Assembly: GCF_014696435.1 (NCBI RefSeq)
Contig: NZ_JACJQG010000019.1
Span: 1 to 64,000 of the forward strand
Direction of reading: 5' to 3'
Source of the DNA: Calothrix anomala FACHB-343
GTDB taxonomy: Bacteria; Cyanobacteriota; Cyanobacteriia; Cyanobacteriales; Nostocaceae
DNA: 64,000 bases
Under the pieces are notes generated by a model that was not told the origin of the DNA, did not search any database, and was given only the letters and a program-made list of their open reading frames with translations. Each line of letters begins with the position of its first letter. The first letter of the stretch is position 1. Below are positions 1-64,000 of the stretch, piece by piece. Position numbers and translations under genes: made by a program.

Positions 1-106
1 AGTTAAGCGCATAGTTGTAAAACCAGCGTACACATCCAAACGACTTGGCAAGCAATATCGCTTGCTCACTGGTTGGATAGATTCTGTACTTGTAGGCTTT
101 TAACAT
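1..106 (-). CDS. tnpB: TnpB (IS200/IS605 OrfB), N-terminal part
   Basis: This is the first 35 codons of a TnpB-type RNA-guided nuclease and transposon accessory protein; the rest lies left of the window. The translation starts MLKAYKYRIYPTSEQ and continues to FGCVRWFYNYALN, the N-terminal helix-turn-helix signature of OrfB_IS605 proteins. I chose the ATG at 106, which gives the usual family start. The RuvC-like catalytic domain, zinc finger and any omega-RNA are outside the window, so whether the gene is intact cannot be judged. It forms one element with the hairpin just upstream and explains why the neighbouring GGDEF gene is cut short. Confidence 0.88.
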   Translation of the reverse strand, partial: MLKAYKYRIYPTSEQAILLAKSFGCVRWFYNYALN

Positions 107-190
107 TGTACTTACCAAACTATATTGACTATGGTAAGCTAAAGCCTTACTAATGTGAAGTCCCCCTAGAAGGGGGAGGTTTTAAACCCA
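107..190 (-). mobile_element. Left end of the IS200/IS605-type element
   Basis: Upstream of tnpB lies a compact hairpin (GTCCCCCTAGAAGGGGGA, about 160-177) followed by GGTTTTAAACC at about 178-188. Subterminal hairpins of this kind are expected at the ends of IS200/IS605 elements, which transpose as single strands and lack inverted terminal repeats. Similar end sequence with GGTTTTAAACC occurs near 17975. The junction with the host gene lies at about 185-197, because GGDEF similarity stops there. The exact end is inferred. Confidence 0.6.
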
Positions 191-689
191 TTTTTCTGAT
201 AAATTTAAAGCGGTCAATATCTATGTAGATTAAACATACAGAGTCTTCATCTTCTTTGGAAGTGAGAAGCGCGATCGCATAATCTTTGAACTTCTGAAAA
301 TTCGCAACACCTGTGAGTTTATCAAGATGTAAGGAATACTTGTGCTGACTATGCCAAAAACTACGCTGTAAACGCAAACCTATTTGCCGCTCGACTGCTT
401 GACGGTGACAGGTTTCATCTCCTGGTTGTAACCAATCAAGCACAGCAGATTCTTGCTCAATTGTGTCTACCAAAATTACTGTTGGTAAACCTATGGTGCT
501 GTAAAGATATTTGACTTGCTCTAAGTTGTGAAAACTTTTGATGTCAAGTACAAGAATGTCAAAACCTTTTGCCGATAAAGCTAGAGCATCAACTCTAATC
601 CATTCAAACTGGAGAGGCCAATCTTGTGCTTGGGGCAAATCCATCAGACTGCACCAGGCAACTCTAATCACTTGCACCTGTTCAACCAT
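150..689 (-). pseudogene. Truncated receiver-like/GGDEF-domain protein
   Basis: The reading frame begins with a good ATG at 689. Residues 1 to about 110 have the alternating hydrophobic pattern of a degenerate receiver domain (ILVLDIK, PTVILVD). From about residue 122 a GGDEF domain begins (DKLTGVANFQKF, then IYIDIDRFKFI near 155-165). The signature GGDEF loop never appears: after FKFI the frame enters the IS605 end and stops within 13 codons. A complete GGDEF domain is about 160 residues, so most of it is missing and diguanylate cyclase activity is not expected. The missing 3' part may lie beyond the element, left of the window. Confidence 0.75.
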
Positions 690-1047
690 TTATTCTACCT
701 TTGTCAGCCAACATCTTGAAGATAGGTTTACCAAACAAGCAATTATGCTTATATGGGTAACTTAAAGTTTAGCAACCAAATTCAGCATTGACTATGGCTG
801 TGATTACCGTACTATCTACGGATGGAAACGGGAAAAATATCTGTCTGTAAACGTTCGGCTAAGTTTTAAAGCTGGTTATAGGAATTTACTTGTATAAGAT
901 TTATTAATAAAATTCGTAGGATTCCTCACAAGTTCCTCAAATTCTTTGCTTATAACATGGTTGATGGAGATGAGTAGCAGTGAAAAAACGCCCTTATCTC
1001 CTCGTTAAGTCAAATTTGACCAAGAGAACTTAAGGGTTGTTAATTTT
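690..1047. other. Intergenic region with small palindrome
   Basis: No gene is visible in these 358 bases. A perfect 12-bp palindrome, GTCAAATTTGAC, lies at 1009-1020 inside a looser inverted repeat (CCCTTA at 991, TAAGGG at 1031) just ahead of the small gene at 1048. It could be an operator or part of a leader structure. Nothing else stands out. Confidence 0.35.
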
Positions 1048-1272
1048 ATGAGTAACTACTTGTTTCACGATCCAATTAGTCTGGCAGAGCAAGCAGAAGA
1101 ATTAGGTAAAAAGGCTGTAAAATTGGGGCTTATTCCTTCTTTTAGCGTTCATTATTACTCGGATAGTCCAGAATTCTTTCTACCTGATGAAAAGACTGCT
1201 CTTTCTCTTACGGCACCAGAAGCATACATGAAATTTAAAAAATTAGTTGAAGCTTCTTCCTGTCAAGGATAA
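1048..1272 (+). CDS. Small hypothetical protein (74 aa)
   Basis: This is a compact soluble protein that I do not recognise. It has a helical first half (SLAEQAEELGKKAVKLGL), a short central beta-like part (SFSVHYYSDSPEFF) and a helical tail (APEAYMKFKKLVEAS). It has no signal peptide or membrane segment. Support for a real gene comes from an upstream AAGGG at 1032-1036, a preceding palindrome that could be regulatory, and a good intrinsic terminator 26 bases after the stop. It is a single-gene transcription unit on the plus strand. The function is unknown. Confidence 0.6.
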   Translation: MSNYLFHDPISLAEQAEELGKKAVKLGLIPSFSVHYYSDSPEFFLPDEKTALSLTAPEAYMKFKKLVEASSCQG

Positions 1273-1297
1273 ATTTATCTTTCTCAACTCCCATAAT

Positions 1298-1338
1298 AAA
1301 GCGATCGCGTAACTCTGATTGAGAAGATCGCTTTTTTA
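1298..1338 (+). terminator. Intrinsic terminator after the 74-aa gene
   Basis: A nine-base stem, AAAGCGATC at 1298 and GATCGCTTT at 1326, is followed by a T run on the plus strand. The stem contains a HIP1 site. Confidence 0.75.
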
Positions 1339-1361
1339 TTGCGCTTGGGGTGTCAATAGTT

Positions 1362-1453
1362 AACACTCAACACTCAACACTCAACACTCAGTAGGGGCGG
1401 GTTGATGGGAGATATTCATGAATCAGTGAGGATATCTGTGAACCCGCCCCTAC
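1362..1453. repeat. Heptamer array plus MITE-like repeat (family A, copy 1)
   Basis: A heptanucleotide tandem (ACTCAAC units, 1362-1391) abuts a 63-bp element at 1391-1453 whose ends are the inverted repeat GTAGGGGCGGGTT / AACCCGCCCCTAC. The same element recurs at 9261, 20938, 42947 and 43109. No coding potential is seen. Confidence 0.8.
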
Positions 1454-1482
1454 AACAGTCAACAGTCAACAGTATTTTGTTC

Positions 1483-2292
1483 TTAGACTTTTTCCTCTGT
1501 AACCAAGGTAAGACTCACCCATTCACCTTTATCGCTATAACTGCGAATCATTCGCTGGCGAAGATTAGGCTTAATTAACCAACCAACTTCTAAAATAAAA
1601 CTTTGGCGTAAATTTACTTTTAATGGAAAAGTAGCGGAAGCACCATGAGGTAAAAGTAATACCTGCATTTGCTTTTGTGGATCTTGATCGAAATGAATTA
1701 TCGACCCTTTAATAGTAGCGCTGGAGGTAATTGTATTTTGACCAAAAGACAAAGTTTGGACAAATCGCCCAGCTGCATCTAATTCTAATTTTAAAGTTGT
1801 AGGAGTAGTTGTAGGCGATCGCAAATCTGTATAGCTGGTTATTGCTTCACCCCGCCATTCTCCTAATAAATCATTTACCTGTACAGTTGGACTGGATGTG
1901 GTTTCAGTACCAGCTAGATGTTCTGGTATCAAGGTAAGTTGACTAAGTTGACCGTTTTTATCAAATAACTGAACTAGTCGCAAACGGCGATTTTCATGAA
2001 TTAAACCTAATTCTGCACCAAATTCGCTAAATGGTGCAAGTTGGATGGAACCTTGAGAAAATGCTCCATTTTCCAAAAACAGAGTACTCTTACCCAAGGA
2101 ACTATATTCTAGAACTAAATCTTCTTGTCCTTGACGGCTGACAATCTGGCGAATTGTTTGATTATTGTTCAATTTTTCCAAGGAAACAACGCTTTTGACA
2201 TCTGCTAACAGTTCACCTTGAGGAGAGAAGCGAATAAATGAACCTTCCCAAGCACCGAGATTTAGCAGTAATCTTTCCCATTGAGATGTCAT
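1483..2292 (-). CDS. DUF3598 family protein
   Basis: This 269-residue protein matches the cyanobacterial DUF3598 family as I remember it. It opens MTSQWERLLLNLGAWEGSF and is made of many short beta strands, in keeping with a lipocalin-like barrel. Two similar halves each carry a W-x-G signature: LGAWEGSF near residue 13 and LLGEWRGEA near residue 143. No signal peptide or membrane segment is present, so it is probably cytoplasmic. Lipocalin-like folds often bind small hydrophobic ligands, but no ligand can be assigned. The ATG at 2292 has a weak GGAT ahead of it. It is separated from ftsX upstream by heptamer repeats. Confidence 0.8.
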   Translation of the reverse strand: MTSQWERLLLNLGAWEGSFIRFSPQGELLADVKSVVSLEKLNNNQTIRQIVSRQGQEDLVLEYSSLGKSTLFLENGAFSQGSIQLAPFSEFGAELGLIHENRRLRLVQLFDKNGQLSQLTLIPEHLAGTETTSSPTVQVNDLLGEWRGEAITSYTDLRSPTTTPTTLKLELDAAGRFVQTLSFGQNTITSSATIKGSIIHFDQDPQKQMQVLLLPHGASATFPLKVNLRQSFILEVGWLIKPNLRQRMIRSYSDKGEWVSLTLVTEEKV

Positions 2293-2306
2293 AATTATTT
2301 ATCCTT

Positions 2307-2384
2307 TGTCAGAGACGCGATTAATCGCGCCTGTACAATTGACTGTGGACTATTGACCATTGACTATTGACTATTGACTCTTGA
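2307..2384. repeat. Short palindromic repeat and heptamer array
   Basis: An ACGCGATTAATCGCG palindrome of a family also seen near 3360, 34018, 38555 and 62103 is followed by (TATTGAC)n heptamer units from about 2341 that run up to the 3' end of ftsX. Confidence 0.7.
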
Positions 2385-3302
2385 CTAACTTTTAGCAAAC
2401 CGGCGAACAGCAAATAAACTGCCCATTAATCCTACAGTTGCACCAAAGCTTAAGAGAATCAAGGGTAATAGTAAAATTTGTATGGGTGTGAGTTGTAAAC
2501 CCTTGCTAATAAATTGAATAAACTCCGGTTGGTTAGCTAGGAGGTTATTAATAAACTGTTGAGTGACGCTAATAAAAGACCAAGCGATCGCGCCACCAAT
2601 TAAGCCAAACGTTATACCCTGGAAAATAAATGGCAAGTAAATCCACGCAGTAGTTGCGCCAACTAATTGCATAATTTCAATTTCTTGCCGACGTGCCATG
2701 ACAATCAGGCGGATTGTGATGCTGGTGACAGCGATCGCAGTTAAGGTAAGAATAATTGTAATTGTCAAGCTAATCCAGTTCAGACCTTTGTGTAACTGAG
2801 CTACCCGTTGAACTACTTCATCAACATACTGGACTGTACTCACTCCCGGTAACTTAGCTAGCTGCGTCGCTAAATTGGGCACAGCTTGAGAATTACGTGC
2901 TTTTACCTTGATTTCATCAACGAGGGGATTTCCACCTAATTGTTCGTTAGCGCCTTCAATATCAGAAATTCTCAGTTCGCTAACTAAGTTACTCCAAGCT
3001 TGCTCTTTGGTAATAGTTTTCGTGTCTACCACCTCTGGCATATCTGTGATTAGTGGTTCAAGGGTGACAGATGATACACCAGAATCAAGATAAACGGATA
3101 CTTCCAATTGGCTACCAAACTGATAAAGTAGTTGTTCTAATTGCCAGGAAGTTTGTAAACTCATGCCAAATAAAAATAGTAAGACTGTGACAGTACTTAC
3201 AGCAGCCCAATTCATCCAACCGCCGCGCAGCAAGCCGAGGAAAGTTTCTTTGAGCAGATAGTCAAATTTAGTTAGAAATTTCCACACAAAATTTTTGGTC
3301 AA
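2385..3302 (-). CDS. ftsX: Cell-division ABC permease FtsX
   Basis: FtsX is the membrane partner of the ATPase FtsE and regulates septal peptidoglycan hydrolases. The 305-residue protein shows the family layout: a cytoplasmic N-terminus, a first membrane helix at about 31-48 (WAAVSTVTVLLFLFGMSL), a periplasmic domain to about 175, then three more helices. The second includes ISLTITIILTLTAIAVTSI, followed by the cytoplasmic segment MARRQEIEIMQLVGA typical of FtsX. The frame has no early ATG. It starts at TTG 3302 or GTG 3287, and either gives a normal N-terminus before DYLLKETFLGLLRGGW. No ftsE lies beside it, so the pair is split here. Confidence 0.9.
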   Translation of the reverse strand: MTKNFVWKFLTKFDYLLKETFLGLLRGGWMNWAAVSTVTVLLFLFGMSLQTSWQLEQLLYQFGSQLEVSVYLDSGVSSVTLEPLITDMPEVVDTKTITKEQAWSNLVSELRISDIEGANEQLGGNPLVDEIKVKARNSQAVPNLATQLAKLPGVSTVQYVDEVVQRVAQLHKGLNWISLTITIILTLTAIAVTSITIRLIVMARRQEIEIMQLVGATTAWIYLPFIFQGITFGLIGGAIAWSFISVTQQFINNLLANQPEFIQFISKGLQLTPIQILLLPLILLSFGATVGLMGSLFAVRRFAKS

Positions 3303-3390
3303 TAATTATTTGTCATTTGTCATTTGTCAATAGTCATTTGTCAATAGTCATTGCTCAGAGACGCGATTCATCGCGTCTGTACAATTGTCC
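3303..3390. repeat. Heptamer array and palindromic repeat upstream of ftsX
   Basis: Units of the TTTGTCA/AATAGTC type (3309-3353) are followed by an ACGCGATTCATCGCGT palindrome at about 3360. This sits in the divergent space between ftsX and def, so it may overlap their promoters. Confidence 0.7.
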
Positions 3391-3473
3391 TCCTTGTCCC
3401 CCATCCCTTAATCCCTAACCGATTGATAGAATTAGACTAGTAGGAATTTTCACAATCTAGCCCATAAGGAATC

Positions 3474-4037
3474 ATGCCCTCTGAAATTGCTGTCGAGAAA
3501 AAAAAGTTAAAAAATCCTCCTTTGCAACTTCACTATTTAGGCGATCGCGTTCTTCGTCAACCAGCAAAGCGCATCACTAAAATAGATGATGAACTGCGTC
3601 AGTTGGTACGCGAAATGCTGCAAACCATGTACAGCAAAGATGGGATTGGTTTGGCTGCACCCCAAGTGGGAGTTCATAAACAATTAATTGTCATCGACTT
3701 GGAACCAGATAACCCTGCTAACCCACCCCTGGTATTGATTAACCCAACAATTAAACAGGTAAGCAAAGAAATCTGCGTTGCTCAAGAAGGTTGTTTGAGC
3801 ATTCCCAACGTTTACATGGATGTTAAGCGTCCAGAAACAGTGGAAGTGTCCTATAAAGATGAATATGGGCGTCCTCAAACATTAAAAGCTAAAGACTTAC
3901 TCGCACGTTGTATTCAGCACGAAATGGATCACCTCAATGGCGTGGTTTTTGTAGATCGCGTAGATAATTCCTTGACTTTGGCACAGGAACTATCTAAAAA
4001 TGGCTTCTCGTATCAAGCGGTGAAACCTGTAGCATAG
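3474..4037 (+). CDS. def: Peptide deformylase
   Basis: This enzyme removes the formyl group from the N-terminal methionine of new proteins and is a metal-dependent cytoplasmic hydrolase. All three family motifs are present in order: GIGLAAPQVG, EGCLSIP with the metal-binding cysteine at residue 107, and HEMDH at residues 149-153 with both histidine ligands and the catalytic glutamate. The length of 187 residues is normal for a bacterial enzyme with a short N-terminal extension. The ATG at 3474 has AGGA a few bases upstream. A small membrane protein follows 11 bases downstream and is probably co-transcribed. Confidence 0.97.
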   Translation: MPSEIAVEKKKLKNPPLQLHYLGDRVLRQPAKRITKIDDELRQLVREMLQTMYSKDGIGLAAPQVGVHKQLIVIDLEPDNPANPPLVLINPTIKQVSKEICVAQEGCLSIPNVYMDVKRPETVEVSYKDEYGRPQTLKAKDLLARCIQHEMDHLNGVVFVDRVDNSLTLAQELSKNGFSYQAVKPVA

Positions 4038-4048
4038 GGTGTGTAGTA

Positions 4049-4252
4049 GTGTATTTAACTCCGAAAAGCGGTTTATTTTTGGCTGGATCTTGTGTAAGTG
4101 CGATCGCGGCTGTAGGTTCGATTTTTGAACTCAGTTACGGACAACCAGATTTTGGTGTCACAACCACAACAATTATCCTCATATTAAGCATTCCTCTGAC
4201 AGGATTATTTTTCTTTGCTGCAGTGAGGGACGCAAAGGATAACATTAAATAA
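4049..4252 (+). CDS. Small two-helix membrane protein (67 aa)
   Basis: This starts with GTG 11 bases after def and is probably co-transcribed with it. Two hydrophobic segments are visible: about residues 8-27 (GLFLAGSCVSAIAAVGSIF) and 38-58 (TTTTIILILSIPLTGLFFFAA), ending in a charged tail (RDAKDNIK). I do not recognise a family. An intrinsic terminator follows at 4265, which supports its being the last gene of the def unit. The function is unknown. Confidence 0.65.
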   Translation: MYLTPKSGLFLAGSCVSAIAAVGSIFELSYGQPDFGVTTTTIILILSIPLTGLFFFAAVRDAKDNIK

Positions 4253-4264
4253 GCATCAGGTACA

Positions 4265-4325
4265 TAAAAAGGTAAAGGGATGGAAGCGTCATCACGAAAT
4301 TCATCCTTTTGCCTTTTATTTTTCT
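4265..4325 (+). terminator. Terminator of the def unit
   Basis: A long imperfect stem (AAAAGGTAAAGGGATG pairing with CATCCTTTTGCCTTTT) is followed by ATTTTTC on the plus strand. Confidence 0.65.
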
Positions 4326-4398
4326 GCACTTGGATGTCAGAGAAGAGGACAAGGAGCAGGGAGCAGGGGGCAGGGAGCAGGGGGACAAGGGAAGGGGG

Positions 4399-4437
4399 AC
4401 TATTGACTATTGACTATTGACTATTGACTATTGACTA
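4399..4437. repeat. Heptanucleotide array (CTATTGA)n
   Basis: Five exact 7-bp units lie here, preceded by purine-rich GGGAGCAGG repeats (4351-4395). Together with the terminator they fill the space before the next gene. Confidence 0.85.
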
Positions 4438-4568
4438 AATTTTAAACTGCTATTTCTGGGGTATTTGCTATACTTCTCAGGAAAATATTCAATCCTTGGG
4501 ATGTTTATTTTAAAATATATTCGTACATTTGTACCATATTGGGTTTAGGTGGTCAATTAAGAAAAGAT

Positions 4569-5468
4569 ATGGCTAGAGCAATAGAGAGAATTGATCGGGA
4601 TATTGCATCGCTGAAAGAAGCGATAAATGCGATCGCAGCAGAACTACAAAAAGCTTACGCTATTTATTTCACCCTTTTAGGTCAAGCCTTGCGCCAGCAG
4701 TTAATTCTGGCAACTTACCACCTGTGTACTCAAGGATATCCCGAAAAATTCCTGAGTTTGTCATTAAATCAACGGCACCATTTGCAACAGTCCATCCGCA
4801 AGATGGGTAAACAAGCAGCCGAAAATTTACTGACTATTACTAGTAGCCAAGAAGCGCAGCATCCAGTCAGCGAGAATGAAGAAGCAGAAGTAGAAGATAC
4901 TGATGAACTAGAAGATACTGAGGAATTAGAAGATATCGAGGAAGAAGAAGATACAGAGGATGAAGAGGCTCAAATCCATTCAAAATACCAACTTTCGGTT
5001 TTAAAACTGACTGACTCTTCTAACCCGATGGAACTAGTAGCATGGCAACAGAGTGTAGAAAAGTTAACACACCACATAATTAAAAAACTCTCTTATGATG
5101 CTAATGCTGTGTTACAACAAGTCAATCTTTTACCCAGAAAGATACCAGAACCAATTTTAGAAGTAGCTGCGGCGGCATCAGAAGCATCTGCCGAAGTTAT
5201 GCCAGGGCCACCTAATCTATTAAACGTGGTAATTGAAATTGAAAATGAGCAGGATGCAGAAGAACCAAACCTGACAAAAGTTATGGCGATAAACCTCCGT
5301 TTAGGAGAAATTGAATTTGCCGATCCGAAACTTTCTTCAGCACGCAAACAGATACGCAACACTCTGCTGCAGTTAAACAAACTAGGACAAGACTATCAAA
5401 GAAAGCATCGCGAACGCACCATTGCCGAAGCCGAAGCCGCATGGCGGGCGATTTGGGATGATGAATAA
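4569..5468 (+). CDS. Conserved hypothetical protein with acidic linker
   Basis: This protein of about 299 residues is not one whose function I know. A helical N-terminal region (ARAIERIDRDIASLKEAINAI) has heptad-like spacing and may form a coiled coil. A strongly acidic low-complexity linker follows at about residues 108-138 (runs of E and D with DTEELED units). The C-terminal half is soluble and mixed. The frame is open from a TTG at 4539, but ATG 4569 gives a cleaner start (MARAIERID). It lies just upstream of recG on the same strand, separated by heptamer repeats. It has no signal peptide and is probably cytoplasmic. Confidence 0.65.
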   Translation: MARAIERIDRDIASLKEAINAIAAELQKAYAIYFTLLGQALRQQLILATYHLCTQGYPEKFLSLSLNQRHHLQQSIRKMGKQAAENLLTITSSQEAQHPVSENEEAEVEDTDELEDTEELEDIEEEEDTEDEEAQIHSKYQLSVLKLTDSSNPMELVAWQQSVEKLTHHIIKKLSYDANAVLQQVNLLPRKIPEPILEVAAAASEASAEVMPGPPNLLNVVIEIENEQDAEEPNLTKVMAINLRLGEIEFADPKLSSARKQIRNTLLQLNKLGQDYQRKHRERTIAEAEAAWRAIWDDE

Positions 5469-5590
5469 TTAGTCATTTGTCATTTGTCATTTTTCATTTT
5501 TCATTTGTGAATAGCTAGTGACTAATGCCCAATGCCCAATGCCCCATGCCCCATGCTCCATGCCCAATGCCCAATGCCCAATGCCCCATG
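5469..5590. repeat. Heptamer arrays running into the recG start codon
   Basis: TTTGTCA-type units (5472-5508) are followed by AATGCCC/CATGCCC units (5524-5590). Because each unit contains ATG and the period is 7, the array offers ATG codons in all three frames. The last one, at 5588, is the likely recG start. Confidence 0.85.
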
Positions 5591-8077
5591 ACTACTGACA
5601 AACCAGATTGGATTAGATTGCAAAAAGCCTTGGCTGTAGAAGCGGAAAGCGGTTTTACAGATTTGATGGGTAGGCAATATCGCTTTAGTGAATTTCTCAG
5701 TCTAACTCTGGGTAAATTCCCCATTGGTTTACCCGCAATTGAACGCCGTCGCTGGCAAGAATTGGCGGTGCAATTTGCGAAATATCCCGATTTGGGTTTG
5801 GAAGAAAGGCAGCATTTAGTCGCAGAAACTCGCAGGTATCTGTATCAATTACAGCAGGATGATGGCAAGCCGCCAGAAAAAGTAGGGGTAGCGGAGTCAC
5901 AGCCAAGAAATTATCAATCGAAAAATCAAATTGCCACAACGCCGATTGTGGCTGAAGTGAGTCGGAGACTTGCGCCCAAAATTGACCAAAAACTCAGCGA
6001 TTTACCCGAAATTGGGATTAGAAGGGCTGATAATTTGGCGCGTCTGGGTTTGTATACTGTGCGTGATTTACTTTACTATTATCCCCGCGACCATATTGAC
6101 TATGCGCGTCAGGTAAATATCCGCGAGTTACAGGCGGGTGAGACGGTGACGATAGTTGCTACCGTGAAGCGCTGTAACTGTTTTACTAGTCCGAAAAATC
6201 AGAAATTATCGATTTTAGAACTGGTACTGAAGGATAACACCGGACAAATCAAAGTTAGTCGCTTTTCGGCGGGTACGCGCTTTACTAGTCGCGGTTGGCA
6301 AGAAAGTTTAAAACGCCGCTATCCGGTGGGTGCTGTGCTTGCAGCTTGCGGTTTGGTGAAGGAAAGTAGATATGGTTTGACGCTGGATAACCCAGAATTA
6401 GAAGTATTGGCAAATCCCGGCGATGCGATTGATTCTTTGACTATCGGTCGAATCGTGCCGATTTACGCCTTAACTGAGGGTATCGCGGCGAATATGGTGC
6501 GACAGGCGGTAATATCGGCTTTACCTGCGGCGGCGAATCTCAAAGATCCCTTACCTAGTGGGTTGAGAGAGAAGTATGGGTTGATGGAATTGAAAGATGC
6601 GATCGCTAATATTCACTTTCCCCCAGATAGCGATCGCTTGCAAGTCGCCCGTCGTCGTCTGGTTTTTGATGAATTTTTCTATTTGCAATTGAGTTTACTG
6701 CAACGACAATATCAAGCAAGGCAAGTCCAAACCAGTGCTATTCTCGCTCCTAAAGGGCAATTATTAGAAAAATTCTACGAAATACTCCCATTTAAACTCA
6801 CTGGGGCACAGCAGCGAGTAATTAACGATATTCTCAAAGATTTACAAGAAACTACACCCATGAATCGCTTAGTGCAAGGCGATGTAGGTTCCGGTAAAAC
6901 TGTGGTAGCTGTGGTAGCTATTTTAGCGGCGATTCAATCAGGTTACCAAGCTGCCTTGATGGCTCCCACGGAAGTTTTAGCAGAACAGCATTACCGCAAG
7001 TTAGTCAGTTGGTTTAACTTGCTGCATTTACCAGTAGAATTACTGACAGGCTCCACCAAAACAGTTAAACGGCGACAAATCCATTCCCAGCTAGAAACAG
7101 GAGAATTACCTTTATTAGTTGGCACTCACGCCTTAATTCAAGACCCCGTAAACTTTCGCCAATTGGGGTTAGCGGTGATTGACGAACAGCATCGCTTTGG
7201 GGTGCAACAACGGGCACGTTTGCAGCAAAAAGGCGAACAACCCCATGTATTAACGATGACAGCTACCCCCATTCCCCGGACATTGGCATTAACCATACAT
7301 GGGGATATGAATGTGAGTCAAATTGATGAGTTACCACCAGGTAGACAAAAGATACAAACTACCATGCTCACAGGTCAACAGCGCAGCCATGCTTACGACT
7401 TGATGCGGCGAGAAATTGTCCAAGGAAGACAGGTATATGTAATTTTACCTTTGGTGGAAGAATCAGAAAAGCTAGATTTACGTTCAGCCGTTGAGGAACA
7501 TCAAAAATTACAGGAAAGCGTTTTTCCAGATTTTCAAGTCGGCTTGCTACATGGGCGCATGAGTTCCGCCGAGAAAGACGAAGCAATTACCAAATTCCGC
7601 GATAACGAAACCCAAATTTTAGTTTCTACCACCGTTGTAGAAGTCGGCGTAGACGTACCCAATGCTACAGTAATGCTAATTGAAAACGCGGAAAGATTTG
7701 GTTTATCACAACTGCACCAACTTCGCGGACGGGTGGGAAGGGGTGCGGCGCAGTCCTATTGTTTATTAATGAGTAGTTCTAGAAGTCCCGACGCGCAACA
7801 AAGATTGAAAGTGATGGAACAATCCCAAGATGGCTTTTTCATCTCAGAAATGGATATGCGTTTTCGCGGCCCTGGGGAAGTCTTGGGAACTCGGCAATCG
7901 GGTGTGCCGGATTTTACCCTAGCAAGTTTGGTGGAAGATGAGGAAGTTTTGCTGTTAGCGCGACAAGCAGCAGAGAAAGTTATTGAGATGGATGCTACTT
8001 TAGAACGCTGGATTTTGATGAAGGAAGAATTGAAGTATCGGTATGAGCGATTAATGGGTGGGGCGATTATGACTTAA
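5588..8077 (+). CDS. recG: ATP-dependent DNA helicase RecG
   Basis: RecG remodels stalled replication forks and branch-migrates Holliday junctions. The 829-residue product has an N-terminal extension usual in cyanobacteria, then the wedge/OB domain (about 165-330). The two helicase lobes follow, with Walker A GDVGSGKT at 431-438, DEQH box at 532-535, TATPIPRTLAL, and the motif VI region LRGRVGRG. The C-terminal TRG part (FRGPGEVLGTRQSG) is also present, so the enzyme looks complete. The frame is open from 5525 through the ATGCCCA repeats, but ATG 5588 (MTTDKPDWIRLQKAL) removes the repeat-encoded peptide and is preferred. It converges with the ABC permease at 8089, with only 11 bases between them. 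Confidence 0.97.
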   Translation: MTTDKPDWIRLQKALAVEAESGFTDLMGRQYRFSEFLSLTLGKFPIGLPAIERRRWQELAVQFAKYPDLGLEERQHLVAETRRYLYQLQQDDGKPPEKVGVAESQPRNYQSKNQIATTPIVAEVSRRLAPKIDQKLSDLPEIGIRRADNLARLGLYTVRDLLYYYPRDHIDYARQVNIRELQAGETVTIVATVKRCNCFTSPKNQKLSILELVLKDNTGQIKVSRFSAGTRFTSRGWQESLKRRYPVGAVLAACGLVKESRYGLTLDNPELEVLANPGDAIDSLTIGRIVPIYALTEGIAANMVRQAVISALPAAANLKDPLPSGLREKYGLMELKDAIANIHFPPDSDRLQVARRRLVFDEFFYLQLSLLQRQYQARQVQTSAILAPKGQLLEKFYEILPFKLTGAQQRVINDILKDLQETTPMNRLVQGDVGSGKTVVAVVAILAAIQSGYQAALMAPTEVLAEQHYRKLVSWFNLLHLPVELLTGSTKTVKRRQIHSQLETGELPLLVGTHALIQDPVNFRQLGLAVIDEQHRFGVQQRARLQQKGEQPHVLTMTATPIPRTLALTIHGDMNVSQIDELPPGRQKIQTTMLTGQQRSHAYDLMRREIVQGRQVYVILPLVEESEKLDLRSAVEEHQKLQESVFPDFQVGLLHGRMSSAEKDEAITKFRDNETQILVSTTVVEVGVDVPNATVMLIENAERFGLSQLHQLRGRVGRGAAQSYCLLMSSSRSPDAQQRLKVMEQSQDGFFISEMDMRFRGPGEVLGTRQSGVPDFTLASLVEDEEVLLLARQAAEKVIEMDATLERWILMKEELKYRYERLMGGAIMT

Positions 8078-8088
8078 ATTTGCCACTA

Positions 8089-9213
8089 TTAACTCAATTG
8101 ACGGCGGAATTGGTTAATGCTGATAGATAAGAGTAAGGTAGCAAAGATAAAAAGTGCGATCGCATTCCACCAAAGTACCTCTAAACCCACACCTTTGAGC
8201 AAAATTCCCCGCACAATCTCGATATAATGGCGTAGCGGATCTAGTAGAGACAAATACTTAAAGAATTCCGGCATACTTTCAATCGGTGAGATAGCGCCAG
8301 AAAGTTGAATCAACGGTAAATTGATAAAAAACGATGTCAGCACAACTTGCTGTTGAGTACGGCAAATTGTCGCCAGCATAATCCCAATACCGATACCAAC
8401 AAATAAATACAGTCCTGATAAACTCAAAAATAGTAGCGCATTCCCGCGAAAAGGGACGCTAAATACTAATCTGCCGATACTTAAAGCCAAAATTACATCG
8501 CCCATTAACAATATAAATAAAGGCACAATTTTCGCCAGTAAAATTTCCCAAGCTTCGGCGGGAGTCATTAATAATTGTTCGAGAGTTCCGGTATCCTTTT
8601 CGCGCACAACTGTGACGGAAGAAACCAAAGAACTAATCAGCGTTAAAACTAAACCTAAAACACCGGGGATGAAAAACCAACTGCTGCGTAAACCTGGATT
8701 ATATAGGAAAGTCGTCTGCGGATTAATTAAGGGAGGGGCTTGATTAGAGGAGAGACGGCGGCTAAATTGATTAATCATTTGATTGAGATAACCTTGAGCA
8801 ATTCCCGCCGTATTTGCATCGACTGCATCAATTAATATCTGTACCTCACCCGATTTATCTTCCGCTAAATTGCGTTTAAAGTCTGGGGGAATGATTAAAC
8901 CGGCTGTAATTTTACCTTGGCGTACCTCTTCACCTAAATCTTGGGGACTAAATAGATATTTTTCTAAAGTAAATACCTTATTAACTGTTAAGACAGAAAC
9001 TAATTCTCGGCTTTCATAGGTATTGGCGTAATCGACCACGCCTAACTTGAGATAATGGACATCGGGATTAAGTGCAAAGCCATAAAGCAGCATTTGCACT
9101 GTGGGAGGAATGATTAACAAAACTAAAGTCTCTCGACTCCGTAAGATTTGACGAAATTCCTTAATCGCCAAACTCCAGAATCGACTATTCAAGAGATTTT
9201 GAATAAATTTCAT
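8089..9213 (-). CDS. ABC-2 type transporter permease
   Basis: This is the membrane subunit of an ABC exporter of the YbhS/YhhJ type. It has one N-terminal helix (LVLLIIPPTVQMLLYGFAL), a large extracytoplasmic domain of about 140 residues, then five hydrophobic helices in the C-terminal half. The conserved cytoplasmic segment VREKDTGTLEQLLMTPAEAWEILLAK before the second helix group is diagnostic of the family. I chose ATG 9213 (MKFIQNLLNSRFW), giving 374 residues; the frame extends to 9255 with an atypical leader. No ATPase gene is adjacent, so its partner is elsewhere. The substrate is unknown. Confidence 0.9.
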   Translation of the reverse strand: MKFIQNLLNSRFWSLAIKEFRQILRSRETLVLLIIPPTVQMLLYGFALNPDVHYLKLGVVDYANTYESRELVSVLTVNKVFTLEKYLFSPQDLGEEVRQGKITAGLIIPPDFKRNLAEDKSGEVQILIDAVDANTAGIAQGYLNQMINQFSRRLSSNQAPPLINPQTTFLYNPGLRSSWFFIPGVLGLVLTLISSLVSSVTVVREKDTGTLEQLLMTPAEAWEILLAKIVPLFILLMGDVILALSIGRLVFSVPFRGNALLFLSLSGLYLFVGIGIGIMLATICRTQQQVVLTSFFINLPLIQLSGAISPIESMPEFFKYLSLLDPLRHYIEIVRGILLKGVGLEVLWWNAIALFIFATLLLSISINQFRRQLS

Positions 9214-9260
9214 AGCTATTACTTTGATGGTAAAGACATCCCCCGCATTTCTCACAAACT

Positions 9261-9323
9261 GTAGGGGCGGGTTTACAGATATGATTCAATCATCCACGAC
9301 TATTTGGCTGAACCCGCCCCTAC
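9261..9323. repeat. MITE-like repeat, family A copy 2
   Basis: Ends GTAGGGGCGGGTT and AACCCGCCCCTAC form the terminal inverted repeat. The left flank (CGCATTTCTCACAAACT) resembles the left flank of the copies at 42947 and 43109. Confidence 0.85.
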
Positions 9324-9360
9324 AACTCCTACTTCTCAACGCGAATACAAATAATTCTCT

Positions 9361-9633
9361 TGACAAGCAAAAATCAAGTATGCAGGTAGGGGCATCGGCA
9401 TTGCCGTGCCCTGACAATTATCGGGTACGCCAAAATATTTATAAATACCCTCAAATGACAAGCAAAAATTAAGTATACAGGTAGGGGCATCGGCATTGCC
9501 GTGCCCTGACGCTCATCGGGTACGCCAAAATATTTATAAATACCCTCAAATGACAAGCAAAAATCAAGTATGCAGGTAGGGGCATCGGCATCACCGTGCC
9601 CTGACAATCATCGGGTACGCCAAAATATTTGTA
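9361..9633. repeat. 95-bp tandem repeat, about 2.9 copies
   Basis: Copies begin at 9361, 9456 and 9551 with TGACAAGCAAAAAT and contain GTAGGGGCATCGGCA and GGGTACGCCAAAATATTT. Differences are a few point changes, which suggests recent amplification. Open frames through it in both directions are low-complexity products of the repeat and I do not call a gene. Confidence 0.85.
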
Positions 9634-9634
9634 T

Positions 9635-9695
9635 ACAGCATATTTCAGCTAAATGAGGTACGCGCTTCAGGGCATGGCAGTGCCAGTGCCCCTAC
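9635..9695. repeat. Dispersed repeat, family C copy
   Basis: This begins ACAGCATATTTCAG, passes GAGGTACGCGCTTC and ends GGCAGTGCCAGTGCCCCTAC. The same unit recurs near 17643, 22808 and 28672, and inverted near 26690, 41005 and 41250. Confidence 0.75.
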
Positions 9696-9919
9696 ATCCC
9701 ATTCTTTTCTTAAATTGCAATTACTATTGTGTGAATCGCTCATCGCAGTGATATATATCAGTAAGTGAGCGACTGTGGCAATGTGGATATATAGCGATTC
9801 TCATGTAGATGCAATACACAATCGGGCATGGCACTGCTATGCGCCTACGAATGGTTTGTATTTTATCCAATAGAGAATGCTATCGGCACAGCAGAAAAAT
9901 TCATTTACAGGAAAGCCTA

Positions 9920-10084
9920 ATGGAACGCTCAAAAATAATTGCCATTATTACAGGTGCGATATCGATTATTTTAGCGATCGCATATCTCATCATAGTCCAA
10001 ATCCTCGACTACCGCGACATGAAACCCGCACCCATTAGCCAACTCAACCAACCACCAGCAATTGTGGCTACTAGTTGGTACTAA
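9920..10084 (+). CDS. Small single-helix membrane protein (54 aa)
   Basis: The real coding part of a longer open frame starts at ATG 9920 (MERSKIIAIITGAISIILA), with a purine-rich CAGGAAAG ahead of it. One hydrophobic helix spans about residues 6-27, followed by a short polar tail containing DYRDMKPAPI. I remember similar tiny proteins being conserved across cyanobacteria with no assigned function. It is oriented with the CO2-uptake cluster but is separated from ndhF by a hairpin terminator and 370 bases, so it is probably a separate transcript. Confidence 0.7.
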   Translation: MERSKIIAIITGAISIILAIAYLIIVQILDYRDMKPAPISQLNQPPAIVATSWY

Positions 10085-10127
10085 AAATTTACTCGTTTCA
10101 TCTTCCTCAAGATATAAACATCGATCG

Positions 10128-10150
10128 AGACGCAATTAACTGCGTCTTTT
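10128..10150 (+). terminator. Hairpin terminator after the 54-aa gene
   Basis: AGACGCA and TGCGTCT pair around ATTAAC and are followed by TTTT. The hairpin resembles the dispersed ACGCGATT palindromes, so it may be a repeat doing terminator duty. Confidence 0.5.
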
Positions 10151-10218
10151 GTCATTTTTGTCAATTGAAATTACTAATGATAACTATTGATTTGTCTCCT
10201 AAATTATCCATAGATAAA

Positions 10219-10239
10219 AATCAATAGTTGTTATTGATT
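10219..10239. promoter_or_regulatory. Palindrome upstream of ndhF, candidate LysR-type operator
   Basis: A perfect inverted repeat AATCAATA-N5-TATTGATT lies 216 bases before ndhF in an AT-rich 370-base leader, and a further ACTATTGATTTG lies at about 10183. NdhR/CcmR, the LysR regulator of low-CO2 genes, is described as binding TCAAT/ATTGA-type repeats. The match here is by eye and the assignment is inference. A second imperfect hairpin (GTGGGGATC to CCCCAGAG, 10390-10430) precedes the AGAGGTAAG ribosome site. Confidence 0.45.
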
Positions 10240-10454
10240 AATTAAATAAAGTCCATCTATAAGAATTAATTAGAGGAGTTATCGATCATTTATTTATTTG
10301 AAGTATTTCCTTTTTGCCATAGATAAAGGTAAGCTATTTCTAACAAAATTAAGTAAAAATAAAATTGAAGTATTGGTGATAGCTGGGTTGGTGGGGATCA
10401 AAGCTATTTGATTCGTAACCCCAGAGTTGTGCTGGATGTTATAGAGGTAAGTTC

Positions 10455-12314
10455 ATGGCTCAGTTTCTTGTGGAGACTGTGTGGCTAGTTCCGTTATATG
10501 CATTAATAGGTGGGCTGTTAGCGGTTCCCTGGTCGCCAGGGATCATTCGCCGCACTGGCCCTAGACCGGCTGGTTATGTCAATTTGGTCATGACATCTCT
10601 GGCTTTTTTGCATAGTGCGATCGCATTTATCGCCATTTGGAATCAACCAGCAATAGAAGTATTTATACCTTGGCTGTCTACAGCAGGTTTAAATCTTACC
10701 ATCGCTTTAGAAATTTCTTCAATTACTGTAGGCGCATTGATTGTAATCACAGGCTTAAATTTCTTAGCGCAAATTTTCGCCATTGGTTACATGGAGATGG
10801 ATTGGGGTTGGGGACGGTTCTATTCGCTATTAGGACTGTTTGAAGCGGGATTATGTGCCCTAGCTTTGTGTAATAACCTGTTCTTCAGTTATGTAATTCT
10901 CGAAGTTCTGACTTTAGGAACTTATTTGCTAGTTGGGTTGTGGTTTAGTCAGCCGTTGGTGGTAACTGGTGCTAGAGATGCTTTCCTCACCAAACGGGTA
11001 GGCGACTTATTTCTGCTGATGGGTGTGCTGGGGTTATGGCCTTTAGCGGGGACTTGGAATTATTCAGAATTATCTGAATGGGCAGCAACTGCCAATGTTG
11101 ACCCCACTGTCATCACCTTGGTAGGTTTAGCCTTAATTGCCGGGCCAATGGGTAAATGCGCTCAATTCCCCCTGCATTTGTGGCTAGATGAGGCGATGGA
11201 AGGGCCAGTTCCCAGTACGATTTTGCGGAACTCGGTGGTAGTAGCCAGTGGTGCTTGGGTACTAATTAAACTGCAACCGGTATTAACTTTATCACCTTTC
11301 GTTTCCTCAGCTTTGGTAGCAATTGGTGCAGTTACAGCCGTTGGTGCTTCTTTAATTGCGATCGCGCAAATTGACATTAAACGCTGTCAATCCTATTCTG
11401 TCAGCGCTTACATGGGCTTAGTGTTTATCGCTGTAGGTACAAGACAAGATGAAGCCGCACTGTTATTAGTACTGGCTAATGCTGTATCAGCCGCACTCTT
11501 GGTGATGAGTACTGGCGGTATTATCTGGAACAGCATTACCCAAAATGTTACACAGTTGGGTGGATTATGGTCACGCCGTCCAATATCTGCGATCGCTTTT
11601 ATTGTGGGAACTTTAGGATTAGTTGGTTTTCCACCTCTAGGCGGCTTTTGGGCGTTGATGGAATTAATTGATGGACTTTGGGGAACTCAACCTGTATTGG
11701 TGGGTGTAGTCATAGCTGTGAATGCTTTAACTGCTGTGAGTTTAACCAGAGAATTCGGTTTGATTTTTGCTGGTAAACCTCAACAGATGAGCGAGCGATC
11801 GCCTGAAGTACATTGGCCAATGTCTTTTCCGATGGTGATTTTACTAGGCTTTGTGTTACATCTGCCATTAGTGTTACAAAGCTTATCATTACTACCATCT
11901 TGGGCAACCTTAAATAAAGATGTTGCACTGTTGTTAATTTGGTCAACAATTTTTGGTTGTGGTATTAGTGGCGTAATTTATTTAGGTAACATTCCTAAAC
12001 CAGTTCGCCTACCTTGGAAACCTTTACAAGATTTATTCGCCTACGATTTCTACACTCCCAAGCTTTATCGGATGACGATTATTTTCAGCGTCGCTCAAAT
12101 TTCCAAATTTGCCGATATGTTGGATCGTTTTGTCGTTGATGGCATCGTCAATTTTGTGGGTTTATTCTCACTATTAACTGGTGAGGGATTGAAATACAGT
12201 ACATCTGGACAAACCCAATTTTATGCTTTCACTGTGCTTTTAGGTGTTGGCGTATTAGGAATGTGGGTAACTTGGCCATTTTGGGGCGTGCAGTTTCTCA
12301 ATTTGATGTTTTAG
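10455..12314 (+). CDS. ndhF: NAD(P)H dehydrogenase subunit NdhF, CO2-uptake type
   Basis: This is the NuoL/MrpA-family antiporter-like membrane subunit of photosynthetic NDH-1. The 619-residue protein has about 15 hydrophobic segments. It contains the proton-channel core region (LLVGLWFSQPLVVTGARDAFLTKR, GDLFLLMGVLG, GKCAQFPLHLWLDEAMEGP) and ends with the lateral helix region. Its length and its position beside ndhD and a CO2 hydration protein mark it as the F3/F4 class of NDH-1MS rather than respiratory NdhF1. I favour the low-CO2-inducible F3 class because the linked NdhD is short (500 aa) and an NdhR-like palindrome lies upstream. That subtype call is inference. Confidence 0.93.
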   Translation: MAQFLVETVWLVPLYALIGGLLAVPWSPGIIRRTGPRPAGYVNLVMTSLAFLHSAIAFIAIWNQPAIEVFIPWLSTAGLNLTIALEISSITVGALIVITGLNFLAQIFAIGYMEMDWGWGRFYSLLGLFEAGLCALALCNNLFFSYVILEVLTLGTYLLVGLWFSQPLVVTGARDAFLTKRVGDLFLLMGVLGLWPLAGTWNYSELSEWAATANVDPTVITLVGLALIAGPMGKCAQFPLHLWLDEAMEGPVPSTILRNSVVVASGAWVLIKLQPVLTLSPFVSSALVAIGAVTAVGASLIAIAQIDIKRCQSYSVSAYMGLVFIAVGTRQDEAALLLVLANAVSAALLVMSTGGIIWNSITQNVTQLGGLWSRRPISAIAFIVGTLGLVGFPPLGGFWALMELIDGLWGTQPVLVGVVIAVNALTAVSLTREFGLIFAGKPQQMSERSPEVHWPMSFPMVILLGFVLHLPLVLQSLSLLPSWATLNKDVALLLIWSTIFGCGISGVIYLGNIPKPVRLPWKPLQDLFAYDFYTPKLYRMTIIFSVAQISKFADMLDRFVVDGIVNFVGLFSLLTGEGLKYSTSGQTQFYAFTVLLGVGVLGMWVTWPFWGVQFLNLMF

Positions 12315-12505
12315 TAATTAGGGGCTAGACAGTAGGGACAAAAAAAGAGAGATTTTTTCGTCGGATTATTGATTTAAAAATTACATAGATTCGCTAAAAT
12401 TTCTCAAATCTAGCCCCAAAAACCTATCTTTGTTGTCACGCGCGATCGTACAATTTTTAAAACCATTAAAATATTCGATGATTTCCATTTGTCGGGGGAC
12501 AAACC

Positions 12506-13225
12506 ATGAATAAACAATATCGCCAAACCAATGTTTCTCGGAGAAATTTACTGAAACTCGGTGCAGGTGCAGTTGGTGCAGGCCTAGTAACAGCCGGATT
12601 AGGTGCAAATTTGGCTGCACCTGAAAAAGCCTCAGCAGTAGATAAAAAAGATATTACTCCTGATGCAGCACTCAAAGAATTATTAGATGGAAATGAGCGA
12701 TTTGTCAAAGCTAAAAAACGCTACCCAAATCAATCAATAAAACGCTTGCAGGAAGTTGCAAAAGGTCAAAAACCGTTTGCATCAATTCTCGGTTGTGCCG
12801 ATTCACGAGTACCTTCAGAGATTGTTTTCGATCAAGGTTTAGGCGATTTATTTGTTTGTCGTGTAGCAGGTAATATTGCCCCTCCCGAAGAAATTGGTAG
12901 CCTAGAATTTGGTAGCTTAGTTTTAGGCGCTAAAGTAATTATGGTGTTAGGTCATGAAAGATGCGGAGCTGTAGATGCAACTATTAAAGGTGCCTCAGTA
13001 CCAGGACAAATTGGTAGTTTACTCGAAGCAATTAAACCTGGTGTAGAAAGAGCTAAAGGGCAACCAGGCGATCCATTAGAAAATGCTTGTAAAGCTAATA
13101 TTTTAGTGCAAGTTGAGAAGCTACAATCATCACCAGTTCTGGCTGAGTTAATCAAAGAGGGTAAACTCAAAATAGTTGGTGGTTATTACGATTTAGATAC
13201 TGGCAAAGTCAGTTTAGTTAGTTAG
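12506..13225 (+). CDS. Tat-exported beta-class carbonic anhydrase
   Basis: It interconverts CO2 and bicarbonate. The N-terminus is a twin-arginine signal (SRRNLLKLG at 11-19, hydrophobic AGAVGAGLVTAGLGA, cleavage motif ASA at 42-44), so it should act in the periplasm or thylakoid lumen. The zinc site is complete: C97, H150 and C153 (motifs GCADSRVP and GHERCGAV), with the D99/R101 dyad. The 239-residue length fits a beta enzyme plus signal. It lies between ndhF and ndhD in one direction (gaps of 191 and 157 bases). The EcaB enzyme of Synechocystis is a comparable exported beta-CA reported to act with CupA/CupB; equivalence here is inferred. Confidence 0.93.
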   Translation: MNKQYRQTNVSRRNLLKLGAGAVGAGLVTAGLGANLAAPEKASAVDKKDITPDAALKELLDGNERFVKAKKRYPNQSIKRLQEVAKGQKPFASILGCADSRVPSEIVFDQGLGDLFVCRVAGNIAPPEEIGSLEFGSLVLGAKVIMVLGHERCGAVDATIKGASVPGQIGSLLEAIKPGVERAKGQPGDPLENACKANILVQVEKLQSSPVLAELIKEGKLKIVGGYYDLDTGKVSLVS

Positions 13226-13382
13226 GTTTTGGGCGTGGGGCATGGGGCATGGGGCATGGGCAATAGTCAATAGTTATTTCTCCTCTGTCTCTTTGTCTCC
13301 CTTGTCCTCCCATCCTTCTCATCTATTTTGACCATTCACATATTTAAGAACTTCTTCTTTTTACTAATTTACCCAAATTGCC

Positions 13383-14885
13383 ATGTTAAGTGTTCTGATT
13401 TGGCTCCCGATTTTAGCAGCAGCTATTATAGCGTTAATACCTAAAAATCTGCCTACCAATACTGTGCGGTTAAGCGCATTATACTTTGCTGCAATTGTAT
13501 TGCTGTGGAATATTTTTATTCTGTTCAAATTTGATATCAGCAATCCAGGGATGCAGTTTCAAGAGAATATTCCTTGGAATGAAACTCTTGGTTTGAGCTA
13601 TCAATTAGGAGTTGATGGGCTGTCTATTTTGATGTTGGTGTTAAATAGCCTCCTCACCTGGATTGCTATTTACAGTAGCAGCAAAGAAACCCAAAGACCA
13701 AGGCTTTTTTACTCCCTCATTTTATTAGTTAGTGGTGGGGTAGCAGGGGCATTTTTAGCACAAAATTTACTGCTGTTCTTCTTGTTCTACGAACTAGAAT
13801 TAATTCCCTTCTATTTACTAATTTCCATTTGGGGAGGAGAAAAACGCGGTTATGCTGGTATCAAATTCCTAATTTACACTGCTGTTTCTGGGGCTTTAAT
13901 TTTAGCAACATTCTTGGGTACTGTATGGCTAACTGGTGCTAAAAGTTTCGCCTTAGATGCAGTTTCTACCCAAACTTTATCTGCTGGGTTGCAAATCATT
14001 CTCTTAGCAGGAATTATCTTAGGTTTTGGCATCAAAATTCCCTTGGTTCCCTTCCATACTTGGTTACCTGATGCTTATGTTGAAGCTTCTGCACCAATTG
14101 CGATTCTTTTGGGTGGCGTGTTAGCTAAACTGGGAACCTACGGATTGTTACGATTTGGTATGGGGATGTTTCCCCAAGCTTGGAGTATTTTCGCACCGAC
14201 ATTGGCAATTTGGGGTGCGGTGAGTGCAATATATGGGGCTGTAGTAGCGATCGCGCAAAAAGATATCAAGCGCATGGTAGCATACAGTTCTATTGGTCAC
14301 ATGGGTTATATCTTGCTAGCTGGTGCTGCGAGTAATCCCCTGGCGTTAGTTGGTGCTGTCGCCCAAATGTTTAGTCACGGTTTAATTCTCGCTATCTTGT
14401 TCCATTTGGTGGGAGTTGTGGAAACCAAAGTTGGAACTCGCGAGTTAGATAAACTCAATGGTTTAATGAGTCCGATTCGGGGTTTACCGTTAATTAGTGC
14501 CTTGCTAGTATTAAGTGGAATGGCGAGTGCTGGTATTCCCGGTTTAACAGGTTTCGTGGCTGAATTTATCGTTTTCCAAGGAAGTTTCTCAGCGTTTCCT
14601 ATCCCCACAATTTTGTGTGTAGTTGCTAGTGGTTTAACTGCGGTTTATTTCGTCATTCTGCTTAACCGCACCTGCTTTGGTAAACTCGACAATAATTTAG
14701 CCTACTATCCCAAAGTGGAATGGTTTGAGAAAACACCTGCGTTAATTTTGGCAGTTTTAATCATCTTTTTGGGAGTTCAACCTACTTGGTTAGTGCGTTG
14801 GAGTGAACCCACAACTACAGCAATGGTAGCTGCAATTCCCCCAATGGAAAGAACCGTTAACTCAGAAATCGCTTTGAAACCATAA
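13383..14885 (+). CDS. ndhD: NAD(P)H dehydrogenase subunit NdhD, CO2-uptake type
   Basis: This is the NuoM-family proton-pumping subunit of NDH-1. The 500-residue polytopic protein shows the conserved core: YELELIPFYLLISIWGGEKR with the key glutamate, GIKIPLVPFHTWLPDAYVEA, KDIKRMVAYSSIGHMGY and MFSHGLILAILFHLVG. About 14 membrane helices are visible. The NdhD3 class is about 500 residues, whereas NdhD4 is longer as I recall, so a D3 assignment fits but is not proven. It follows the carbonic anhydrase gene and precedes the CDP-alcohol transferase gene. Confidence 0.95.
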   Translation: MLSVLIWLPILAAAIIALIPKNLPTNTVRLSALYFAAIVLLWNIFILFKFDISNPGMQFQENIPWNETLGLSYQLGVDGLSILMLVLNSLLTWIAIYSSSKETQRPRLFYSLILLVSGGVAGAFLAQNLLLFFLFYELELIPFYLLISIWGGEKRGYAGIKFLIYTAVSGALILATFLGTVWLTGAKSFALDAVSTQTLSAGLQIILLAGIILGFGIKIPLVPFHTWLPDAYVEASAPIAILLGGVLAKLGTYGLLRFGMGMFPQAWSIFAPTLAIWGAVSAIYGAVVAIAQKDIKRMVAYSSIGHMGYILLAGAASNPLALVGAVAQMFSHGLILAILFHLVGVVETKVGTRELDKLNGLMSPIRGLPLISALLVLSGMASAGIPGLTGFVAEFIVFQGSFSAFPIPTILCVVASGLTAVYFVILLNRTCFGKLDNNLAYYPKVEWFEKTPALILAVLIIFLGVQPTWLVRWSEPTTTAMVAAIPPMERTVNSEIALKP

Positions 14886-15035
14886 CTCTTATCTTCTTTG
14901 CGCCTTTGCGCCTTTGCGTGAGATTTATTTTGATAAATGAACCGCAGAGACGCAGAGTACACAGAGAGAAGAGAGAATTTTATCAAATGATTTAGGATTG
15001 CTATCAGGAGTTATGCACCAAGATTAGGAGGAAGG

Positions 15036-15635
15036 ATGAATTTGAAATTAATTCCCAGTGCTTTAGTAGGATTTCGCTTTTTAATTTCTCCCTTCCTCCT
15101 CTGGGATGCTGTTGATGGTGAAACTAGTATTTGGTTCATTGTTGGTTTTGTCGCCGCCTTTCTCTCGGATATTTTTGATGGCATAATTGCCCGCAGACTT
15201 GGTGTGAGTACTGCCGAATTAAGACAAGCTGATAGCTGGGCTGATGTTTGTCTTTTTAGTTGCATATTTGTGAGTGCTTGGTTAGTACATAAAGAAGTTT
15301 TAATTGCTTATCGAATACCTTTACTCACAGTAGTTTTTGCCCAGGTGATATGGTGGATAGTTAATTTAGTTAAATATGGTAAACCTGCTAGCTATCACAC
15401 CTATTCGGCTAAGTTTTGGGGTATCACTCTGGCAATTGCGATTATTTCTTTATTTGGCTTTAATTATGCAGGAATTTCTCTTTGGCTAACTTGTATTGCT
15501 GGTTTGATTTACAGTATCGAAGAAATAGCCATGACAATGATTCTGCCAGTGTGGACACACGATGTTTTAAGCATTTTTCACGCTCTAAAATTACGCGAAC
15601 AATTATTAATACAACCAGACGAAATTGGATCATAG
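15036..15635 (+). CDS. CDP-alcohol phosphatidyltransferase family protein
   Basis: This is a membrane enzyme family that joins a CDP-activated lipid or alcohol to an acceptor alcohol in phospholipid synthesis. The 199-residue protein has about six hydrophobic segments. The signature D-x2-DG-x2-AR-x8-G-x3-D-x3-D appears at about residues 49-71 as SDIFDGIIARRLGVSTAEL followed by RQADSWAD. All four aspartates and the AR are present, but the usual glycine is leucine. The acceptor cannot be predicted. Its place between ndhD and the CO2 hydration gene is unexpected for a lipid enzyme and may be chance or co-expression. An AGGAGGAAGG ribosome site precedes the ATG. Confidence 0.85.
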   Translation: MNLKLIPSALVGFRFLISPFLLWDAVDGETSIWFIVGFVAAFLSDIFDGIIARRLGVSTAELRQADSWADVCLFSCIFVSAWLVHKEVLIAYRIPLLTVVFAQVIWWIVNLVKYGKPASYHTYSAKFWGITLAIAIISLFGFNYAGISLWLTCIAGLIYSIEEIAMTMILPVWTHDVLSIFHALKLREQLLIQPDEIGS

Positions 15636-15711
15636 TCATCACAAATGACAAATGACAAATGACAAATGACAGCCTTCACCAAAAATATTACAACTCAAGC
15701 AGGATTATTAA

Positions 15712-17031
15712 ATGACAGCAACTTTTGATAAAGCTACTAAATTACCTCCCTCAAACCATGAATTTGCCGAAGTAATTCATCGCCTAGAAGCTGGCGGTTC
15801 CATGTTACCTGATACGCCAGAAAATTTGATGCAAATTATCGGCTTGTATAAGGCTTATGCTGTGCCGATGGATTTTTACTGGCGGGATTTACTTTATATT
15901 GCCGAACAAGAATTTTTAAATCCGTTTCCTTTCTTTAAATACTTCTTGCCTAAAGAGTATTTAGACCGTCATAATCATTATGCTGGTGATGATGCCGATT
16001 TAAGAATTTGGCGGGGACAAGCTACAGCCCATCCTGAGTTATTAGCATTTATTGAAAAAGGTGAAACTGGGAACATGCCTAGATTATTTCACCATTTATT
16101 CCACGATCGCATTAACATGGAATTTGCTGAGGCTTGTATGCGGGCTATGCTTTGGCATCGTCAGATGTACGCGCCAGTAAACCAGTTTGACGCTTACCTG
16201 GATTCGGAAGAATATAAAGCTAACGCCGATAGGGCAATTAAAGCTTACTTCAAAGGTAACCCGGTAATGTTGGGGCTACATAAGCTGTTCCCGGATATGT
16301 TCATCGAACAATGTCGCCAGATGTCTTACTATGCTAACCTGGGTTTATTCTGGGAAGTCATGGCACCCGTGTTCTTTGAAATGTCGGATATCTACGACGA
16401 AGGCGGGTTTAAAGGTGTCCCCGATGCAATGAACTTTTTGGTAAATGGAATTTTTGCGATCGCCGGTCGTCCCATCTATCATCATGTATATATAGATGGC
16501 GAATGCTACGAAATCATTCCCAAATCTAAGGGTTTCACTTGGTTATACGAAGCCGCATTACCTTATGTAGAAGCAGTTTTCTACCGTACCGCACCTTTTA
16601 GAGGCACAAAATCTTATAATGCACAAGCAGGTCAAGTACCTGACGATCAAAAAGACTTCCACTATGGCATTCTTTACGCTGATGTGTTTCCTGTAGGTAC
16701 AGCCGGTATTCCACCCACATTGTTGATGCAAGATATGTTACACTTCTTGCCTCAATATCTGCTTGATTATTACAAACAATATTGTCGTGGCGAGGAAGAT
16801 ATGTTGATTCAGTTAGGAATTAGTTTCCAACGGTCAATGTATAATGTAACATCGGCGGTAATTCAAGCATTACGCACTGCACTGTTATATCCTTTAGATG
16901 ACACCAATCCCAAGCATTTACAAGCAAACCGGGAGTTTTTTGAAGCGCAGTTAAGCCGCTTTACCCGTGCTGATTACAATATGCGAGATGCGGCGCGGTT
17001 ACGCAGTATTCAAAGTCAAGATTACAGGTAA
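15712..17031 (+). CDS. CO2 hydration protein (CupA/CupB, ChpX/ChpY family)
   Basis: This peripheral subunit of NDH-1MS couples electron flow to hydration of CO2 to bicarbonate on the cytoplasmic face of the thylakoid. The 439-residue soluble protein is rich in His, Tyr and Trp. Segments I recognise from the family include LYKAYAVPMDFYWRDLLYIAEQ, HHLFHDRINMEFAEACMRAM, GIFAIAGRPIYHHVYIDG and PPTLLMQDMLHFLP; the histidines in these are candidate metal ligands. It closes the ndhF-CA-ndhD-CDP cluster, 76 bases after the CDP-alcohol gene. CupA (with NdhD3/F3) is more likely than CupB from the neighbours. No cupS follows, unlike the Synechocystis operon. Confidence 0.92.
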   Translation: MTATFDKATKLPPSNHEFAEVIHRLEAGGSMLPDTPENLMQIIGLYKAYAVPMDFYWRDLLYIAEQEFLNPFPFFKYFLPKEYLDRHNHYAGDDADLRIWRGQATAHPELLAFIEKGETGNMPRLFHHLFHDRINMEFAEACMRAMLWHRQMYAPVNQFDAYLDSEEYKANADRAIKAYFKGNPVMLGLHKLFPDMFIEQCRQMSYYANLGLFWEVMAPVFFEMSDIYDEGGFKGVPDAMNFLVNGIFAIAGRPIYHHVYIDGECYEIIPKSKGFTWLYEAALPYVEAVFYRTAPFRGTKSYNAQAGQVPDDQKDFHYGILYADVFPVGTAGIPPTLLMQDMLHFLPQYLLDYYKQYCRGEEDMLIQLGISFQRSMYNVTSAVIQALRTALLYPLDDTNPKHLQANREFFEAQLSRFTRADYNMRDAARLRSIQSQDYR

Positions 17032-17037
17032 TATCAA

Positions 17038-17252
17038 TTCAAAATTCAAAATTCAAAATTCAAAATTACGGAAGTAATTTTTTGGTAGGGTGTGTTATGC
17101 CGTAGGCTAACGCACCTTATATTTTTGTGAATGCGAAATTAATATTAATTTATAGCAGTTTTCACCTATTTGAAGCACATCTGTGGTAGTAGGGGCACGG
17201 CATCCACAATCTTTTCATATATACAATAATTTTACTGATGCCGTGCCCCTAC
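17038..17252. repeat. AAAATTC heptamers and MITE-like repeat (family B copy 1)
   Basis: CAAAATT heptamers lie at 17040-17067. A GTAGGGTGTGTTATGCCG repeat fragment follows near 17085. A 64-bp element at 17189-17252 has ends GTAGGGGCACGGCATC and GATGCCGTGCCCCTAC. Family B recurs at 22497, 46997 and 51281, often next to the sequence CAGTTTTCACCTATTTGAA, which is also present here at 17157. Confidence 0.8.
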
Positions 17253-17388
17253 AGCGTGGTCTATTTACAGGAAGATGGTGTAAATAGGATTTGCGGCGTA
17301 CCAATATATTTTAGAGGGCATGGCAGTGCCAGTGCCCCTACAGTCTTTCGCATTCTTTTTTTAAATTGGTATAGCTTCCGGGAACCCG

Positions 17389-17640
17389 GAATCAACTTCA
17401 GGGTTCCCGGAATCAACTTCAGGGTTCCCGGAATTAACTTCAGGGTTGACGTTTCCGTGTTTCGCGTAGTCTGAATTAACTTCAGGGTTCCCGGAATTAA
17501 CTTCAGGGTTGACGTTTCCGTGTTTCGCGTAGTCTGAATTAACTTCAGGGTTCCCGGAATTAACTTCAGGGTTGATGTTTTCGTGTTTCGCGTAGCCTGA
17601 ATCAACTTCCGGGTTTCTGTTTGCGTGTTTCCCGTCAGCT
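17389..17640. repeat. Tandem array built of 21- and 42-bp units
   Basis: Units begin GAATTAACTTCAGGGTT or GAATCAACTTCAGGGTT. A 21-bp form ends CCCG and a 42-bp form carries GTTTCCGTGTTTCGCGTAGTCT. The order is 21, 21, 42, 21, 42, 21, 42, 42: exactly 252 bp, or twelve 21-mers. Because the period is a multiple of three, frames stay open on the minus strand (repeating NPEVNSG or GTLKLI peptides). I see no start signal or domain and do not call a gene. Confidence 0.85.
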
Positions 17641-17642
17641 GT

Positions 17643-17713
17643 ACTTACAGCATATTTCAGGTAAATGAGGTATGCGCTTCGGGGCATGGCAGTGCCAATG
17701 CCCCTACAATCAA
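17643..17713. repeat. Dispersed repeat, family C copy
   Basis: ACAGCATATTTCAGGTAAAT, then GAGGTATGCGCTTCGGGG, then GGCAGTGCCAATGCCCCTAC. It directly follows the 21-bp array. Confidence 0.75.
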
Positions 17714-17723
17714 CTATAAATCA

Positions 17724-17990
17724 ATTCAAAATTCAAAATTCAAAATTCAAAATTAAAGACAGCCACCCACAAGGGGTGGGGTTTCTACCTAGGGACATCC
17801 AATTTTTTAAATACCCAATGAATCAATTCAAAATTCAAAATTCAAAATTCAAAATTAAAGACAGCCACCCACAAGGGGGAGCCAGTCTCGTGGGCGGGTG
17901 TCCCGACTTGAGAGAACTGGCGTTGGGGTTTCTACCTACCTTGCGAAACAAGGATTTTTTCGCCCACTAGGGGCGAGGTTTTAAACCTAA
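17724..17990. mobile_element. IS605-like end relics and a mobile hairpin
   Basis: Two direct copies (17724 and about 17822) consist of AAAATTC heptamers followed by AAAGACAGCCACCCACAAGGGG. The second copy is interrupted by a 42-bp hairpin module at 17881-17922 (GCCAGTCTCG to AGAGAACTGGCG), a module I know as scattered in Nostocales genomes. The block ends with a CGCCCACTAGGGGCG hairpin and GGTTTTAAACC (about 17961-17986), the same end motif as at the tnpB element at the left edge. No transposase is present. Confidence 0.55.
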
Positions 17991-18076
17991 CTTTTTCCAA
18001 TAAATCTGTACCTCACCAAGTAGCAATTTGCTGTATGTTTTCTGTTGGTGCGTTGCGCTGCGCGACAACACTTTAA

Positions 18077-19261
18077 CTACTTGAGAGATAATTGCCCGTC
18101 AAGATGGCGAAATAGAAATAACCAAATTGGTAGGGAACTGTTAATGGCAATTAATCTGATTAAATGACCTGTGGTGACAACCTCTACATTATGATTTAAG
18201 ACTAGGGAGACAAGAATCATTTCTGCTGCACCGCCTGGCGCTGTTACCAATAGACAAGTTAACCAATCCCAAGAAGTTAATTGCATAGCTAGGATAGCAG
18301 CGATCGCACCAGCGATCAAAGTCATGATGACAGACAAAACCGCATAGACTATGGTGCGTTTCCCAAAGCTGGGTTTTTCTCCCCAATATTCACCGATGGT
18401 AATTCCTAACAACATTTGCCCAATTATATTGATAAATGATGGTGGGGTAAAGTGAATGTCTTGGACAAACGGTAGCAAATTAATTATCGGGTTAAACCCT
18501 ATCCCAATTAATAAAGCGCCAAAAAAATCCCCGGCGGGGATTTTAAATAATATCGATAGATAAACAATTAATCCGATTATTCCCAATACTAACAGCAGTA
18601 ATCCTAATTGAGAGATATCAAAATTAAATAAATTACTTGGAGTGGGAATTATTGACGGATTCCAAGCATTACCAACTGTCGTTCTGACAATAAAAGGAAT
18701 CAGCAAAACTACAGTTGTGACACGCAAAGCTTGGACTAATGCAACTAGGGTAACATTTTTGTTATAGTCAGCAGCAATAGAAGCCATTACTCCCACACCA
18801 CCGGGAACTGTCGCCAGCATTGATGTTAATAAATTCGTTTGGCTGAGGCGGGAATAAATGTAGCCAATAACAGTACCACAAATTAACAGAAAAAAGGTTA
18901 ATAAAACAAAAATGGGAATACCATTAGCTACAGTAGCTAAATCGCTGTAATTAGTTGAGGCTCCAACTGTTAATCCTACCAATGCCATGCCAATTTTTCT
19001 AGCGGTGCGGTTAGGTTTGGGAGAATATTGATAGAAAATCCGGCATCCCTGCAACACTACAGTACCCGCCGCAACTCCGCCAAATAACCAAGCCATTCCG
19101 CCTAAATGCAATTTAGTTAAACAGAAACCAAAGGGCACGGCTAAAAGCATTTCTAAAAATACGATCGCTAGTTGCTTGATAAATGGATTTTGAACAGCAA
19201 CAGCAGGATTTTCCGTGGTCGATTCCTCTACAATGGGAAGAATACTCAAGGTATGATTCAT
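18077..19261 (-). CDS. AbrB family membrane transporter
   Basis: This is a polytopic membrane protein of the AbrB/ammonia-monooxygenase-like family (PF05145), unrelated to the AbrB DNA-binding regulators. It is an internal duplication. The hairpin motif appears once as LATVPGGVGVMASIAADYN followed by VQALRV, and again in the C-terminal half as VTAPGGAAEMILVSLVLNHN followed by HLIRLI. About ten hydrophobic helices span the 394 residues. The substrate is unknown for most members. The ATG at 19261 is the only plausible early start. It is a single gene flanked by repeat-rich DNA. Confidence 0.88.
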   Translation of the reverse strand: MNHTLSILPIVEESTTENPAVAVQNPFIKQLAIVFLEMLLAVPFGFCLTKLHLGGMAWLFGGVAAGTVVLQGCRIFYQYSPKPNRTARKIGMALVGLTVGASTNYSDLATVANGIPIFVLLTFFLLICGTVIGYIYSRLSQTNLLTSMLATVPGGVGVMASIAADYNKNVTLVALVQALRVTTVVLLIPFIVRTTVGNAWNPSIIPTPSNLFNFDISQLGLLLLVLGIIGLIVYLSILFKIPAGDFFGALLIGIGFNPIINLLPFVQDIHFTPPSFINIIGQMLLGITIGEYWGEKPSFGKRTIVYAVLSVIMTLIAGAIAAILAMQLTSWDWLTCLLVTAPGGAAEMILVSLVLNHNVEVVTTGHLIRLIAINSSLPIWLFLFRHLDGQLSLK

Positions 19262-19440
19262 TGATAAAGCGCTTTTCTCATTAGTTTAACTATGCACATA
19301 AGCTAATGCGATCGCGCAATACCCCAGACAGGATATAAATTTAAAATTTCCTATCAATGATAAAGGATGTATGTATAGCACATTGAGCCTCAGTACAATC
19401 GCCGACAATTTATAAAAATTTTGCAGACGACAATATTATA

Positions 19441-19470
19441 GTAGGGACACAACCTAAGTTATGTCCCTAC
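19441..19470. repeat. Short inverted repeat
   Basis: GTAGGGACA and TGTCCCTAC form a 30-bp hairpin in the 277-base gap between the AbrB transporter and the next gene. It could act as a terminator for the minus-strand gene to its right, although no T run follows. Confidence 0.5.
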
Positions 19471-19538
19471 CAACAAACTGTATTTTTTTCCAGAGTCTAA
19501 TTGTTGATTACTTCAGCTATCAAGGCGGATTTGAGAAA

Positions 19539-19877
19539 TTAGTCTTCATCAAGTGCTGGGAAAGCTTCTTCAAATTGCCATAACTCATCTTTGTGTGCCA
19601 TAAACCAAATCCGAGTTTCTGGTGTCAATTTACTCCAAATATTTTCCACAGGAACATGGGGAGATGCATAGCGATACTCTTCTCCCAAAGATTTGAGATT
19701 ATCTGCTACGTCAAGAGGAATCCCAAAATCGCGCCAGTCAACTTTTATATTTCTACCAGAAAGTCCGGCTGCGGGGTCAAAAATTAATTGTGCAGTTCTG
19801 ATTAAATCAGCAAAATGGTTTGGTTTCAGTCCGATGATTTGCTGAATTTGGGAAGATTCATTATGCTGTTGAGACAT
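19539..19877 (-). CDS. Conserved hypothetical protein (112 aa)
   Basis: This is a soluble, acidic protein that I do not recognise by function. It is rich in Trp and Asp and ends EEAFPALDED. The segments KLTPETRIWFMAHKDELWQ and KVDWRDFGIPLDVADNL look like ordered helices, and codon use resembles the neighbours, so I take it as a real gene. The ATG at 19877 begins MSQQHNESSQIQQIIGL. No signal peptide or membrane segment is seen. It is monocistronic, with repeats on both sides. Confidence 0.65.
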   Translation of the reverse strand: MSQQHNESSQIQQIIGLKPNHFADLIRTAQLIFDPAAGLSGRNIKVDWRDFGIPLDVADNLKSLGEEYRYASPHVPVENIWSKLTPETRIWFMAHKDELWQFEEAFPALDED

Positions 19878-20083
19878 TGTCGCTGGAGTGGTGAAGATAT
19901 ATGGTAGGTAGAACTTACCGCCAGAGATTTTTATCCCAATTCTCTGATTTTAATCTCCAGCCACTCAGGCAAATGGTTTAGGTTGGACAAGTCGTGATTT
20001 TTAAAACGTAGCGCCGCTACATACAGTATATTTCAGATAAATGAAGTACGCGCTTTGGGGCATGGCAGTATATTCTAGAGGGC

Positions 20084-20365
20084 TAGGCACTGCCCATTGG
20101 TGTGAACTTAAGGGAACTCCAAAAAATAAATTATGCCAAATTGTAGGGGCGGGGTAACCCCCATTGGTGTCAACTTAAGCTCAAAACTTTTCTCTATCTC
20201 GTTTCCAGCCTCCGGCTGGAAATGCGTATTGCGAGGCTCCGCCTCGTCTTCTGAATAAATTGAGGCAGAGCCTCAGGATCATCGCTCCCACGCAGAGCAT
20301 GGGAGCCAGTTAAATCGAGTCTTGGCAAGAGTTTCGCGTTAAGTTGACACCAATGGGCAGTGCCT
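20084..20365. repeat. Nested foldback element (family D copy 1 with module E)
   Basis: Outer arms AGGCACTGCCCATTGGTGT (20084) and the reverse at 20348-20365 enclose a second pair, CCCATTGGTGTCAACTTAA at 20160 and its exact reverse complement ending at 20357. Inside lies module E (20192-20306), a chain of hairpins including GAGGCTCCGCCTC and CTCCCACGCAGAGCATGGGAG. Module E recurs inverted at 22334 and 61789. The stretch 20112-20160 (GGGAACTCCAAAAAATAAAT onward) is repeated at 22248-22295. No gene is visible. Confidence 0.8.
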
Positions 20366-20412
20366 TGTCCCTACTGAGGTTGGCTAAATCTACTATTTAA
20401 TGCCACAGTTAT

Positions 20413-20775
20413 TCATTGATCAATAAAAACGGTAACAGCCGCAACGGCTATTAACATTTCGTCATTTTTATCGTTAAGAGAGGGAATTGCTCGTCCCTGC
20501 ACTACCATGCCTCCAGATTCTACAGTCAGAGTTTTGCGCCCAAAGGGAAGCACAGCTAATACTTCCTCTGAGTTGACTTGTTCTGGGTATGGTACTGCTA
20601 CTTGTACTTCTACAATCATCTCATTGGGGTCGGTTAAACCTGCTACTTCCCAAACTCCAGGTAAAGCATTATGAGCGATCGCATTTCTTACCGCTCTGGC
20701 TGCTGCTACTGTTGGTTCTTGTCCATGTTGATCAATTCCCATCCCCATCTCAATTATCAACCGTTTTTTGACCAT
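20413..20775 (-). CDS. Lin0512 family protein
   Basis: This 120-residue soluble protein matches the Lin0512 family (PF09585-type). It opens with a beta strand and turn (KRLIIEMGMGIDQHGQEPT), then AAARAVRNAIAHNALPG. A glycine-rich ESGGMVVQGRAIP lies near residue 85, and the end is beta-rich (MLIAVAAVTVFID). Family members are widespread and small. I do not know a verified reaction for them. The ATG at 20775 (MVKKRLIIEMG) is a clear start. It stands alone between repeat blocks. Confidence 0.82.
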   Translation of the reverse strand: MVKKRLIIEMGMGIDQHGQEPTVAAARAVRNAIAHNALPGVWEVAGLTDPNEMIVEVQVAVPYPEQVNSEEVLAVLPFGRKTLTVESGGMVVQGRAIPSLNDKNDEMLIAVAAVTVFIDQ

Positions 20776-20937
20776 TGATATTTCCCAAGCTCATTTACAG
20801 TATATTTTCAGATAAAGTATCCGGGTAAAAGTCAACTTAACGCAAAACCCAGTTACCGCAAGGAACTGAAGTTCCTTGCTCATAGCCAAAGTCATCTCAA
20901 GATGACTAAATATCCTCAAAATCTTGAGTCTACTTCA

Positions 20938-21000
20938 GTAGGGGCGGGTTCACAAATATGCTCCAATAATTCACGACTATCTCACTTAACCCGCCCCTAC
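20938..21000. repeat. MITE-like repeat, family A copy 3
   Basis: GTAGGGGCGGGTT and AACCCGCCCCTAC ends. Flanking sequence contains further pairs: CTTGCTCATAGCCAAAG on the left against CTTGGGCTATGAGCCTGAG on the right, and GTCAACTTAACG at 20831 with AGCTTAAGTTAA at 21066. The gap 20776-21116 therefore looks like a larger nested foldback. Confidence 0.75.
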
Positions 21001-21116
21001 TTGGGCTATGAGCCTGAGAATTTATTCTCAGGCGGGCAACAAAGCTAAGACAGAGGCTATTTTTAGCTTAAGTTAATACCCATGCCCAATGCCCAATGCC
21101 CAATGCCCAATGCCCC

Positions 21117-22133
21117 ATGCCTAATCGCCGTCAATTCCTCACAAACTTCGGACTTGCTACCTTAGCGACTCAATTACAACCGTTAACTGCTCAAGGTAAA
21201 CTCTCTCCCCAGACTATGCTTAAGCCCCCACGCTTGCAAACAGGCGATACTGTAGGCTTAATTGCCCCTGCGGCTGTTGTGGATGCAAAACATGTAGAAA
21301 CAGCACAGCGCAACTTTGCAGATTTAGGTTTAAAAGTCAAGTTAGGCAAACATATTTTAGATCGTTATGGTTATTTAGCAGGGAAAGATAGCGATCGCGC
21401 TTTTGACATAAACTCTATGTTTACCGATAAATCTGTAAAAGCGATTGTTGCGATGCGAGGCGGTTGGGGTTGTAATCGCCTTTTACCTTTACTCAACTAT
21501 ACTAATATCCGCTCCCATCCCAAAATTTTGATGGGCTACAGCGATATTACTTCTTTATTATTAGCTATTAACGCTCGTAGTCGCATTATTACTTTTCACG
21601 GCCCGGTGGCTATCTCTACCTGGAATCAGTTTACCCTAGATTACCTTCACCGTCTTCTGTTTACCGGGGAAGCAGTGACAATGCAAAACCCCATTACCAA
21701 TACTTGGCAATTTTCGCCCATTGCACCGGGGAAAGCTCAAGGTAAACTTGTCGGCGGTAATTTATCGGTACTAGCCGCAATGGTAGGTTCGCCTTATCTT
21801 CCGGCGTGGAACCAAACCATTCTTTTTTTGGAAGACATCGGTGAAGATATCTATCGTATAGACCGAATGCTCACTCAGTTAAAAAATGCTGGTATACTAC
21901 ATCGCATTGCTGGCTTGATTTTTGGACAATGTACTAATTGTAGTCTAGGCGATGAACCAAATTTTACTTTAATGCAAGTATTACAAGACCACATTGGCCC
22001 CTTAGGTATTCCTGCTTGGTATGGTGCGGCAATCGGTCATATTCCAGATAAATTTACTTTGCCAGTTGGTGTCAATGTGGAAATTAATGCCAATGTTGGC
22101 ACAATTGAGATGTTAGAACCAGCCGTTGCTTAG
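21117..22133 (+). CDS. S66 family LD-carboxypeptidase, exported
   Basis: This serine peptidase family cleaves the L-Lys/DAP-D-Ala bond in murein tetrapeptides during peptidoglycan recycling, and includes microcin-resistance MccF-like members. Family motifs are GDTVGLIAPA, AMRGGWGCNRLLPLL, and PKILMGYSDITSLL with the catalytic serine in GYSD. A C-terminal segment, FLEDIGEDIYRIDRML, follows. The N-terminus (NRRQFLTNFGLATLA) resembles a Tat signal, so it is probably exported. ATG 21117 is the last ATG of an AATGCCC heptamer array (21082-21120). The frame is open from 21096, but earlier codons are repeat-encoded. The length is 338 residues, normal for the family plus a signal. Confidence 0.88.
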   Translation: MPNRRQFLTNFGLATLATQLQPLTAQGKLSPQTMLKPPRLQTGDTVGLIAPAAVVDAKHVETAQRNFADLGLKVKLGKHILDRYGYLAGKDSDRAFDINSMFTDKSVKAIVAMRGGWGCNRLLPLLNYTNIRSHPKILMGYSDITSLLLAINARSRIITFHGPVAISTWNQFTLDYLHRLLFTGEAVTMQNPITNTWQFSPIAPGKAQGKLVGGNLSVLAAMVGSPYLPAWNQTILFLEDIGEDIYRIDRMLTQLKNAGILHRIAGLIFGQCTNCSLGDEPNFTLMQVLQDHIGPLGIPAWYGAAIGHIPDKFTLPVGVNVEINANVGTIEMLEPAVA

Positions 22134-22179
22134 GGAACGCCAAAAAATGAAAAACTCCATCCCCTTGTGGGTGAAGTTT

Positions 22180-22215
22180 TTGGGCATGGGGCATGGGGCA
22201 TGGGGCATGGGGCAT
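22180..22215. repeat. GGGGCAT heptamer array
   Basis: Five units of GGGGCAT lie just after a small hairpin (CCATCCCCTTGTGGGTGAAG) behind the S66 peptidase gene. This is the complement-sense version of the AATGCCC/CATGCCC arrays seen before recG and the S66 gene. Confidence 0.8.
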
Positions 22216-22247
22216 GGCGAAGAAATCACCAATGACATGATGTTTAG

Positions 22248-22620
22248 GGAACTCCAAAAAATAAATTATGCCAAATTGTAGGGGCGGGGTAACCCATTGG
22301 TGTCAACTTAACGTCAAACCCTTATCCTACCTTGCTCCCATGCTCTGCGTGGGAGCGATGATCGTGAGGCTCCGCCTCAATTTATCAACTTCCGAGGCGG
22401 AGCCTCGCAATACGCATTTCCAGCCGGAGGCTGGAAACGAGATAGAGAAAGGCTTTGAGCTTACAGCAGTTTTCACCTATTTGAACCACATCTATCGTAG
22501 GGAACACCGACAATCTTTTGGTACATACAATAATTTTACTGATGCCGTGCCCCTACAGCGTGGTCTATTTACCTGAAAATAGCTGTAAGTTGACACCTAT
22601 GGGGGTAACCCCGCCCCTAT
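22248..22620. repeat. Nested foldback element (family D copy 2)
   Basis: Arms GTAGGGGCGGGGTAACCC (22278) and GGGTAACCCCGCCCCTAT (to 22620) enclose CATTGGTGTCAACTTAACG and GTAAGTTGACACCTATGG. Inside are module E (22334-22441) and a family B element (22497-22556), so elements appear to have inserted into one another. An open frame across it is repeat-derived. Confidence 0.8.
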
Positions 22621-22807
22621 GAGTTGCGGGTTTGGTAAGTTAATGATTGGAATATTTTTTTATTTGGAAGTCCCTTATTAAAAACTTATTGACTCAATAT
22701 CAATACTTATACCAATTTGAAAAATGATGGCGACAGATGGAAATCTGAAATGCTTATCCAATAGATGTTTCACAATCCAAAATCTAAAATCTAAAATCCA
22801 AAATGGT

Positions 22808-22880
22808 ATTACAGCATATTTCAGGTAAATGAGGTAGGCGCTTCGGGGCATGGCAGTGCCAGTGCCCCTACAATCAACGA
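22808..22880. repeat. Dispersed repeat, family C copy
   Basis: ACAGCATATTTCAGGTAAAT through GGCAGTGCCAGTGCCCCTAC and CAATCAACG. The rest of the gap up to 23458 is AT-rich with no gene seen. Confidence 0.75.
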
Positions 22881-23113
22881 ATTAATTGCCTCTATTGTAA
22901 ATCAAGGCTTTTACGTCATTTTTGCGTAAGTCCTGTATCTAACCCAGGACTAATCACTAATGACTATTGTACAGACAAGGGTTATCGTGTCTCTAATGAC
23001 CATCTTTTCCAGAGAAATTTAACTTTACATTATAAAAAACCTAGATAAATTCATAAAAACTTTATTTATTAGGTAAAAATAAGTGCATTCCCCATTGTTT
23101 GGTTAAATTAGAC

Positions 23114-23137
23114 AAAAAAACTAGCCATTTTGGCTAG
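23114..23137 (-). terminator. Hairpin with T run on the minus strand
   Basis: CTAGCCA-TTT-TGGCTAG (23121-23137) is followed on the minus strand by seven T residues. It reads as an intrinsic terminator for leftward transcription, yet no leftward gene lies to its right before the RTX gene. It may end an antisense or non-coding transcript. Confidence 0.4.
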
Positions 23138-23458
23138 ATTATTTGGCAATATGAATTATGCTAGATATAAGCGAGCATAAAACAATACTTGCTAAACAAT
23201 ATTTGTGCAAATTAATTTAGCTAACAAAATCTCAAAAAGAAACTAAATATCAAATAATTTATTTGTAGAAATAAATTTGTCCTATTGATGTGTAAATACT
23301 AGCTTTTGGTGATTCATCAAGTTGTCAAATATATAGTTAAATCACTTATTTAATTATAAATAGGTGAAAAATTAACTGCATATATATATGCCTGAGTTGT
23401 GGCGATTAAGCCACATCTTAAAAGTGGTGCAGCAAATTAAAATGAGAAGGATTGTTTT

Positions 23459-24691
23459 ATGACCAACATAAACTTAGCTAAAGTCTGGTTTAGTAATAAT
23501 TCTGATATCCTCAATCCACGTGAGGCAATATACAATCCCAAATCCTCTTATGTAGATACTTTTGGTGGCGACGATAAAATCACTGGTACTGCTAATGTAA
23601 ATCGTGGTTTTGAAGTTTATAGCTTTGTTGGAGCTAAAGCTAGCAGAGGACAATTCGCGATCGCTTCTGCTGAATTGAGAGGTAAGGCTGATGTTGAAGT
23701 CTATGGGATTCAAAACGAAGGAACTATCAATACAAACACTGGCTTAGATGTCATTAAAGGTAGTGCCAAGGCTAACATTAGCGCCACAGCAGAGTCAGTA
23801 TCTCAAGCCATAGCTTTTGCCAGGAAAGCAGATGCTGTAGCCATCACCAATGCTTTTGCCTCTATTAACATCAAAGCTACTGCTGAAGGAATTGATAACT
23901 CCTGGGCTACTATTTACACTGGTAAGGATAGCGATAGCATAATTGGGGATGCTGAAGGCTCAGTCTCAGCGATCGCATTAGCTACCGCAGTGGCGATAGC
24001 TGAAGCTCCCATCTCTAACGGAGTCACAGCTTTTGCCAAAGCAATAGCCACAAGTTTAGCCAAAGCCAGCATTACAGCCACCGGGATAAATAATAGTCGG
24101 GGTGAAATTAGCACTGGTGACGGTAACGATACCATTAATGCTACTGCAACTTCTAGCGCAGGTGCTTTTGCAGGTACTATTAGTGCTGCTATAGCAAATG
24201 CTACTGGTGAGAATAAAGCTTTAGCTGAGGCTATTGTATCTGCTACCGCTAAGGCCACTGATAAAGCGATCGCTATCAACAACAGTGGCGGCAAAATTGA
24301 TACCGGGGATGGAGACGATAAAATTACTGCCAAGGCTACTGGCTCTGACTCTTATGGTATATTTGGTGGTAGTATAAATACAGGTCACGGAAACGACAGT
24401 GTTATCGCCTCTAGTTTCGGTGGTGGAGTTAACATTAACTTGGGTGCAGGTAACGACTTTGTTAAAGGTTTCGGTGCAGCTAAAATAGATGGTGGTAAAG
24501 GTTGGGATACACTCGACTTATCTGACTACAAGATCAACGATTTTCAGATTAAGTTTGGTGGTATTTTTGGCTTTAGCCTCAACAATAGTGTCAGTTTTCA
24601 ACTTGATGGCGTTACCTTAAATACTACTGGCTTTGAGCAATTTAACTTTGCTGATGCTAGTTACAATGCCCTTGGATTAAGGTTTGCTTAA
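23459..24691 (+). CDS. RTX-like calcium-binding repeat protein, paralog 1
   Basis: This protein of 410 residues is low in Cys, rich in Gly, Ala, Asn and Asp, and carries repeats of the GD-x-GND type. Examples are STGDGNDTI, DTGDGDDKI, NTGHGNDSV and LGAGNDFV; the last is followed by KIDGGKGWDTLDLS, a classic hemolysin-type nonapeptide ending. Between them are alanine-rich spacers (AIALATAVAIAEA). It has no N-terminal signal, which fits type I secretion by a C-terminal signal. The start ATG follows AGAAGGATTGTTTT. A terminator follows at 24713. It has the same architecture as the gene at 25250. Role on the cell surface or in matrix is inference. Confidence 0.75.
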   Translation: MTNINLAKVWFSNNSDILNPREAIYNPKSSYVDTFGGDDKITGTANVNRGFEVYSFVGAKASRGQFAIASAELRGKADVEVYGIQNEGTINTNTGLDVIKGSAKANISATAESVSQAIAFARKADAVAITNAFASINIKATAEGIDNSWATIYTGKDSDSIIGDAEGSVSAIALATAVAIAEAPISNGVTAFAKAIATSLAKASITATGINNSRGEISTGDGNDTINATATSSAGAFAGTISAAIANATGENKALAEAIVSATAKATDKAIAINNSGGKIDTGDGDDKITAKATGSDSYGIFGGSINTGHGNDSVIASSFGGGVNINLGAGNDFVKGFGAAKIDGGKGWDTLDLSDYKINDFQIKFGGIFGFSLNNSVSFQLDGVTLNTTGFEQFNFADASYNALGLRFA

Positions 24692-24712
24692 TTTCTCACG
24701 CTTAATGCTTTC

Positions 24713-24742
24713 ATCGAGAATTTAAAACTTCTCGGATTTTTG
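24713..24742 (+). terminator. Terminator between the RTX paralogs
   Basis: CGAGAA and TTCTCG pair around TTTAAAAC and are followed by GATTTTT. The two paralogs are thus probably separate transcripts. Confidence 0.65.
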
Positions 24743-24899
24743 GAACTCCCTTATTTTTAAGATATTGATGTTGGCCGTTAAATCTTAACAGCCAACAATT
24801 ATTATGGGTGCTTTTATTGTCAATTAATTTTGGATTTTAAATTTTAGATTTTGGATTGATGCTACAGATAAATCTAGGGGCTTTTACCATCAAATAAAT

Positions 24900-25022
24900 A
24901 TTTAGGACTGACGCACCGAACACAAAAACCCTCACAAGGGTGGTCAAATCAGGTTTTTGGACTATGGACTATTGACCATTGACAAAAAGCATGAAAAATA
25001 TCTGACATTGCGTAAGTCCTAA
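24900..25022. repeat. Foldback repeat with TAGGAC ends
   Basis: TAGGACTGACGCA at the left and TTGCGTAAGTCCTA at the right form inverted ends. Inside are CCCTCACAAGGGTGG and short (TATTGAC)-type units. A related unit with GGCTTACGCATCAA and TTGTTGCGTAAGT ends lies at 33330-33416. The rest of the 558-base gap holds AAATCTAAAATT-type repeats. Confidence 0.6.
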
Positions 25023-25249
25023 TATTAGTCAATTAATTTTGGCTTTAGGGTTGGAGAGCAAAATTCTCTCAATCCAAAATCTCAAAGGGAAAATCTAAAA
25101 TTCGCTAATTTGCCTTGGGAATTTATTTCCCGAAGGAATTCGCCTGCTGCAAACCAACTTAGATTTTAAGTTTTGCATTTTCAAGCCAAAATTTAAAATC
25201 TGAAATTTGGTGCAAATTCATGCTGTAAATCAATATAAAGGATAATTTT

Positions 25250-26590
25250 ATGACAGCCTTAAACTTAAACAGAATCAGGTTTAGCAATAACTCGGATGTT
25301 GTTAATCCAAATAGAGCAATATACAATCCCCGATTTGCTTATGTAAATACATTAAACGGAGATGATAGAATCATCGGTACTTCTAGCATTAGCGCTGATT
25401 TTGGTTTAGGAGTTTATGTTGAGCTAGAAACAGGAAAAAGTAAGGGGAGATCCTTGGAAGTTCCCAATGCTAAAGCTGCTATTTCTACCTATGGGATTAA
25501 AAATGAAGGAGTGATTCATACCAATGATGGTAACGATGTAGTTAGAGGTAGAGCAATAGCAAATATCGGTGTAATTGCAGAAACAGTATCTCAAGCGATA
25601 GCTATTGCAGAAAAACGAGATGCAACAGCCATCGCTAGTGCTTTTGCATCCCTTAATGTCAATGCTAATGTTAACGGAATTGATAACTCATGGGGGGGAA
25701 TTTACACAGGTAAAGGCGATGACTCTGTCAGTGGTGATACTGAAGGTTCTATCAGTGCAGTAGCCATAGCTACTGTAGATGCTACAAGTATCGTAGAAGT
25801 TATCTGCAAAACCCCAGCTTCTGACACTCTGACAGCTTTCGCCAAAGCAGTAGCCACAAGTTTAGCCACAGGAAGCATCACCGCCACGGGGATTAAGAAT
25901 ACTAGCGGAACAATTTTCACTGGTAAGGGTGATGATACCCTCACTGCGAGTGCTACTACTAGTACTGCTGGCTTTGCCGCAACTTATAGTTCGGCTTTCG
26001 CGAATGCAACATCAGATAATCAAGCTTTAGCCTTTGCTGTTGCTAAAGCTAGTACTGAAGTTAATGATAAAGCGATCGCTATTGACAACAATAGGGGCTG
26101 GATTGCTACTGGTCGCGGAGACGATATTATAGAAGCTACTGCTAAAGCTTATAAAACCGCGATCGCCATTGACAACAATCGCGGCTCAATTAATACCGGG
26201 CTTGGTAACGATAAAATCATTGCCAAAGCTACAGGAGACAACAGTTACGGCATATTTGGCGGCACTATTGATACAGGTAGAGGAAACGATACCTTAATTG
26301 CCTCTAGTTTAGGCGGTGGCGTACAGATAAACTTAGGAGAAGGTGACGACTTTTTACAAGGATTTGGTCAGGCTATAATTGATGGTGGCAGAGGTTTCGA
26401 TACAATCAGCTTTGACGCTTACAACATTGGAAATTTTGAGATTAGTTTTGGCATTTATAATAGACAGAATAGTGTAATTTTTCAACTAGATGGCATCAGC
26501 GCGATCGCCACTGGTTTTGAGCAATTTAATTTTGCTAATGGCAGTTACAGCTACAATGATTTAATCTCTAACAATAGAGCTAATACTTAA
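25250..26590 (+). CDS. RTX-like calcium-binding repeat protein, paralog 2
   Basis: Paralog of the gene at 23459, with the same start pattern (RFSNNSDVVNPNRAIYNP here, WFSNNSDILNPREAIYNP there) and the same order of repeats. GD-type repeats include TGKGDDSVSG, TGKGDDTLTA, TGRGDDIIEA, NTGLGNDKI, DTGRGNDTL and LGEGDDFLQGFG, then IDGGRGFDTISFDAY. It is 36 residues longer, partly from an extra repeat pair (IAIDNNRG twice). The C-terminus is alike (TGFEQFNFANGSYSYNDL). No signal peptide is seen; type I export is likely. The pair arose by tandem duplication and has since diverged well beyond recent-copy similarity. Confidence 0.75.
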   Translation: MTALNLNRIRFSNNSDVVNPNRAIYNPRFAYVNTLNGDDRIIGTSSISADFGLGVYVELETGKSKGRSLEVPNAKAAISTYGIKNEGVIHTNDGNDVVRGRAIANIGVIAETVSQAIAIAEKRDATAIASAFASLNVNANVNGIDNSWGGIYTGKGDDSVSGDTEGSISAVAIATVDATSIVEVICKTPASDTLTAFAKAVATSLATGSITATGIKNTSGTIFTGKGDDTLTASATTSTAGFAATYSSAFANATSDNQALAFAVAKASTEVNDKAIAIDNNRGWIATGRGDDIIEATAKAYKTAIAIDNNRGSINTGLGNDKIIAKATGDNSYGIFGGTIDTGRGNDTLIASSLGGGVQINLGEGDDFLQGFGQAIIDGGRGFDTISFDAYNIGNFEISFGIYNRQNSVIFQLDGISAIATGFEQFNFANGSYSYNDLISNNRANT

Positions 26591-26643
26591 TCCTTTCTTT
26601 AATTGGCAATGATTTTGAGGAATAAAATCCTCACTACTAAATA

Positions 26644-26676
26644 ATATCCCCAACTTGTTTAAGAAGTCGGGGATAT
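26644..26676 (+). terminator. Strong hairpin after RTX paralog 2
   Basis: ATATCCCC-A-ACTT and the matching GAAGT-C-GGGGATAT pair around GTTTAA. A smaller hairpin (GAGGAATAAAATCCTC) precedes it at about 26618. There is no long T run, but this hairpin type is common behind cyanobacterial genes. Confidence 0.55.
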
Positions 26677-26689
26677 GACAGCATATTTC

Positions 26690-26922
26690 CAATTAGTGAG
26701 TTACAAATTATCGTTGATTGTAGGGGCACTGGCACTGCCATGCCCCCAAGGGCGTACTCATTTACCTGAATGGGGATTACCCTGTTGCCTGTTCCCTGTT
26801 GCCCGTTCCCTGTTCCCTATTAACTGATATTTACTGCCTTAAGAGTCGTGGAAAAATAAGTTAAACAATTTAATATTTGTAGTGCGGGCATCTTGCCCGC
26901 GCGAACAAGATGCTCGCACTAC
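26690..26922. repeat. Family C copy (inverted) and a 44-bp inverted repeat
   Basis: An inverted family C unit lies at about 26700-26770 (GTAGGGGCACTGGCACTGCC), followed by CCCTGTTGCC-type short repeats. A perfect-ended hairpin at 26879-26922 has arms GTAGTGCGGGCATCTTG and CAAGATGCTCGCACTAC. Confidence 0.7.
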
Positions 26923-26960
26923 TTATTTTTACTTGATGCTTTAAACTTACTTTACTTATT

Positions 26961-27120
26961 GGGAGCATCCCAATTTTGACGCAATACCCTCAAGGGTATT
27001 GCTATACCAACAAAGCCTGCCTTCGCAGGCTAAAAGTTTGATAGCCTGCGAAGTCAGGCTTCGTATTTCTAGCCCCACCCTTATAGGGTGAGGGCGTTTT
27101 TGCACATTTGGGATGCTCCC
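26961..27120. mobile_element. 160-bp foldback element with 8-bp target duplication (family F copy 1)
   Basis: Terminal inverted repeats GGGAGCATCCCAA and TTGGGATGCTCCC bound the element. The direct repeat TACTTATT lies at 26953-26960 and again at 27121-27128, a textbook target-site duplication. Inside are the hairpins AGCCTGCCTTCGCAGGCT and AGCCTGCGAAGTCAGGCTT, then TAGCCCCACCCTTATAGGG. Insertion occurred inside the stop codon of the dedA-type gene: removal restores AAT AAG TAA, and the present order reads AAT AAG TAG. The protein is unchanged. There is no coding capacity, so it would move in trans. Confidence 0.85.
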
Positions 27121-27722
27121 TACTTATTAGCTTTACTTTCTTGAATTACATGAAAAATTGATGGCAGTAAAGAAACAACAATAATCAAGCCGATAATCGG
27201 TAACAAGTATTTATCTACTTGTTCTGGTGGTAAAGATTTACCTAAAAAGAATCCTAAGCAAGTAATTCCAAATGTCCAGATAAAACCACCAACCAAGTTA
27301 TAAGACATAAATGTCCGATAATGCATTGAACCAACACCCGCCACAATTGGCGCAAAAGTGCGGACAATGGGGACAAACCGAGCTAAAACAATAGTTTTCT
27401 TCCCATGTTTGTTGTAAAACTTTTGGGTTTTAACAATATGTTTTTTATGAAATAACCATGAATCTTCTTTACTAAATAATTTTCTGCCAAATCTAAAGCC
27501 GGTAGCATAACCAACATTATCACCAAGGACAGCACAGATAAAAGCACCAATAATTAAAATCCAAATATTTAGTAAATGTTGAGACGCGACAAAGCCAGCA
27601 GTAAACAACAAGCTATCACCAGGAAGGAAAAAACCAATCAGCAAACCAGACTCAGCAAAGATAATTCCCCACACACCAAAATAGCCCAGTGATTTAATGA
27701 TTTCTGGTAAATCGAAATGCAT
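27120..27722 (-). CDS. DedA family membrane protein
   Basis: This is a DedA/SNARE-associated (VTT domain) family membrane protein; some members have been shown to flip lipid carriers such as undecaprenyl phosphate. The product is about 200 residues. Family features are FAESGLLIGFFLPGDSLLFTAGF near the N-terminus, GDNVGYATGFRFGR, and ARFVPIVRTFAPIVAGVGSM with the conserved arginines, plus five or so hydrophobic segments. ATG 27722 (MHFDLPEIIKSLGYFG) is preferred to the frame's first ATG at 27758. Its stop codon is TAG only because a foldback element inserted there. It is transcribed away from the ABC permease at 27844. Confidence 0.92.
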   Translation of the reverse strand: MHFDLPEIIKSLGYFGVWGIIFAESGLLIGFFLPGDSLLFTAGFVASQHLLNIWILIIGAFICAVLGDNVGYATGFRFGRKLFSKEDSWLFHKKHIVKTQKFYNKHGKKTIVLARFVPIVRTFAPIVAGVGSMHYRTFMSYNLVGGFIWTFGITCLGFFLGKSLPPEQVDKYLLPIIGLIIVVSLLPSIFHVIQESKANK

Positions 27723-27843
27723 AGAATATCGAACCTTTCCAGCAGAAACATACAACATCTTAGCCTTAGGCTATTTTGGGAAACGCAAACTAATATTAAG
27801 ATTACGTGAATATATTCCGTAAGTTTGCGGTAAGGGGTGGAAA

Positions 27844-28626
27844 ATGCAGAGATATCTCAGAGTGCTAAAGCTATTTTGGAGTACTGCGATCGCAGCTGAG
27901 TTGGAATATCGCATTAACTTTATTGTTGCTACCATCACCAGCTTAGGGAATCTCGCAGGTAGTCTGTTTGGGTTATTCTTGTTTTACAGCACTGGCTACA
28001 ATTTTGCAGGCTGGTCATGGGATGCTGCTTTAATTGTGCTAGGAATTTTTACGCTACTTCAAGGTTTTTCTTCTACCTTCCTCGCACCCAACTTAAATAA
28101 TATAGTCCGCCACGTACAAGAAGGAACTTTAGACTTTGTTCTCCTCAAACCTATCCGCAGTCAATTTTGGCTTTCTACCCACACCCTGTCACCTTGGGGA
28201 CTACCCGACTTAATTTTTGGTGGCGCGATAATTGGCTATGCTGGTAAACGCCTGGGCTTGAATATCAATAACTATTTAGTTAGTGCAGTACCTTTATTAT
28301 TAGGTTTGGTAATTCTTTACAGCCTGTGGTTTATGCTAGGCGCGACTAGCATTTGGTTTGTGAAAATATACAACGTTACCGAAGTTTTACGGGGTTTATT
28401 AGAAGCTGGCAGATACCCCATCGCTGCTTATCCTGCTGCTTATCGCTTTTTCTTTACCTTTGTTGTGCCAGTAGCTTTTTTAACTACAATCCCAGCAGAA
28501 GCTATGTTAGGACGAGGACAAATTACCTGGTTAATCGGTGGCATAATCTTGGCATTAGCACTATTTTTGCTTTCCACTTGGTTTTGGCGGTTCGCCTTGC
28601 GTTTTTATACCAGCGCTTCAAGCTAG
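27844..28626 (+). CDS. ABC-2 family transporter permease (DUF990-type)
   Basis: This 260-residue membrane protein has six hydrophobic helices and belongs to the PF06182-type ABC-2 permeases, which usually work with a second similar permease and an ATPase. Recognisable segments are AAELEYRINFIVATITS, NNIVRHVQEGTLDFVLLKPIRSQFWLS and LLEAGRYPIAAYP with VVPVAFLTTIPAEAMLG. The conserved ending WRFALRFYTSASS is present. The ATG is followed at once by QRYLRVLKLFW. No partner genes are adjacent. The substrate is unknown. Confidence 0.9.
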   Translation: MQRYLRVLKLFWSTAIAAELEYRINFIVATITSLGNLAGSLFGLFLFYSTGYNFAGWSWDAALIVLGIFTLLQGFSSTFLAPNLNNIVRHVQEGTLDFVLLKPIRSQFWLSTHTLSPWGLPDLIFGGAIIGYAGKRLGLNINNYLVSAVPLLLGLVILYSLWFMLGATSIWFVKIYNVTEVLRGLLEAGRYPIAAYPAAYRFFFTFVVPVAFLTTIPAEAMLGRGQITWLIGGIILALALFLLSTWFWRFALRFYTSASS

Positions 28627-28671
28627 CTCCTCATGAGAAAAACCCACAACCAAACATGAAAATCTCTATTC

Positions 28672-28755
28672 TCGGTACGCGCTTCGGGGCATGGCAGTGC
28701 CAATGCCCCTACAATCAACGATTATCTGTACCTCGCCAATCTGCAATTCGCTGTA
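28672..28755. repeat. Dispersed repeat, family C copy
   Basis: GGTACGCGCTTCGGGGCATG through GCCAATGCCCCTACAATCAACG, then a TCTGTACCTCGCCAATCTGC tail that also occurs near 17990 to 18030. Confidence 0.7.
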
Positions 28756-28765
28756 AATCACACAC

Positions 28766-29419
28766 TCACTCCCCTAGCCCCTCAAGATTATTTTTCACCC
28801 AAGTTTTAAAATTACGCATAGCTTGACTTCTGCCAATAGTTAAACACTGCTGAACATAGTCATTGACTAATTCAATAATAGGGATACCAGGAAAATTAGG
28901 ACTAGATTGAGACTTAATATATTTACCTGCTTGCAGCAAATTAATTTCTAATCCTTGCTGTGTATATCGCCACAGTTCAGGAACTCCCAAAAGCTCATAA
29001 TTTTCAAATCTGGTGCGGGATGTAATATCAATTTCAATCGCTAAATCTGGTGGGGGATCTACATTTAAATCAATCCGATTTTTGCCAATTACAACAGCTT
29101 GATTTTGAATATAAAAACTCGTATCTGGTTCTACAGCTTGCTGCATTCGCTCATTTTTCAGTGTTGTAGAACCAAAAGGTTCAAAATCTATTTGGAGTTT
29201 ATCTAATAAAAGTTTGACTAAATCACCAATAAATTCTTTATCTTTTTCATGTTCGGGTAGCGGCACCATAATTTCTAACCAACCATGACTATAAGAAATG
29301 CGTGCAGCACGGCGTTCTCCCATCTCTGCTAAAATATTTTCTAATTGTTGCCAACTTACATCTTTAAGCAGCATTTGTTGACCTGGTTTGACGATAATTT
29401 GTTGCAGTTCTAAAAGCAT
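28766..29419 (-). CDS. Uma2 family endonuclease-like protein (DUF820)
   Basis: This is a PD-(D/E)XK-fold protein of the Uma2/DUF820 family, expanded in cyanobacteria and of unproven function. The 217 residues show the family order: VSWQQLENILAEMGE, ARISYSHGWLEIMVPLPEHE, VEPDTSFYIQN, then the core PPPDLAIEIDITSRTRFE. The D-x-ExD and the following charged residues form the putative active site. The segment YELLGVPELWRYTQQGLEI closes the core. ATG 29419 is a clear start. It has no partner gene. Confidence 0.88.
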   Translation of the reverse strand: MLLELQQIIVKPGQQMLLKDVSWQQLENILAEMGERRAARISYSHGWLEIMVPLPEHEKDKEFIGDLVKLLLDKLQIDFEPFGSTTLKNERMQQAVEPDTSFYIQNQAVVIGKNRIDLNVDPPPDLAIEIDITSRTRFENYELLGVPELWRYTQQGLEINLLQAGKYIKSQSSPNFPGIPIIELVNDYVQQCLTIGRSQAMRNFKTWVKNNLEGLGE

Positions 29420-29462
29420 ATCGCCTCAGCAAATGGGTGTAGATATTATTTTAAATGCTGCG

Positions 29463-29577
29463 ATACCAATTCTCTGTGAGGCTGCACATTAACGCCCTCA
29501 CCCTAGAAGGGTGGGGCTACACAAACAAAGCCTGCAAAGGCAGGCTAATTATATGCATCTTCATAGAAAATTGGTAT
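29463..29577. mobile_element. 115-bp foldback element (family F copy 3)
   Basis: Ends ATACCAATTCTCTGTGA and TCATAGAAAATTGGTAT are inverted repeats with two mismatches. The interior carries CGCCCTCACCCTAGAAGGGTGGGGCTA and AACAAAGCCTGCAAAGGCAGGCTAA, matching in order and inverse sense the modules of the elements at 26961 and 31278. No target duplication is obvious. Confidence 0.7.
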
Positions 29578-29760
29578 GAGCTAAATTTCGGTTTTTGTGT
29601 AAATATTACAGAATATTCTCTGTTGAATATAATAAAAGCTCGCGATCGCCGATTCGCATTTCTTTTCTTTTTAAGAAATGTAAAATAATAAAAATATTTT
29701 TAATCCAAGATTAATAACTATTAAATAAGCAGATTGACACTGAAGTTTTGCATAGTAACT

Positions 29761-29790
29761 CTTAACCGTGCCTTACTAATTTATTAAAAA
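29761..29790 (+). promoter_or_regulatory. Candidate Pho box upstream of the phosphatase
   Basis: Three octamers CTTAACCG, CTTACTAA and ATTAAAAA are spaced exactly 3 bp apart (29761, 29772, 29783), giving the 11-bp periodicity known for cyanobacterial PhoB/SphR sites (PyTTAAPyPy-type repeats). They lie about 50 bases before the ATG of a PhoX-type phosphatase, which fits phosphate-starvation control. The second and third repeats are degenerate. Confidence 0.55.
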
Positions 29791-29838
29791 ATAATTTTTA
29801 TTGTCTTGATTACTGCTGTTTTTCCCCAAAAATTCTCA

Positions 29839-31266
29839 ATGAACTTATCAAGACGTAATTTCTTTAAACTCGCTGGTGCGAGTGCTATTGGCGTGACTAT
29901 GGTTTCTCCTCTAGAAGCATTCTATGCCAGAGTAGCTAGCGGTCACATACCCAAAGGTAGGGGTTTTGGTGCATTGGAACCAAAGTTTCCTGAGAACGTA
30001 TCTGAACTCAAAGACTTAGTAATTGATGGTATCAATTTAAGTTCACAACCTTTATTGAAACTTCCCCCTGGATTTAAATACCGTGCGCTCTCAATTAAAA
30101 CTCAACAAATGAGCGATGGTTTTGCTGTACCTGCAGGTCATGATGGTATGGCAGCGTTTCCCGGAAAAGGCAAGACTACAATTCTAGTGCGCAATCATGA
30201 GTTAGGTACTAGTTCTCCAAATCCAGTTTCTGGCTCAATAAAATACTCAAACGAAGCACAAGGTGGAACAACGACAATTGTTATTGGGCGTAACGGTGAA
30301 GTAATCAAACAGTTTAGTTCTTTAGCAGGAACAATTCGTAACTGTGCTGGAGGCCCCACACCTTGGGATAGCTGGATTAGCTGTGAGGAAACTTTCTCTA
30401 CCACTGTTGGTGGTACAAAAAAACATGGTTACAATTTTGAAGTAGTTGCCAATGCTAACAGTGGTTTAGTAACCCCAGTTCCCTTGGTAGATATGGGACG
30501 CTTTAGCCATGAAGCTGTGGCTGTAGACCCAAAAACTCATTATATTTACGAAACTGAAGACCGAAGTGATAGCTGCTTCTATCGGTTTGTACCTAAAGTT
30601 AGACCGAAAAAGCCAGGTGACTTAGCACGGGGTGGAACTCTGTACGCTTTGAAAATCAAAGCTTATCCCAACGGCGTAGATACAAGTAATATTAATACTC
30701 AGCTAATTCCCGTTGGTAAAGAACTGCCAGTAGAGTGGGTGAAAATTGACGATCCAGATCCCATTGAAGAAAGCAAAGCTAAAGGTTTGGGAGTGCGCTA
30801 CGAAGCCCAGCGTAAAGGAGCAGCAATTTTCTTTAGAGGTGAAGGCGCTTGGTATGGTAAAGGGCTAATTTACTTTATTTCTACTCAAGGTGGCCCCAAA
30901 GCTGTTGATTCTAGGGATCGCGGTAACGGTCAAATTTGGGTATACAATCCTCGTAAAGAAACACTGACTTTGCTGATTGAAGCATCTCCAACCGGTGATG
31001 TGCTCGATGAGCCAGATAATGTTACAGTTTCTCCCTTTGGCGATCTGTTCTTATGTGAAGATGGTGGCGGAGACAGCCAATATGTTGTGGGTGTAAACGA
31101 AGAGGGCGAAATTTATCAGTTTGCCTTCAATAACTTAAATGATAGTGAATTTGCCGGTGCTTGCTTCTCACCCGATGGTAAAACTTTGTTTGTGAATATT
31201 CAAAGTCCGGGAATTACCTATGCAATTTCGGGCCCTTGGAAGAAAAGACGCGCCTGGGATTTCTAG
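29839..31266 (+). CDS. PhoX family phosphatase (DUF839), Tat-exported
   Basis: PhoX-type alkaline phosphatases are calcium- and iron-dependent, periplasmic and Tat-exported, and release phosphate from organic esters. The 475-residue protein begins with a twin-arginine signal (MNLSRRNFFKLAGASAIGV). The DUF839 segments follow: DGFAVPAGHDGMAAFPG, TTILVRNHELGTSSPNP, then GGPTPWDSWISCEET containing the conserved cysteine. FSHEAVAVDPKTHYIYETED and EPDNVTVSPFGDLFLCEDGG come after these. ATG 29839 is preferred to TTG 29806 because it puts the RR motif near the start. A candidate Pho box lies upstream. Substrate range is not shown by sequence. Confidence 0.88.
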   Translation: MNLSRRNFFKLAGASAIGVTMVSPLEAFYARVASGHIPKGRGFGALEPKFPENVSELKDLVIDGINLSSQPLLKLPPGFKYRALSIKTQQMSDGFAVPAGHDGMAAFPGKGKTTILVRNHELGTSSPNPVSGSIKYSNEAQGGTTTIVIGRNGEVIKQFSSLAGTIRNCAGGPTPWDSWISCEETFSTTVGGTKKHGYNFEVVANANSGLVTPVPLVDMGRFSHEAVAVDPKTHYIYETEDRSDSCFYRFVPKVRPKKPGDLARGGTLYALKIKAYPNGVDTSNINTQLIPVGKELPVEWVKIDDPDPIEESKAKGLGVRYEAQRKGAAIFFRGEGAWYGKGLIYFISTQGGPKAVDSRDRGNGQIWVYNPRKETLTLLIEASPTGDVLDEPDNVTVSPFGDLFLCEDGGGDSQYVVGVNEEGEIYQFAFNNLNDSEFAGACFSPDGKTLFVNIQSPGITYAISGPWKKRRAWDF

Positions 31267-31277
31267 GCTAGGGGCTA

Positions 31278-31442
31278 GGGCGTGTTTTCAAACCCCAAAC
31301 GCCTTCAGGCTAAAGCCTGAGGCTATATTAACAAAGCCCACGCAGGTGGGCTAAAAAGCCTTATTTCTCGTAGTCCGCGCAGGCGGACTTGGTAGAGCTA
31401 GCCGCACCCTTGTAGGGTGACGGCGACTTTGAAAACACGCCC
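31278..31442. mobile_element. 165-bp foldback element (family F copy 2)
   Basis: Ends GGGCGTGTTTTCAAA and TTTGAAAACACGCCC are a perfect inverted repeat. The direct repeat TAGGGGCTA flanks it (31269-31277 and 31443-31451), a likely target duplication, although the flank is itself repetitive. Internal hairpins AGCCCACGCAGGTGGGCT and AGTCCGCGCAGGCGGACTT occupy the same places as AGCCTGC-type hairpins in copy 1, with paired changes on both sides of each stem. Confidence 0.8.
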
Positions 31443-31499
31443 TAGGGGCTAGGAAAGAGAGATTTTCATGTTTGGTTGTGAGATTTTCTCGTGATTAGC

Positions 31500-31565
31500 T
31501 AGCTTGAAAGATATATTGCTCTCTTATCCTCCTTGTCCCCCTTGTCCTCCTTGTCCTCCTTCGCT
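31500..31565. repeat. TCCTTGTCC short tandem repeat
   Basis: CCTCCTTGTCC units of about 9 bp precede the pdxJ leader. The rest of the 388-base gap is the foldback element and its flanks. Confidence 0.65.
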
Positions 31566-31654
31566 TCCCTTCCCAAGCGCGATCGCACTCACCTCTTTAG
31601 CAGCATTTCCGGTAAAATCAAGATCCGAAAGACTGAGGATCGGGAGAAACTAGG

Positions 31655-32377
31655 GTGCCTACACTCGGCGTAAACATTGACCACATTGCGACAATTCGAC
31701 AAGCACGGCGAACGGTGGAACCTGACCCCGTAGCGGCGGCGGTGCTGGCAGAATTAGGCGGTGCGGATGGGATTACAGTGCATCTACGGGAAGATAGAAG
31801 ACATATCCAAGATAGGGATGTGCGGCTTTTGCGGCAAACAGTCAGAACCCATTTAAATTTAGAAATGGCCGCTACAGCAGAAATGGTAGCGATCGCTCTC
31901 GATATTAAACCTGATTATGTAACTTTAGTACCCGAAAAACGCGAGGAAGTTACAACAGAAGGTGGTCTAGATATTGTCGGGCAAATTGCTAAGATAGAAG
32001 AAATAGTTGATAAATTGCAAAGTGGTGGCATTCCAGTTAGCCTATTTATCGACGCCGAACCGTCACAAATTGCAGCATCAGCTCAAGTAAAAGCAAAGTT
32101 CATTGAATTGCATACTGGGCAATATGCTGAGGCTGTCGATGAAGCTAGCCGCAAGCAAGAGTTAGCTGTATTAGCTAAGGGGTGCGAGCAAGCGATTCAA
32201 GCAGGATTGCGAGTAAATGCTGGTCACGGTCTTACCTACTGGAATGTTTATCCTGTGGCTAGTCTTCCGGGAATGGAAGAACTCAACATCGGTCATACCA
32301 TCATCTCACGTGCAGCTTTAGTTGGTTTAGAAAGAGCCGTGCGAGAGATGAAACTAGCAATCCGGGGAGAATTGTAA
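31655..32377 (+). CDS. pdxJ: Pyridoxine 5'-phosphate synthase
   Basis: PdxJ condenses 1-deoxyxylulose 5-phosphate with 3-amino-2-oxopropyl phosphate to make pyridoxine 5'-phosphate, the last ring-forming step of the DXP-dependent vitamin B6 route. The 240-residue TIM-barrel sequence has all family blocks: [75 protein letters not shown], and [11 protein letters not shown] followed by [12 protein letters not shown]. The start codon is GTG at 31655, giving the conserved PTLGVNIDH immediately. It is cytoplasmic and stands as a single gene. Confidence 0.97.
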
Positions 32378-32563
32378 AGCTGTTGACGGTTGACTGTTGA
32401 CTGTTGACAGACTTAAAAGCCTTTTATTGTTAGGGTTTTATCTTAGCTGGATGTCCTATCTATTTGGCTACAGCTATAGATGGTTAATTTAGTTAATAGC
32501 TCAGAGGGGTCAATAACTGCGTAATCCGTGGAAATTTGGGAGCAAATCTTCAGTAAGACTTCT

Positions 32564-33280
32564 ATGAGCGCAACACAATCTAACAGTCTGCCACTTTGGG
32601 TACAGGATCGAGATAAAGTTATTGAAGGAAGTACTGATGCCCAATGGCGCTATCAGACACCTCCTGATTATTCTCGGTCTAACGAGAATTTAGCTAAAGA
32701 AAGTACAACCCATCACTTAGAAGGTAGCCTGGAAGCGATCGTGCAAAACCTGGTAAGAACCTTTGAAATGGAAGTGTCTTTCAAAAGTAACCCACAACAG
32801 TGGTTATCTGTTGTTAACGACAAGTTTCGTGTAAGTACTAACGGAGGTCAAGAATACACAGCTACAGAGTTATCAGCCAAAGGTACTTACAATTTATTTA
32901 TGGCTGATTCAGAGCATTATCAAGCGTCGGCGGAAAGCTTTGAATCATCACATCAAATCTTCCATTCCACATTTCCTCAAGGCTTTCCTTGGGAAGTTTT
33001 GGAAGTGTATTCCGGCCCGCCAACTGTGACATTCAAGTGGCGACACTGGGGACATTTTCAAGGTGCATATAAAGACTATGCGCCGACTGGAGAGACAGTA
33101 GAAATTATCGGTATCAGCGTTGCTAGAGTTACCGATGACTTGCGCATAACTTCCTTGGAACACTACTTTGACAATACGCTGTTTTTAGATAAACTAACAG
33201 CTGGCGGTAAACTCCCAAGTAGTAACAAAGCAAGTACTTGTCCCTTCAGTTCTTGGTTTAAAAAAGTCAAGAAGAGTTAA
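32564..33280 (+). CDS. NTF2-like protein related to plant pathogen-related protein
   Basis: This soluble protein of about 238 residues has an NTF2/SnoaL-like C-terminal half. The blocks EVLEVYSGPPTVTFKWRHWG, GAYKDYAPTGETVEIIGISV and SLEHYFDNTLFLDKL strongly resemble the plant pathogen-related protein family and ester-cyclase-like SnoaL proteins as I remember them. The N-terminal half (LPLWVQDRDKVIEGSTDAQWRYQTPPDYS) is also typical of the plant proteins. No reaction is established. ATG 32564 (MSATQSNSLPLW) is preferred to GTG 32528. No signal peptide is seen. Confidence 0.75.
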   Translation: MSATQSNSLPLWVQDRDKVIEGSTDAQWRYQTPPDYSRSNENLAKESTTHHLEGSLEAIVQNLVRTFEMEVSFKSNPQQWLSVVNDKFRVSTNGGQEYTATELSAKGTYNLFMADSEHYQASAESFESSHQIFHSTFPQGFPWEVLEVYSGPPTVTFKWRHWGHFQGAYKDYAPTGETVEIIGISVARVTDDLRITSLEHYFDNTLFLDKLTAGGKLPSSNKASTCPFSSWFKKVKKS

Positions 33281-33536
33281 AATAATTCGTAATTGATAAT
33301 TCGTAATTCGTAATTAAAGTTGGTTAGGGCTTACGCATCAACTAGGGAATGTAGAGACAATTTATCAATTACCTCTACAGTCAATTCAGACTTTTACCTA
33401 ATTGTTGCGTAAGTTCTGTTTGTTTCCATGAGCGATCGCCAAATCGCCGGCAATAAAGCCACCTGCAAACCCAGGTGAATTCAAGCTAAAAATTACGAAT
33501 TACGAATTCCGAACTACGAATTAGCGATCGGTTAAT
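33281..33536. repeat. AATTCGT tandem units and a foldback repeat
   Basis: TAATTCG heptamers lie at 33287-33318 and in inverse sense near 33490-33525 (ATTACGA). Between them a foldback with GGGCTTACGCATCAA and TTGTTGCGTAAGT ends occupies 33327-33417. No gene is seen in this 317-base gap. Confidence 0.65.
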
Positions 33537-33597
33537 TTTTCCAGGTACAGTTTATATACTGTAGTTGGCAGAAATCGTTAGTAACCACGGGATGAAA

Positions 33598-33927
33598 ATG
33601 CAAACATATTATTACGTTTTAGCAAGTCAACAATTCTTGGTACATGAAGAACCTATCGAAGAAGTTCTCAAAGAACGTACCCGTCACTATCACGAACAAG
33701 AAAAAGAAATTGATTTTTGGTTGGTAAAACAACCAGCTTTTTTAGAAGCACCAGAAATGGCAGCAATTAAAGCTAAATGTCCGCAACCAGCAGCAGCGAT
33801 TATTTCTACTAATTCGCAGTTTATTACCTGGCTAAAATTGCGCTTAGAGTATGTAATTGTGGGAGAATTCTCTGCGCCTTCAAATACTATTCCTAATCCG
33901 ATAGGATCTCTGGCTACAGTATCATAG
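33598..33927 (+). CDS. ycf54: Ycf54, Mg-protoporphyrin monomethyl ester cyclase factor
   Basis: Ycf54 is needed for assembly and activity of the oxidative (AcsF-type) cyclase that closes the fifth ring of chlorophyll. The 109-residue protein fits the conserved family over its whole length: TYYYVLASQQFL, EEVLKERTRHYHEQEKEIDFW, KQPAFLEAPEMAAIKAKCPQ, then ITWLKLRLEYVIVGEF with the conserved charged and aromatic residues. The frame begins at TTG 33565, with in-frame ATGs at 33592 and 33598. The latter has GGGA at proper spacing and gives the usual N-terminus. It is a single gene with heptamer arrays just downstream. Confidence 0.95.
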   Translation: MQTYYYVLASQQFLVHEEPIEEVLKERTRHYHEQEKEIDFWLVKQPAFLEAPEMAAIKAKCPQPAAAIISTNSQFITWLKLRLEYVIVGEFSAPSNTIPNPIGSLATVS

Positions 33928-33934
33928 AATACTT

Positions 33935-34013
33935 AGGGCATGGGGCATGGGGCATGGGGCATGGGGTATTGGGCATTTGTCATTTGTCATTTGTCATTTG
34001 TCATTTGTCAAAA
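33935..34013. repeat. GGGGCAT and TTTGTCA heptamer arrays
   Basis: Four GGGGCAT units (about 33937-33965) are followed by GTATTGGGCA and five TTTGTCA units (33975-34010). An ACGCGAT-type palindrome and (CCTCTGC)n heptamers (34069-34105) continue up to the next gene. Confidence 0.85.
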
Positions 34014-34134
34014 CAGAGGCGATTCATCGCGTCTCTACAATTGTAAATTTTCCTGACTGTCCCCCCTGCTTCCTCTGCTTCCTCTGCCCCCTCTGCCCTC
34101 TCTGCTCTCATCCCAAGGAACAAAATTTCAGTTG

Positions 34135-34803
34135 ATGAAATCTTTAAAAAAATCTTCTTGTATGTCTTTTACTGTCGTGCAGAGATTTGCAAATTTACCA
34201 CATACTTTAGTGTTTGCGATCGCTGGATTGATGGGTGGTATAAGTTCTGTTACCGCTCAACCGGCGATTCCTGTGTGTCAAGCACCTGAACCTGGTGAGT
34301 ATCTGTTATTGATAGTTAGTCCCACAGCAAATAGTCAAAAGCAATTACGCGATGCTTTACCTGCGGAAATTAAAACTACTACCTGTCAATATTTAACAGA
34401 TACAGTGACGCGCATTGGCGGATTTTACAAAATTGATGATGCTCAACGATGGGCAAGATACATCAATAATATTGTTGGTTTAACTGGGATTATCACCACT
34501 AAACCACCAGATACTCAACCAGTGCCAGCAGTCAGCTATAATCCTCAATCTTTAGGGGAAGGTTATGCTGTATTGGTTGATTATTTCAATCGTCCAGAAC
34601 TGGTCTCTAATGTACAACAAGTTGTTGGCGGTGATGTAGGATTTGTTTCCTACGGACAACGCCCTTACTTGCTGGCAGTGTATACCACTAACCAAAAAGA
34701 AGCCTATAACACATTGCAACAGCTTAATAATAGCGGCTTTGTCGCCTATGTCGTAGATAGCCGCAAGGTGATGCTACTACGCTCAAATGTGCGATCGCAG
34801 TGA
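34135..34803 (+). CDS. Exported hypothetical protein with SPOR-like repeats
   Basis: This 222-residue protein has a probable signal peptide (HTLVFAIAGLMGGISSVTA, ending near residue 42). The mature part contains repeated alpha-beta elements: YLLLIVSPTANSQKQLRDAL, FYKIDDAQRWARYINN, YAVLVDYFNRPELVSNVQQ and LLAVYTTNQKEAYNTLQQL. These recall SPOR-type peptidoglycan-binding folds, but this is only a structural impression. One Cys pair (VCQAPEP and TTCQYL) could form a disulfide. ATG 34135 is preferred to TTG 34132. I know no function. Confidence 0.65.
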   Translation: MKSLKKSSCMSFTVVQRFANLPHTLVFAIAGLMGGISSVTAQPAIPVCQAPEPGEYLLLIVSPTANSQKQLRDALPAEIKTTTCQYLTDTVTRIGGFYKIDDAQRWARYINNIVGLTGIITTKPPDTQPVPAVSYNPQSLGEGYAVLVDYFNRPELVSNVQQVVGGDVGFVSYGQRPYLLAVYTTNQKEAYNTLQQLNNSGFVAYVVDSRKVMLLRSNVRSQ

Positions 34804-34837
34804 TGGTTAGTTGTCAACAAAGTAATAGACAACAAAA

Positions 34838-34886
34838 TTTCTGAATTTTGAATTTTGAATTTTGAATTTTGAATTTTGAATTTTAA
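34838..34886. repeat. AATTTTG heptamer array
   Basis: Seven units of TTTTGAA lie between the convergent genes at 34803 and 34913. A second array of the same unit is at 35580-35622. Confidence 0.85.
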
Positions 34887-34912
34887 ATTGTTTGCTCCTC
34901 TACACTTTTGCA

Positions 34913-35380
34913 TCAGAGACTAGTAACTAAAAAAGACCGTGCTAACCAAGTAATGGTTATACCCAACGCTGAACCAGCGATAACTTGAACTGGTGTGTGT
35001 CCCAGCAATTCTTTTAAGCGGTCTTGGGTAAAATCATGTTTATCATCAAATAATTCATCAATCATTTGATTAAGAATCCGAGCTTGTTTACCAGCAGCTT
35101 GGCGCACTCCCGCCGCATCATACATAACAATGATGGCAAAAACTGTGGCTAGGGCAAAATCAGGAGATGCCCAGCCGAGAGTTTCGCCCACACCGGTAGC
35201 CAAAGATGTAACTAGCGCCGAGTGCGCACTTGGCATACCGCCAGTAGTGACTAATACACGTACATTGAGTTTGCGATTTTTAAATAGCTCGATGACGAGC
35301 TTCAGAGATTGAGCAATTAAACAAGCTACCAGAGCAACCAGCAGCACCCGGTTGTCTAAGATGTTGCCTATGTTCTGCAT
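34913..35380 (-). CDS. Divergent PAP2 family protein (DUF212)
   Basis: This 155-residue membrane protein of the divergent PAP2 family is related to acid phosphatases that act on lipid phosphates. Conserved blocks are LIAQSLKLVIELFKNRK, TTGGMPSAHSALVTSLATG with the SAH motif, FAIIVMYDAAGVRQAAGKQA, and LKELLGHTPVQVIAGSALG with GHT. Three to four hydrophobic segments are seen. It lies downstream of crtE and folD on the same strand. This order is familiar in cyanobacteria, and an action on isoprenoid diphosphates is conceivable but unproven. Confidence 0.9.
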   Translation of the reverse strand: MQNIGNILDNRVLLVALVACLIAQSLKLVIELFKNRKLNVRVLVTTGGMPSAHSALVTSLATGVGETLGWASPDFALATVFAIIVMYDAAGVRQAAGKQARILNQMIDELFDDKHDFTQDRLKELLGHTPVQVIAGSALGITITWLARSFLVTSL

Positions 35381-35692
35381 GGTATTTTGGTGAAGTTAGT
35401 AAATATTAGCAGCAGTTATTTATTTTGGAAACTACAAGATGCAACCCCAAAAATCAATTGATCGTCGCTACTTTCCAGTCAAAATCCCCTAAGTGATGAT
35501 ATTTAATCACAAGTTATACCAATTCTCCAAAATTCAGCACCAAATACAAAGTCTGGAAGCCTTGTTACATCTGGCTTTCTTAATTTTGAATTTTGAATTT
35601 TGAATTTTGAATTTTGAATTAGTATTAGTTACCCTACGGGCGACTAAGTGGGTAGAATCCAAAATCGGGATGAATTCCCCGTAGGGGTTGAC
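35381..35692. repeat. Intergenic with TTTTGAA heptamers and a CCCTACGGG inverted repeat
   Basis: Heptamers fill 35580-35622. CCCTACGGG at 35632 and CCCCGTAGGGG near 35678 form a hairpin just after the crtE stop, on its 3' side. No gene is seen. Confidence 0.6.
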
Positions 35693-36622
35693 TTAGTTAC
35701 TGCGATTGACAATAAAATGAGCGATCGCTTTTAAAGCTTGAGCTTTGTCTCCAAAAGAATCTAATTCTGCACAAGCGGCTTCAATTAGCTGTTGGGCTTT
35801 AATCCGGGATTCGTCAATTCCCCACAAGCTAGGATAAGTGACTTTCTGCGCTTTTAAATCTTTACCTGCGGTTTTACCTAATTCTTCTTGAGTGGCGGTG
35901 ATATCTAAAATATCGTCGATAATTTGGAATGCCAGACCAATATTCTGGGCATACCGAGTCAATTTTTGTAAATCTTCCGCCGATACTCCCGATAAAATTC
36001 CCCCACAAACTACACAAGCTTCTAACAGTGCAGCAGTTTTGTGATTATGAATAAAATTCAAAGTTTCTAGGGAAATATCGGCTTTACCTTCCGATTGTAA
36101 ATCTACTACTTGACCGCCAACCAAGCCAGCAGCACCTAAAGCCCTACCCAGACGGGCGACAACATGCAATACCCTATCTCTAGGCACGCTTTGGGGTGTT
36201 TGAGTAGCAACAAACTCAAAAGCGTAAGCTAATAATCCATCACCAGCTAAAATTGCAATATCTTCACCATAAATTTTGTGATTTGTCAACTTACCGCGAC
36301 GATAATCGTCATTGTCCATCGCTGGTAAATCATCGTGAATCAAAGACATGGTGTGAATCATTTCCACAGCGCAAGCGGTTGGCATAGCCATTTCAATCGT
36401 ACCGCCAGTCATTTCGCAGGTAGCAAGGCAGAGGATGGGACGTACACGCTTACCGCCAGCTAACAGAGAGTAGCGCATAGATTCATAGATTGTTTCGGGA
36501 TAGACGACAGGAATCGACCGATCCAAAGCAATTTCGCAAAGCTGTTGTCGCTCTTTGAGATAAGCTGATAGGTTAAACTTGTCTGTCTGGGGCGTTTTTT
36601 TAAACTTATCAGTTGCTACCAT
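35693..36622 (-). CDS. crtE: Geranylgeranyl diphosphate synthase
   Basis: This prenyltransferase extends farnesyl or shorter diphosphates to GGPP, the precursor of carotenoids, phytol and quinone tails. The 309-residue sequence has the first Asp-rich motif in [18 protein letters not shown], the helper block [23 protein letters not shown], the [10 protein letters not shown] block and the second Asp-rich motif [30 protein letters not shown] follows it. The residues before the first motif (MSLIHDD) fit the type II GGPP synthases, so I prefer CrtE to IspA. Transcription from folD to crtE is likely (115-base gap). Confidence 0.94.
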
Positions 36623-36737
36623 TCTTAAAATTCCTGAAACTTTGGTATTTTTGTCATATACGTCACAATTTTAAGGGGCTTTGGTGCTGAAAACGCGAGT
36701 AATTATGAGTTAAGAATTAGTAACATTCACTCATAAT

Positions 36738-37631
36738 TTATAATTCAGCATTGGCAATTCCTAGCCGCCTTAAATAGCTGGCAAATGTGTTTTGCAACAA
36801 CATAGCAACAGTCATCGGCCCAACACCGCCAGGAACGGGGGTGAGAAACTCTGCTACGCCAGCTGTGGATTCCCCATCAACATCGCCGACTAAACGACTT
36901 TTGCCACTGGGATCTGCGATCCGATTCATCCCCACATCTACCACAACCGCGCCCGGTTTCACCATTTCTGCGGTAATCAATCCGGGAATTCCCACGGCTG
37001 CAATGAGAATATCGGCATTTTGGGTGATGGATTTGAGATCGTGCGATCGCGAGTGAGCAATAGTTACCGTAGCATTGGCTTCGAGCAGCATCAACGCCAT
37101 TGGCTTACCCACCAAAATACTACGTCCTACGACGACTGCTTGCTTTCCTTGTAAAGGAATTTTATATTCCGCCAACAATCGCATCACGCCAGCCGGGGTA
37201 CAACTGCGTAAACCCGCTTCTTGACGTACCAGTCGCCCTAAATTCACCGGATGTAAGCCGTCAGCATCTTTATCTGGATCGATTTGATTCAGCAAGCTCA
37301 CAGAATCCAAATGTTGGGGTAGGGGTAACTGTACAAGAATCCCATCTACCTGCGGATCTTGATTGAGTGCCGCAATGACATCTTCTAGTTCCCCTTGAGT
37401 AGTTTCTGTAGGGAAATGCTTACCAAAAGAAGCAATCCCCACCTTAGCGCAAGCTCGCTCTTTATTGCGCACGTAAGCAGCCGATGCGGGATTATCGCCA
37501 ACCATTAATACAGCTAATCCCGGAGGACGCCCAAGTTGGGGTTGTAACTCTGTAATCCGTTCCTTAAGTTTTAGCTGAATTTTTTCAGCTAAAGCTTTAC
37601 CATCAAGAAGTTTGGCAGTTTTAGTTTCCAT
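36738..37631 (-). CDS. folD: Methylenetetrahydrofolate dehydrogenase/cyclohydrolase
   Basis: This bifunctional cytoplasmic enzyme oxidises 5,10-methylene-THF to methenyl-THF and hydrolyses that to 10-formyl-THF. The 297-residue product is complete. It shows [23 protein letters not shown] with the catalytic Tyr-Lys region, [15 protein letters not shown], and [16 protein letters not shown]. The NADP-binding part [17 protein letters not shown] and the C-terminal [19 protein letters not shown] are also present. ATG 37631 ([15 protein letters not shown]) is the right start; the open frame extends to 37673 without support. It leads the folD-crtE-PAP2 group. Confidence 0.96.
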
Positions 37632-38151
37632 GAGAATTCCCAGAAAAATCGCCTTAAATCCAAAATCCAACATCTAGCCGACTGTAGCGGAGTCAACAGT
37701 CATCCATAAAATGTGTCTATTGACTATGATGGTCTTGCTATTTTATGGCGTAGCGTGGTGTGAAGTACTCCGGCTTGCTTCGCTGAAGCCGGAGCTTCAA
37801 AAGAAACAACCATCAACATTTCGCGTCTCATTCGCCGTTGCTCTGTTGGGCGTACCCATTGCTGAGTACCCGGAACTGAATCCGGTCTAAGTCTTACACA
37901 GCGTCTCTGGTATTGCTACCTTTATCTCCTCATGGGGAGAACCCGCGCAGCCACCCTGCTTCCCAAGGCAGTTTATTGCTTTTCCGTACACGTCTGTATG
38001 GCTTATCTTTTACCGCAGGACGCAACCTTGCGAACCAGTGACCGAGGTCTTTCCCCTTTTCTCACGCTCTTAGACTTGGTAAGCGTCGAGCCGCTACTGT
38101 GACCGTTTGTTATGAGCCGTGTGGGTGGGTCAACAACCATTTATATACTAA

Positions 38152-38184
38152 CATATAAAGACATACATTGTACGTCTTTATATG
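38152..38184. promoter_or_regulatory. 33-bp palindromic operator overlapping the RHH start codon
   Basis: CATATAAAGAC at 38152-38162 is the exact reverse complement of GTCTTTATATG at 38174-38184, with near-symmetric ATAC/GTAC between. The right arm contains the ATG of the RHH gene. Placement over the promoter and start suggests autorepression by the encoded protein, as is common for RHH repressors. Confidence 0.7.
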
Positions 38185-38361
38185 AAAACTGGAAGACTAA
38201 ATCTGCGACTTTCTGAAAACAGGTTGAACAAGTTGCGACTTTATGCACAGAACAAAGAAAAAACGGTCACGCAGCTTATTGAAGATTGGATCGATAAATT
38301 ACCAAGCCAAAAAACTGGCGACTCCTCAACGACCCCTCTCCCTAATCAACCTGACGGTTGA
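38182..38361 (+). CDS. Small ribbon-helix-helix (CopG/Arc-type) protein (59 aa)
   Basis: The reading frame ATG 38182 to TGA 38361 encodes 59 residues. The N-terminus has the RHH pattern: a short strand TGRLNLRLS, helix A ENRLNKLRLYAQNK, then KTVTQLIEDWIDKLP as helix B. A polar tail follows (SQKTGDSSTTPLPNQPDG). RHH dimers bind operators through the paired strands. A large palindrome overlaps the start codon, so autoregulation is likely. It lies within an IS605-like remnant. An overlapping frame at 38243-38599 is a shadow. It could be an accessory gene of the element or an orphan antitoxin; no toxin is adjacent. Confidence 0.75.
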   Translation: MKTGRLNLRLSENRLNKLRLYAQNKEKTVTQLIEDWIDKLPSQKTGDSSTTPLPNQPDG

Positions 38362-38499
38362 TATCGGTCGGGGGTCAATCCTCGCCGCCCGCTCCCTATC
38401 CCCACCCTGCTACGCTGAGGGTGGGGACTTCCGCGAACTGTTAAACAGCAAAATCATACTGCCTTATTTTCTCAGATTGACTGCATTATGGGGAGCAGG

Positions 38500-38602
38500 A
38501 GGGGGCAGGGAAGGGGGACAAGGGGGGCAAGGAGGACAAGGAGGACAATTGTACAGACAAGGGTTCATCGCGTCTCTGTTAATGACAAATGACCAATGAC
38601 AA
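38500..38602. repeat. GGGGCAAGGAGGACAAG repeats and AATGACA heptamers
   Basis: Purine-rich units (38496-38547), an inverted ACGCGAT-type relic and AATGACA/AATGACC heptamers (38580-38605) lead directly into the next gene, whose ATG belongs to the last heptamer. Confidence 0.75.
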
Positions 38603-39007
38603 ATGACTAAACAAAACTTTTCGCTAACTCATAGTATTTTGCCCTACCGCCTAGCATTGTTATTGCTATTGGTATGGGGACTTTTTAGTTGTGGTAACGT
38701 CTCACAACCGGGCTTTCAGGTGGGGAATTTCCGCATTGGGAGTAATATCACCCCTATAAGCGAAATTCAGCCAGTACAAGCCGATAAGGCTACAGTTTAC
38801 GTTCAAGGTAAAGTGGAAAGGCAAGTTCCCCTTTTGCAGCGCTGGGCTTATCAAATCGATGACTCTACTGGCAAAATTTGGGTGATTACTAGTCAAAATA
38901 AATTGAAACTAGGAGAACAAGCTGTTGTTAAAGGCAAAGTTAAGTATCAAAGCATACCTTTGGCTGGTAAGGAATTGGGAGAAATATATATTGAGGAGGA
39001 TTCTTAG
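38603..39007 (+). CDS. Putative lipoprotein with OB-like domain (134 aa)
   Basis: This is an exported protein with a hydrophobic N-terminal stretch (LALLLLLVWGLFSCGN). The LFSC sequence resembles a lipobox, so lipid modification at that cysteine (about residue 30) is likely. The mature part is beta-rich, with strands such as ATVYVQGKVERQVPLL, AYQIDDSTGKIWVITSQ and LGEQAVVKGKVKYQS, like the OB folds of small periplasmic proteins. I do not know a specific function. ATG 38603 sits at the end of AATGACA heptamers. A poorly spaced ribosome site is the weak point. Confidence 0.72.
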   Translation: MTKQNFSLTHSILPYRLALLLLLVWGLFSCGNVSQPGFQVGNFRIGSNITPISEIQPVQADKATVYVQGKVERQVPLLQRWAYQIDDSTGKIWVITSQNKLKLGEQAVVKGKVKYQSIPLAGKELGEIYIEEDS

Positions 39008-39106
39008 TAATGTTGATGGTTGACTGTTGACTGTTGACTGGGGGTGAATATTTACTGATAATTTTTGTGTTATTTATTACGGAAATATCTAATTAAATAA
39101 AACTTT

Positions 39107-39535
39107 ATGAGTAATGAAAAAGTGCAGGTAGCGATCGCAATTCTCCACCAAAACGATCAATTTCTCATGCAATTGCGAGACAACATCCCGACTATTCTTT
39201 ACCCTGGTTACTGGGCGCTGTTTGGCGGACATATCGAGTCGGGAGAAACGCCAGAGATTGCCGTCAAACGAGAAATTTTAGAAGAAATTGGTTATGATTT
39301 CTCTGAATTCACCCCATTTGCCTGTTATTGGGATGATAAAATCATCCGCCATGTTTTTCATGCCCCACTCTTGGTAGGTTTAGAACAACTGGTTTTAAAT
39401 GAAGGCTGGGACATGGGTTTATTGACATCCAAAGATATTCACCAAGGTAATTGTTACTCAAAAAATGCTGGTGAAATTAGACCTTTAGGGCCGATGCATC
39501 AGCGAATTATGCTGGATTTTATTGATAGTCAATAG
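39107..39535 (+). CDS. Nudix hydrolase
   Basis: This is a small pyrophosphohydrolase acting on nucleoside diphosphates linked to another group. The Nudix box is complete at residues 41-63: G-H-I-E-S-G-E, then REILEEIGY, with the Mg-binding glutamates. Upstream strands (QVAIAILHQNDQFLMQLRDN) and the block LYPGYWALFGGHIE are typical. The specific substrate cannot be told; similar cyanobacterial proteins are annotated only as NUDIX. The last codons (D-S-Q-stop) are already part of the heptamer array that follows, so the array touches the 3' end of the gene. Confidence 0.92.
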   Translation: MSNEKVQVAIAILHQNDQFLMQLRDNIPTILYPGYWALFGGHIESGETPEIAVKREILEEIGYDFSEFTPFACYWDDKIIRHVFHAPLLVGLEQLVLNEGWDMGLLTSKDIHQGNCYSKNAGEIRPLGPMHQRIMLDFIDSQ

Positions 39536-39697
39536 TCAACAGTCAATAGTCAACAGTCAATAGTCAACAGTCAACAGTCAACAGTCAACAGTCAACAGTC
39601 AACAGTCAACAGTCAACAGTCAACAGTCAACAGTCAACAGTCAATAGTCAACAGTCAACAGTCAACAGTCAACAGTCAACAGTCAACAGTCAACAGT
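39527..39697. repeat. Heptanucleotide array (CAACAGT)n, about 24 units
   Basis: This is a nearly pure array of GTCAACA with a few GTCAATA units. It starts within the last codons of the Nudix gene and ends about 20 bases before the AI-2E transporter start, so it makes up essentially the whole intergenic space. Confidence 0.95.
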
Positions 39698-39719
39698 TCC
39701 CCCTTGTGTGGAGTTACCA

Positions 39720-40814
39720 ATGCAATCAGTAAACAAACTACCGCGATGGTTAAATATAGGCTTGGCGTTTCCCATCGCCATTCTCAATGGTTGGCTATTG
39801 CTTCAGGTTGTACAGTATTTTCAACCGCTAGTTAGTATTATTGTGGCTGCTGTCTTGCTAGCGTTTGTGTTGAATTATCCCATTCAGTTTTTGCAGGAAC
39901 GGGGGGTGAAACGCAATCTGGCGATTGTCGTCGTGTTACTTTTGACTGTGATCGTACTTGTGGGTTTAGGTGTCACTTTAGTACCGCTAATCATACAACA
40001 GCTGAATGAATTAGCTAATATTCTGCCTTCTTGGATTGATTCTGCCGGCGAACAAATCCAGGCTTTACAAAGCTGGGCGGCTACACAACAACTACCGATT
40101 AATTTGGCTGGTTTGGCTACCCAAGCTTTAGAACGATTATCGAATCAGCTACAATCCTTTACGGGGAGAATTCTCAGTGTTGCCGTTGATACTATCGGGG
40201 TTGTAGTCAATGTATTGTTGACAGTGGTGCTGACTGTTTACATGGTACTAAATGGCGATCGCCTTTGGGATGGAATTTTTATGTGGTTTCCGCCGCATAT
40301 CGGCCCGAAGGTGCGGGAATTAATCAGGGAGGATTTTCATAATTATTTCATTGGTCAGGCAACATTAGGTGCTGTTTTAGCATCGGTAATGACATTGGCA
40401 TTTTTCGCACTTCAAGTTCCCTTAGCTTTACTTTTTGGCATTGGTATTGGCTTATTCTCACTCTTTCCCTTTGGTACGGGAATCGGTATTACTATAGTTA
40501 GTTTTTTAGTAGCATTGCAAAATATTTGGTTAGGGGTAGAAGTATTAGGTATAGCTGTAGCTATAGATCAAGTAAATGCCAATTTTGTTGCGCCGAGAAT
40601 TTTGGGTAATTTGACTGGTTTAAATCCTGTATGGGTAGTAATTTCTTTATTAATTGGCGCTAAATTGGGAGGAGTTTTAGGGTTATTAATTGCTATACCT
40701 ATTGCCAGTTTGATTAAAGATATTGTTGATAGCTGGCGTGATGGAGCATTTAGTCAAATTATTGTATCTAATGACAATATTAAGCCTCATGCTACTGTAG
40801 AAGTGGGAGACTAG
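39720..40814 (+). CDS. AI-2E family transporter
   Basis: This is a polytopic membrane protein of the AI-2E (TqsA/YdiK/PerM) family, about 364 residues with roughly eight helices. It shows the N-terminal pair (FPIAILNGWLLLQVV, LVSIIVAAVLLAFVLNYPIQF), the charged LQERGVKRNLAIVVVLL, and a long soluble stretch (IQALQSWAATQQLP). The core block ALLFGIGIGLFSLFPFGTGIG is followed by NANFVAPRILGNLTGLNPVWVVIS. Members export signalling molecules or ions; the substrate here is unknown. ATG 39720 is preferred to GTG 39708. The promoter must lie in or before the heptamer array, or the gene is read through from the Nudix gene. Confidence 0.9.
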   Translation: MQSVNKLPRWLNIGLAFPIAILNGWLLLQVVQYFQPLVSIIVAAVLLAFVLNYPIQFLQERGVKRNLAIVVVLLLTVIVLVGLGVTLVPLIIQQLNELANILPSWIDSAGEQIQALQSWAATQQLPINLAGLATQALERLSNQLQSFTGRILSVAVDTIGVVVNVLLTVVLTVYMVLNGDRLWDGIFMWFPPHIGPKVRELIREDFHNYFIGQATLGAVLASVMTLAFFALQVPLALLFGIGIGLFSLFPFGTGIGITIVSFLVALQNIWLGVEVLGIAVAIDQVNANFVAPRILGNLTGLNPVWVVISLLIGAKLGGVLGLLIAIPIASLIKDIVDSWRDGAFSQIIVSNDNIKPHATVEVGD

Positions 40815-40831
40815 TACCGCAGGGCGGAATT

Positions 40832-41337
40832 CAAAAGTCAAAAGTCAAAAGTCAACAGTTAACAGTCAACAGTCAACAGTCAACAGTCAAAGCTATGAAA
40901 AGTTGTTTTGTTGAGTATATTTCTAGCAGGTAATATACTGACACAACAAGAGCTATATGATTAATTTTTGTACCTCATACAGCAGATTGCAAGTTGGTAA
41001 GTTACAGATAATCGTTGATTGTAGGGGCACTGGCACTGCCATGCCCCAAAGCGTGTACCTCATTTACTCTATTTTTATTAATCAATACAGTTCAGTTAAG
41101 AATAATTGTAGGTTGGGTAGAGCGAAAGCGAAACCCAACAAAGCCGCTTTGATGTTGGGTTTCGTTCCTCAACCCAACCTACGTCTACCACCAGGGAGCA
41201 AGATGCTCCCACTACTTTTAAAACTATGGTTCTCAAAATAGATATGGTTAAGGTACAGATAATCGTTGATTGTAGGGGCACTGGCACTGCCATGCCCCAA
41301 AGCGCGTACCTCATTTACTGTATTCTTATTAATAACA
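40832..41337. repeat. Heptamers and two direct repeats around a 75-bp inverted repeat
   Basis: AAAAGTC and GTCAACA heptamers fill 40832-40890. Two direct copies of an inverted family C unit (ACAGATAATCGTTGATTGTA through CGTACCTCATTTACT) lie at about 41005-41070 and 41256-41322. Between them is an inverted repeat at 41108-41182 with ends GTAGGTTGGG and CCCAACCTAC and inner GAAACCCAACA. No gene is seen. Confidence 0.75.
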
Positions 41338-42720
41338 ATCAAGGCGGATGGGAATTGTAATTATAAACTCTGTACCTCTGCCTAAACCAGATACAAATTG
41401 TAGTTGCCCGCTATGTTTATCTACGATAATTTGATAACTAATAGATAAACTTAATCCCGTACCCTTACCGATACTTTTAGTTGTAAAGAAAGGGTCAAAT
41501 AATCGCTTTTGAATATCTTTAGGAATACCTAAACCATTATCGATAATCCGAATAGTTATATAATTCTCATTTTGTAGTTCAGTCTGAATTTTAATTAAGG
41601 GTTCTTTGACGAATGAATTTGCTGAATAACTACTCGATTCTGATTTATTAAAATTATGATAAATCGCGTCTATAGCATTGGTTATGATGCTCATAAATAC
41701 CTGATTGAGTAACCCAGGATAGCATTCAACTAATGGAAGTTTTGCATAGTCTTTAACAACGCTAACTATTTGACATGTTTCTGGATTTTTTAAGCGACTT
41801 TGTAAGAGTAATAGAGTACTATCAATACCTTCATGAATATCAACTATTTTTTGTTCAGATTCATCTAGACGGGAGAAATTGCGTAAAGCGAGAACGATTT
41901 CTTGAATGCGTTCAGTACCGACTTTCATCGACTTTAAGAGATGCACAAAATCAGCAGTTAAAAATTCTAGCTCCATATCCGCGATCGCATCTTGAATTTC
42001 TGCTGCTGGTTCGGGATAATACTGTTGGTATAGACTAACTAAGTCAAGTAAGTCCTGACTGTAGTTGAGAGCGTGAACTAAGTTACCGGCAATAAAACTG
42101 ACAGGATTATTAATTTCGTGGGCAATACCTGCAACAAGTTGCCCTAAAGCCGCCATTTTATCATTTTGCAGTAATCTGGTATAGTTATTTTTTAAGTTAC
42201 GAAAGCCGGCTTTAGCTATTCTCGATTGTTCTTCTACTTGTTCTAGTTGCGCTAGGGTTAATACCTGAATTTGAGAGTAGGCTAAAAGTAATTGGTGGAA
42301 ATCTAAAAGTTTATAGTTACCTAATTTGGGTTTGACTACTATCGGTTCATAAGCTAATTGCGATGGACGCTGTAATGCAATTTGAATTGCTTCAATGATG
42401 GGTGTTTCTTCAGCAATGAGACACACATCTAAGTCGAGAAATTTCAGCAGAGTTTCTGTAGGACGTTTGGCAAAAAGTGCAAAACTATAAGGGCGACTCA
42501 TGTGTTCAAAAAATCTTTGGCGAGAAATCATTCCTACATATTCTTGATTGTCAGTCAAAATGATTCCCGGTAGTAAAGGCTGTTGTTCAAATACGGTATT
42601 GATAACCTTGGCTGGATGGCTGACTTCAACGTAAACTGACCATAGTGGTAATTCTTGCAAATTTGATTCTAATTGCAAATTGAGTTCATTACCATTCTTT
42701 ATGGTATCCATAGTCAGCAT
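41329..42720 (-). CDS. Sensor histidine kinase with N-terminal CBS-like region
   Basis: This 463-residue cytoplasmic kinase has no membrane segments. Residues 1-145 look like a CBS-pair-type sensory region (PLLPGIILTDNQEYVGMISRQ, EETPIIEAIQIALQ). A coiled linker follows (EQVEEQSRIAKAGFRNLKNNY). The HisKA domain has the phosphorylated H201 in AGIAHEINNPVSFI. The ATPase has an N box (SIITNAIDAIYHN), G1 (IIDNGLGIP), F (RLFDPFFTTK) and G2 (GKGTGLSLSIS). No response regulator is adjacent, so it is an orphan. The class is the HEINNP type common in cyanobacteria. Start at ATG 42720 or 42711. Confidence 0.9.
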   Translation of the reverse strand: MLTMDTIKNGNELNLQLESNLQELPLWSVYVEVSHPAKVINTVFEQQPLLPGIILTDNQEYVGMISRQRFFEHMSRPYSFALFAKRPTETLLKFLDLDVCLIAEETPIIEAIQIALQRPSQLAYEPIVVKPKLGNYKLLDFHQLLLAYSQIQVLTLAQLEQVEEQSRIAKAGFRNLKNNYTRLLQNDKMAALGQLVAGIAHEINNPVSFIAGNLVHALNYSQDLLDLVSLYQQYYPEPAAEIQDAIADMELEFLTADFVHLLKSMKVGTERIQEIVLALRNFSRLDESEQKIVDIHEGIDSTLLLLQSRLKNPETCQIVSVVKDYAKLPLVECYPGLLNQVFMSIITNAIDAIYHNFNKSESSSYSANSFVKEPLIKIQTELQNENYITIRIIDNGLGIPKDIQKRLFDPFFTTKSIGKGTGLSLSISYQIIVDKHSGQLQFVSGLGRGTEFIITIPIRLDCY

Positions 42721-42918
42721 ACTTTCAATCCTTTACTGTTGAAATAAGATTTTTGGTAGCACCCAGGTAACGCGCAGTAGTAATTGTCAAATTAAGAAAA
42801 AGTTACCACTTTATATTTCCCTTTTGATTGGCAAATATCACATCATTGGGAAAATTCTACCTATTTAGATAAATGTTGTATTGTTTTCAGGATAGGTAAT
42901 TTATCTATTTGAATAATT

Positions 42919-43176
42919 AGGGAAGAAACCGCATTTCCCACAAGCTGTAGGGGCGGGTTAAGCAATATTTTCGTAGGTAATTGAGCATATCTGTGAACCC
43001 GCCCCTACTTGGCTGGTGCGGCGCTTGTTGACAACACACCCTACAAGTATGAATTACAAATTACTAAAAATTCAGGTAACAGGGAAGAAACCGCATTTCC
43101 CACAAGCTGTAGGGGCGGGTTAAGCAATATTTTCGTGGGTAATTGAGCATATCTGTGAACCCGCCCTTACTTGGCT
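42919..43176. repeat. 96-bp direct duplication carrying family A repeats 4 and 5
   Basis: The block from AGGGAAGAAACCGCATTTCCC to CTACTTGGCT occurs at 42919-43014 and 43081-43176 with only a couple of differences. Each copy contains a GTAGGGGCGGGTTAAGC...AACCCGCCC element (42947-43008 and 43109-43170). The second copy ends inside the stop codon of the CHAT gene at 43175. The rest of this 454-base gap shows no gene. Confidence 0.85.
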
Positions 43177-46100
43177 ATCGCCATTCGCCCAAAAATGTAA
43201 ACGCCGCCCAATAATTAGGATTACGCCATTTTTCTTGCTCCCACATTTTTAATTGCGTCGCCCGCAATGCTTGAGAAGCTGATTTATTTTGCTGCCACAT
43301 TTGCTTGTAAAATTCTTGCATAAACTCAGATGTGCCTTTATCATCAACTTTCCATAAAGACACTAGTAAGCTTTCTGCACCTGCATACATTAATCCCCTT
43401 GTCAAACCTACCAAGCCTTCGCCTTGAATTTCTTTGCCTAATCCGGTTTCGCAAGCACTCAAAACAATTAAATCTGCTGGGTAATCAAGGTTAAATAAGT
43501 CTGCTAATCGCAGATATCCGCGAATATCTTTACCTTGTTCGTTTACCAAAGAAAGTACAATTCCTGATAATTCTGGGTTAGCATCGTTCACAAAGCCGTG
43601 AGTAGCAAAGTGTAAAATTCGGAATTGATTGAGATTGCTGCTGGTAGCTGCGGTGTAATTTGCGGCAAAATCTAAAAGTTGTACACCTTTGGATTTTGGT
43701 ACTAGTTTAAATATTGTCTCGGCTTCTGTGCGCGTACCTAAAAGTCGCGTCCAGCCTTGGCGATTGAGGCTATCGGCGGAACGCTTGAGGGCGGAGCGTT
43801 CTAGCTCTAAATCTAGGGAATCTTGCTTTTGCAGTTGTTTATTTTGGGCGCTGGTAATTCTTGTATCGGTAGCGTTGTATACTGGGTCAGCGAGGATAGC
43901 TAAGGCTTGGGGTGCTTGTGGACGATTGGCGAGTTGTTGGCGTTGAATGGCAATGGTAGATGCGGAAGGTAAGCTGACAATTTCGTGATTTACTAGTAAA
44001 GGTTGGTAATTGAAGCTCTGATCGTCAAGTGAGGTACAAGAACGAAATAAACCTCTATCAGTTTCACAGGAATTTTTTGGTTGATTTTGTTGTTGTGGTG
44101 TGGAGCTTGGTTGAAAATTTAAATCAGCTAACGCCGCAAAGGGAATATATTGCAAAGCACCATCGGCGACAATTACTAAGCGTTTTTTGCCTAATTTATC
44201 TTTGACAGGTGAGAGAATCTGTTGACTGAGTTCTGTTGCGGCGACATCAATTTTACGGTTTTTAATCCCAGTGCAGGGATTTTCTTTGTTAGTGACAGAA
44301 GGCGGTTTAGAGGTATTTTCGCTAATTAAACAAAATAAATTGATGGCGCTTTTTTCTATCTCTTGTTTTTTAGGAAGTTCGTAAGTGTCGAGGGAATTGG
44401 GAGAAACTACCCATAAAAAACTGCGATCGCTACCTAAGGAATATTGTAATAGTAGGGTATCTTTATCGAGTTGTTGCTGAATTTGGGCTAAATTTAGAGG
44501 TTGGGGATATTTGAGGTTAGCGTATTGTGGGCTAGTTTGGCGGATTTTGGTTTCTAGTTCTTTTTGTTGGCGGAGAAGTTCGTCAATTTCTGCTTGTAAT
44601 TTCTCGGCGTTGGTTTTAAAAATTGGGTTGTTAATTTTTTCGCTGTTAACTATTTCAAAGCGGACTTTTTCTTTACCATCAATTAAGGCTTGTATGCGGC
44701 GTTCTTCGGCTAAAAGTTCGGGGTTTGCACCTTTGCGGATATTGGCGCGGGCTTCGGTTAATAGTTCTACTAATCCTCTGGCGCGAGATGCTTCGCTTGT
44801 TTCGATGGCTTGGGCATTGTATCCTTTTGATGGGTCTTTTTTGTGCAGTTCCATCAATAGGTCGATTTTGAATTTATAGTAATTTTGGACTGTGGCGAAG
44901 TAGGAAGTACGTAAGTCTGAGTTTTTAACGTTGCTGCGGATATTTTCGATGATTTGGATTGCGGCTTCGATGTTGGTAAGTGCGGCGTTGAGGTTTCCTA
45001 GTTTGCGTTGATTGATAGCGATTAGGTAAAGTGCATCTGCTTCGCCTGTTTTATCTTTTAACTCACGCCGTATTTTCAGTTCTTCATTGAGTGTATTTAT
45101 CGCTTGCTGATAATTGTTTTGTCGTCCATAAATTATACTGATATCGCCTAATATTCGCGCTTCTCGAATGCGTAAGCCGGCTTTGCGATAATGTAACAAA
45201 ATTTTTTGAGAGATATCTAATGATTTTGTGTACTCGCCTTTTGCTCGATATACACTACTAAGAATACTGAGAGAAACTTCTTCTTGAAAAGAGTTTTGGC
45301 GTGATAGTGCTAATGCACGATTAGCAAAATCCAATGCCTTATTGTAATTTTTTAAATATATATGTGTTCTCGCCAATCCATGAAGTATGCTGATTTCAGA
45401 TCGATAATCATCTTTGCTTAATAGTGATAGCGCTTGATTATAAAATTGAAGTGATTCATCGTATTTATTTTGTGTTTGATAAACGATACTAATAAACAAT
45501 AAAGTCCGAATTTGTCCAGTATTATCTGGTAGACGATTGTATATTTCTAAGGCTTTTTTATAAGTATCAATACTTGATTTATAGTCACCTAGAGATTGTT
45601 GAAGTAGTGCAATTTTCCCAAGGGTACGAGCTTCCATTCTAGGATTTGGTATTGAACTTGAGATTTTCAAAGCATTATTATACTCATTTAATGCTAATTG
45701 GTAATCACCTTGCGATGCATAAATATCAGCTTTTGCATCAAAAGTTGAAGCTTGCCCATCCTTATCGTTCACCTGAAGAGTAAGCGCTTCATCTAGAGAC
45801 TCTAGTGCTTTTTGATAATCTCCTGAAAAAGTTGTGTGAAGATTAGCAATCACAAGAATAATGGTTGATTCTAAATATGTATTACCAGCTTGCTGATAAA
45901 GCTTTCTAGCTTGTTGATGGTAATAAATTGCTGTTTTATAATCTCCCTTTGAAGCATATAAAAAACCAATATCTGTTAGAGTACTAGCTTTGTCAGATAA
46001 TTGAGATCCTGCCTGTTGATGCAGTTTTAACGCTTCTTTTAAAGATTTTAGAGCATTTTCAAAGTTTCCTAATTGACCTTGAAGATAGCCAATGTCACTC

Positions 46101-46906
46101 ATTAATATAGCTTGTTTTTTTAAATCTTTTCTTTGGCGTTGGATTTTTAAGGCTTGATTATAATAATTAATAGCTATTATATTTTCACCTGCCATTGAGT
46201 ATATAAAGCCAATACTATAAAGCGTGTCTGCCTCTCCAGATAAATCTTTTAGTGTTTCTCGATAAATTTTTAGTGCCTTGTTTAATAAATCTAGAGCCTC
46301 TTTTGTATTTCCTAATTTATGCTGAACATTAGCAAGTCCTTTATAAGTCATTGCTAGTTCATTAATTTGTTTATTTTTTAGAAATATTGACGTTGCCTGT
46401 TGGAAATAATTAAGTGCTTTTTCTGGCTCATCAGTATTAGTGTAAACAGCACCAATAGCAACAAAAACTTTTGCTAACAAAATATTATTTTTAATTTCGC
46501 GGGAAATTTCTAATGCTTGATTAAAATATATTAAAGCATTTTTACGATCATCAATATAATTGTAGGCAGTGCCAATAAAAAATAATATCTCAAATTCATC
46601 TTGGAGCAATCTTAATTCCTGAACAATTTTTAAAGCCTGCTGATATTTATTTATCGCCTGTTGATATCCTTCTTTAGTTCCCTTCTTCTGTAACTCCTGT
46701 GCTTCTCCAACTAGCTTTACACCCTGTTGGTATAACTTTTGTTGTTCTGCATTCAAGGGAACTGACGGCGTAGGCGCTGGTTGCTGGGCAATTTTTAACC
46801 CATGACTCCCCAAACTAGCGGCTGTTGACTCGGATAATAAAAGCAGGGCGAAAAATAAAGCCGCAGCGCGAGATGCTAACCCAGGAAGTTTTTTATGCTT
46901 TTTCAT
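43175..46906 (-). CDS. CHAT domain protein with TPR array (1243 aa)
   Basis: CHAT is a caspase-like peptidase fold often fused to TPR repeats. A signal peptide is likely (AAALFFALLLLSESTAASLG). Residues about 55-690 contain some fifteen TPR units (for example YNQALKIQRQRKDLKKQAIL). A coiled-coil segment (KLQAEIDELLRQQKELETKI) leads to the CHAT domain. The catalytic pair is visible: H1103 in HFATHGF and C1152 in LSACETGLG, followed by GEGLVGLTRGLMYAGAESLLVSLWKVDD. The peptidase may therefore be active outside the cytoplasm or in the periplasm; the target is unknown. It is read away from the HigBA pair. Confidence 0.93.
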   Translation of the reverse strand: MKKHKKLPGLASRAAALFFALLLLSESTAASLGSHGLKIAQQPAPTPSVPLNAEQQKLYQQGVKLVGEAQELQKKGTKEGYQQAINKYQQALKIVQELRLLQDEFEILFFIGTAYNYIDDRKNALIYFNQALEISREIKNNILLAKVFVAIGAVYTNTDEPEKALNYFQQATSIFLKNKQINELAMTYKGLANVQHKLGNTKEALDLLNKALKIYRETLKDLSGEADTLYSIGFIYSMAGENIIAINYYNQALKIQRQRKDLKKQAILMSDIGYLQGQLGNFENALKSLKEALKLHQQAGSQLSDKASTLTDIGFLYASKGDYKTAIYYHQQARKLYQQAGNTYLESTIILVIANLHTTFSGDYQKALESLDEALTLQVNDKDGQASTFDAKADIYASQGDYQLALNEYNNALKISSSIPNPRMEARTLGKIALLQQSLGDYKSSIDTYKKALEIYNRLPDNTGQIRTLLFISIVYQTQNKYDESLQFYNQALSLLSKDDYRSEISILHGLARTHIYLKNYNKALDFANRALALSRQNSFQEEVSLSILSSVYRAKGEYTKSLDISQKILLHYRKAGLRIREARILGDISIIYGRQNNYQQAINTLNEELKIRRELKDKTGEADALYLIAINQRKLGNLNAALTNIEAAIQIIENIRSNVKNSDLRTSYFATVQNYYKFKIDLLMELHKKDPSKGYNAQAIETSEASRARGLVELLTEARANIRKGANPELLAEERRIQALIDGKEKVRFEIVNSEKINNPIFKTNAEKLQAEIDELLRQQKELETKIRQTSPQYANLKYPQPLNLAQIQQQLDKDTLLLQYSLGSDRSFLWVVSPNSLDTYELPKKQEIEKSAINLFCLISENTSKPPSVTNKENPCTGIKNRKIDVAATELSQQILSPVKDKLGKKRLVIVADGALQYIPFAALADLNFQPSSTPQQQNQPKNSCETDRGLFRSCTSLDDQSFNYQPLLVNHEIVSLPSASTIAIQRQQLANRPQAPQALAILADPVYNATDTRITSAQNKQLQKQDSLDLELERSALKRSADSLNRQGWTRLLGTRTEAETIFKLVPKSKGVQLLDFAANYTAATSSNLNQFRILHFATHGFVNDANPELSGIVLSLVNEQGKDIRGYLRLADLFNLDYPADLIVLSACETGLGKEIQGEGLVGLTRGLMYAGAESLLVSLWKVDDKGTSEFMQEFYKQMWQQNKSASQALRATQLKMWEQEKWRNPNYWAAFTFLGEWR

Positions 46907-46996
46907 GAGGATTTATACTGATTTTGGATACAAATCAATATAGTTCTCGGCGGTGTGGGGTTATGCAGGTTTACGGAAATTTTAAGATAATACGCT

Positions 46997-47059
46997 GTAG
47001 GGGCACGGCATCCATAATCTCTCGGCAATACAGAAGTTTTATCGGTGCCGTGCCCCTAC
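46997..47059. repeat. MITE-like repeat, family B copy 3
   Basis: Ends GTAGGGGCACGGCATCC and GGTGCCGTGCCCCTAC, lying between the divergent CHAT and toxin genes. Confidence 0.85.
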
Positions 47060-47119
47060 TTGTTGGATCGTTGATTTTTTGGTATTGTCTATCTGGTTTT
47101 ATAAGAAATTTCATATAAA

Positions 47120-47494
47120 ATGACAGATGAACAAGATATTATCGAGGTTCCTTTACGCCCAATTGTTTGGATGGGGGACTCTCGTAAAAATATCCGTGAG
47201 TTTCCCGAACAAGTGCGTGCATCAGTAGGCTATGCATTGCAATTGGTGCAAGCAGGCGAAACCCCAATAGATGCTAAACCGTTTAAAGGTATTGGTAGCG
47301 GTGTATATGAAATCGTCAAACGCTATGATACGGATACTTACAGAGCAGTTTACGCTGTAAAGATTGGAGAAAAAATTTATGTACTGCACGCTTTTCAAAA
47401 GAAATCAAAACGGGGGATTAAAACCCCACAGTCGGACATTGATTTGATTAAAAAACGCTATCAAGACGCGCTGGAAAGAGAGAAACAAGCATGA
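47120..47494 (+). CDS. higB: RelE/HigB-like toxin (phage Gp49-like)
   Basis: This 124-residue toxin of the RelE/ParE superfamily, HigB/Gp49-like branch, is predicted to cut mRNA at the ribosome. Family blocks are WMGDSRKNIREFPEQVRAS, KPFKGIGSGVYEIVKRYDTD, YRAVYAVKIGEKIYVLHAFQKKSKRGIKTP with the conserved basic residues, and DLIKKRYQDALE. It precedes its antitoxin, the order typical of HigBA, and overlaps it by four bases (ATGA), so translation is coupled. It probably acts as a stress or maintenance module. Confidence 0.9.
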   Translation: MTDEQDIIEVPLRPIVWMGDSRKNIREFPEQVRASVGYALQLVQAGETPIDAKPFKGIGSGVYEIVKRYDTDTYRAVYAVKIGEKIYVLHAFQKKSKRGIKTPQSDIDLIKKRYQDALEREKQA

Positions 47495-47817
47495 CAGAAG
47501 AAACCGTTTTTGAAGAAAGCTGTGGTAACGTATTTGCTGATCTTGGTCTGGAAGATGCCGATGAACTTTTTACCCGTGGTAAAATCGGCATTGTGGTACT
47601 GCGTCTGTTGAAACAACGCAACCTCAAGCAACGGGAAATCAGTAAACTGTTAGGAATTCCCCAGCCAGAAGTATCTCATTTAATGAAGGGCGAGTTTCAA
47701 CGCTTCAGTGAGGGTAAACTCCTGATTTTCCTCAAGCGACTTGATACGGAAATTACTTTACATCTTCGCCCACGAAATCCAGAAAACCAAGCTGCTGAAA
47801 CTGTGATATCGCTGTAA
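47491..47817 (+). CDS. higA: XRE/HigA-like antitoxin
   Basis: This 108-residue DNA-binding antitoxin carries a helix-turn-helix at about residues 38-72 (VLRLLKQRNLKQREISKLLG, then IPQPEVSHLMKGEFQRFSEGKL). The N-terminal tail EESCGNVFADLGLEDADELF is characteristic of the small HTH partner of Gp49-like toxins. It should neutralise the toxin by binding it and repress the operon. It overlaps the toxin gene by ATGA. The stop is 21 bases before the start of a repeat-coded frame. Confidence 0.9.
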   Translation: MTEETVFEESCGNVFADLGLEDADELFTRGKIGIVVLRLLKQRNLKQREISKLLGIPQPEVSHLMKGEFQRFSEGKLLIFLKRLDTEITLHLRPRNPENQAAETVISL

Positions 47818-47838
47818 ATCGGCACAATAAAAGCTTGA

Positions 47839-48321
47839 GTGATACTTACTGTGACGGTTTACGCCTACGCATTTGCTATTTTTGATTCTACAATTGCTAT
47901 TTCGGCAGTTGCATTTTCTATTTTCGATAATACAATAGCCACTTTCGATAATACAATAGCCGCTTTTGATAATACAATAGCCGCTTTTGATACTACAATA
48001 GCCGCTTTCGATATTACAATAGCCGCTTTTGATACTACAATAGCCGCTTTCGATACTACAATAGCCGCTTTTGATACTACAATAGCCACTTTCGATAATA
48101 CAATAGCCGCTTTTGATACTACAATAGCCGCTTTCGATATTACAATAGCGGCTTTTGATAATACAATAGCCGCTTTCGATACTACAATAGCCGCTTTCGA
48201 TAATACAATAGCCACTTTCGATACTACAATAGCCGCTTTCGACATTACAATAGCCACTTTTGATAATGAAATAGCCGCTTTTGCGATCGCAAGTTGGGCT
48301 ATGGTTATACATCGGCGGTAA
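47839..48321 (+). CDS. Possible heptapeptide-repeat protein (TIAAFDT repeats, 160 aa)
   Basis: From GTG 47839 a single frame of 160 codons consists mainly of some 17 repeats of the heptapeptide T-I-A-A-F-D-(T/N/I). Changes between units fall mostly at the synonymous third base of Phe (TTT or TTC), at Ala/Thr, and at the middle base of the seventh codon. That pattern is compatible with coding selection. However, the period of 21 bp also keeps two minus-strand frames open, the ribosome site is weak, and no family is recognised. The regular hydrophobic pattern could form a beta solenoid. It may equally be non-coding repeat DNA. Confidence 0.35.
   Translation: MILTVTVYAYAFAIFDSTIAISAVAFSIFDNTIATFDNTIAAFDNTIAAFDTTIAAFDITIAAFDTTIAAFDTTIAAFDTTIATFDNTIAAFDTTIAAFDITIAAFDNTIAAFDTTIAAFDNTIATFDTTIAAFDITIATFDNEIAAFAIASWAMVIHRR
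47921..48286. repeat. 21-bp tandem array, about 17 copies
   Basis: The unit is ACAATAGCCGCTTTCGATA followed by two variable bases. Copies differ at a small set of positions. The array ends at AAATAGCCGCTTTTGCGATC. Confidence 0.92.
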
Positions 48322-48505
48322 AATGTGATGCCGATTTAATTAATGATGTGATGTGTGGATTGTCGCAAAGGGCGGGGAAACCCCGCCCCTACGGGATGAT
48401 TATTTTTTTAATTGGTATTACCCATGCCCAATGCCCTATGCCCCATGCCCAAAAACACGCTATCATCGGATATTGTGGCATCTCCCTGCGTAACTTCTAG
48501 GATTT
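48322..48505. repeat. Hairpin and CATGCCC heptamers before mutS
   Basis: A GGGCGGGG-AAA-CCCCGCCC hairpin lies at 48371-48389, followed by CATGCCCAATGCCC units at 48423-48452. The mutS ATG is about 55 bases further on. Confidence 0.75.
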
Positions 48506-51154
48506 ATGACCGCTTCTGACGACGATATCCAGCCAACGGAACCCAGTAACTCGACTACGCCGCATTCGGATACGCGATTAGTAGACCGCAGTAAGCTGAG
48601 TAAGATGTATCAGCATTATGTGGAGGTGAAGGATAAGTATCCTCATGCGCTGTTGCTGTATCGGGTGGGAGATTTTTTTGAAACTTTTTTTCAAGATGCG
48701 GTGACTGTTTCGCGGGAACTGGAATTAGTTCTGACTAGCAAACATGGCGGTGAAGTGGGACGGGTGGCGATGACTGGTGTGCCGCACCATGCTTGGGAAC
48801 GCTACACTACTCAACTGGTGGAAAAAGGTTATGCTGTGGTAATTTGCGACCAAGTAGAAGATGCTTCGGAAGCTGTGGGTTTGGTGCGTCGGGAAGTCAC
48901 CCGCATCCTTACACCGGGGACTTTGCTGGAAGAAGGAATGCTCAAGGCAAGTCGCAATAATTACTTAGCTGCTGTGGTAATTGCGGCTAATCATTGGGGT
49001 TTGGCTTATGCAGATATCTCAACTGGGGAATTTCTCACAACTCAAGGTAGTGATTTAGAACACCTGACGCAAGAATTAATGCGGTTACAGCCTTCCGAGG
49101 TGCTGTTTCCCACCAACGCGCCGGATTTAGGTATTTTACTGCGTCCTGGGGAAACTTCGCCCAATTTACCCCAATGTTTACCGCCAGCTTTTTGTTATTG
49201 TTTGCGATCGCAATCTTCATTTTCTCAAGGTGAAGCTAGAAGTAGATTATTGCAGAAATATAAACTGCGATCGCTAGAAGGTTTGGGTTGCGAACATCTT
49301 CCCCTCGCTGTACGTGCGGCTGGCGGGCTGTTGGAATATCTTGAAGATACCCAAAAAGAAAACCAAGTACCCCTGCAATTATTACGCAGCTATACCGTCA
49401 CCGATTATTTAATCGTAGACCATCAAACCCGCCGTAATTTAGAAATTACGCAAACTGTCCGCGATGGAACTTTTCACGGTTCCCTACTTTGGGCTTTGGA
49501 TAGAACTAGCACTGCAATGGGCGGGCGGGCGTTACGGCGCTGGCTATTGCAACCATTAATTGATATTAAAGGTATTCGCGCCAGACAAGATACCATTCAA
49601 GAATTAGTAGAAAATACCGCCTTACGGCAAGAATTGCGCCAGTTACTCAAGCAAATTTACGACTTAGAAAGGTTAACAGGTAGGGCTGGTTCGGGAACAG
49701 CAAACGCCAAAGATTTAATGGCTTTAGCAGATTCTCTTTCGCGTTTACCAGAATTAGCGGAATTAGTAGTAGAAGCCAATTCGCCTTTTCTCAAAGCCTT
49801 ACAAAAAGTACAGCCTGTATTAGAAGAATTAGCCGCAAAAATCCACGCCCATATAGTAGAAGCACCACCCATACATATTAAAGAAGGCGGTTTAATTCGG
49901 GCTGGCGTAAATAATTTATTAGATGAAAGCAAAGCCACCGTCGAAGCGGATCAACAATGGATTGCTAATTTAGAAGTAGATGAGCGAGCCAAAACAGGTA
50001 TCCCTAACCTCAAGGTAGGATTTAATAAAACCTTTGGTTACTATATTAGTATTTCTCGTACCAAAGCCGACCAAGTACCCGCCAACTACATCCGCAAGCA
50101 AACCCTGACGAATGAAGAACGGTATATTACCCCAGAATTAAAAGAACGGGAAGCCAGAATTCTCTCAGCCCGCGATGATTTAAATCAATTAGAATATGAG
50201 ATTTTTGTCGCCTTGCGGGAGGAAGTCGGCGCACAAGCAGAAATCATCCGCAACTTGTCACGGGCGGTAGCAGCAGCCGATGTCTTGTGTGGTTTAGCTG
50301 AGTTAGCAGTCAATCAAGGTTATTGTCGCCCGGAAATTGTACCCGGAAGAGAAATAGAAATTGTCGAAGGAAGACACCCAGTAGTCGAACAATCCTTACC
50401 TGCTGGCTTCTTCGTCCCCAATTCTACACAATTAGGTCAACAGTCAACAGTCAACAGTCAACAGTCAACAGTCAATAGTCAACAGTCAATAGTCAACAGT
50501 CAACAGTCAACAGTCAACAGTCAACAGTCAACAGTCAACCCCGACTTAATTATTCTTACCGGGCCAAATGCGAGTGGTAAAAGTTGTTATTTGCGTCAGG
50601 TGGGATTAATACAGTTAATGGCGCAGACGGGGAGTTTTGTGCCGGCGAGATTTGCTAAATTGGGAGTATGCGATCGCATTTTTACCCGTGTCGGTGCAGT
50701 TGATGATTTAGCCACAGGTCAATCTACATTTATGGTAGAGATGAACGAAACCGCAAATATTCTCAACCATGCAACCACCAGGTCTTTAGTATTATTAGAT
50801 GAAATTGGCAGAGGAACAGCCACCTTTGACGGACTTTCTATAGCTTGGGCGGTAGCGGAATATTTAGCTACAGATATCAAAGCCAGAACAATTTTTGCTA
50901 CCCATTACCACGAATTAAACGAACTCGCGGGAATGTTAACCAATGTTGCGAATTATCAAGTAACAGTTAAAGAACTACCAGATCAAATTATCTTTTTACA
51001 CCAAGTTCAACCAGGCGGTGCAGATAAATCCTACGGAATCGAAGCCGGAAGACTAGCCGGTTTACCTGCGGTAGTAATTAAACGGGCAAAACAAGTCATG
51101 GGGCAGATAGAGAAACATAGTAAAATTGCGATCGGTTTACGGGAAAATTTATAG
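48506..51154 (+). CDS. mutS: DNA mismatch repair protein MutS
   Basis: MutS recognises mismatches and starts repair. The 882-residue protein has the mismatch-reading motif in [11 protein letters not shown] (about residues 53-63), the connector and lever domains, and the clamp. The ATPase has Walker A GPNASGKS at 686-693, [14 protein letters not shown], and the THYHELNEL block. Length is normal except for an insertion at about 645-678: a heptapeptide repeat (QQSTVNS) encoded by the GTCAACA array, in frame, in the loop just before the first ATPase strand. The core motifs on both sides are intact, so the protein is probably functional. MutS1 type. Confidence 0.97.
50436..50540. repeat. In-frame heptanucleotide array inside mutS
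   Basis: Fifteen GTCAACA/GTCAATA units (105 bp, a multiple of 21) encode five QQSTVNS-type heptapeptides. The unit is the same as in the intergenic array at 39527. Confidence 0.95.
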
Positions 51155-51716
51155 GGGCATTGGGCATGGGGCATTGGGCATGGGAAGAGAGAAATACAAT
51201 CTCTGATTTTCTCTGCGCCTCTGCGTCCTCTGCGGTGCAAAAATAATTTATCCCAATTTAACCAAAGAATGCGACAGATTGTAGGGGCACGGCATCAGTA
51301 AAATTATTGTATGTACCAAAAGATTGTCTGTGCCGTGCCCCTACGATAGATGAGGTTCAAATAGGTGAAAACTGCTGTAATTGAACCGCCAAGACGCCAA
51401 GAACGCCAAGAATTCCTAGAGTGTGCGTAAATCCTTGTCGCAAATATTATTTCATATTGGTATTATTTAACCACAGAGAACACAGAGAACACAGAGATAA
51501 TACCTAGCAAAAGCTTATATGTTAGACAATGCCCACCCTACATATACTATTTCTTCTCTCTGCGTCCTTGGCGTCTTCTCTGCGAGACGCTGCGCGTTGG
51601 CGGAAGCCTCTCGCAGAGAAGGCGGTTCAAAAATCATACCAATTTCCAAAAACAATCCCACAAATGAGGTAGGACACAATAATCTTGTGCCCTAAATCAT
51701 ATCTATCGCCTTTATC
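51155..51716. repeat. Repeat-filled gap between mutS and adhE
   Basis: GGGGCAT heptamers lie at 51156-51182, then a CTCTGCGCCTCTGCGTCC repeat. A family B element in inverse sense follows at 51281-51344, with its TTCAAATAGGTGAAAACTGC flank. ACCACAGAGAACACAGAGA repeats come next, and a GAGACGCTGCGCGTTGGCGG hairpin module at 51575-51622. No gene is seen. Confidence 0.75.
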
Positions 51717-54389
51717 CTACACCTCTACCTTTTCACCGGCAAAAAACTCCGGCGTATTGTGATAAAGAACCGCATCAATCCGACAACCTTGATAAGCTAA
51801 AACATATAACTCCTTCAAGTCCTTCATTAGCGGATAGCGGGGATTTGCACCGGTACATTGATCGTCAAATGCTTGTTCCGCCATTTCTTCCACCTTGGCG
51901 TAGAACTCCTTATCTTCATCACCCAACGCCTGTTTAATCGTCGCCGGAATCTCAACTTGCTGTTTGAGATTTTCAATCGCCGCAATCAATAATTCCACTT
52001 TTTCGTCGGCTGTATTTCCCCCCAAACGCAGATGGTCGGCTATTTGCGCATACCTATCTTTAGCATTAGGATATTTATATTGGGGAAATATTGCTTGCTT
52101 GAAGGGAATATCTGTGGCGTTGTAGCGGATAACGTGGGAAATCATCAAAGCGTTAGCTAAACCGTGGGGAACATGGAAAGTAGCACCGAGTTTGTGTGCC
52201 ATTGAGTGACAAATACCCAAGAAAGCATTGGCAAAAGCCATACCTGCAATTGTCGCTGCATAATGTACCTTTTCCCTAGCTTTGAGATCTTTAGCACCAT
52301 TTTGGTAAGCACTGGGTAAATATTTAAACAATAATCTAATTGCTTGCAGTGCTAAACCGTCTGTAAACTCGGTTGCCATTACGGATACGTAGGCTTCTAA
52401 GGCATGAGTTAATGCATCAATACCACCATAAGCCGTGAGTTTTTTCGGCATATTTAAGGTGAGTTCCGGATCGGCGATCGCAATATTCGGAGTTAGGGCA
52501 TAATCTGCTAAGGGATATTTCACGCCAACTCTGTCATCTGTCACCACAGCAAAGGGTGTCACTTCTGAACCAGTCCCCGAAGTTGTGGGAATCGCTACCA
52601 TGATGGCTTTTTGTCCCAAAGGCGGTAATTCATAAACCCGCTTGCGGATATCCATAAACCGCATCGCCAAGCCTTCAAATTCAATATCTGGCTGTTCGTA
52701 CATCAACCACATAACTTTAGCCGCATCCATTGGCGAACCGCCACCAATGGCAATAATCACATCTGGTTGATAGCTTCTGAGTAAAGCTAATCCTTTATTT
52801 ACATTTGATAATGTGGGATCTGGTTCGACATCGTGGAATACGTCATGTTTAACGCCAATTTCGTCTAAAACTTGGGTAACTTTATCGACAATTCCTAAAT
52901 CAAATAATGGTTTATCTGTAACAATAAAAGCTCGTTCCTTACCTTCCAAATCGCGCAAAGCTACAGGTAAACAACCATATTTGAAATAGATTTTTGGCGG
53001 AACGCGGAACCATAACATATTTTGTCGCCGTTGCGATACCGTTTTGATATTTACTAAGTGATGGGGTGTGACGTTATCAGAAATTGTATTTCCGCCCCAA
53101 GTACCGCAACCTAATGTTAAAGATGGGTCAAGTTTAAAGTTATATAAATCGCCAATCGCCCCTTGAGAAGATGGAGTGTTAATTAAAACTCTCCCGGTTT
53201 TCATCCGGTTTTCAAAATAGGCAATATCATCCAAATTATCAGGATTTGTATACAATACCGAAGTATGTCCCAAACCGCCGAATTCGATTAATTTATCGGC
53301 TTTATCTACAGCATCATGAAAATCTGCGGCGCGATACATTGCCAAGATAGGCGATAATTTTTCATAAGCAAAAGGTTCGCTATCGCCTATATTTTCAACT
53401 TCACCAATTAAGACTTTATGAATCTTTTGTGTTGTCAGGTTATCATCTTTTGGCAGAGAAATTCCGGCTAAATTCGCTAAAGTTTCTACCGACTGTCCCA
53501 CAATTGCCGGATTTAATCTGCCATCTTTCAAAATTATATTACCCAGCTTTTGTCTTTCCTCATCATTGAGAAAATATGCACCCCGGCTGATAAATTCCTG
53601 TTTAACTTTTTCGTAAACTTCATCAACCACAACAACTGATTGTTCCGAAGCGCAAATCATGCCGTTGTCAAAGGTTTTACTTAATAAAATTGAACTCACA
53701 GCCATTTGAATATGGGCGCTACTATCAATTATGGCGGGAGTATTACCCGCACCCACACCTAACGATGGATGTCCTGAAGAATAAGCAGCGCGTACCATTC
53801 CCGGCCCGCCAGTTGCTAAAATTAATTTAACTTCTGGATGCTGCATTAAAGCTTTCGATAATTCCACAGTTGGCTCATCAATCCAACCAATAATATCTTC
53901 TGGCGCACCAGCAGCAATTGCGGCTTTGAGGACAATTTGAGCGGCTGCAATAGTGCAATTTTTTGATTTGGGATGGGGTGAAAAGATAATGGCATTTCTG
54001 GTTTTTAAAGCAATTAAGGCTTTAAAAATTGTCGTTGCTGTCGGGTTAGTTACCGGGACAATTCCCGCCACAATCCCTACAGGCTCAGAAATTTTTTGAA
54101 TGCCAAATGAATTATCTTCTTCAATCACCCCGCAGGTTTTTTCATGTTTGTATTTATTGTAAATAAATTCTGAAGCAAAGTGATTTTTAATCACCTTATC
54201 TTCTACAATCCCCATCCCTGTCTCTGTAACTGCTAATTTGGCTAGGGGAATTCGTTCGGCGTTAGCTGCTAATGCAGCCTTTTTAAAGATGACATCAACT
54301 TGTTCTTGAGAGTAATTAGCGTATTTCGCCTGTGCTGCTTTTACCCGTTGTACAAGTAATTCTAATTCTTCGATATTCGTAACTTTCAT
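51717..54389 (-). CDS. adhE: Bifunctional acetaldehyde-CoA/alcohol dehydrogenase
   Basis: AdhE reduces acetyl-CoA to acetaldehyde and then ethanol with two NADH. At 890 residues it is the size of the E. coli enzyme. The N-terminal aldehyde dehydrogenase domain has the catalytic cysteine in FDNGMICASEQS. The linker region is followed by the iron-dependent alcohol dehydrogenase domain with GGGSPMDAAKVMW, PTTSGTGSEVTPFAV, and the metal site LTHALEAYVS and HSMAHKLGATFHVPHG. It is 64 bases downstream of pflA and clearly in one unit with it. It serves dark fermentation together with PflB. Confidence 0.97.
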   Translation of the reverse strand: MKVTNIEELELLVQRVKAAQAKYANYSQEQVDVIFKKAALAANAERIPLAKLAVTETGMGIVEDKVIKNHFASEFIYNKYKHEKTCGVIEEDNSFGIQKISEPVGIVAGIVPVTNPTATTIFKALIALKTRNAIIFSPHPKSKNCTIAAAQIVLKAAIAAGAPEDIIGWIDEPTVELSKALMQHPEVKLILATGGPGMVRAAYSSGHPSLGVGAGNTPAIIDSSAHIQMAVSSILLSKTFDNGMICASEQSVVVVDEVYEKVKQEFISRGAYFLNDEERQKLGNIILKDGRLNPAIVGQSVETLANLAGISLPKDDNLTTQKIHKVLIGEVENIGDSEPFAYEKLSPILAMYRAADFHDAVDKADKLIEFGGLGHTSVLYTNPDNLDDIAYFENRMKTGRVLINTPSSQGAIGDLYNFKLDPSLTLGCGTWGGNTISDNVTPHHLVNIKTVSQRRQNMLWFRVPPKIYFKYGCLPVALRDLEGKERAFIVTDKPLFDLGIVDKVTQVLDEIGVKHDVFHDVEPDPTLSNVNKGLALLRSYQPDVIIAIGGGSPMDAAKVMWLMYEQPDIEFEGLAMRFMDIRKRVYELPPLGQKAIMVAIPTTSGTGSEVTPFAVVTDDRVGVKYPLADYALTPNIAIADPELTLNMPKKLTAYGGIDALTHALEAYVSVMATEFTDGLALQAIRLLFKYLPSAYQNGAKDLKAREKVHYAATIAGMAFANAFLGICHSMAHKLGATFHVPHGLANALMISHVIRYNATDIPFKQAIFPQYKYPNAKDRYAQIADHLRLGGNTADEKVELLIAAIENLKQQVEIPATIKQALGDEDKEFYAKVEEMAEQAFDDQCTGANPRYPLMKDLKELYVLAYQGCRIDAVLYHNTPEFFAGEKVEV

Positions 54390-54453
54390 ATATGTATCCT
54401 GCTGCGGAATTTACTACAGATATTTCACTCGTGCGCCATTAATTCTCAAAAAC

Positions 54454-55278
54454 TTAAATCGCAAATATTCCTCGACTGCGAAAGATATCCAACACTGCTT
54501 GTACTTGTTCTGGAGATGGTGGTTGAGTATCTCTCAATAAATATTCAAATCCTAGTTCCTGCCATTTGTATTCACCCATTTTATGAAATGGTAAAACTTC
54601 TAATCTTTCTACATTAGTGAATGGGGCAATAAAATCAGCTAACCCGTTAACATTTTCTTGGTCATCGGTTAAACCGGGAACTAACACAAATCGAATCCAA
54701 GTAGGCTTATGAATGACATTGAGATATTTAGCCAAAGCTAATGTGGGTTCAATGCTGCGACCTGTAACTTTAGTATAAGTATCAGGGTCAAAAGATTTAA
54801 TGTCAAGCAAAACTAAATCGGCAAATTCGAGTACAGATTTAGCGGATTCTAACTCACAAAAACCAGAAGTATCTAATGCTGTATGAATTCCTAATTCTTG
54901 ACAGCGTTTAAAAATTTCGCGAACAAATCCCGGCTGCATTAATGGTTCTCCGCCAGTGATTGTCACACCACCACCAGAAGATTTCATATAGGATCTATAC
55001 TTCTGAATTTCTGTGACTAATTCGTCAACGCTGGTTTGTTTACCATGTTCTAGATAGCGACAATCAGCATTACTGCAATAAAGACAGCGTAGCGGACAAC
55101 CAGATGTGAAAATTACAAATCGAATACCAGGCCCGTCAACTGTCCCACAACTTTCTACTGAATGAATGTAACCGGAATTAATAATTGCTGGAAATATATG
55201 GCTATTGTCTCGCGTGTGATGTTCTATGGGAAAATGCGGGAATTTTAGATTGTGCATAAATTTCACCTCAGTTGACAT
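54454..55278 (-). CDS. pflA: Pyruvate formate-lyase activating enzyme
   Basis: This radical SAM enzyme creates the glycyl radical on PflB. The 274-residue protein has the CX3CX2C iron-sulfur motif in SGCPLRCLYCSNADC, preceded by SVESCGTVDGPGIRFVIF, the GGEPLMQ SAM-binding segment and later DTSGFCE and LLDIKSFDPDTY. The N-terminus is about 25 residues longer than in E. coli if ATG 55278 is used; ATG 55257 (MHNLKFPHFP) is an alternative. It heads the pflA-adhE pair. A 490-base repeat-rich gap separates it from the CHAT gene upstream. Confidence 0.96.
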   Translation of the reverse strand: MSTEVKFMHNLKFPHFPIEHHTRDNSHIFPAIINSGYIHSVESCGTVDGPGIRFVIFTSGCPLRCLYCSNADCRYLEHGKQTSVDELVTEIQKYRSYMKSSGGGVTITGGEPLMQPGFVREIFKRCQELGIHTALDTSGFCELESAKSVLEFADLVLLDIKSFDPDTYTKVTGRSIEPTLALAKYLNVIHKPTWIRFVLVPGLTDDQENVNGLADFIAPFTNVERLEVLPFHKMGEYKWQELGFEYLLRDTQPPSPEQVQAVLDIFRSRGIFAI

Positions 55279-55435
55279 TAGCTATCAACCTGTCTTTTGA
55301 CTCTCACCTATGAGTTATAGATAACAATTGTGAGGAACTTGTGGGGATATCGTGGTGTAAACAATCAATTTCTTAAATTAAATTTAGCTTTTAGCGATCC
55401 CCGTTAGATATATATCTAAATGATTTCATCGTGAG

Positions 55436-55752
55436 AATTTTCAGTCATGGTAGGGGCATTGGCACTGCCATGCCCTCTAGAATATATTGATGTGCTGCTA
55501 AAGGCTTTGTTGCTCAAGATCTTCGATCCCCCTAAATCCCCCTTAAAAAGGGGGACTTTGAATCTTTTCCCCCCTTTTTTAAGGGGGGTTAGGGGGGATC
55601 GAAAGTTTATGGGGTGAAGAGAGAGAACCCCAAATACTTACCCTGTGTGCTTCTGAGCTTAAGTTGACACCAATGGGCACCGACAATCTTTTGGTACATA
55701 TAATAATTTTACTGGTGTTCCCTACGACAGATGTGGTTCAAATAGGTGAAAA
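55436..55752. repeat. Family C fragment, 80-bp inverted repeat and family B fragment
   Basis: GTAGGGGCATTGGCACTGCC lies at 55451. A foldback follows at 55523-55602 with TCGATCCCCCTAAATCCCCC and the reverse, a type widespread in cyanobacteria. Then come TTAAGTTGACACCAATGGG (a family D end) and a partial family B unit to about 55730 with the TTCAAATAGGTGAAAACTGC tail. No gene is seen. Confidence 0.75.
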
Positions 55753-55768
55753 CTGCTGTAAATTGGTA

Positions 55769-58084
55769 TTATTTCGCCTCGCCAATTAACGTAAACGCCG
55801 CCCAAGCGCTGGGATTTGGATGCTGTTTCATCGTCACCAACATCGCTTGACGCAAAGCCCAAGCTTTATCTGGATTCTTTTGTAACTGGCGGTAAAATTC
55901 CCCCATTAATAATGCGGAAGGACTATCGGGAATTGACCATAATGTAACAATGACACTGGGCGCACCGGCAGAAATTAAGGCGCGAGATAAACCAATGACA
56001 CCATCACCTGTGAGTTTACCTTGTCCCGTATCGCAAGCACTTAAAACAACTAATTCGGCGTTAATTTTTAAATCTAAAATTTCATTCGCAGTTAGCAAGC
56101 CGTTATCTTTACCATCTGGGGCGAGAGCAACAGCACCGGGGACACCTAAACCTTTAAAATCGTCAAGTAAACCGTGGGTAGCTAGATGAATAAACCTTGC
56201 TTGGGGTAATTTTTGAATCAATGCGGCTTTGGTTGCTTCTTTACCTGTGATGGCTTTGGTGTTTAACAGTTGGGCGATTTCTTTTGCTTCTTTTTCCGCA
56301 CCTGGTAACGGAGTTAATTGTTGTGGTGTTTCACCAATTTTAGGGGGAACGCTGGGCATGATAGGATTACCCAAAACTAGGGCTTGATTACCGGAAACTT
56401 TCTGCCGTTGTTTGCTAGTTAAATCTAAAACTTGAATTGCTGGGGCAGTGAGGATAGTGTGTTTTTCAATTAAATATTTACCTTGTTCATCTTGTAAAGC
56501 GGCGAAGGGAACAAGAAATAAAGATGATTGCGGTATAAATGTAACTCGCTCATCAGGATTTTTGGGTAGCAAGTCAGCAATGGGATTAATTAGTAGTTGG
56601 TGAAGTCGTTGAAATCGTTGTTTTGCTAGGCTAGGATTGGGTTTGTAACTGGACTCAAAAATACCCCGACCTCTGACACCGATTGACTCGCGGCTGTTGG
56701 TGACTAATTGGGCTAAAGTTGTATTTTCTTTTTGCCATAAAGGTTTCAGGTCAGCTTTGCGGAAGGTAATTTCACCCGTGGGTTTGATTACCCAAATGTA
56801 GAGTTCTGATTCTTTGGTTTCTTGTTTACCCTGAATTTTGAATTCATCATAAATAATTGAATATTCAACGACAGTAGCATTTTGTGATTTGGCTATTTGT
56901 TTAATCTCAGCAATATTGGGCGGAGTGGGGAATTGTTTTTTGGGGTTAGCAGATAACCGAGCAGCAAGTAACTCCACAAATGCTCGTCCTCGTCCCCGTT
57001 CAGATATTTCTAAAGCAGCATCAGTTTTATTTTGGGCAATGAGGACTTTTTGTAAAGTGTGATAGGTACTCCTTTGCGTTTCAAAAATTGAGACTTTCTC
57101 ACCATCCTTTAAGTCTCGACTTCGGAGAGATTCTTTAGCTTTCATGCTTGCAATTAGGGTACTCTCTGCTAAAGTGAGATTGCCTTGTTTGTAGTAAGCA
57201 AATCCTAGATTGTTCAGTGCATTACCCTCACTTTGACGGTCTTGAATTGAGCGTGCGATCGCCAAGCTTTGTTGATGGTAGTCAATGGCTTTAGGGTAGT
57301 CTCCCAAGTAACCGTAGGCATTACCGAGATTTCCCAGTGCTTTACCCTCATCTTGACGGTTTTTGATTTTCCGTGCGATCGCCAAGCTTTGTTGTAGGTA
57401 GTCAATGGCTTTAGGGTAGTCTCCCAAGTAACCGTAGGCATTACCGAGATTTCCCAGTGCTTTACCCTCATCTTGACGGTCTTGAATTGAGCGTGCTAGA
57501 GCCAAGCTTTGTTGTAAGTAGTCAATGGCTTTAGGGTAGTCTCCCAAGTAACCGTAGGCATTACCGAGATTTCCCAGTGCTTTACCCTCACTTTGACGGT
57601 CTTGAATTGAGCGTGCTAGAGCCAACACTTGTTGATAGTAATCAATAGCTTTTTTGTAGTTTCCTAAGGAACGGTAGGCATTACCAAGATTTCCCAGTGC
57701 TTTACCCTCACTTTGACGGTTTTTGATTTCCCGTGCTAGAGCCAAGCTTTGTTGATGGTAGTCAATGGCTTTAGGGTAGTCTCCCAAGTAACGGTAGGCA
57801 TTACCGAGATTTCCCAGTGCCCTACCCTCACCTTGACGGTCTTGAATTTCCCGATAGATAGAGAGTGCTTGTTGCCAAGACTGCATTGCTGCTTTCCATT
57901 GACTGGTTTGATACTGCTGAATACCTTGGTCTAACAGACTATCAGCTTGAGTCTTTCGCGGGTCTGGTGTTTGCGCCAGTACTGGTAATTCTCCTGGTGA
58001 GGCGGAAAGGCTGAAAGTTATTTGTGTGGAGGTTGTGGCGATAACTAGGGCGAGGAAACTTAGACCAAGGTTAGGGTAACGCAT
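55769..58084 (-). CDS. CHAT domain protein with TPR array (771 aa)
   Basis: This is a second CHAT-TPR protein. A signal peptide is likely (LGLSFLALVIATTSTQITFS). Residues about 55-340 hold seven TPR units of 40 residues (GKALGNLGNAYGYLGDYPKA pattern), nearly identical at DNA level. The CHAT domain follows, with H637 in HLATHGL and C684 in LSACDTGQG, then GDGVIGLSRALISAGAPSVIVTLW, so the catalytic dyad is intact. It lies between pflB and pflA on the same strand, splitting what would otherwise be a pfl cluster. A functional link with fermentation is not implied by the sequence. Confidence 0.93.
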   Translation of the reverse strand: MRYPNLGLSFLALVIATTSTQITFSLSASPGELPVLAQTPDPRKTQADSLLDQGIQQYQTSQWKAAMQSWQQALSIYREIQDRQGEGRALGNLGNAYRYLGDYPKAIDYHQQSLALAREIKNRQSEGKALGNLGNAYRSLGNYKKAIDYYQQVLALARSIQDRQSEGKALGNLGNAYGYLGDYPKAIDYLQQSLALARSIQDRQDEGKALGNLGNAYGYLGDYPKAIDYLQQSLAIARKIKNRQDEGKALGNLGNAYGYLGDYPKAIDYHQQSLAIARSIQDRQSEGNALNNLGFAYYKQGNLTLAESTLIASMKAKESLRSRDLKDGEKVSIFETQRSTYHTLQKVLIAQNKTDAALEISERGRGRAFVELLAARLSANPKKQFPTPPNIAEIKQIAKSQNATVVEYSIIYDEFKIQGKQETKESELYIWVIKPTGEITFRKADLKPLWQKENTTLAQLVTNSRESIGVRGRGIFESSYKPNPSLAKQRFQRLHQLLINPIADLLPKNPDERVTFIPQSSLFLVPFAALQDEQGKYLIEKHTILTAPAIQVLDLTSKQRQKVSGNQALVLGNPIMPSVPPKIGETPQQLTPLPGAEKEAKEIAQLLNTKAITGKEATKAALIQKLPQARFIHLATHGLLDDFKGLGVPGAVALAPDGKDNGLLTANEILDLKINAELVVLSACDTGQGKLTGDGVIGLSRALISAGAPSVIVTLWSIPDSPSALLMGEFYRQLQKNPDKAWALRQAMLVTMKQHPNPSAWAAFTLIGEAK
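57235..57834. repeat. 120-bp tandem repeats coding for TPR units
   Basis: Five 120-bp units in the CHAT gene are almost identical, for example the stretch TCTCCCAAGTAACCGTAGGC at 57300, 57420 and 57540. Silent sites are also conserved, which points to recent duplication or gene conversion. Confidence 0.85.
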
Positions 58085-58341
58085 AAGGAATGATGAAATT
58101 AAGATTGGGTGGTGAAGTATGGGGGTTAAGTAATTAAGTTAAGCTGTTTTGTCAAGGAATATGCTAAAGAGTTGGTGAATTTGGCTAAATTTTGGATAAT
58201 TTAACCGCAGCACCAGAGTTATTTAATGGCTTATTGTTATATAGTTCTGAGCAGGGTGGGGGTTATGCAGTTTTGCGGGGAAGAAATTCACCAAATCGCC
58301 AATTACATCAAAAAATTCCCATAAACTGTAGGGGTTTGCCT

Positions 58342-58548
58342 TGCACCATACCTGTCAACTTAAGCTAAAAGCTATCACGGCGCGTGTTGTACAAATCCCT
58401 CGCCCTCATCCCCTAACCCCTTCTCCCCCAGGGAGAAGGGGAATTGAATCTCTTGCTCCCCTCTCCCTGAGGGAGAGGGGCTGGGGGTGAGGGTAAAACT
58501 TTTGCACAAAGCGGGTTTCACATTAAGGTGACACCAATAGGTAATGCC
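58342..58548. repeat. Foldback element (family D copy 4)
   Basis: Diverged ends ACCTGTCAACTTAAGC and CATTAAGGTGACACCAATAGG enclose CCCTCATCCCCTAACCCC, hairpins of CCTTCTCCCCCAGGGAGAAGG and CCCTCTCCCTGAGGGAGAGGG type, and GGGGGTGAGGG. The same interior lies in opposite orientation at 58842-59076. Between the two copies are AATTCGTAAT units and a family C fragment (58689-58730). Confidence 0.75.
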
Positions 58549-58841
58549 AAACTAATTCGTAATACTTCGACAAGCTCAGTACAAGTTCGTAATTCCCTGG
58601 GGGAAGGCTTGCGTCTATCTAATTCGTAATTCAACGAATGGTAAATGTGTGGTACCAATTCTTACCAATAGAAAAAATCATGCAACAGGTAGGGGCATTG
58701 GCACTGCCATGCCCTCTAGAATATATCAACACGCCGCCAATGATTAACCAGTATCAAAGACTCAACGACGAGAAAAAAAGCCTCATTAAGAGACTTCCAA
58801 ATAAAAAAATATTGCGATCGTTAACTTACCAAACCTGCAAC

Positions 58842-59076
58842 TCGTAAGGGCGGGGAAAACCCATACGTGTCAACTTAACGTGAAACCCGCTTGGCGACAA
58901 CGTTCTGCCCTCACCCCCAGCCCCTCTCCCACCGGGAGAGGGGAGCAAGAGATTTAATTCCCCTTCTCCTGGGGGAGAAGGGGTTAGGGGATGAGGGCGA
59001 AAGTTTTTGTACAACGCCCGCTCTATATAGCTTTTAGCTTAAGTTGACACGTATGGGGGGAAACCCCGCCCCTACG
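58842..59076. repeat. Foldback element (family D copy 3) at the 3' end of pflB
   Basis: Outer ends CGTAAGGGCGGGG and CCCCGCCCCTACG enclose CCCATACGTGTCAACTTAA and its exact reverse complement. The TIR differs from copy 1 (CCCATTGGTGTC) but both arms changed together. The element ends two bases before the pflB stop and could serve as its terminator. Confidence 0.8.
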
Positions 59077-59078
59077 GG

Positions 59079-61307
59079 TTAAAATCGTTCGTGGAATGTG
59101 CGATGAATTACATCAAGTTGCTGTTCTCGCGTTAATTTAATAAAGTTCACCGCGTAACCGGAAACTCTAATTGTTAACTGGGGATATAATTCTGGATGAT
59201 CCATTGCATCCATTAACATTTCTCGCTTGAGGACGTTAACGTTAATATGGTGTCCGCCATCATGGAAGTAACCATCTAGCATTCCTACTAGGTTGCTGAT
59301 TTGATCGACTTCTAATTTACCTAAAGCTGATGGTACTACAGAGAAAGTGTTGGAAATTCCATCTTGGGCGCATTGGTAAGGAATTTTCGCGACGGATTCC
59401 AGAGACGCAACTGCACCTTTACTATCTCTTCCATGCATGGGGTTTGCACCAGGCGCAAAGGGTTCGCCAGCTTTTCTCCCGTCGGGGGTGTTACCGGTTT
59501 TCTTGCCATACACAACGTTTGAGGTAATTGTTAATACCGATTGTGTTGCTGTGGCTTGGCGATATGTGGGATGTTTCCGCAGTTCGTTCATGAACTTGGT
59601 AACTAAATCTACCGCTATTTCATCAACGCGATCGTCGTTGTTGCCATATTTGGGATAATCGCCGGTAATTTCATAATCAACGGCTAATCCCTCGGTGTTA
59701 CGCAATACTTTGACTTTGGCATATTTAATTGCTGATAAAGCATCTGTGACTACAGATAACCCAGCAATCCCGCAAGCCATTGTGCGTAAAATATCGCGAT
59801 CGTGGAGTGCCATTTCGATGCGTTCGTAGCAGTATTTATCATGCATGTAATGGATGACGTTCAGGGTATTAATATACGCCTTGGCTAACCACCCCATCAT
59901 TGTTTCAAATTGCTCCCGTACCTGTTGATAATCTAGGTAGTCGGAAGTAATTGGCGCGATCGCACTTGCAACTTGTTCGCCAGAAATTTCATCTTTACCG
60001 CCGTTAATCGCATATAGCAAACACTTGGCTAGATTGACTCGTGCGCCAAAAAACTGCATTTGCTTACCGATGCGCATTGCCGAAACGCAACAAGCGATCG
60101 CATAATCATCACCCCAGTAAGAACGCATCAAATCATCGTTCTCATACTGAATTGAGCTAGTCTGAATGGAAACTTTAGCGCAAAAACGTTTAAAATTATC
60201 AGGTAACTGTTCCGACCACAACACAGTTAAATTTGGTTCTGGTGCTGGGCCTAAATTAGACAAAGTATGCAGAATCCGGAAACTATTCTTCGTTACCAAA
60301 GGCCTACCATCTTCACCCACACCGCCAACGCATTCTGTCACCCAAGTGGGATCGCCGGAAAACAGTTGATTATAATCTGGTGTCCGCAAAAATCTTACCA
60401 TGCGTAACTTCATCACAAAATGGTCGATGAGTTCTTGCAGTTGGGATTCGGTAACTGTTCCTTGTTGTAAATCTCGTTCAAAGTAAATATCTAGGAAAGT
60501 TGAAACCCTTCCCAAAGACATCGCCGCACCGTTTTGTTCTTTCACAGCTGCCAGATAGCCAAAATATAACCACTGCACAGCTTCTTTCGCTGTAGCTGCG
60601 GGTTGACTAATATCAAACCCGTAACTAGCAGCCATTGTTTTCAATTCAAACAAAGCTTTGATTTGTTCGGAAATTTCTTCCCGCGAGCGAATTGTATCTT
60701 CAACAATCTCATCTAACTCTAAAGATTGGAGTTGTGATTTTTTATCATCGATGAGACCATCAACACCATACAACGCTACGCGCCGATAATCGCCAATAAT
60801 TCTCCCCCGTCCGTAAGCATCTGGCAATCCGGTGATAATACCATAGCGCCGACATAAGCGCATTTCGCGAGTATAGGCATCAAATACGCCGTCGTTATGA
60901 GTTTTGCGGTATTTGGTAAATATATCTGCGGTTTGGGGATTGAGTTCGTAACCGTAAGCTTTTAATGCATCTTTAACTACACGAATGCCACCAAACGGCA
61001 TAATAGCGCGTTTTAGCGGTTTATCCGTTTGCAATCCGACAATCTGTTCCAATTCGCGGTGAATATAACCCGGTTGATGGGAGGTAATTGTGGAAACAAC
61101 TTCTGTATCTGTATCTAAAATACCTTTCTCGCGCTCAACTGCCATCAAATCCTTGACTTTATCCCAGAGTGCTTGAGTGGTGGGAGTCGCACCTGTTAAA
61201 AAAGATTCATCGCCACTGTAAAGGGTGTAATTCTTTTGGATGAAATCGCGGACATTGATTTCTTCTGTCCATTTACCACTTGTGAAGCCTTGCCATTGTG
61301 CCAACAT
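59079..61307 (-). CDS. pflB: Pyruvate formate-lyase (formate C-acetyltransferase)
   Basis: PflB converts pyruvate and CoA to acetyl-CoA and formate without oxygen, using a glycyl radical. The 742-residue product has the active-site pair C406-C407 in AIACCVSAM and the radical glycine G717 in RVSGYAVNF near the C-terminus; the E. coli positions are 418/419 and 734. Other blocks are [11 protein letters not shown]-like [20 protein letters not shown] and [20 protein letters not shown] 61307 ([13 protein letters not shown]) has GGGGGAAT upstream and gives the normal N-terminus. The frame extends to 61460 with a basic 51-residue leader that I reject. Activated by PflA. Confidence 0.96.
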
Positions 61308-61532
61308 CGGAGATTCCCCCCAGTTGATGAAGCTAAATAATTGACTGCGGTATCTTTGCTTGGGATAACGTAGCACACCTAATTGTGATATTAGCGCAAC
61401 TGTAAGTGGTGATTTTTTATGAGTCTTGTGGGATCGCGTCGCCTTAATAGTTTTGGGCAAAAGTTAAATTTTTATTCTCGCTATAGCTGGATTTTTACTG
61501 AAGGAAAGGTTGCAACTCATTAATTAGGTTTG

Positions 61533-61672
61533 CGACTTGTAAACTTACTTTCTGAGTCATTTAGCAACAGTTATGACTCGCAAACTTACTTTCTGAGTCA
61601 TTTAGCAACAGTTACGACTCGCAAACTAACTTTCTGACTCGCAAACTTACTTTCTGAATCATATTTTAGCTT
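61533..61672. repeat. 41-bp tandem repeats upstream of pflB
   Basis: AAACTTACTTTCTGAGTCAT begins at 61541 and 61582, a degenerate copy begins at 61623, and a 20-bp partial copy follows at 61643. Each full unit continues TTAGCAACAGTTATGACTCGC. The repeats lie 225-370 bases before the pflB start and could bind a regulator. Confidence 0.8.
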
Positions 61673-61788
61673 CACAACTCATACATAAGGTTTTTAGAGC
61701 ATAAATTAATGTTTAGGGTTATAAATATATAAATTACAAATTTTTACACCTAATTTATTCATTTATTGCCATTCATTAAAATAATCTA

Positions 61789-62023
61789 GCTCCCATGCTC
61801 TGCGTGGGAGCGATGATCGTGAGGCTCCGCCTCAATTTATCAGCTTTCGAGGCGGAGCCTCGCAATACGCATTTCCAAAAGGAGGCTGTAAACGAGATAA
61901 GGGACATCCAATTTTTTAAATACCCAATAAATTGGTAATGCGAGCATCTTGCTCGCTTTTGAACACCAGCGAGCAAGATGCTCGCACTACGAAATATGGG
62001 TAATTTATTCTTTGTAAGTCCCT
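61789..62023. repeat. Module E copy and a nested foldback
   Basis: 61789-61900 is module E (CTCCCATGCTCTGCGTGGGAG, GAGGCTCCGCCTC and GAGGCGGAGCCTCGCAATAC). 61901-62023 is a foldback with GGGACATCCAATTTTTTAAA and the loosely inverted GTAATTTATTCTTTGTAAGT-CCCT, holding a long hairpin TGCGAGCATCTTGCTCGC to GCGAGCAAGATGCTCGCA. A CCCAACCTAC fragment follows near 62060. No gene is seen. Confidence 0.7.
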
Positions 62024-62130
62024 AAACACCAATATCTACGTTGGGTTTCACGATCTTCTACCCAACCTACACCTAAACTTACTCTCATACAAATGACCAT
62101 TGTACGCGATTCATCGCGTCTCTGATAAAT

Positions 62131-62166
62131 AAAAAAACACCCCTATTTATTACTAAACAAGGGTGA
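62131..62166 (-). terminator. Terminator of the small-peptide array
   Basis: On the minus strand CACCCTTGTTTA and TAAATAGGGGTG pair around GTAA and are followed by seven T residues. It lies 44 bases after the last peptide gene and probably ends a polycistronic message. Confidence 0.8.
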
Positions 62167-62209
62167 TAATTGTGTGGATGAGAAGAAAGCAATGAGGTTA
62201 GACTTAAAG

Positions 62210-62452
62210 CTAGAATTGAGTTACATTGTTTGTAGGTGTATGCTCAATTATTGCTGGTAGTGTTGGTTGGGTAATTGGTAACTCTTTTTCTAAGAATTTG
62301 TTAATAGCTTGAGAGATAGATCCTTTAATATCAGCTATTACTACATCCAATCCGCTAGCAACATTTACTCCGCCAGCAACCCGATCTAATTCTTGTTCGC
62401 CAATTTCAACAGCACCGAGATTTTCAATTTTCTTATTCATGGCTTTACTCAT
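62210..62452 (-). CDS. Double-glycine-leader peptide 6 (divergent, CTB bacteriocin-like)
   Basis: This is the last and most divergent member of the array. The leader keeps the pattern GAVEIGEQELDRVAGG, with the predicted GG cleavage after residue 28. The core is different: no QQTTAGPNGSS block but IADIKGSISQAINKFLEKELPI, then a proline-rich end. Its ATG at 62452 overlaps the stop of the preceding gene (TAATG), so translation is coupled; ATG 62440 (MNKKIENLG) is an alternative start. An intrinsic terminator follows. It could be an immunity-like or specialised peptide, but nothing proves it. Confidence 0.75.
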   Translation of the reverse strand: MSKAMNKKIENLGAVEIGEQELDRVAGGVNVASGLDVVIADIKGSISQAINKFLEKELPITQPTLPAIIEHTPTNNVTQF

Positions 62453-62703
62453 TAACCGATCGCAATATTTAAACCAGCAGAACTAGAAATTTCTTTTAAG
62501 CTAGCAATCGAAGCAGTACCGCTACCATTGGGGCCTGCGTAGGTTTGTTGTGCAACTATTAACTCTTTTTGGAAGAAACCGTTACTAGCTTGAGAATTAT
62601 AGCCTTGAGCATCACCAATGACTACAGATAATCCACCAGCAACATTATCTAATTCTTGTTCAGAAAGTTCAACTACAGCGATGTTTTTGATTGATTCAGA
62701 CAT
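62452..62703 (-). CDS. Double-glycine-leader peptide 5 (CTB bacteriocin-like)
   Basis: This 83-residue precursor has the leader MSESIKNIAVVELSEQELDNVAGG, in two parts MSESIKNIAVV and ELSEQELDNVAGG, with predicted cleavage after GG at residue 24. It leaves a 59-residue core without cysteine. Compared with its sisters it has LSVVIGDAQGYNSQ and QQTYAGPNGSGTASIASL. Leaders with ELSEQELD..AGG are recognised by C39-peptidase ABC exporters. The family resembles what databases call CTB family bacteriocins in cyanobacteria, as I recall. An AGGAGTAAAAAC site precedes the ATG. Confidence 0.85.
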   Translation of the reverse strand: MSESIKNIAVVELSEQELDNVAGGLSVVIGDAQGYNSQASNGFFQKELIVAQQTYAGPNGSGTASIASLKEISSSAGLNIAIG

Positions 62704-62755
62704 TGTTTTTACTCCTAATTATGTTTTGATGTTTGAGTTGGGAAAAGAATGAGAA

Positions 62756-63007
62756 TTAACTAATTGCAATATTCAACCCAGCAGAACTAGCAACTTCCTT
62801 CAAGCTAGTAATTGAACCAGTGCTGCTACCATTGGGGCCTGCGGTGGTTTGTTGTGCAACTACTAATTCTTTTTGCCAAAATTTGTTACCAGCTTGAGAA
62901 GAATATCCTTCAACATCACCTAGTACTAAAGCTAGTCCACCAGCAACCTTATCTAATTCTTGTTCAGAAAGTTCAACTACAGCGATGTTTTTGATTGATT
63001 CAGACAT
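62756..63007 (-). CDS. Double-glycine-leader peptide 4 (CTB bacteriocin-like)
   Basis: 83 residues. The leader is identical to peptide 5 except K for N before VAGG (ELDKVAGG). The core has LALVLGDVEGYSSQAGNKFW, where the only Trp of the family replaces Phe, then QKELVVAQQ, TTAGPNGSSTGSITSLKE and the conserved end SSAGLNIAIS. The AGGAG ribosome site lies 10 bases before the ATG. The 52-base spacer to the next gene is nearly the same sequence throughout the array, showing duplication of gene plus leader region. Confidence 0.87.
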   Translation of the reverse strand: MSESIKNIAVVELSEQELDKVAGGLALVLGDVEGYSSQAGNKFWQKELVVAQQTTAGPNGSSTGSITSLKEVASSAGLNIAIS

Positions 63008-63058
63008 GGTTTTTACTCCTAATTTTGTGTTGATGTTTGAGTTTTGTAAGAATGAGAA

Positions 63059-63310
63059 TTAACTAATTGCAATATTTAAACCAGCATTAGTAGCAATTTC
63101 TTTCAAGCTAGTAATAGAACCAGTGCTGCTACCATTGGGGCCTGCGGTTGTTTGTTGCGCAACTACTAACTCTTTTTGGAAGAAATCGTTATTAGCTTGA
63201 GAAGCATAGCCGTTAACATCACCCAGAACTAAAGCTAGTCCACCAGCAACGTTATCTAATTCTTGTTCAGAAAGTTCAACTACATCAAAGTTTTGGATTG
63301 AATGAGACAT
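63059..63310 (-). CDS. Double-glycine-leader peptide 3 (CTB bacteriocin-like)
   Basis: 83 residues from ATG 63310 (MSHSIQNFDVV); the frame runs on to 63367, but the AGGAG site and sister alignment fix the start at 63310. Leader ELSEQELDNVAGG, then core LALVLGDVNGYASQANNDFF, QKELVVAQQ, TTAGPNGSSTGSITSLKEIA and TNAGLNIAIS. Differences from peptides 1 and 2 are few. The spacer upstream (63311-63451) is the longest of the array. Confidence 0.87.
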   Translation of the reverse strand: MSHSIQNFDVVELSEQELDNVAGGLALVLGDVNGYASQANNDFFQKELVVAQQTTAGPNGSSTGSITSLKEIATNAGLNIAIS

Positions 63311-63451
63311 GGTTTTACTCCTAATTTTGTGTTTATTGGTTAATTTGATTGAGGCGTTGCGTTGCATATATTCGGGAATATCGGCAAAGTTAAAACTAAT
63401 TTTTTATTCCTGATTTTCGCAACGCCAATTTTGTATTACTTGGCGATTGGA

Positions 63452-63703
63452 TTAACCAATTGCAATATTCAAGCCAGCAGAAGTAGAAATTTCTTTCAAG
63501 CTGCTAATAGAACCAGTGCTGCTACCATTGGGGCCTGCGGTTGTTTGTTGCGCAACTACTAACTCTTTTTGGAAAAAGTTATTACCAGCTTGAGAAGCAT
63601 AGCCGTTAACATCACCCAGAACTAAAGCTAGTCCACCAGCAACGTTATCTAGTTCTTGTTCGTCAAGTTCAACTGCACCGATATTTTTGATTATGTTAGA
63701 CAT
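63452..63703 (-). CDS. Double-glycine-leader peptide 2 (CTB bacteriocin-like)
   Basis: 83 residues. Leader MSNIIKNIGAV, then ELDEQELDNVAGG (D replaces S of the sisters), core LALVLGDVNGYASQAGNNFF, QKELVVAQQ, TTAGPNGSSTGSISSLKEIS and TSAGLNIAIG. Good ribosome site (AGGAGCAAAATC before the ATG). The core is moderately hydrophobic and Gly/Ser/Asn-rich with no Cys, so lanthionine bridges are not possible. Confidence 0.87.
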   Translation of the reverse strand: MSNIIKNIGAVELDEQELDNVAGGLALVLGDVNGYASQAGNNFFQKELVVAQQTTAGPNGSSTGSISSLKEISTSAGLNIAIG

Positions 63704-63756
63704 GATTTTGCTCCTGATTATTTCTTGATATTTTTGGATGTTTTGATGATGGATAA

Positions 63757-64000
63757 TTAACCAATTGCGATATTCAAACCAGCAGAACTTGCAACTTCTT
63801 TCAGGCTGGTAATTGAACCAGTGCTGCTACCATTGGGGCCTGCGGTTGTTTGTTGAGCAACTACTAACTCTTTTTGGAAGAAATTGTTGTTAGCTTGAGA
63901 AGCATAGCCGTTAACATCACCCAGTACTAAAGCTAGTCCACCAGCAACGTTATCTAATTCTTGTTCAGAAAGTTCAACTGCACCGTTGTTTTTGATTGTG
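63757..64000 (-). CDS. Double-glycine-leader peptide 1 (partial at window edge)
   Basis: The stop codon is at 63757-63759, and the frame is open to the window edge with only the first few codons missing. The visible leader is NNGAVELSEQELDNVAGG and the core LALVLGDVNGYASQANNNFF, QKELVVAQQ, TTAGPNGSSTGSITSLKEVA and SSAGLNIAIG. It shows that the array continues to the right, where more precursors, the exporter or processing genes may lie. Confidence 0.85.
   Translation of the reverse strand, partial: TIKNNGAVELSEQELDNVAGGLALVLGDVNGYASQANNNFFQKELVVAQQTTAGPNGSSTGSITSLKEVASSAGLNIAIG

Follow-up and report, generated by a model that had tools for sequence, protein, structure and literature searches.

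At the right end of the window, by which we mean the whole 64,000-nucleotide stretch of Calothrix anomala FACHB-343 DNA analyzed here, six consecutive minus-strand genes run from position 64008 down to 62210 of contig C56 in a genome of 9.24 Mb (ORF listing; Table 1). As a preliminary description of this DNA had it, they encode proteins of about 80 residues, 83 amino acids in the first five and 80 in the last, and these are double-glycine precursors with no cysteine in any of the six products. All six frames are open. Genes 1 to 5 are separated by spacers of 51 to 141 bp, the DNA of the array has a tandem period of 304 to 305 bp (TRF), and the last two genes overlap by a single base in the sequence TAATG, the coupling described earlier. 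For gene 3, the ORF finder chose an upstream ATG as the start (to 63367, giving 102 aa), and the family match begins at 63310. The remaining ORFs of at least 40 aa inside the array (44, 60, and 66 aa) are all antisense to it. A shared terminator had also been described, and a terminator-like stem (12 pairs, then T7) is present 3′ of gene 6, one of 7 such sites in the scanned stretch against 2.1 expected from shuffles.

Table 1. Positions on contig C56 of the precursor genes and of the terminator-like element
Feature	Position	Strand	Evidence
Array gene 1, CTB precursor, 83 aa	63757..64008 (last 8 bases beyond window end 64000)	-	ORF L009:7758-8009; NF038167 77.2 bits at C56:63760-64008
Array gene 2, CTB precursor, 83 aa	63452..63703	-	ORF; NF038167 69.1 bits, cut-off 32
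Array gene 3, CTB precursor, 83 aa	63059..63310	-	ORF; NF038167 74.1 bits
Array gene 4, CTB precursor, 83 aa	62756..63007	-	ORF; NF038167 69.9 bits
Array gene 5, CTB precursor, 83 aa	62452..62703	-	ORF; NF038167 74.5 bits; stop overlaps gene 6 start
Array gene 6, terminal variant, 80 aa	62210..62452	-	ORF; NF038167 16.6 bits, under cut-off 32
Intrinsic-terminator-like stem-loop, 12 pairs + T7, 3′ of gene 6	62138..62165 (L009 6166-6139)	-	Terminator scan

The leaders are nearly identical, as had been noted, but no single exact leader is common to all: ELSEQELDNVAGG occurs in three of the six genes and the variants ELDEQELDNVAGG, ELSEQELDKVAGG, and EIGEQELDRVAGG in the rest. The core motifs said to be shared are likewise present in most genes but not in all (QKELVVAQQ in 4/6, AGPNGSS in 4/6, and AGLNIAI in 5/6). 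Scans around the array gave no excess of promoters (6 sites against 7.5 expected) and no Rfam match.

Genes 1 to 5 score 69.1 to 74.5 bits (gene 1 in the form truncated at the window end) against the NCBI profile NF038167, “CTB family bacteriocin” (cyan_ocin_like), whose cut-off is 32. The earlier suggestion of a CTB bacteriocin family, to be checked by profile HMM, was therefore right, and since five of the six genes pass this curated cut-off, the family is one already known. The array is a member of it in an unusual orphan setting with a coupled terminal variant. The genome holds one further match over the cut-off, on contig C103. Such matches occur in at least 36 of 386 sampled cyanobacterial genomes, and in the window's family 35 of 43 genomes, among the matches listed, match NF038167 at an E value of 0.001 or better. 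The array resembles other CTB genes in its leader and in the match of its cores over the model, and tandem copies are found in many sampled genomes too; it departs from the usual context in having no adjacent C39 exporter and in a terminal gene that falls under the cut-off.

Other profiles added little. In Pfam, the array precursors matched lantibiotic and class II leader families only below threshold, PHROGs returned nothing for the three of six array genes searched, and the best match in a PDB profile search had an E value of 0.74. Among plasmid records, five matching places lie in four Calothrix records; in AP018291.1, whose gene table is incomplete, the 8 kb on either side of the match contain no annotated exporter. 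The possibility that the products are lanthipeptides was rejected, there being no Cys in any of the six and no match to PF05147 (LANC_like) in the genome. Prochlorosins and synechococsins offer a parallel in gene arrangement, since their precursor genes, in the available text of PMC10783134, are scattered or in tandem and far from the processing machinery; those peptides, however, are LanM-modified lanthipeptides, unlike the cysteine-free array in a genome that gives no LanC-like match.

Gene 6 had been credited with the leader of its siblings and an unrelated core, and the second part of this description is refuted. Its core, LDVVIADIKGSISQAINKFLEKELPITQPT, aligns over about 30 residues with that of gene 1, LALVLGDVNGYASQANNNFFQKELVVAQQT, with a score of 69; scores against the five siblings range from 68 to 71, and none of 2,000 shuffles per sibling reaches the real score, the best attaining 47. 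In a search of the genome, the whole protein finds its siblings at 51 to 55% identity over about residues 2 to 66. Beyond the shared core residues, the siblings read AGPNGS...SSAGLNIAI or near variants, whereas gene 6 has a proline-containing tail. Gene 6 keeps the leader type and a homologous part of the core, with the C-terminal half replaced. The related proposal that two kinds of cargo might share one maturation system is weak for genes 5 and 6 themselves; relatives do pair unrelated-looking cores with the same leader type.

Near-identical copies followed by a TAATG-coupled terminal variant are present also in Calothrix brevissima NIES-22, whose terminal gene is 91% identical to gene 6, and in Tolypothrix sp. 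FACHB-123, where, at the edge of a contig, six array copies precede the orthologue. The one-base overlap before the terminal gene is kept in both. This recurrence in two other genomes, together with the five genes above the curated NF038167 cut-off, argues that the array is not a product of chance. Of 193 genomes sampled from the family, 2 contain a close match to gene 6, namely NIES-22 (G461) and the genome of the window itself, so that a terminal gene of this type is rare. Copy number differs among the three arrays, and NIES-22 has one further copy broken by a stop. About 24 kb of DNA upstream of the array is largely syntenic with NIES-22, and the DNA after it differs among the three genomes.

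In a DNA tree of the copies, those of FACHB-123 cluster (support 0.998) and those of the window and NIES-22 interleave, a pattern that points to duplication or homogenization after divergence. Mean dN/dS between genomes, calculated over non-independent pairs of array copies and ignoring phylogeny, comes to 0.26 in the core, from 85 pairs, and to 0.36 in the leader, from 83, and the terminal core has a dN of 0.026 and a dS of 0.087. These values indicate that the array peptides are probably under purifying selection, with no sign of a diversifying core. The core pattern QK.L.V.QQT.AGP.G was found in arrays of several genera.

The GG leader had been taken to imply a C39-peptidase exporter. The genome does contain C39 domains (7 strong and 3 weaker matches to PF03412), which disposes of the possibility, raised earlier, that it might hold no GG-peptidase exporter; none, however, was recognized right beside the array. 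The sequence to the right of position 64000 was likewise checked for an exporter, an HlyD protein, or a RiPP-modifying enzyme, and none was recognized right beside the array. The neighbors examined are a pyruvate-formate-lyase-like protein, a protein without a Pfam match, and a DnaJ/TPR protein. The nearest C39 gene starts about 28 kb to the right, with its C39 domain at a distance of about 29 kb; it is oriented away from the array and encodes a 1,004-residue cNMP-C39-ABC protein of the long type (C56:92137-95151).

This isolation is not the rule for the family. With NF038167 matches over the cut-off in 36 genomes, among the matches listed, a C39 domain lies within 10 kb of 44 of 53 CTB clusters and is absent for 9. 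Seven of these nine orphan clusters have ELSxxELD/E leaders (one in genome G000, three in G091, and three in G174); the remaining two, in G191 and G078, lack this form, the gene in G078 being located at a contig start. The C39 frames near the 44 clusters are of the short type, 717 to 813 aa, and long-type frames among those listed have at least 836 aa.

A candidate exporter for the array lies on contig C103. The genome has a single match to TIGR03796 at an E value of 1e-200 or better (C103:12235-14418; 1160 bits, cut-off 853). Ahead of it come the CTB gene (position 8905) and genes for a cNMP protein (TIGR03896) and an HlyD protein (TIGR03794); a second ABC protein (TIGR03797) follows. NIES-22 has an NHLM exporter of the C103 type as well, at C1:5524491-5526614. 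The Cys, His, and Asp of the exporter's peptidase domain, presumably its catalytic residues, align with those of the six other strong C39 domains. On C103 the genome carries, behind a CTB gene, the set of the NHLM export system (TIGR03794/03796/03797; Haft et al., 2010; PMC2887384). The locus also has the make-up of group V among the groups I to VII of Wang et al. (2011; PMC3140520): a short C39 exporter, a second ABC protein, a cNMP/CAP_ED protein, and HlyD. In that study, so far as its available text goes, precursors were sought around transporter clusters, and the window array lies beside none. The array differs from this NHLM set in being unlinked to it and in lacking a long NHLP/Nif11 leader domain. 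In gene 1, alone among the six, the end of the leader gives a weak match to the final part of the NHLP leader model (TIGR03793; positions 62 to 77, 12.5 bits against a cut-off of 50.9, E value 0.1), and the array is absent from the genome's 6 matches to TIGR03798.

Leader type separates CTB peptides by their exporters. Those encoded near a TIGR03796 exporter read ELSxxELD or close to it, those near other short C39 exporters mostly LSxEQQE, and the window leaders read ELSxxELDxVAGG. A 12-position profile, scored by leaving out one region at a time, was built from 20 peptides in 5 regions on the NHLM side and 160 peptides in 39 regions on the other side, several of which were classed by the presence of a C39 domain and the lack of an NHLM match, without a recognized exporter ORF. 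It assigned 20/20 and 159/160 peptides correctly. The count leaves out 9 peptides in which no GG leader was parsed and sets aside the 7 peptides of L099, L138 (at a contig start), and L141 (an orphan with the leader LSEVQQQ, scoring -15.3). All six window leaders fall on the NHLM side, at 18.8 to 21.1 bits, and in the nine orphan regions taken together scores are positive for 41 of 44 leaders. Two cases stand against a strict rule. Region L099 (genome G278) has intermediate leaders, LSNEQLEVVAGG and similar, scoring -4.6 to 1.4 beside a non-NHLM short exporter, and in the main orphan array of G174 (L111) three leaders score -1.0 and three only 0.9.

The C103 CTB peptide has homologs in G451 (45/71 identical), in G456 (35/69), and, more weakly, in G478 (23/64), all encoded on the same strand as CTB genes and 3′ of them, which connects such genes with the NHLM exporter in a second way. 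The third link is co-occurrence: among the matches listed, an NHLM exporter is present in all six genomes with ELS-type CTB genes, compared with 7 of 30 with other CTB genes (Fisher p = 0.0009, phylogeny ignored; eight genomes having sub-cut-off CTB matches only were left out). If the intermediate leaders of G278 are counted as ELS type, the former figure becomes 6/7. In a non-random choice of 17 further genomes, with their CTB leaders partly typed, a CTB match is accompanied in every case by an NHLM exporter over the cut-off. Leader type, companion peptide, and co-occurrence together point to the NHLM exporter as the probable partner of the array, although the two are on separate contigs.

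The model we favor, to which we would give about even chances, is that a tandemly amplified CTB array is exported in trans by the C103 machinery as unmodified, conserved cores that serve a matrix or surface role. The six genes would probably be cotranscribed to one terminator, the last being a translationally coupled variant. The NHLM-type exporter would probably recognize the precursors through the ELSxxELDxVAGG leader, cleave them behind the GG, and release cores of about 59 residues from the array genes and about 52 from the terminal gene, without lanthionine. The cores would most likely be abundant extracellular matrix or surface peptides rather than a diversifying toxin.

The comparison we draw for such a role is with EbfG1-4 of Synechococcus elongatus PCC 7942, small GG proteins described as required for biofilm (PMC4997328). 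The available text of PMC9981879 reports EbfG1-3 to be amyloid forming and EbfG4 not to be, and its authors make the comparison with CsgA/CsgB. Several small GG precursors share an operon there, as is probable for the array, and the secretion of EbfG requires a C39 exporter, PteB (PMC4997328, PMC9981879). At the amyloid hotspot EbfG4, which we take from its number to be the last, is unlike its siblings (PMC9981879). The two systems share a broad plan, similar copies and one divergent last gene. As a control, the S. elongatus genome gave no NF038167 match at an E value of 0.1 and no TIGR03796 match, and the EbfG hotspot A[FI]NI[GS] occurs in none of 291 distinct CTB cores. A post hoc relaxed form, [AG][FILVM]NI[AGS], occurs in 16 of the 291, all of them GLNIA of the window array type, compared with 38 of 4,000 shuffles. 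We propose by analogy that the array peptides may work like EbfG, and claim no identity with it.

The strongest competitor, which we nonetheless consider unlikely, takes the family name literally: the unmodified cores would act as bacteriocins or microcins against related cyanobacteria, and the copies would raise the dose or widen the spectrum. Besides the NCBI name, this reading can draw on the variable copy number of the three arrays, on the 290 putative precursors reported around cyanobacterial bacteriocin-type clusters (Wang et al., 2011; PMC3140520), and on a Nodularia CTB operon that, in the available text of PMC9846622, is induced by phosphate starvation and discussed as allelopathic. 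The purifying selection on the core and its common pattern across genera are, however, not what a diversifying toxin would suggest. The cores are also weakly acidic (net charge, -1 to -2), the spacers between the genes are too short for an immunity gene (the flanking ORFs being characterized in part), and no activity assay of CTB peptides was found in the literature covered. A literature search on Tolypothrix tandem bacteriocin genes with C39 found nothing relevant among the papers listed.

A more specific version of the matrix role is speculative, and we give it less weight than the bacteriocin reading. The array would encode a secreted fiber or sheath, its copies supplying the major subunit alongside the coupled terminal variant, all exported in trans by the NHLM machinery. 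The terminal protein, having the assembly half and lacking the C-terminal half of its siblings, might cap, anchor, or nucleate the structure, a division of labor likened to CsgA/CsgB or EbfG1-3/EbfG4.

The exporter itself might be another one. That the long cNMP-C39-ABC protein on C56 serves the array in place of the NHLM exporter is rather improbable, even though it shares the contig, has C39, ABC membrane, and ATPase domains, and is followed by what by eye is an HlyD-like ORF. The arrangement has a counterpart in NIES-22, where the exporter (1554326, minus strand) and the array (from 1580990, plus strand) are divergent at similar spacing, with the roughly 24 kb between them largely syntenic. 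The genes in between look ordinary, however, so the closeness may be plain synteny; the window leaders are of the NHLM type, and all the C39 frames found near CTB clusters are of the short type.

We give still less credence to signaling, in which the cores or cleaved leaders would pass between the cells of a filament, as proposed for the cargo of HetC. The peptides are small and carry a secretion signal, and HetC of Nostoc PCC 7120 is described as a C39 exporter of unknown substrate (PMC10986499), but many near-identical copies suggest abundance instead, and no receptor-like gene was recognized next to the array. That the genes are decaying, unexported duplicates with no partner exporter is very improbable: the exporter is not adjacent and one NIES-22 copy is broken, yet all six frames here are open under the low dN/dS given above, the array is kept in three genomes, and an NHLM exporter is present.

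In the window's family, CTB genes are widespread and bear the name of bacteriocins. The match of leader to exporter offers a testable rule for assigning exporters to orphan arrays, and with conserved cores and a coupled terminal variant the array lends itself to a simple test of toxin against matrix. In our view, what merits work at the bench is the leader rule and the terminal variant. Should the fiber reading prove true, some of the CTB “bacteriocins” would be structural proteins.

Other CTB arrays close, on an unchanged leader type, with one or two divergent cores, several of them Pro-rich, so a divergent last gene is a recurring feature of these arrays. Short peptides on LSxEQQE-type leaders, either Gly/Trp/His-rich or Cys-rich and very dissimilar to CTB cores, lie downstream of several non-NHLM exporters; the table gives three, and others are similar.

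The locus of the long cNMP-C39-ABC exporter on the array's contig also encodes an HTH protein, the start of an HlyD-like ORF, recognized by eye, and an RTX-repeat protein of 1158 residues. Between the array and the glycyl-radical enzyme gene lies a tandem repeat with a period of 41 bp, which runs for 2.6 copies at 92% matches and has a 20-bp sub-repeat. Two dispersed, in part palindromic elements, of which the genome carries dozens of copies, sit between the pyruvate-formate-lyase-like gene and the array terminator.

Coordinates of repeats, exporter locus and peptide genes
Feature	Coordinates
41-bp tandem repeat	window 61533-61657
Dispersed repeat elements	window 61786-62029
HTH, exporter, HlyD-like start	L010:15538-19998 (C56:91537-95997)
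RTX-repeat protein	L010:3869-7345
Divergent terminal cores	L177:2253-2854; L078:2252-2851; L075:227-475; L145:10297-10533; L110:7868-8077
Gly/Trp/His-rich or Cys-rich peptides	L097:8868-9065; L101:683-817; L102:2463-2666
CTB array, genome G445	C1:3995688-3997395

In an 11.6-Mb genome (G476; contigs C7, C9, and C12), the 10 CTB matches listed of 13 occupy nine places, for the most part as dispersed single genes, not arrays. A comparison of Tolypothrix PCC 7712 with PCC 7601 reports CTB SNP sites at 3,996,355 and 3,996,451 (PMC9679502), coordinates matching the G445 array. G445 may therefore be PCC 7712, and arrays like this one may change between near-identical strains.
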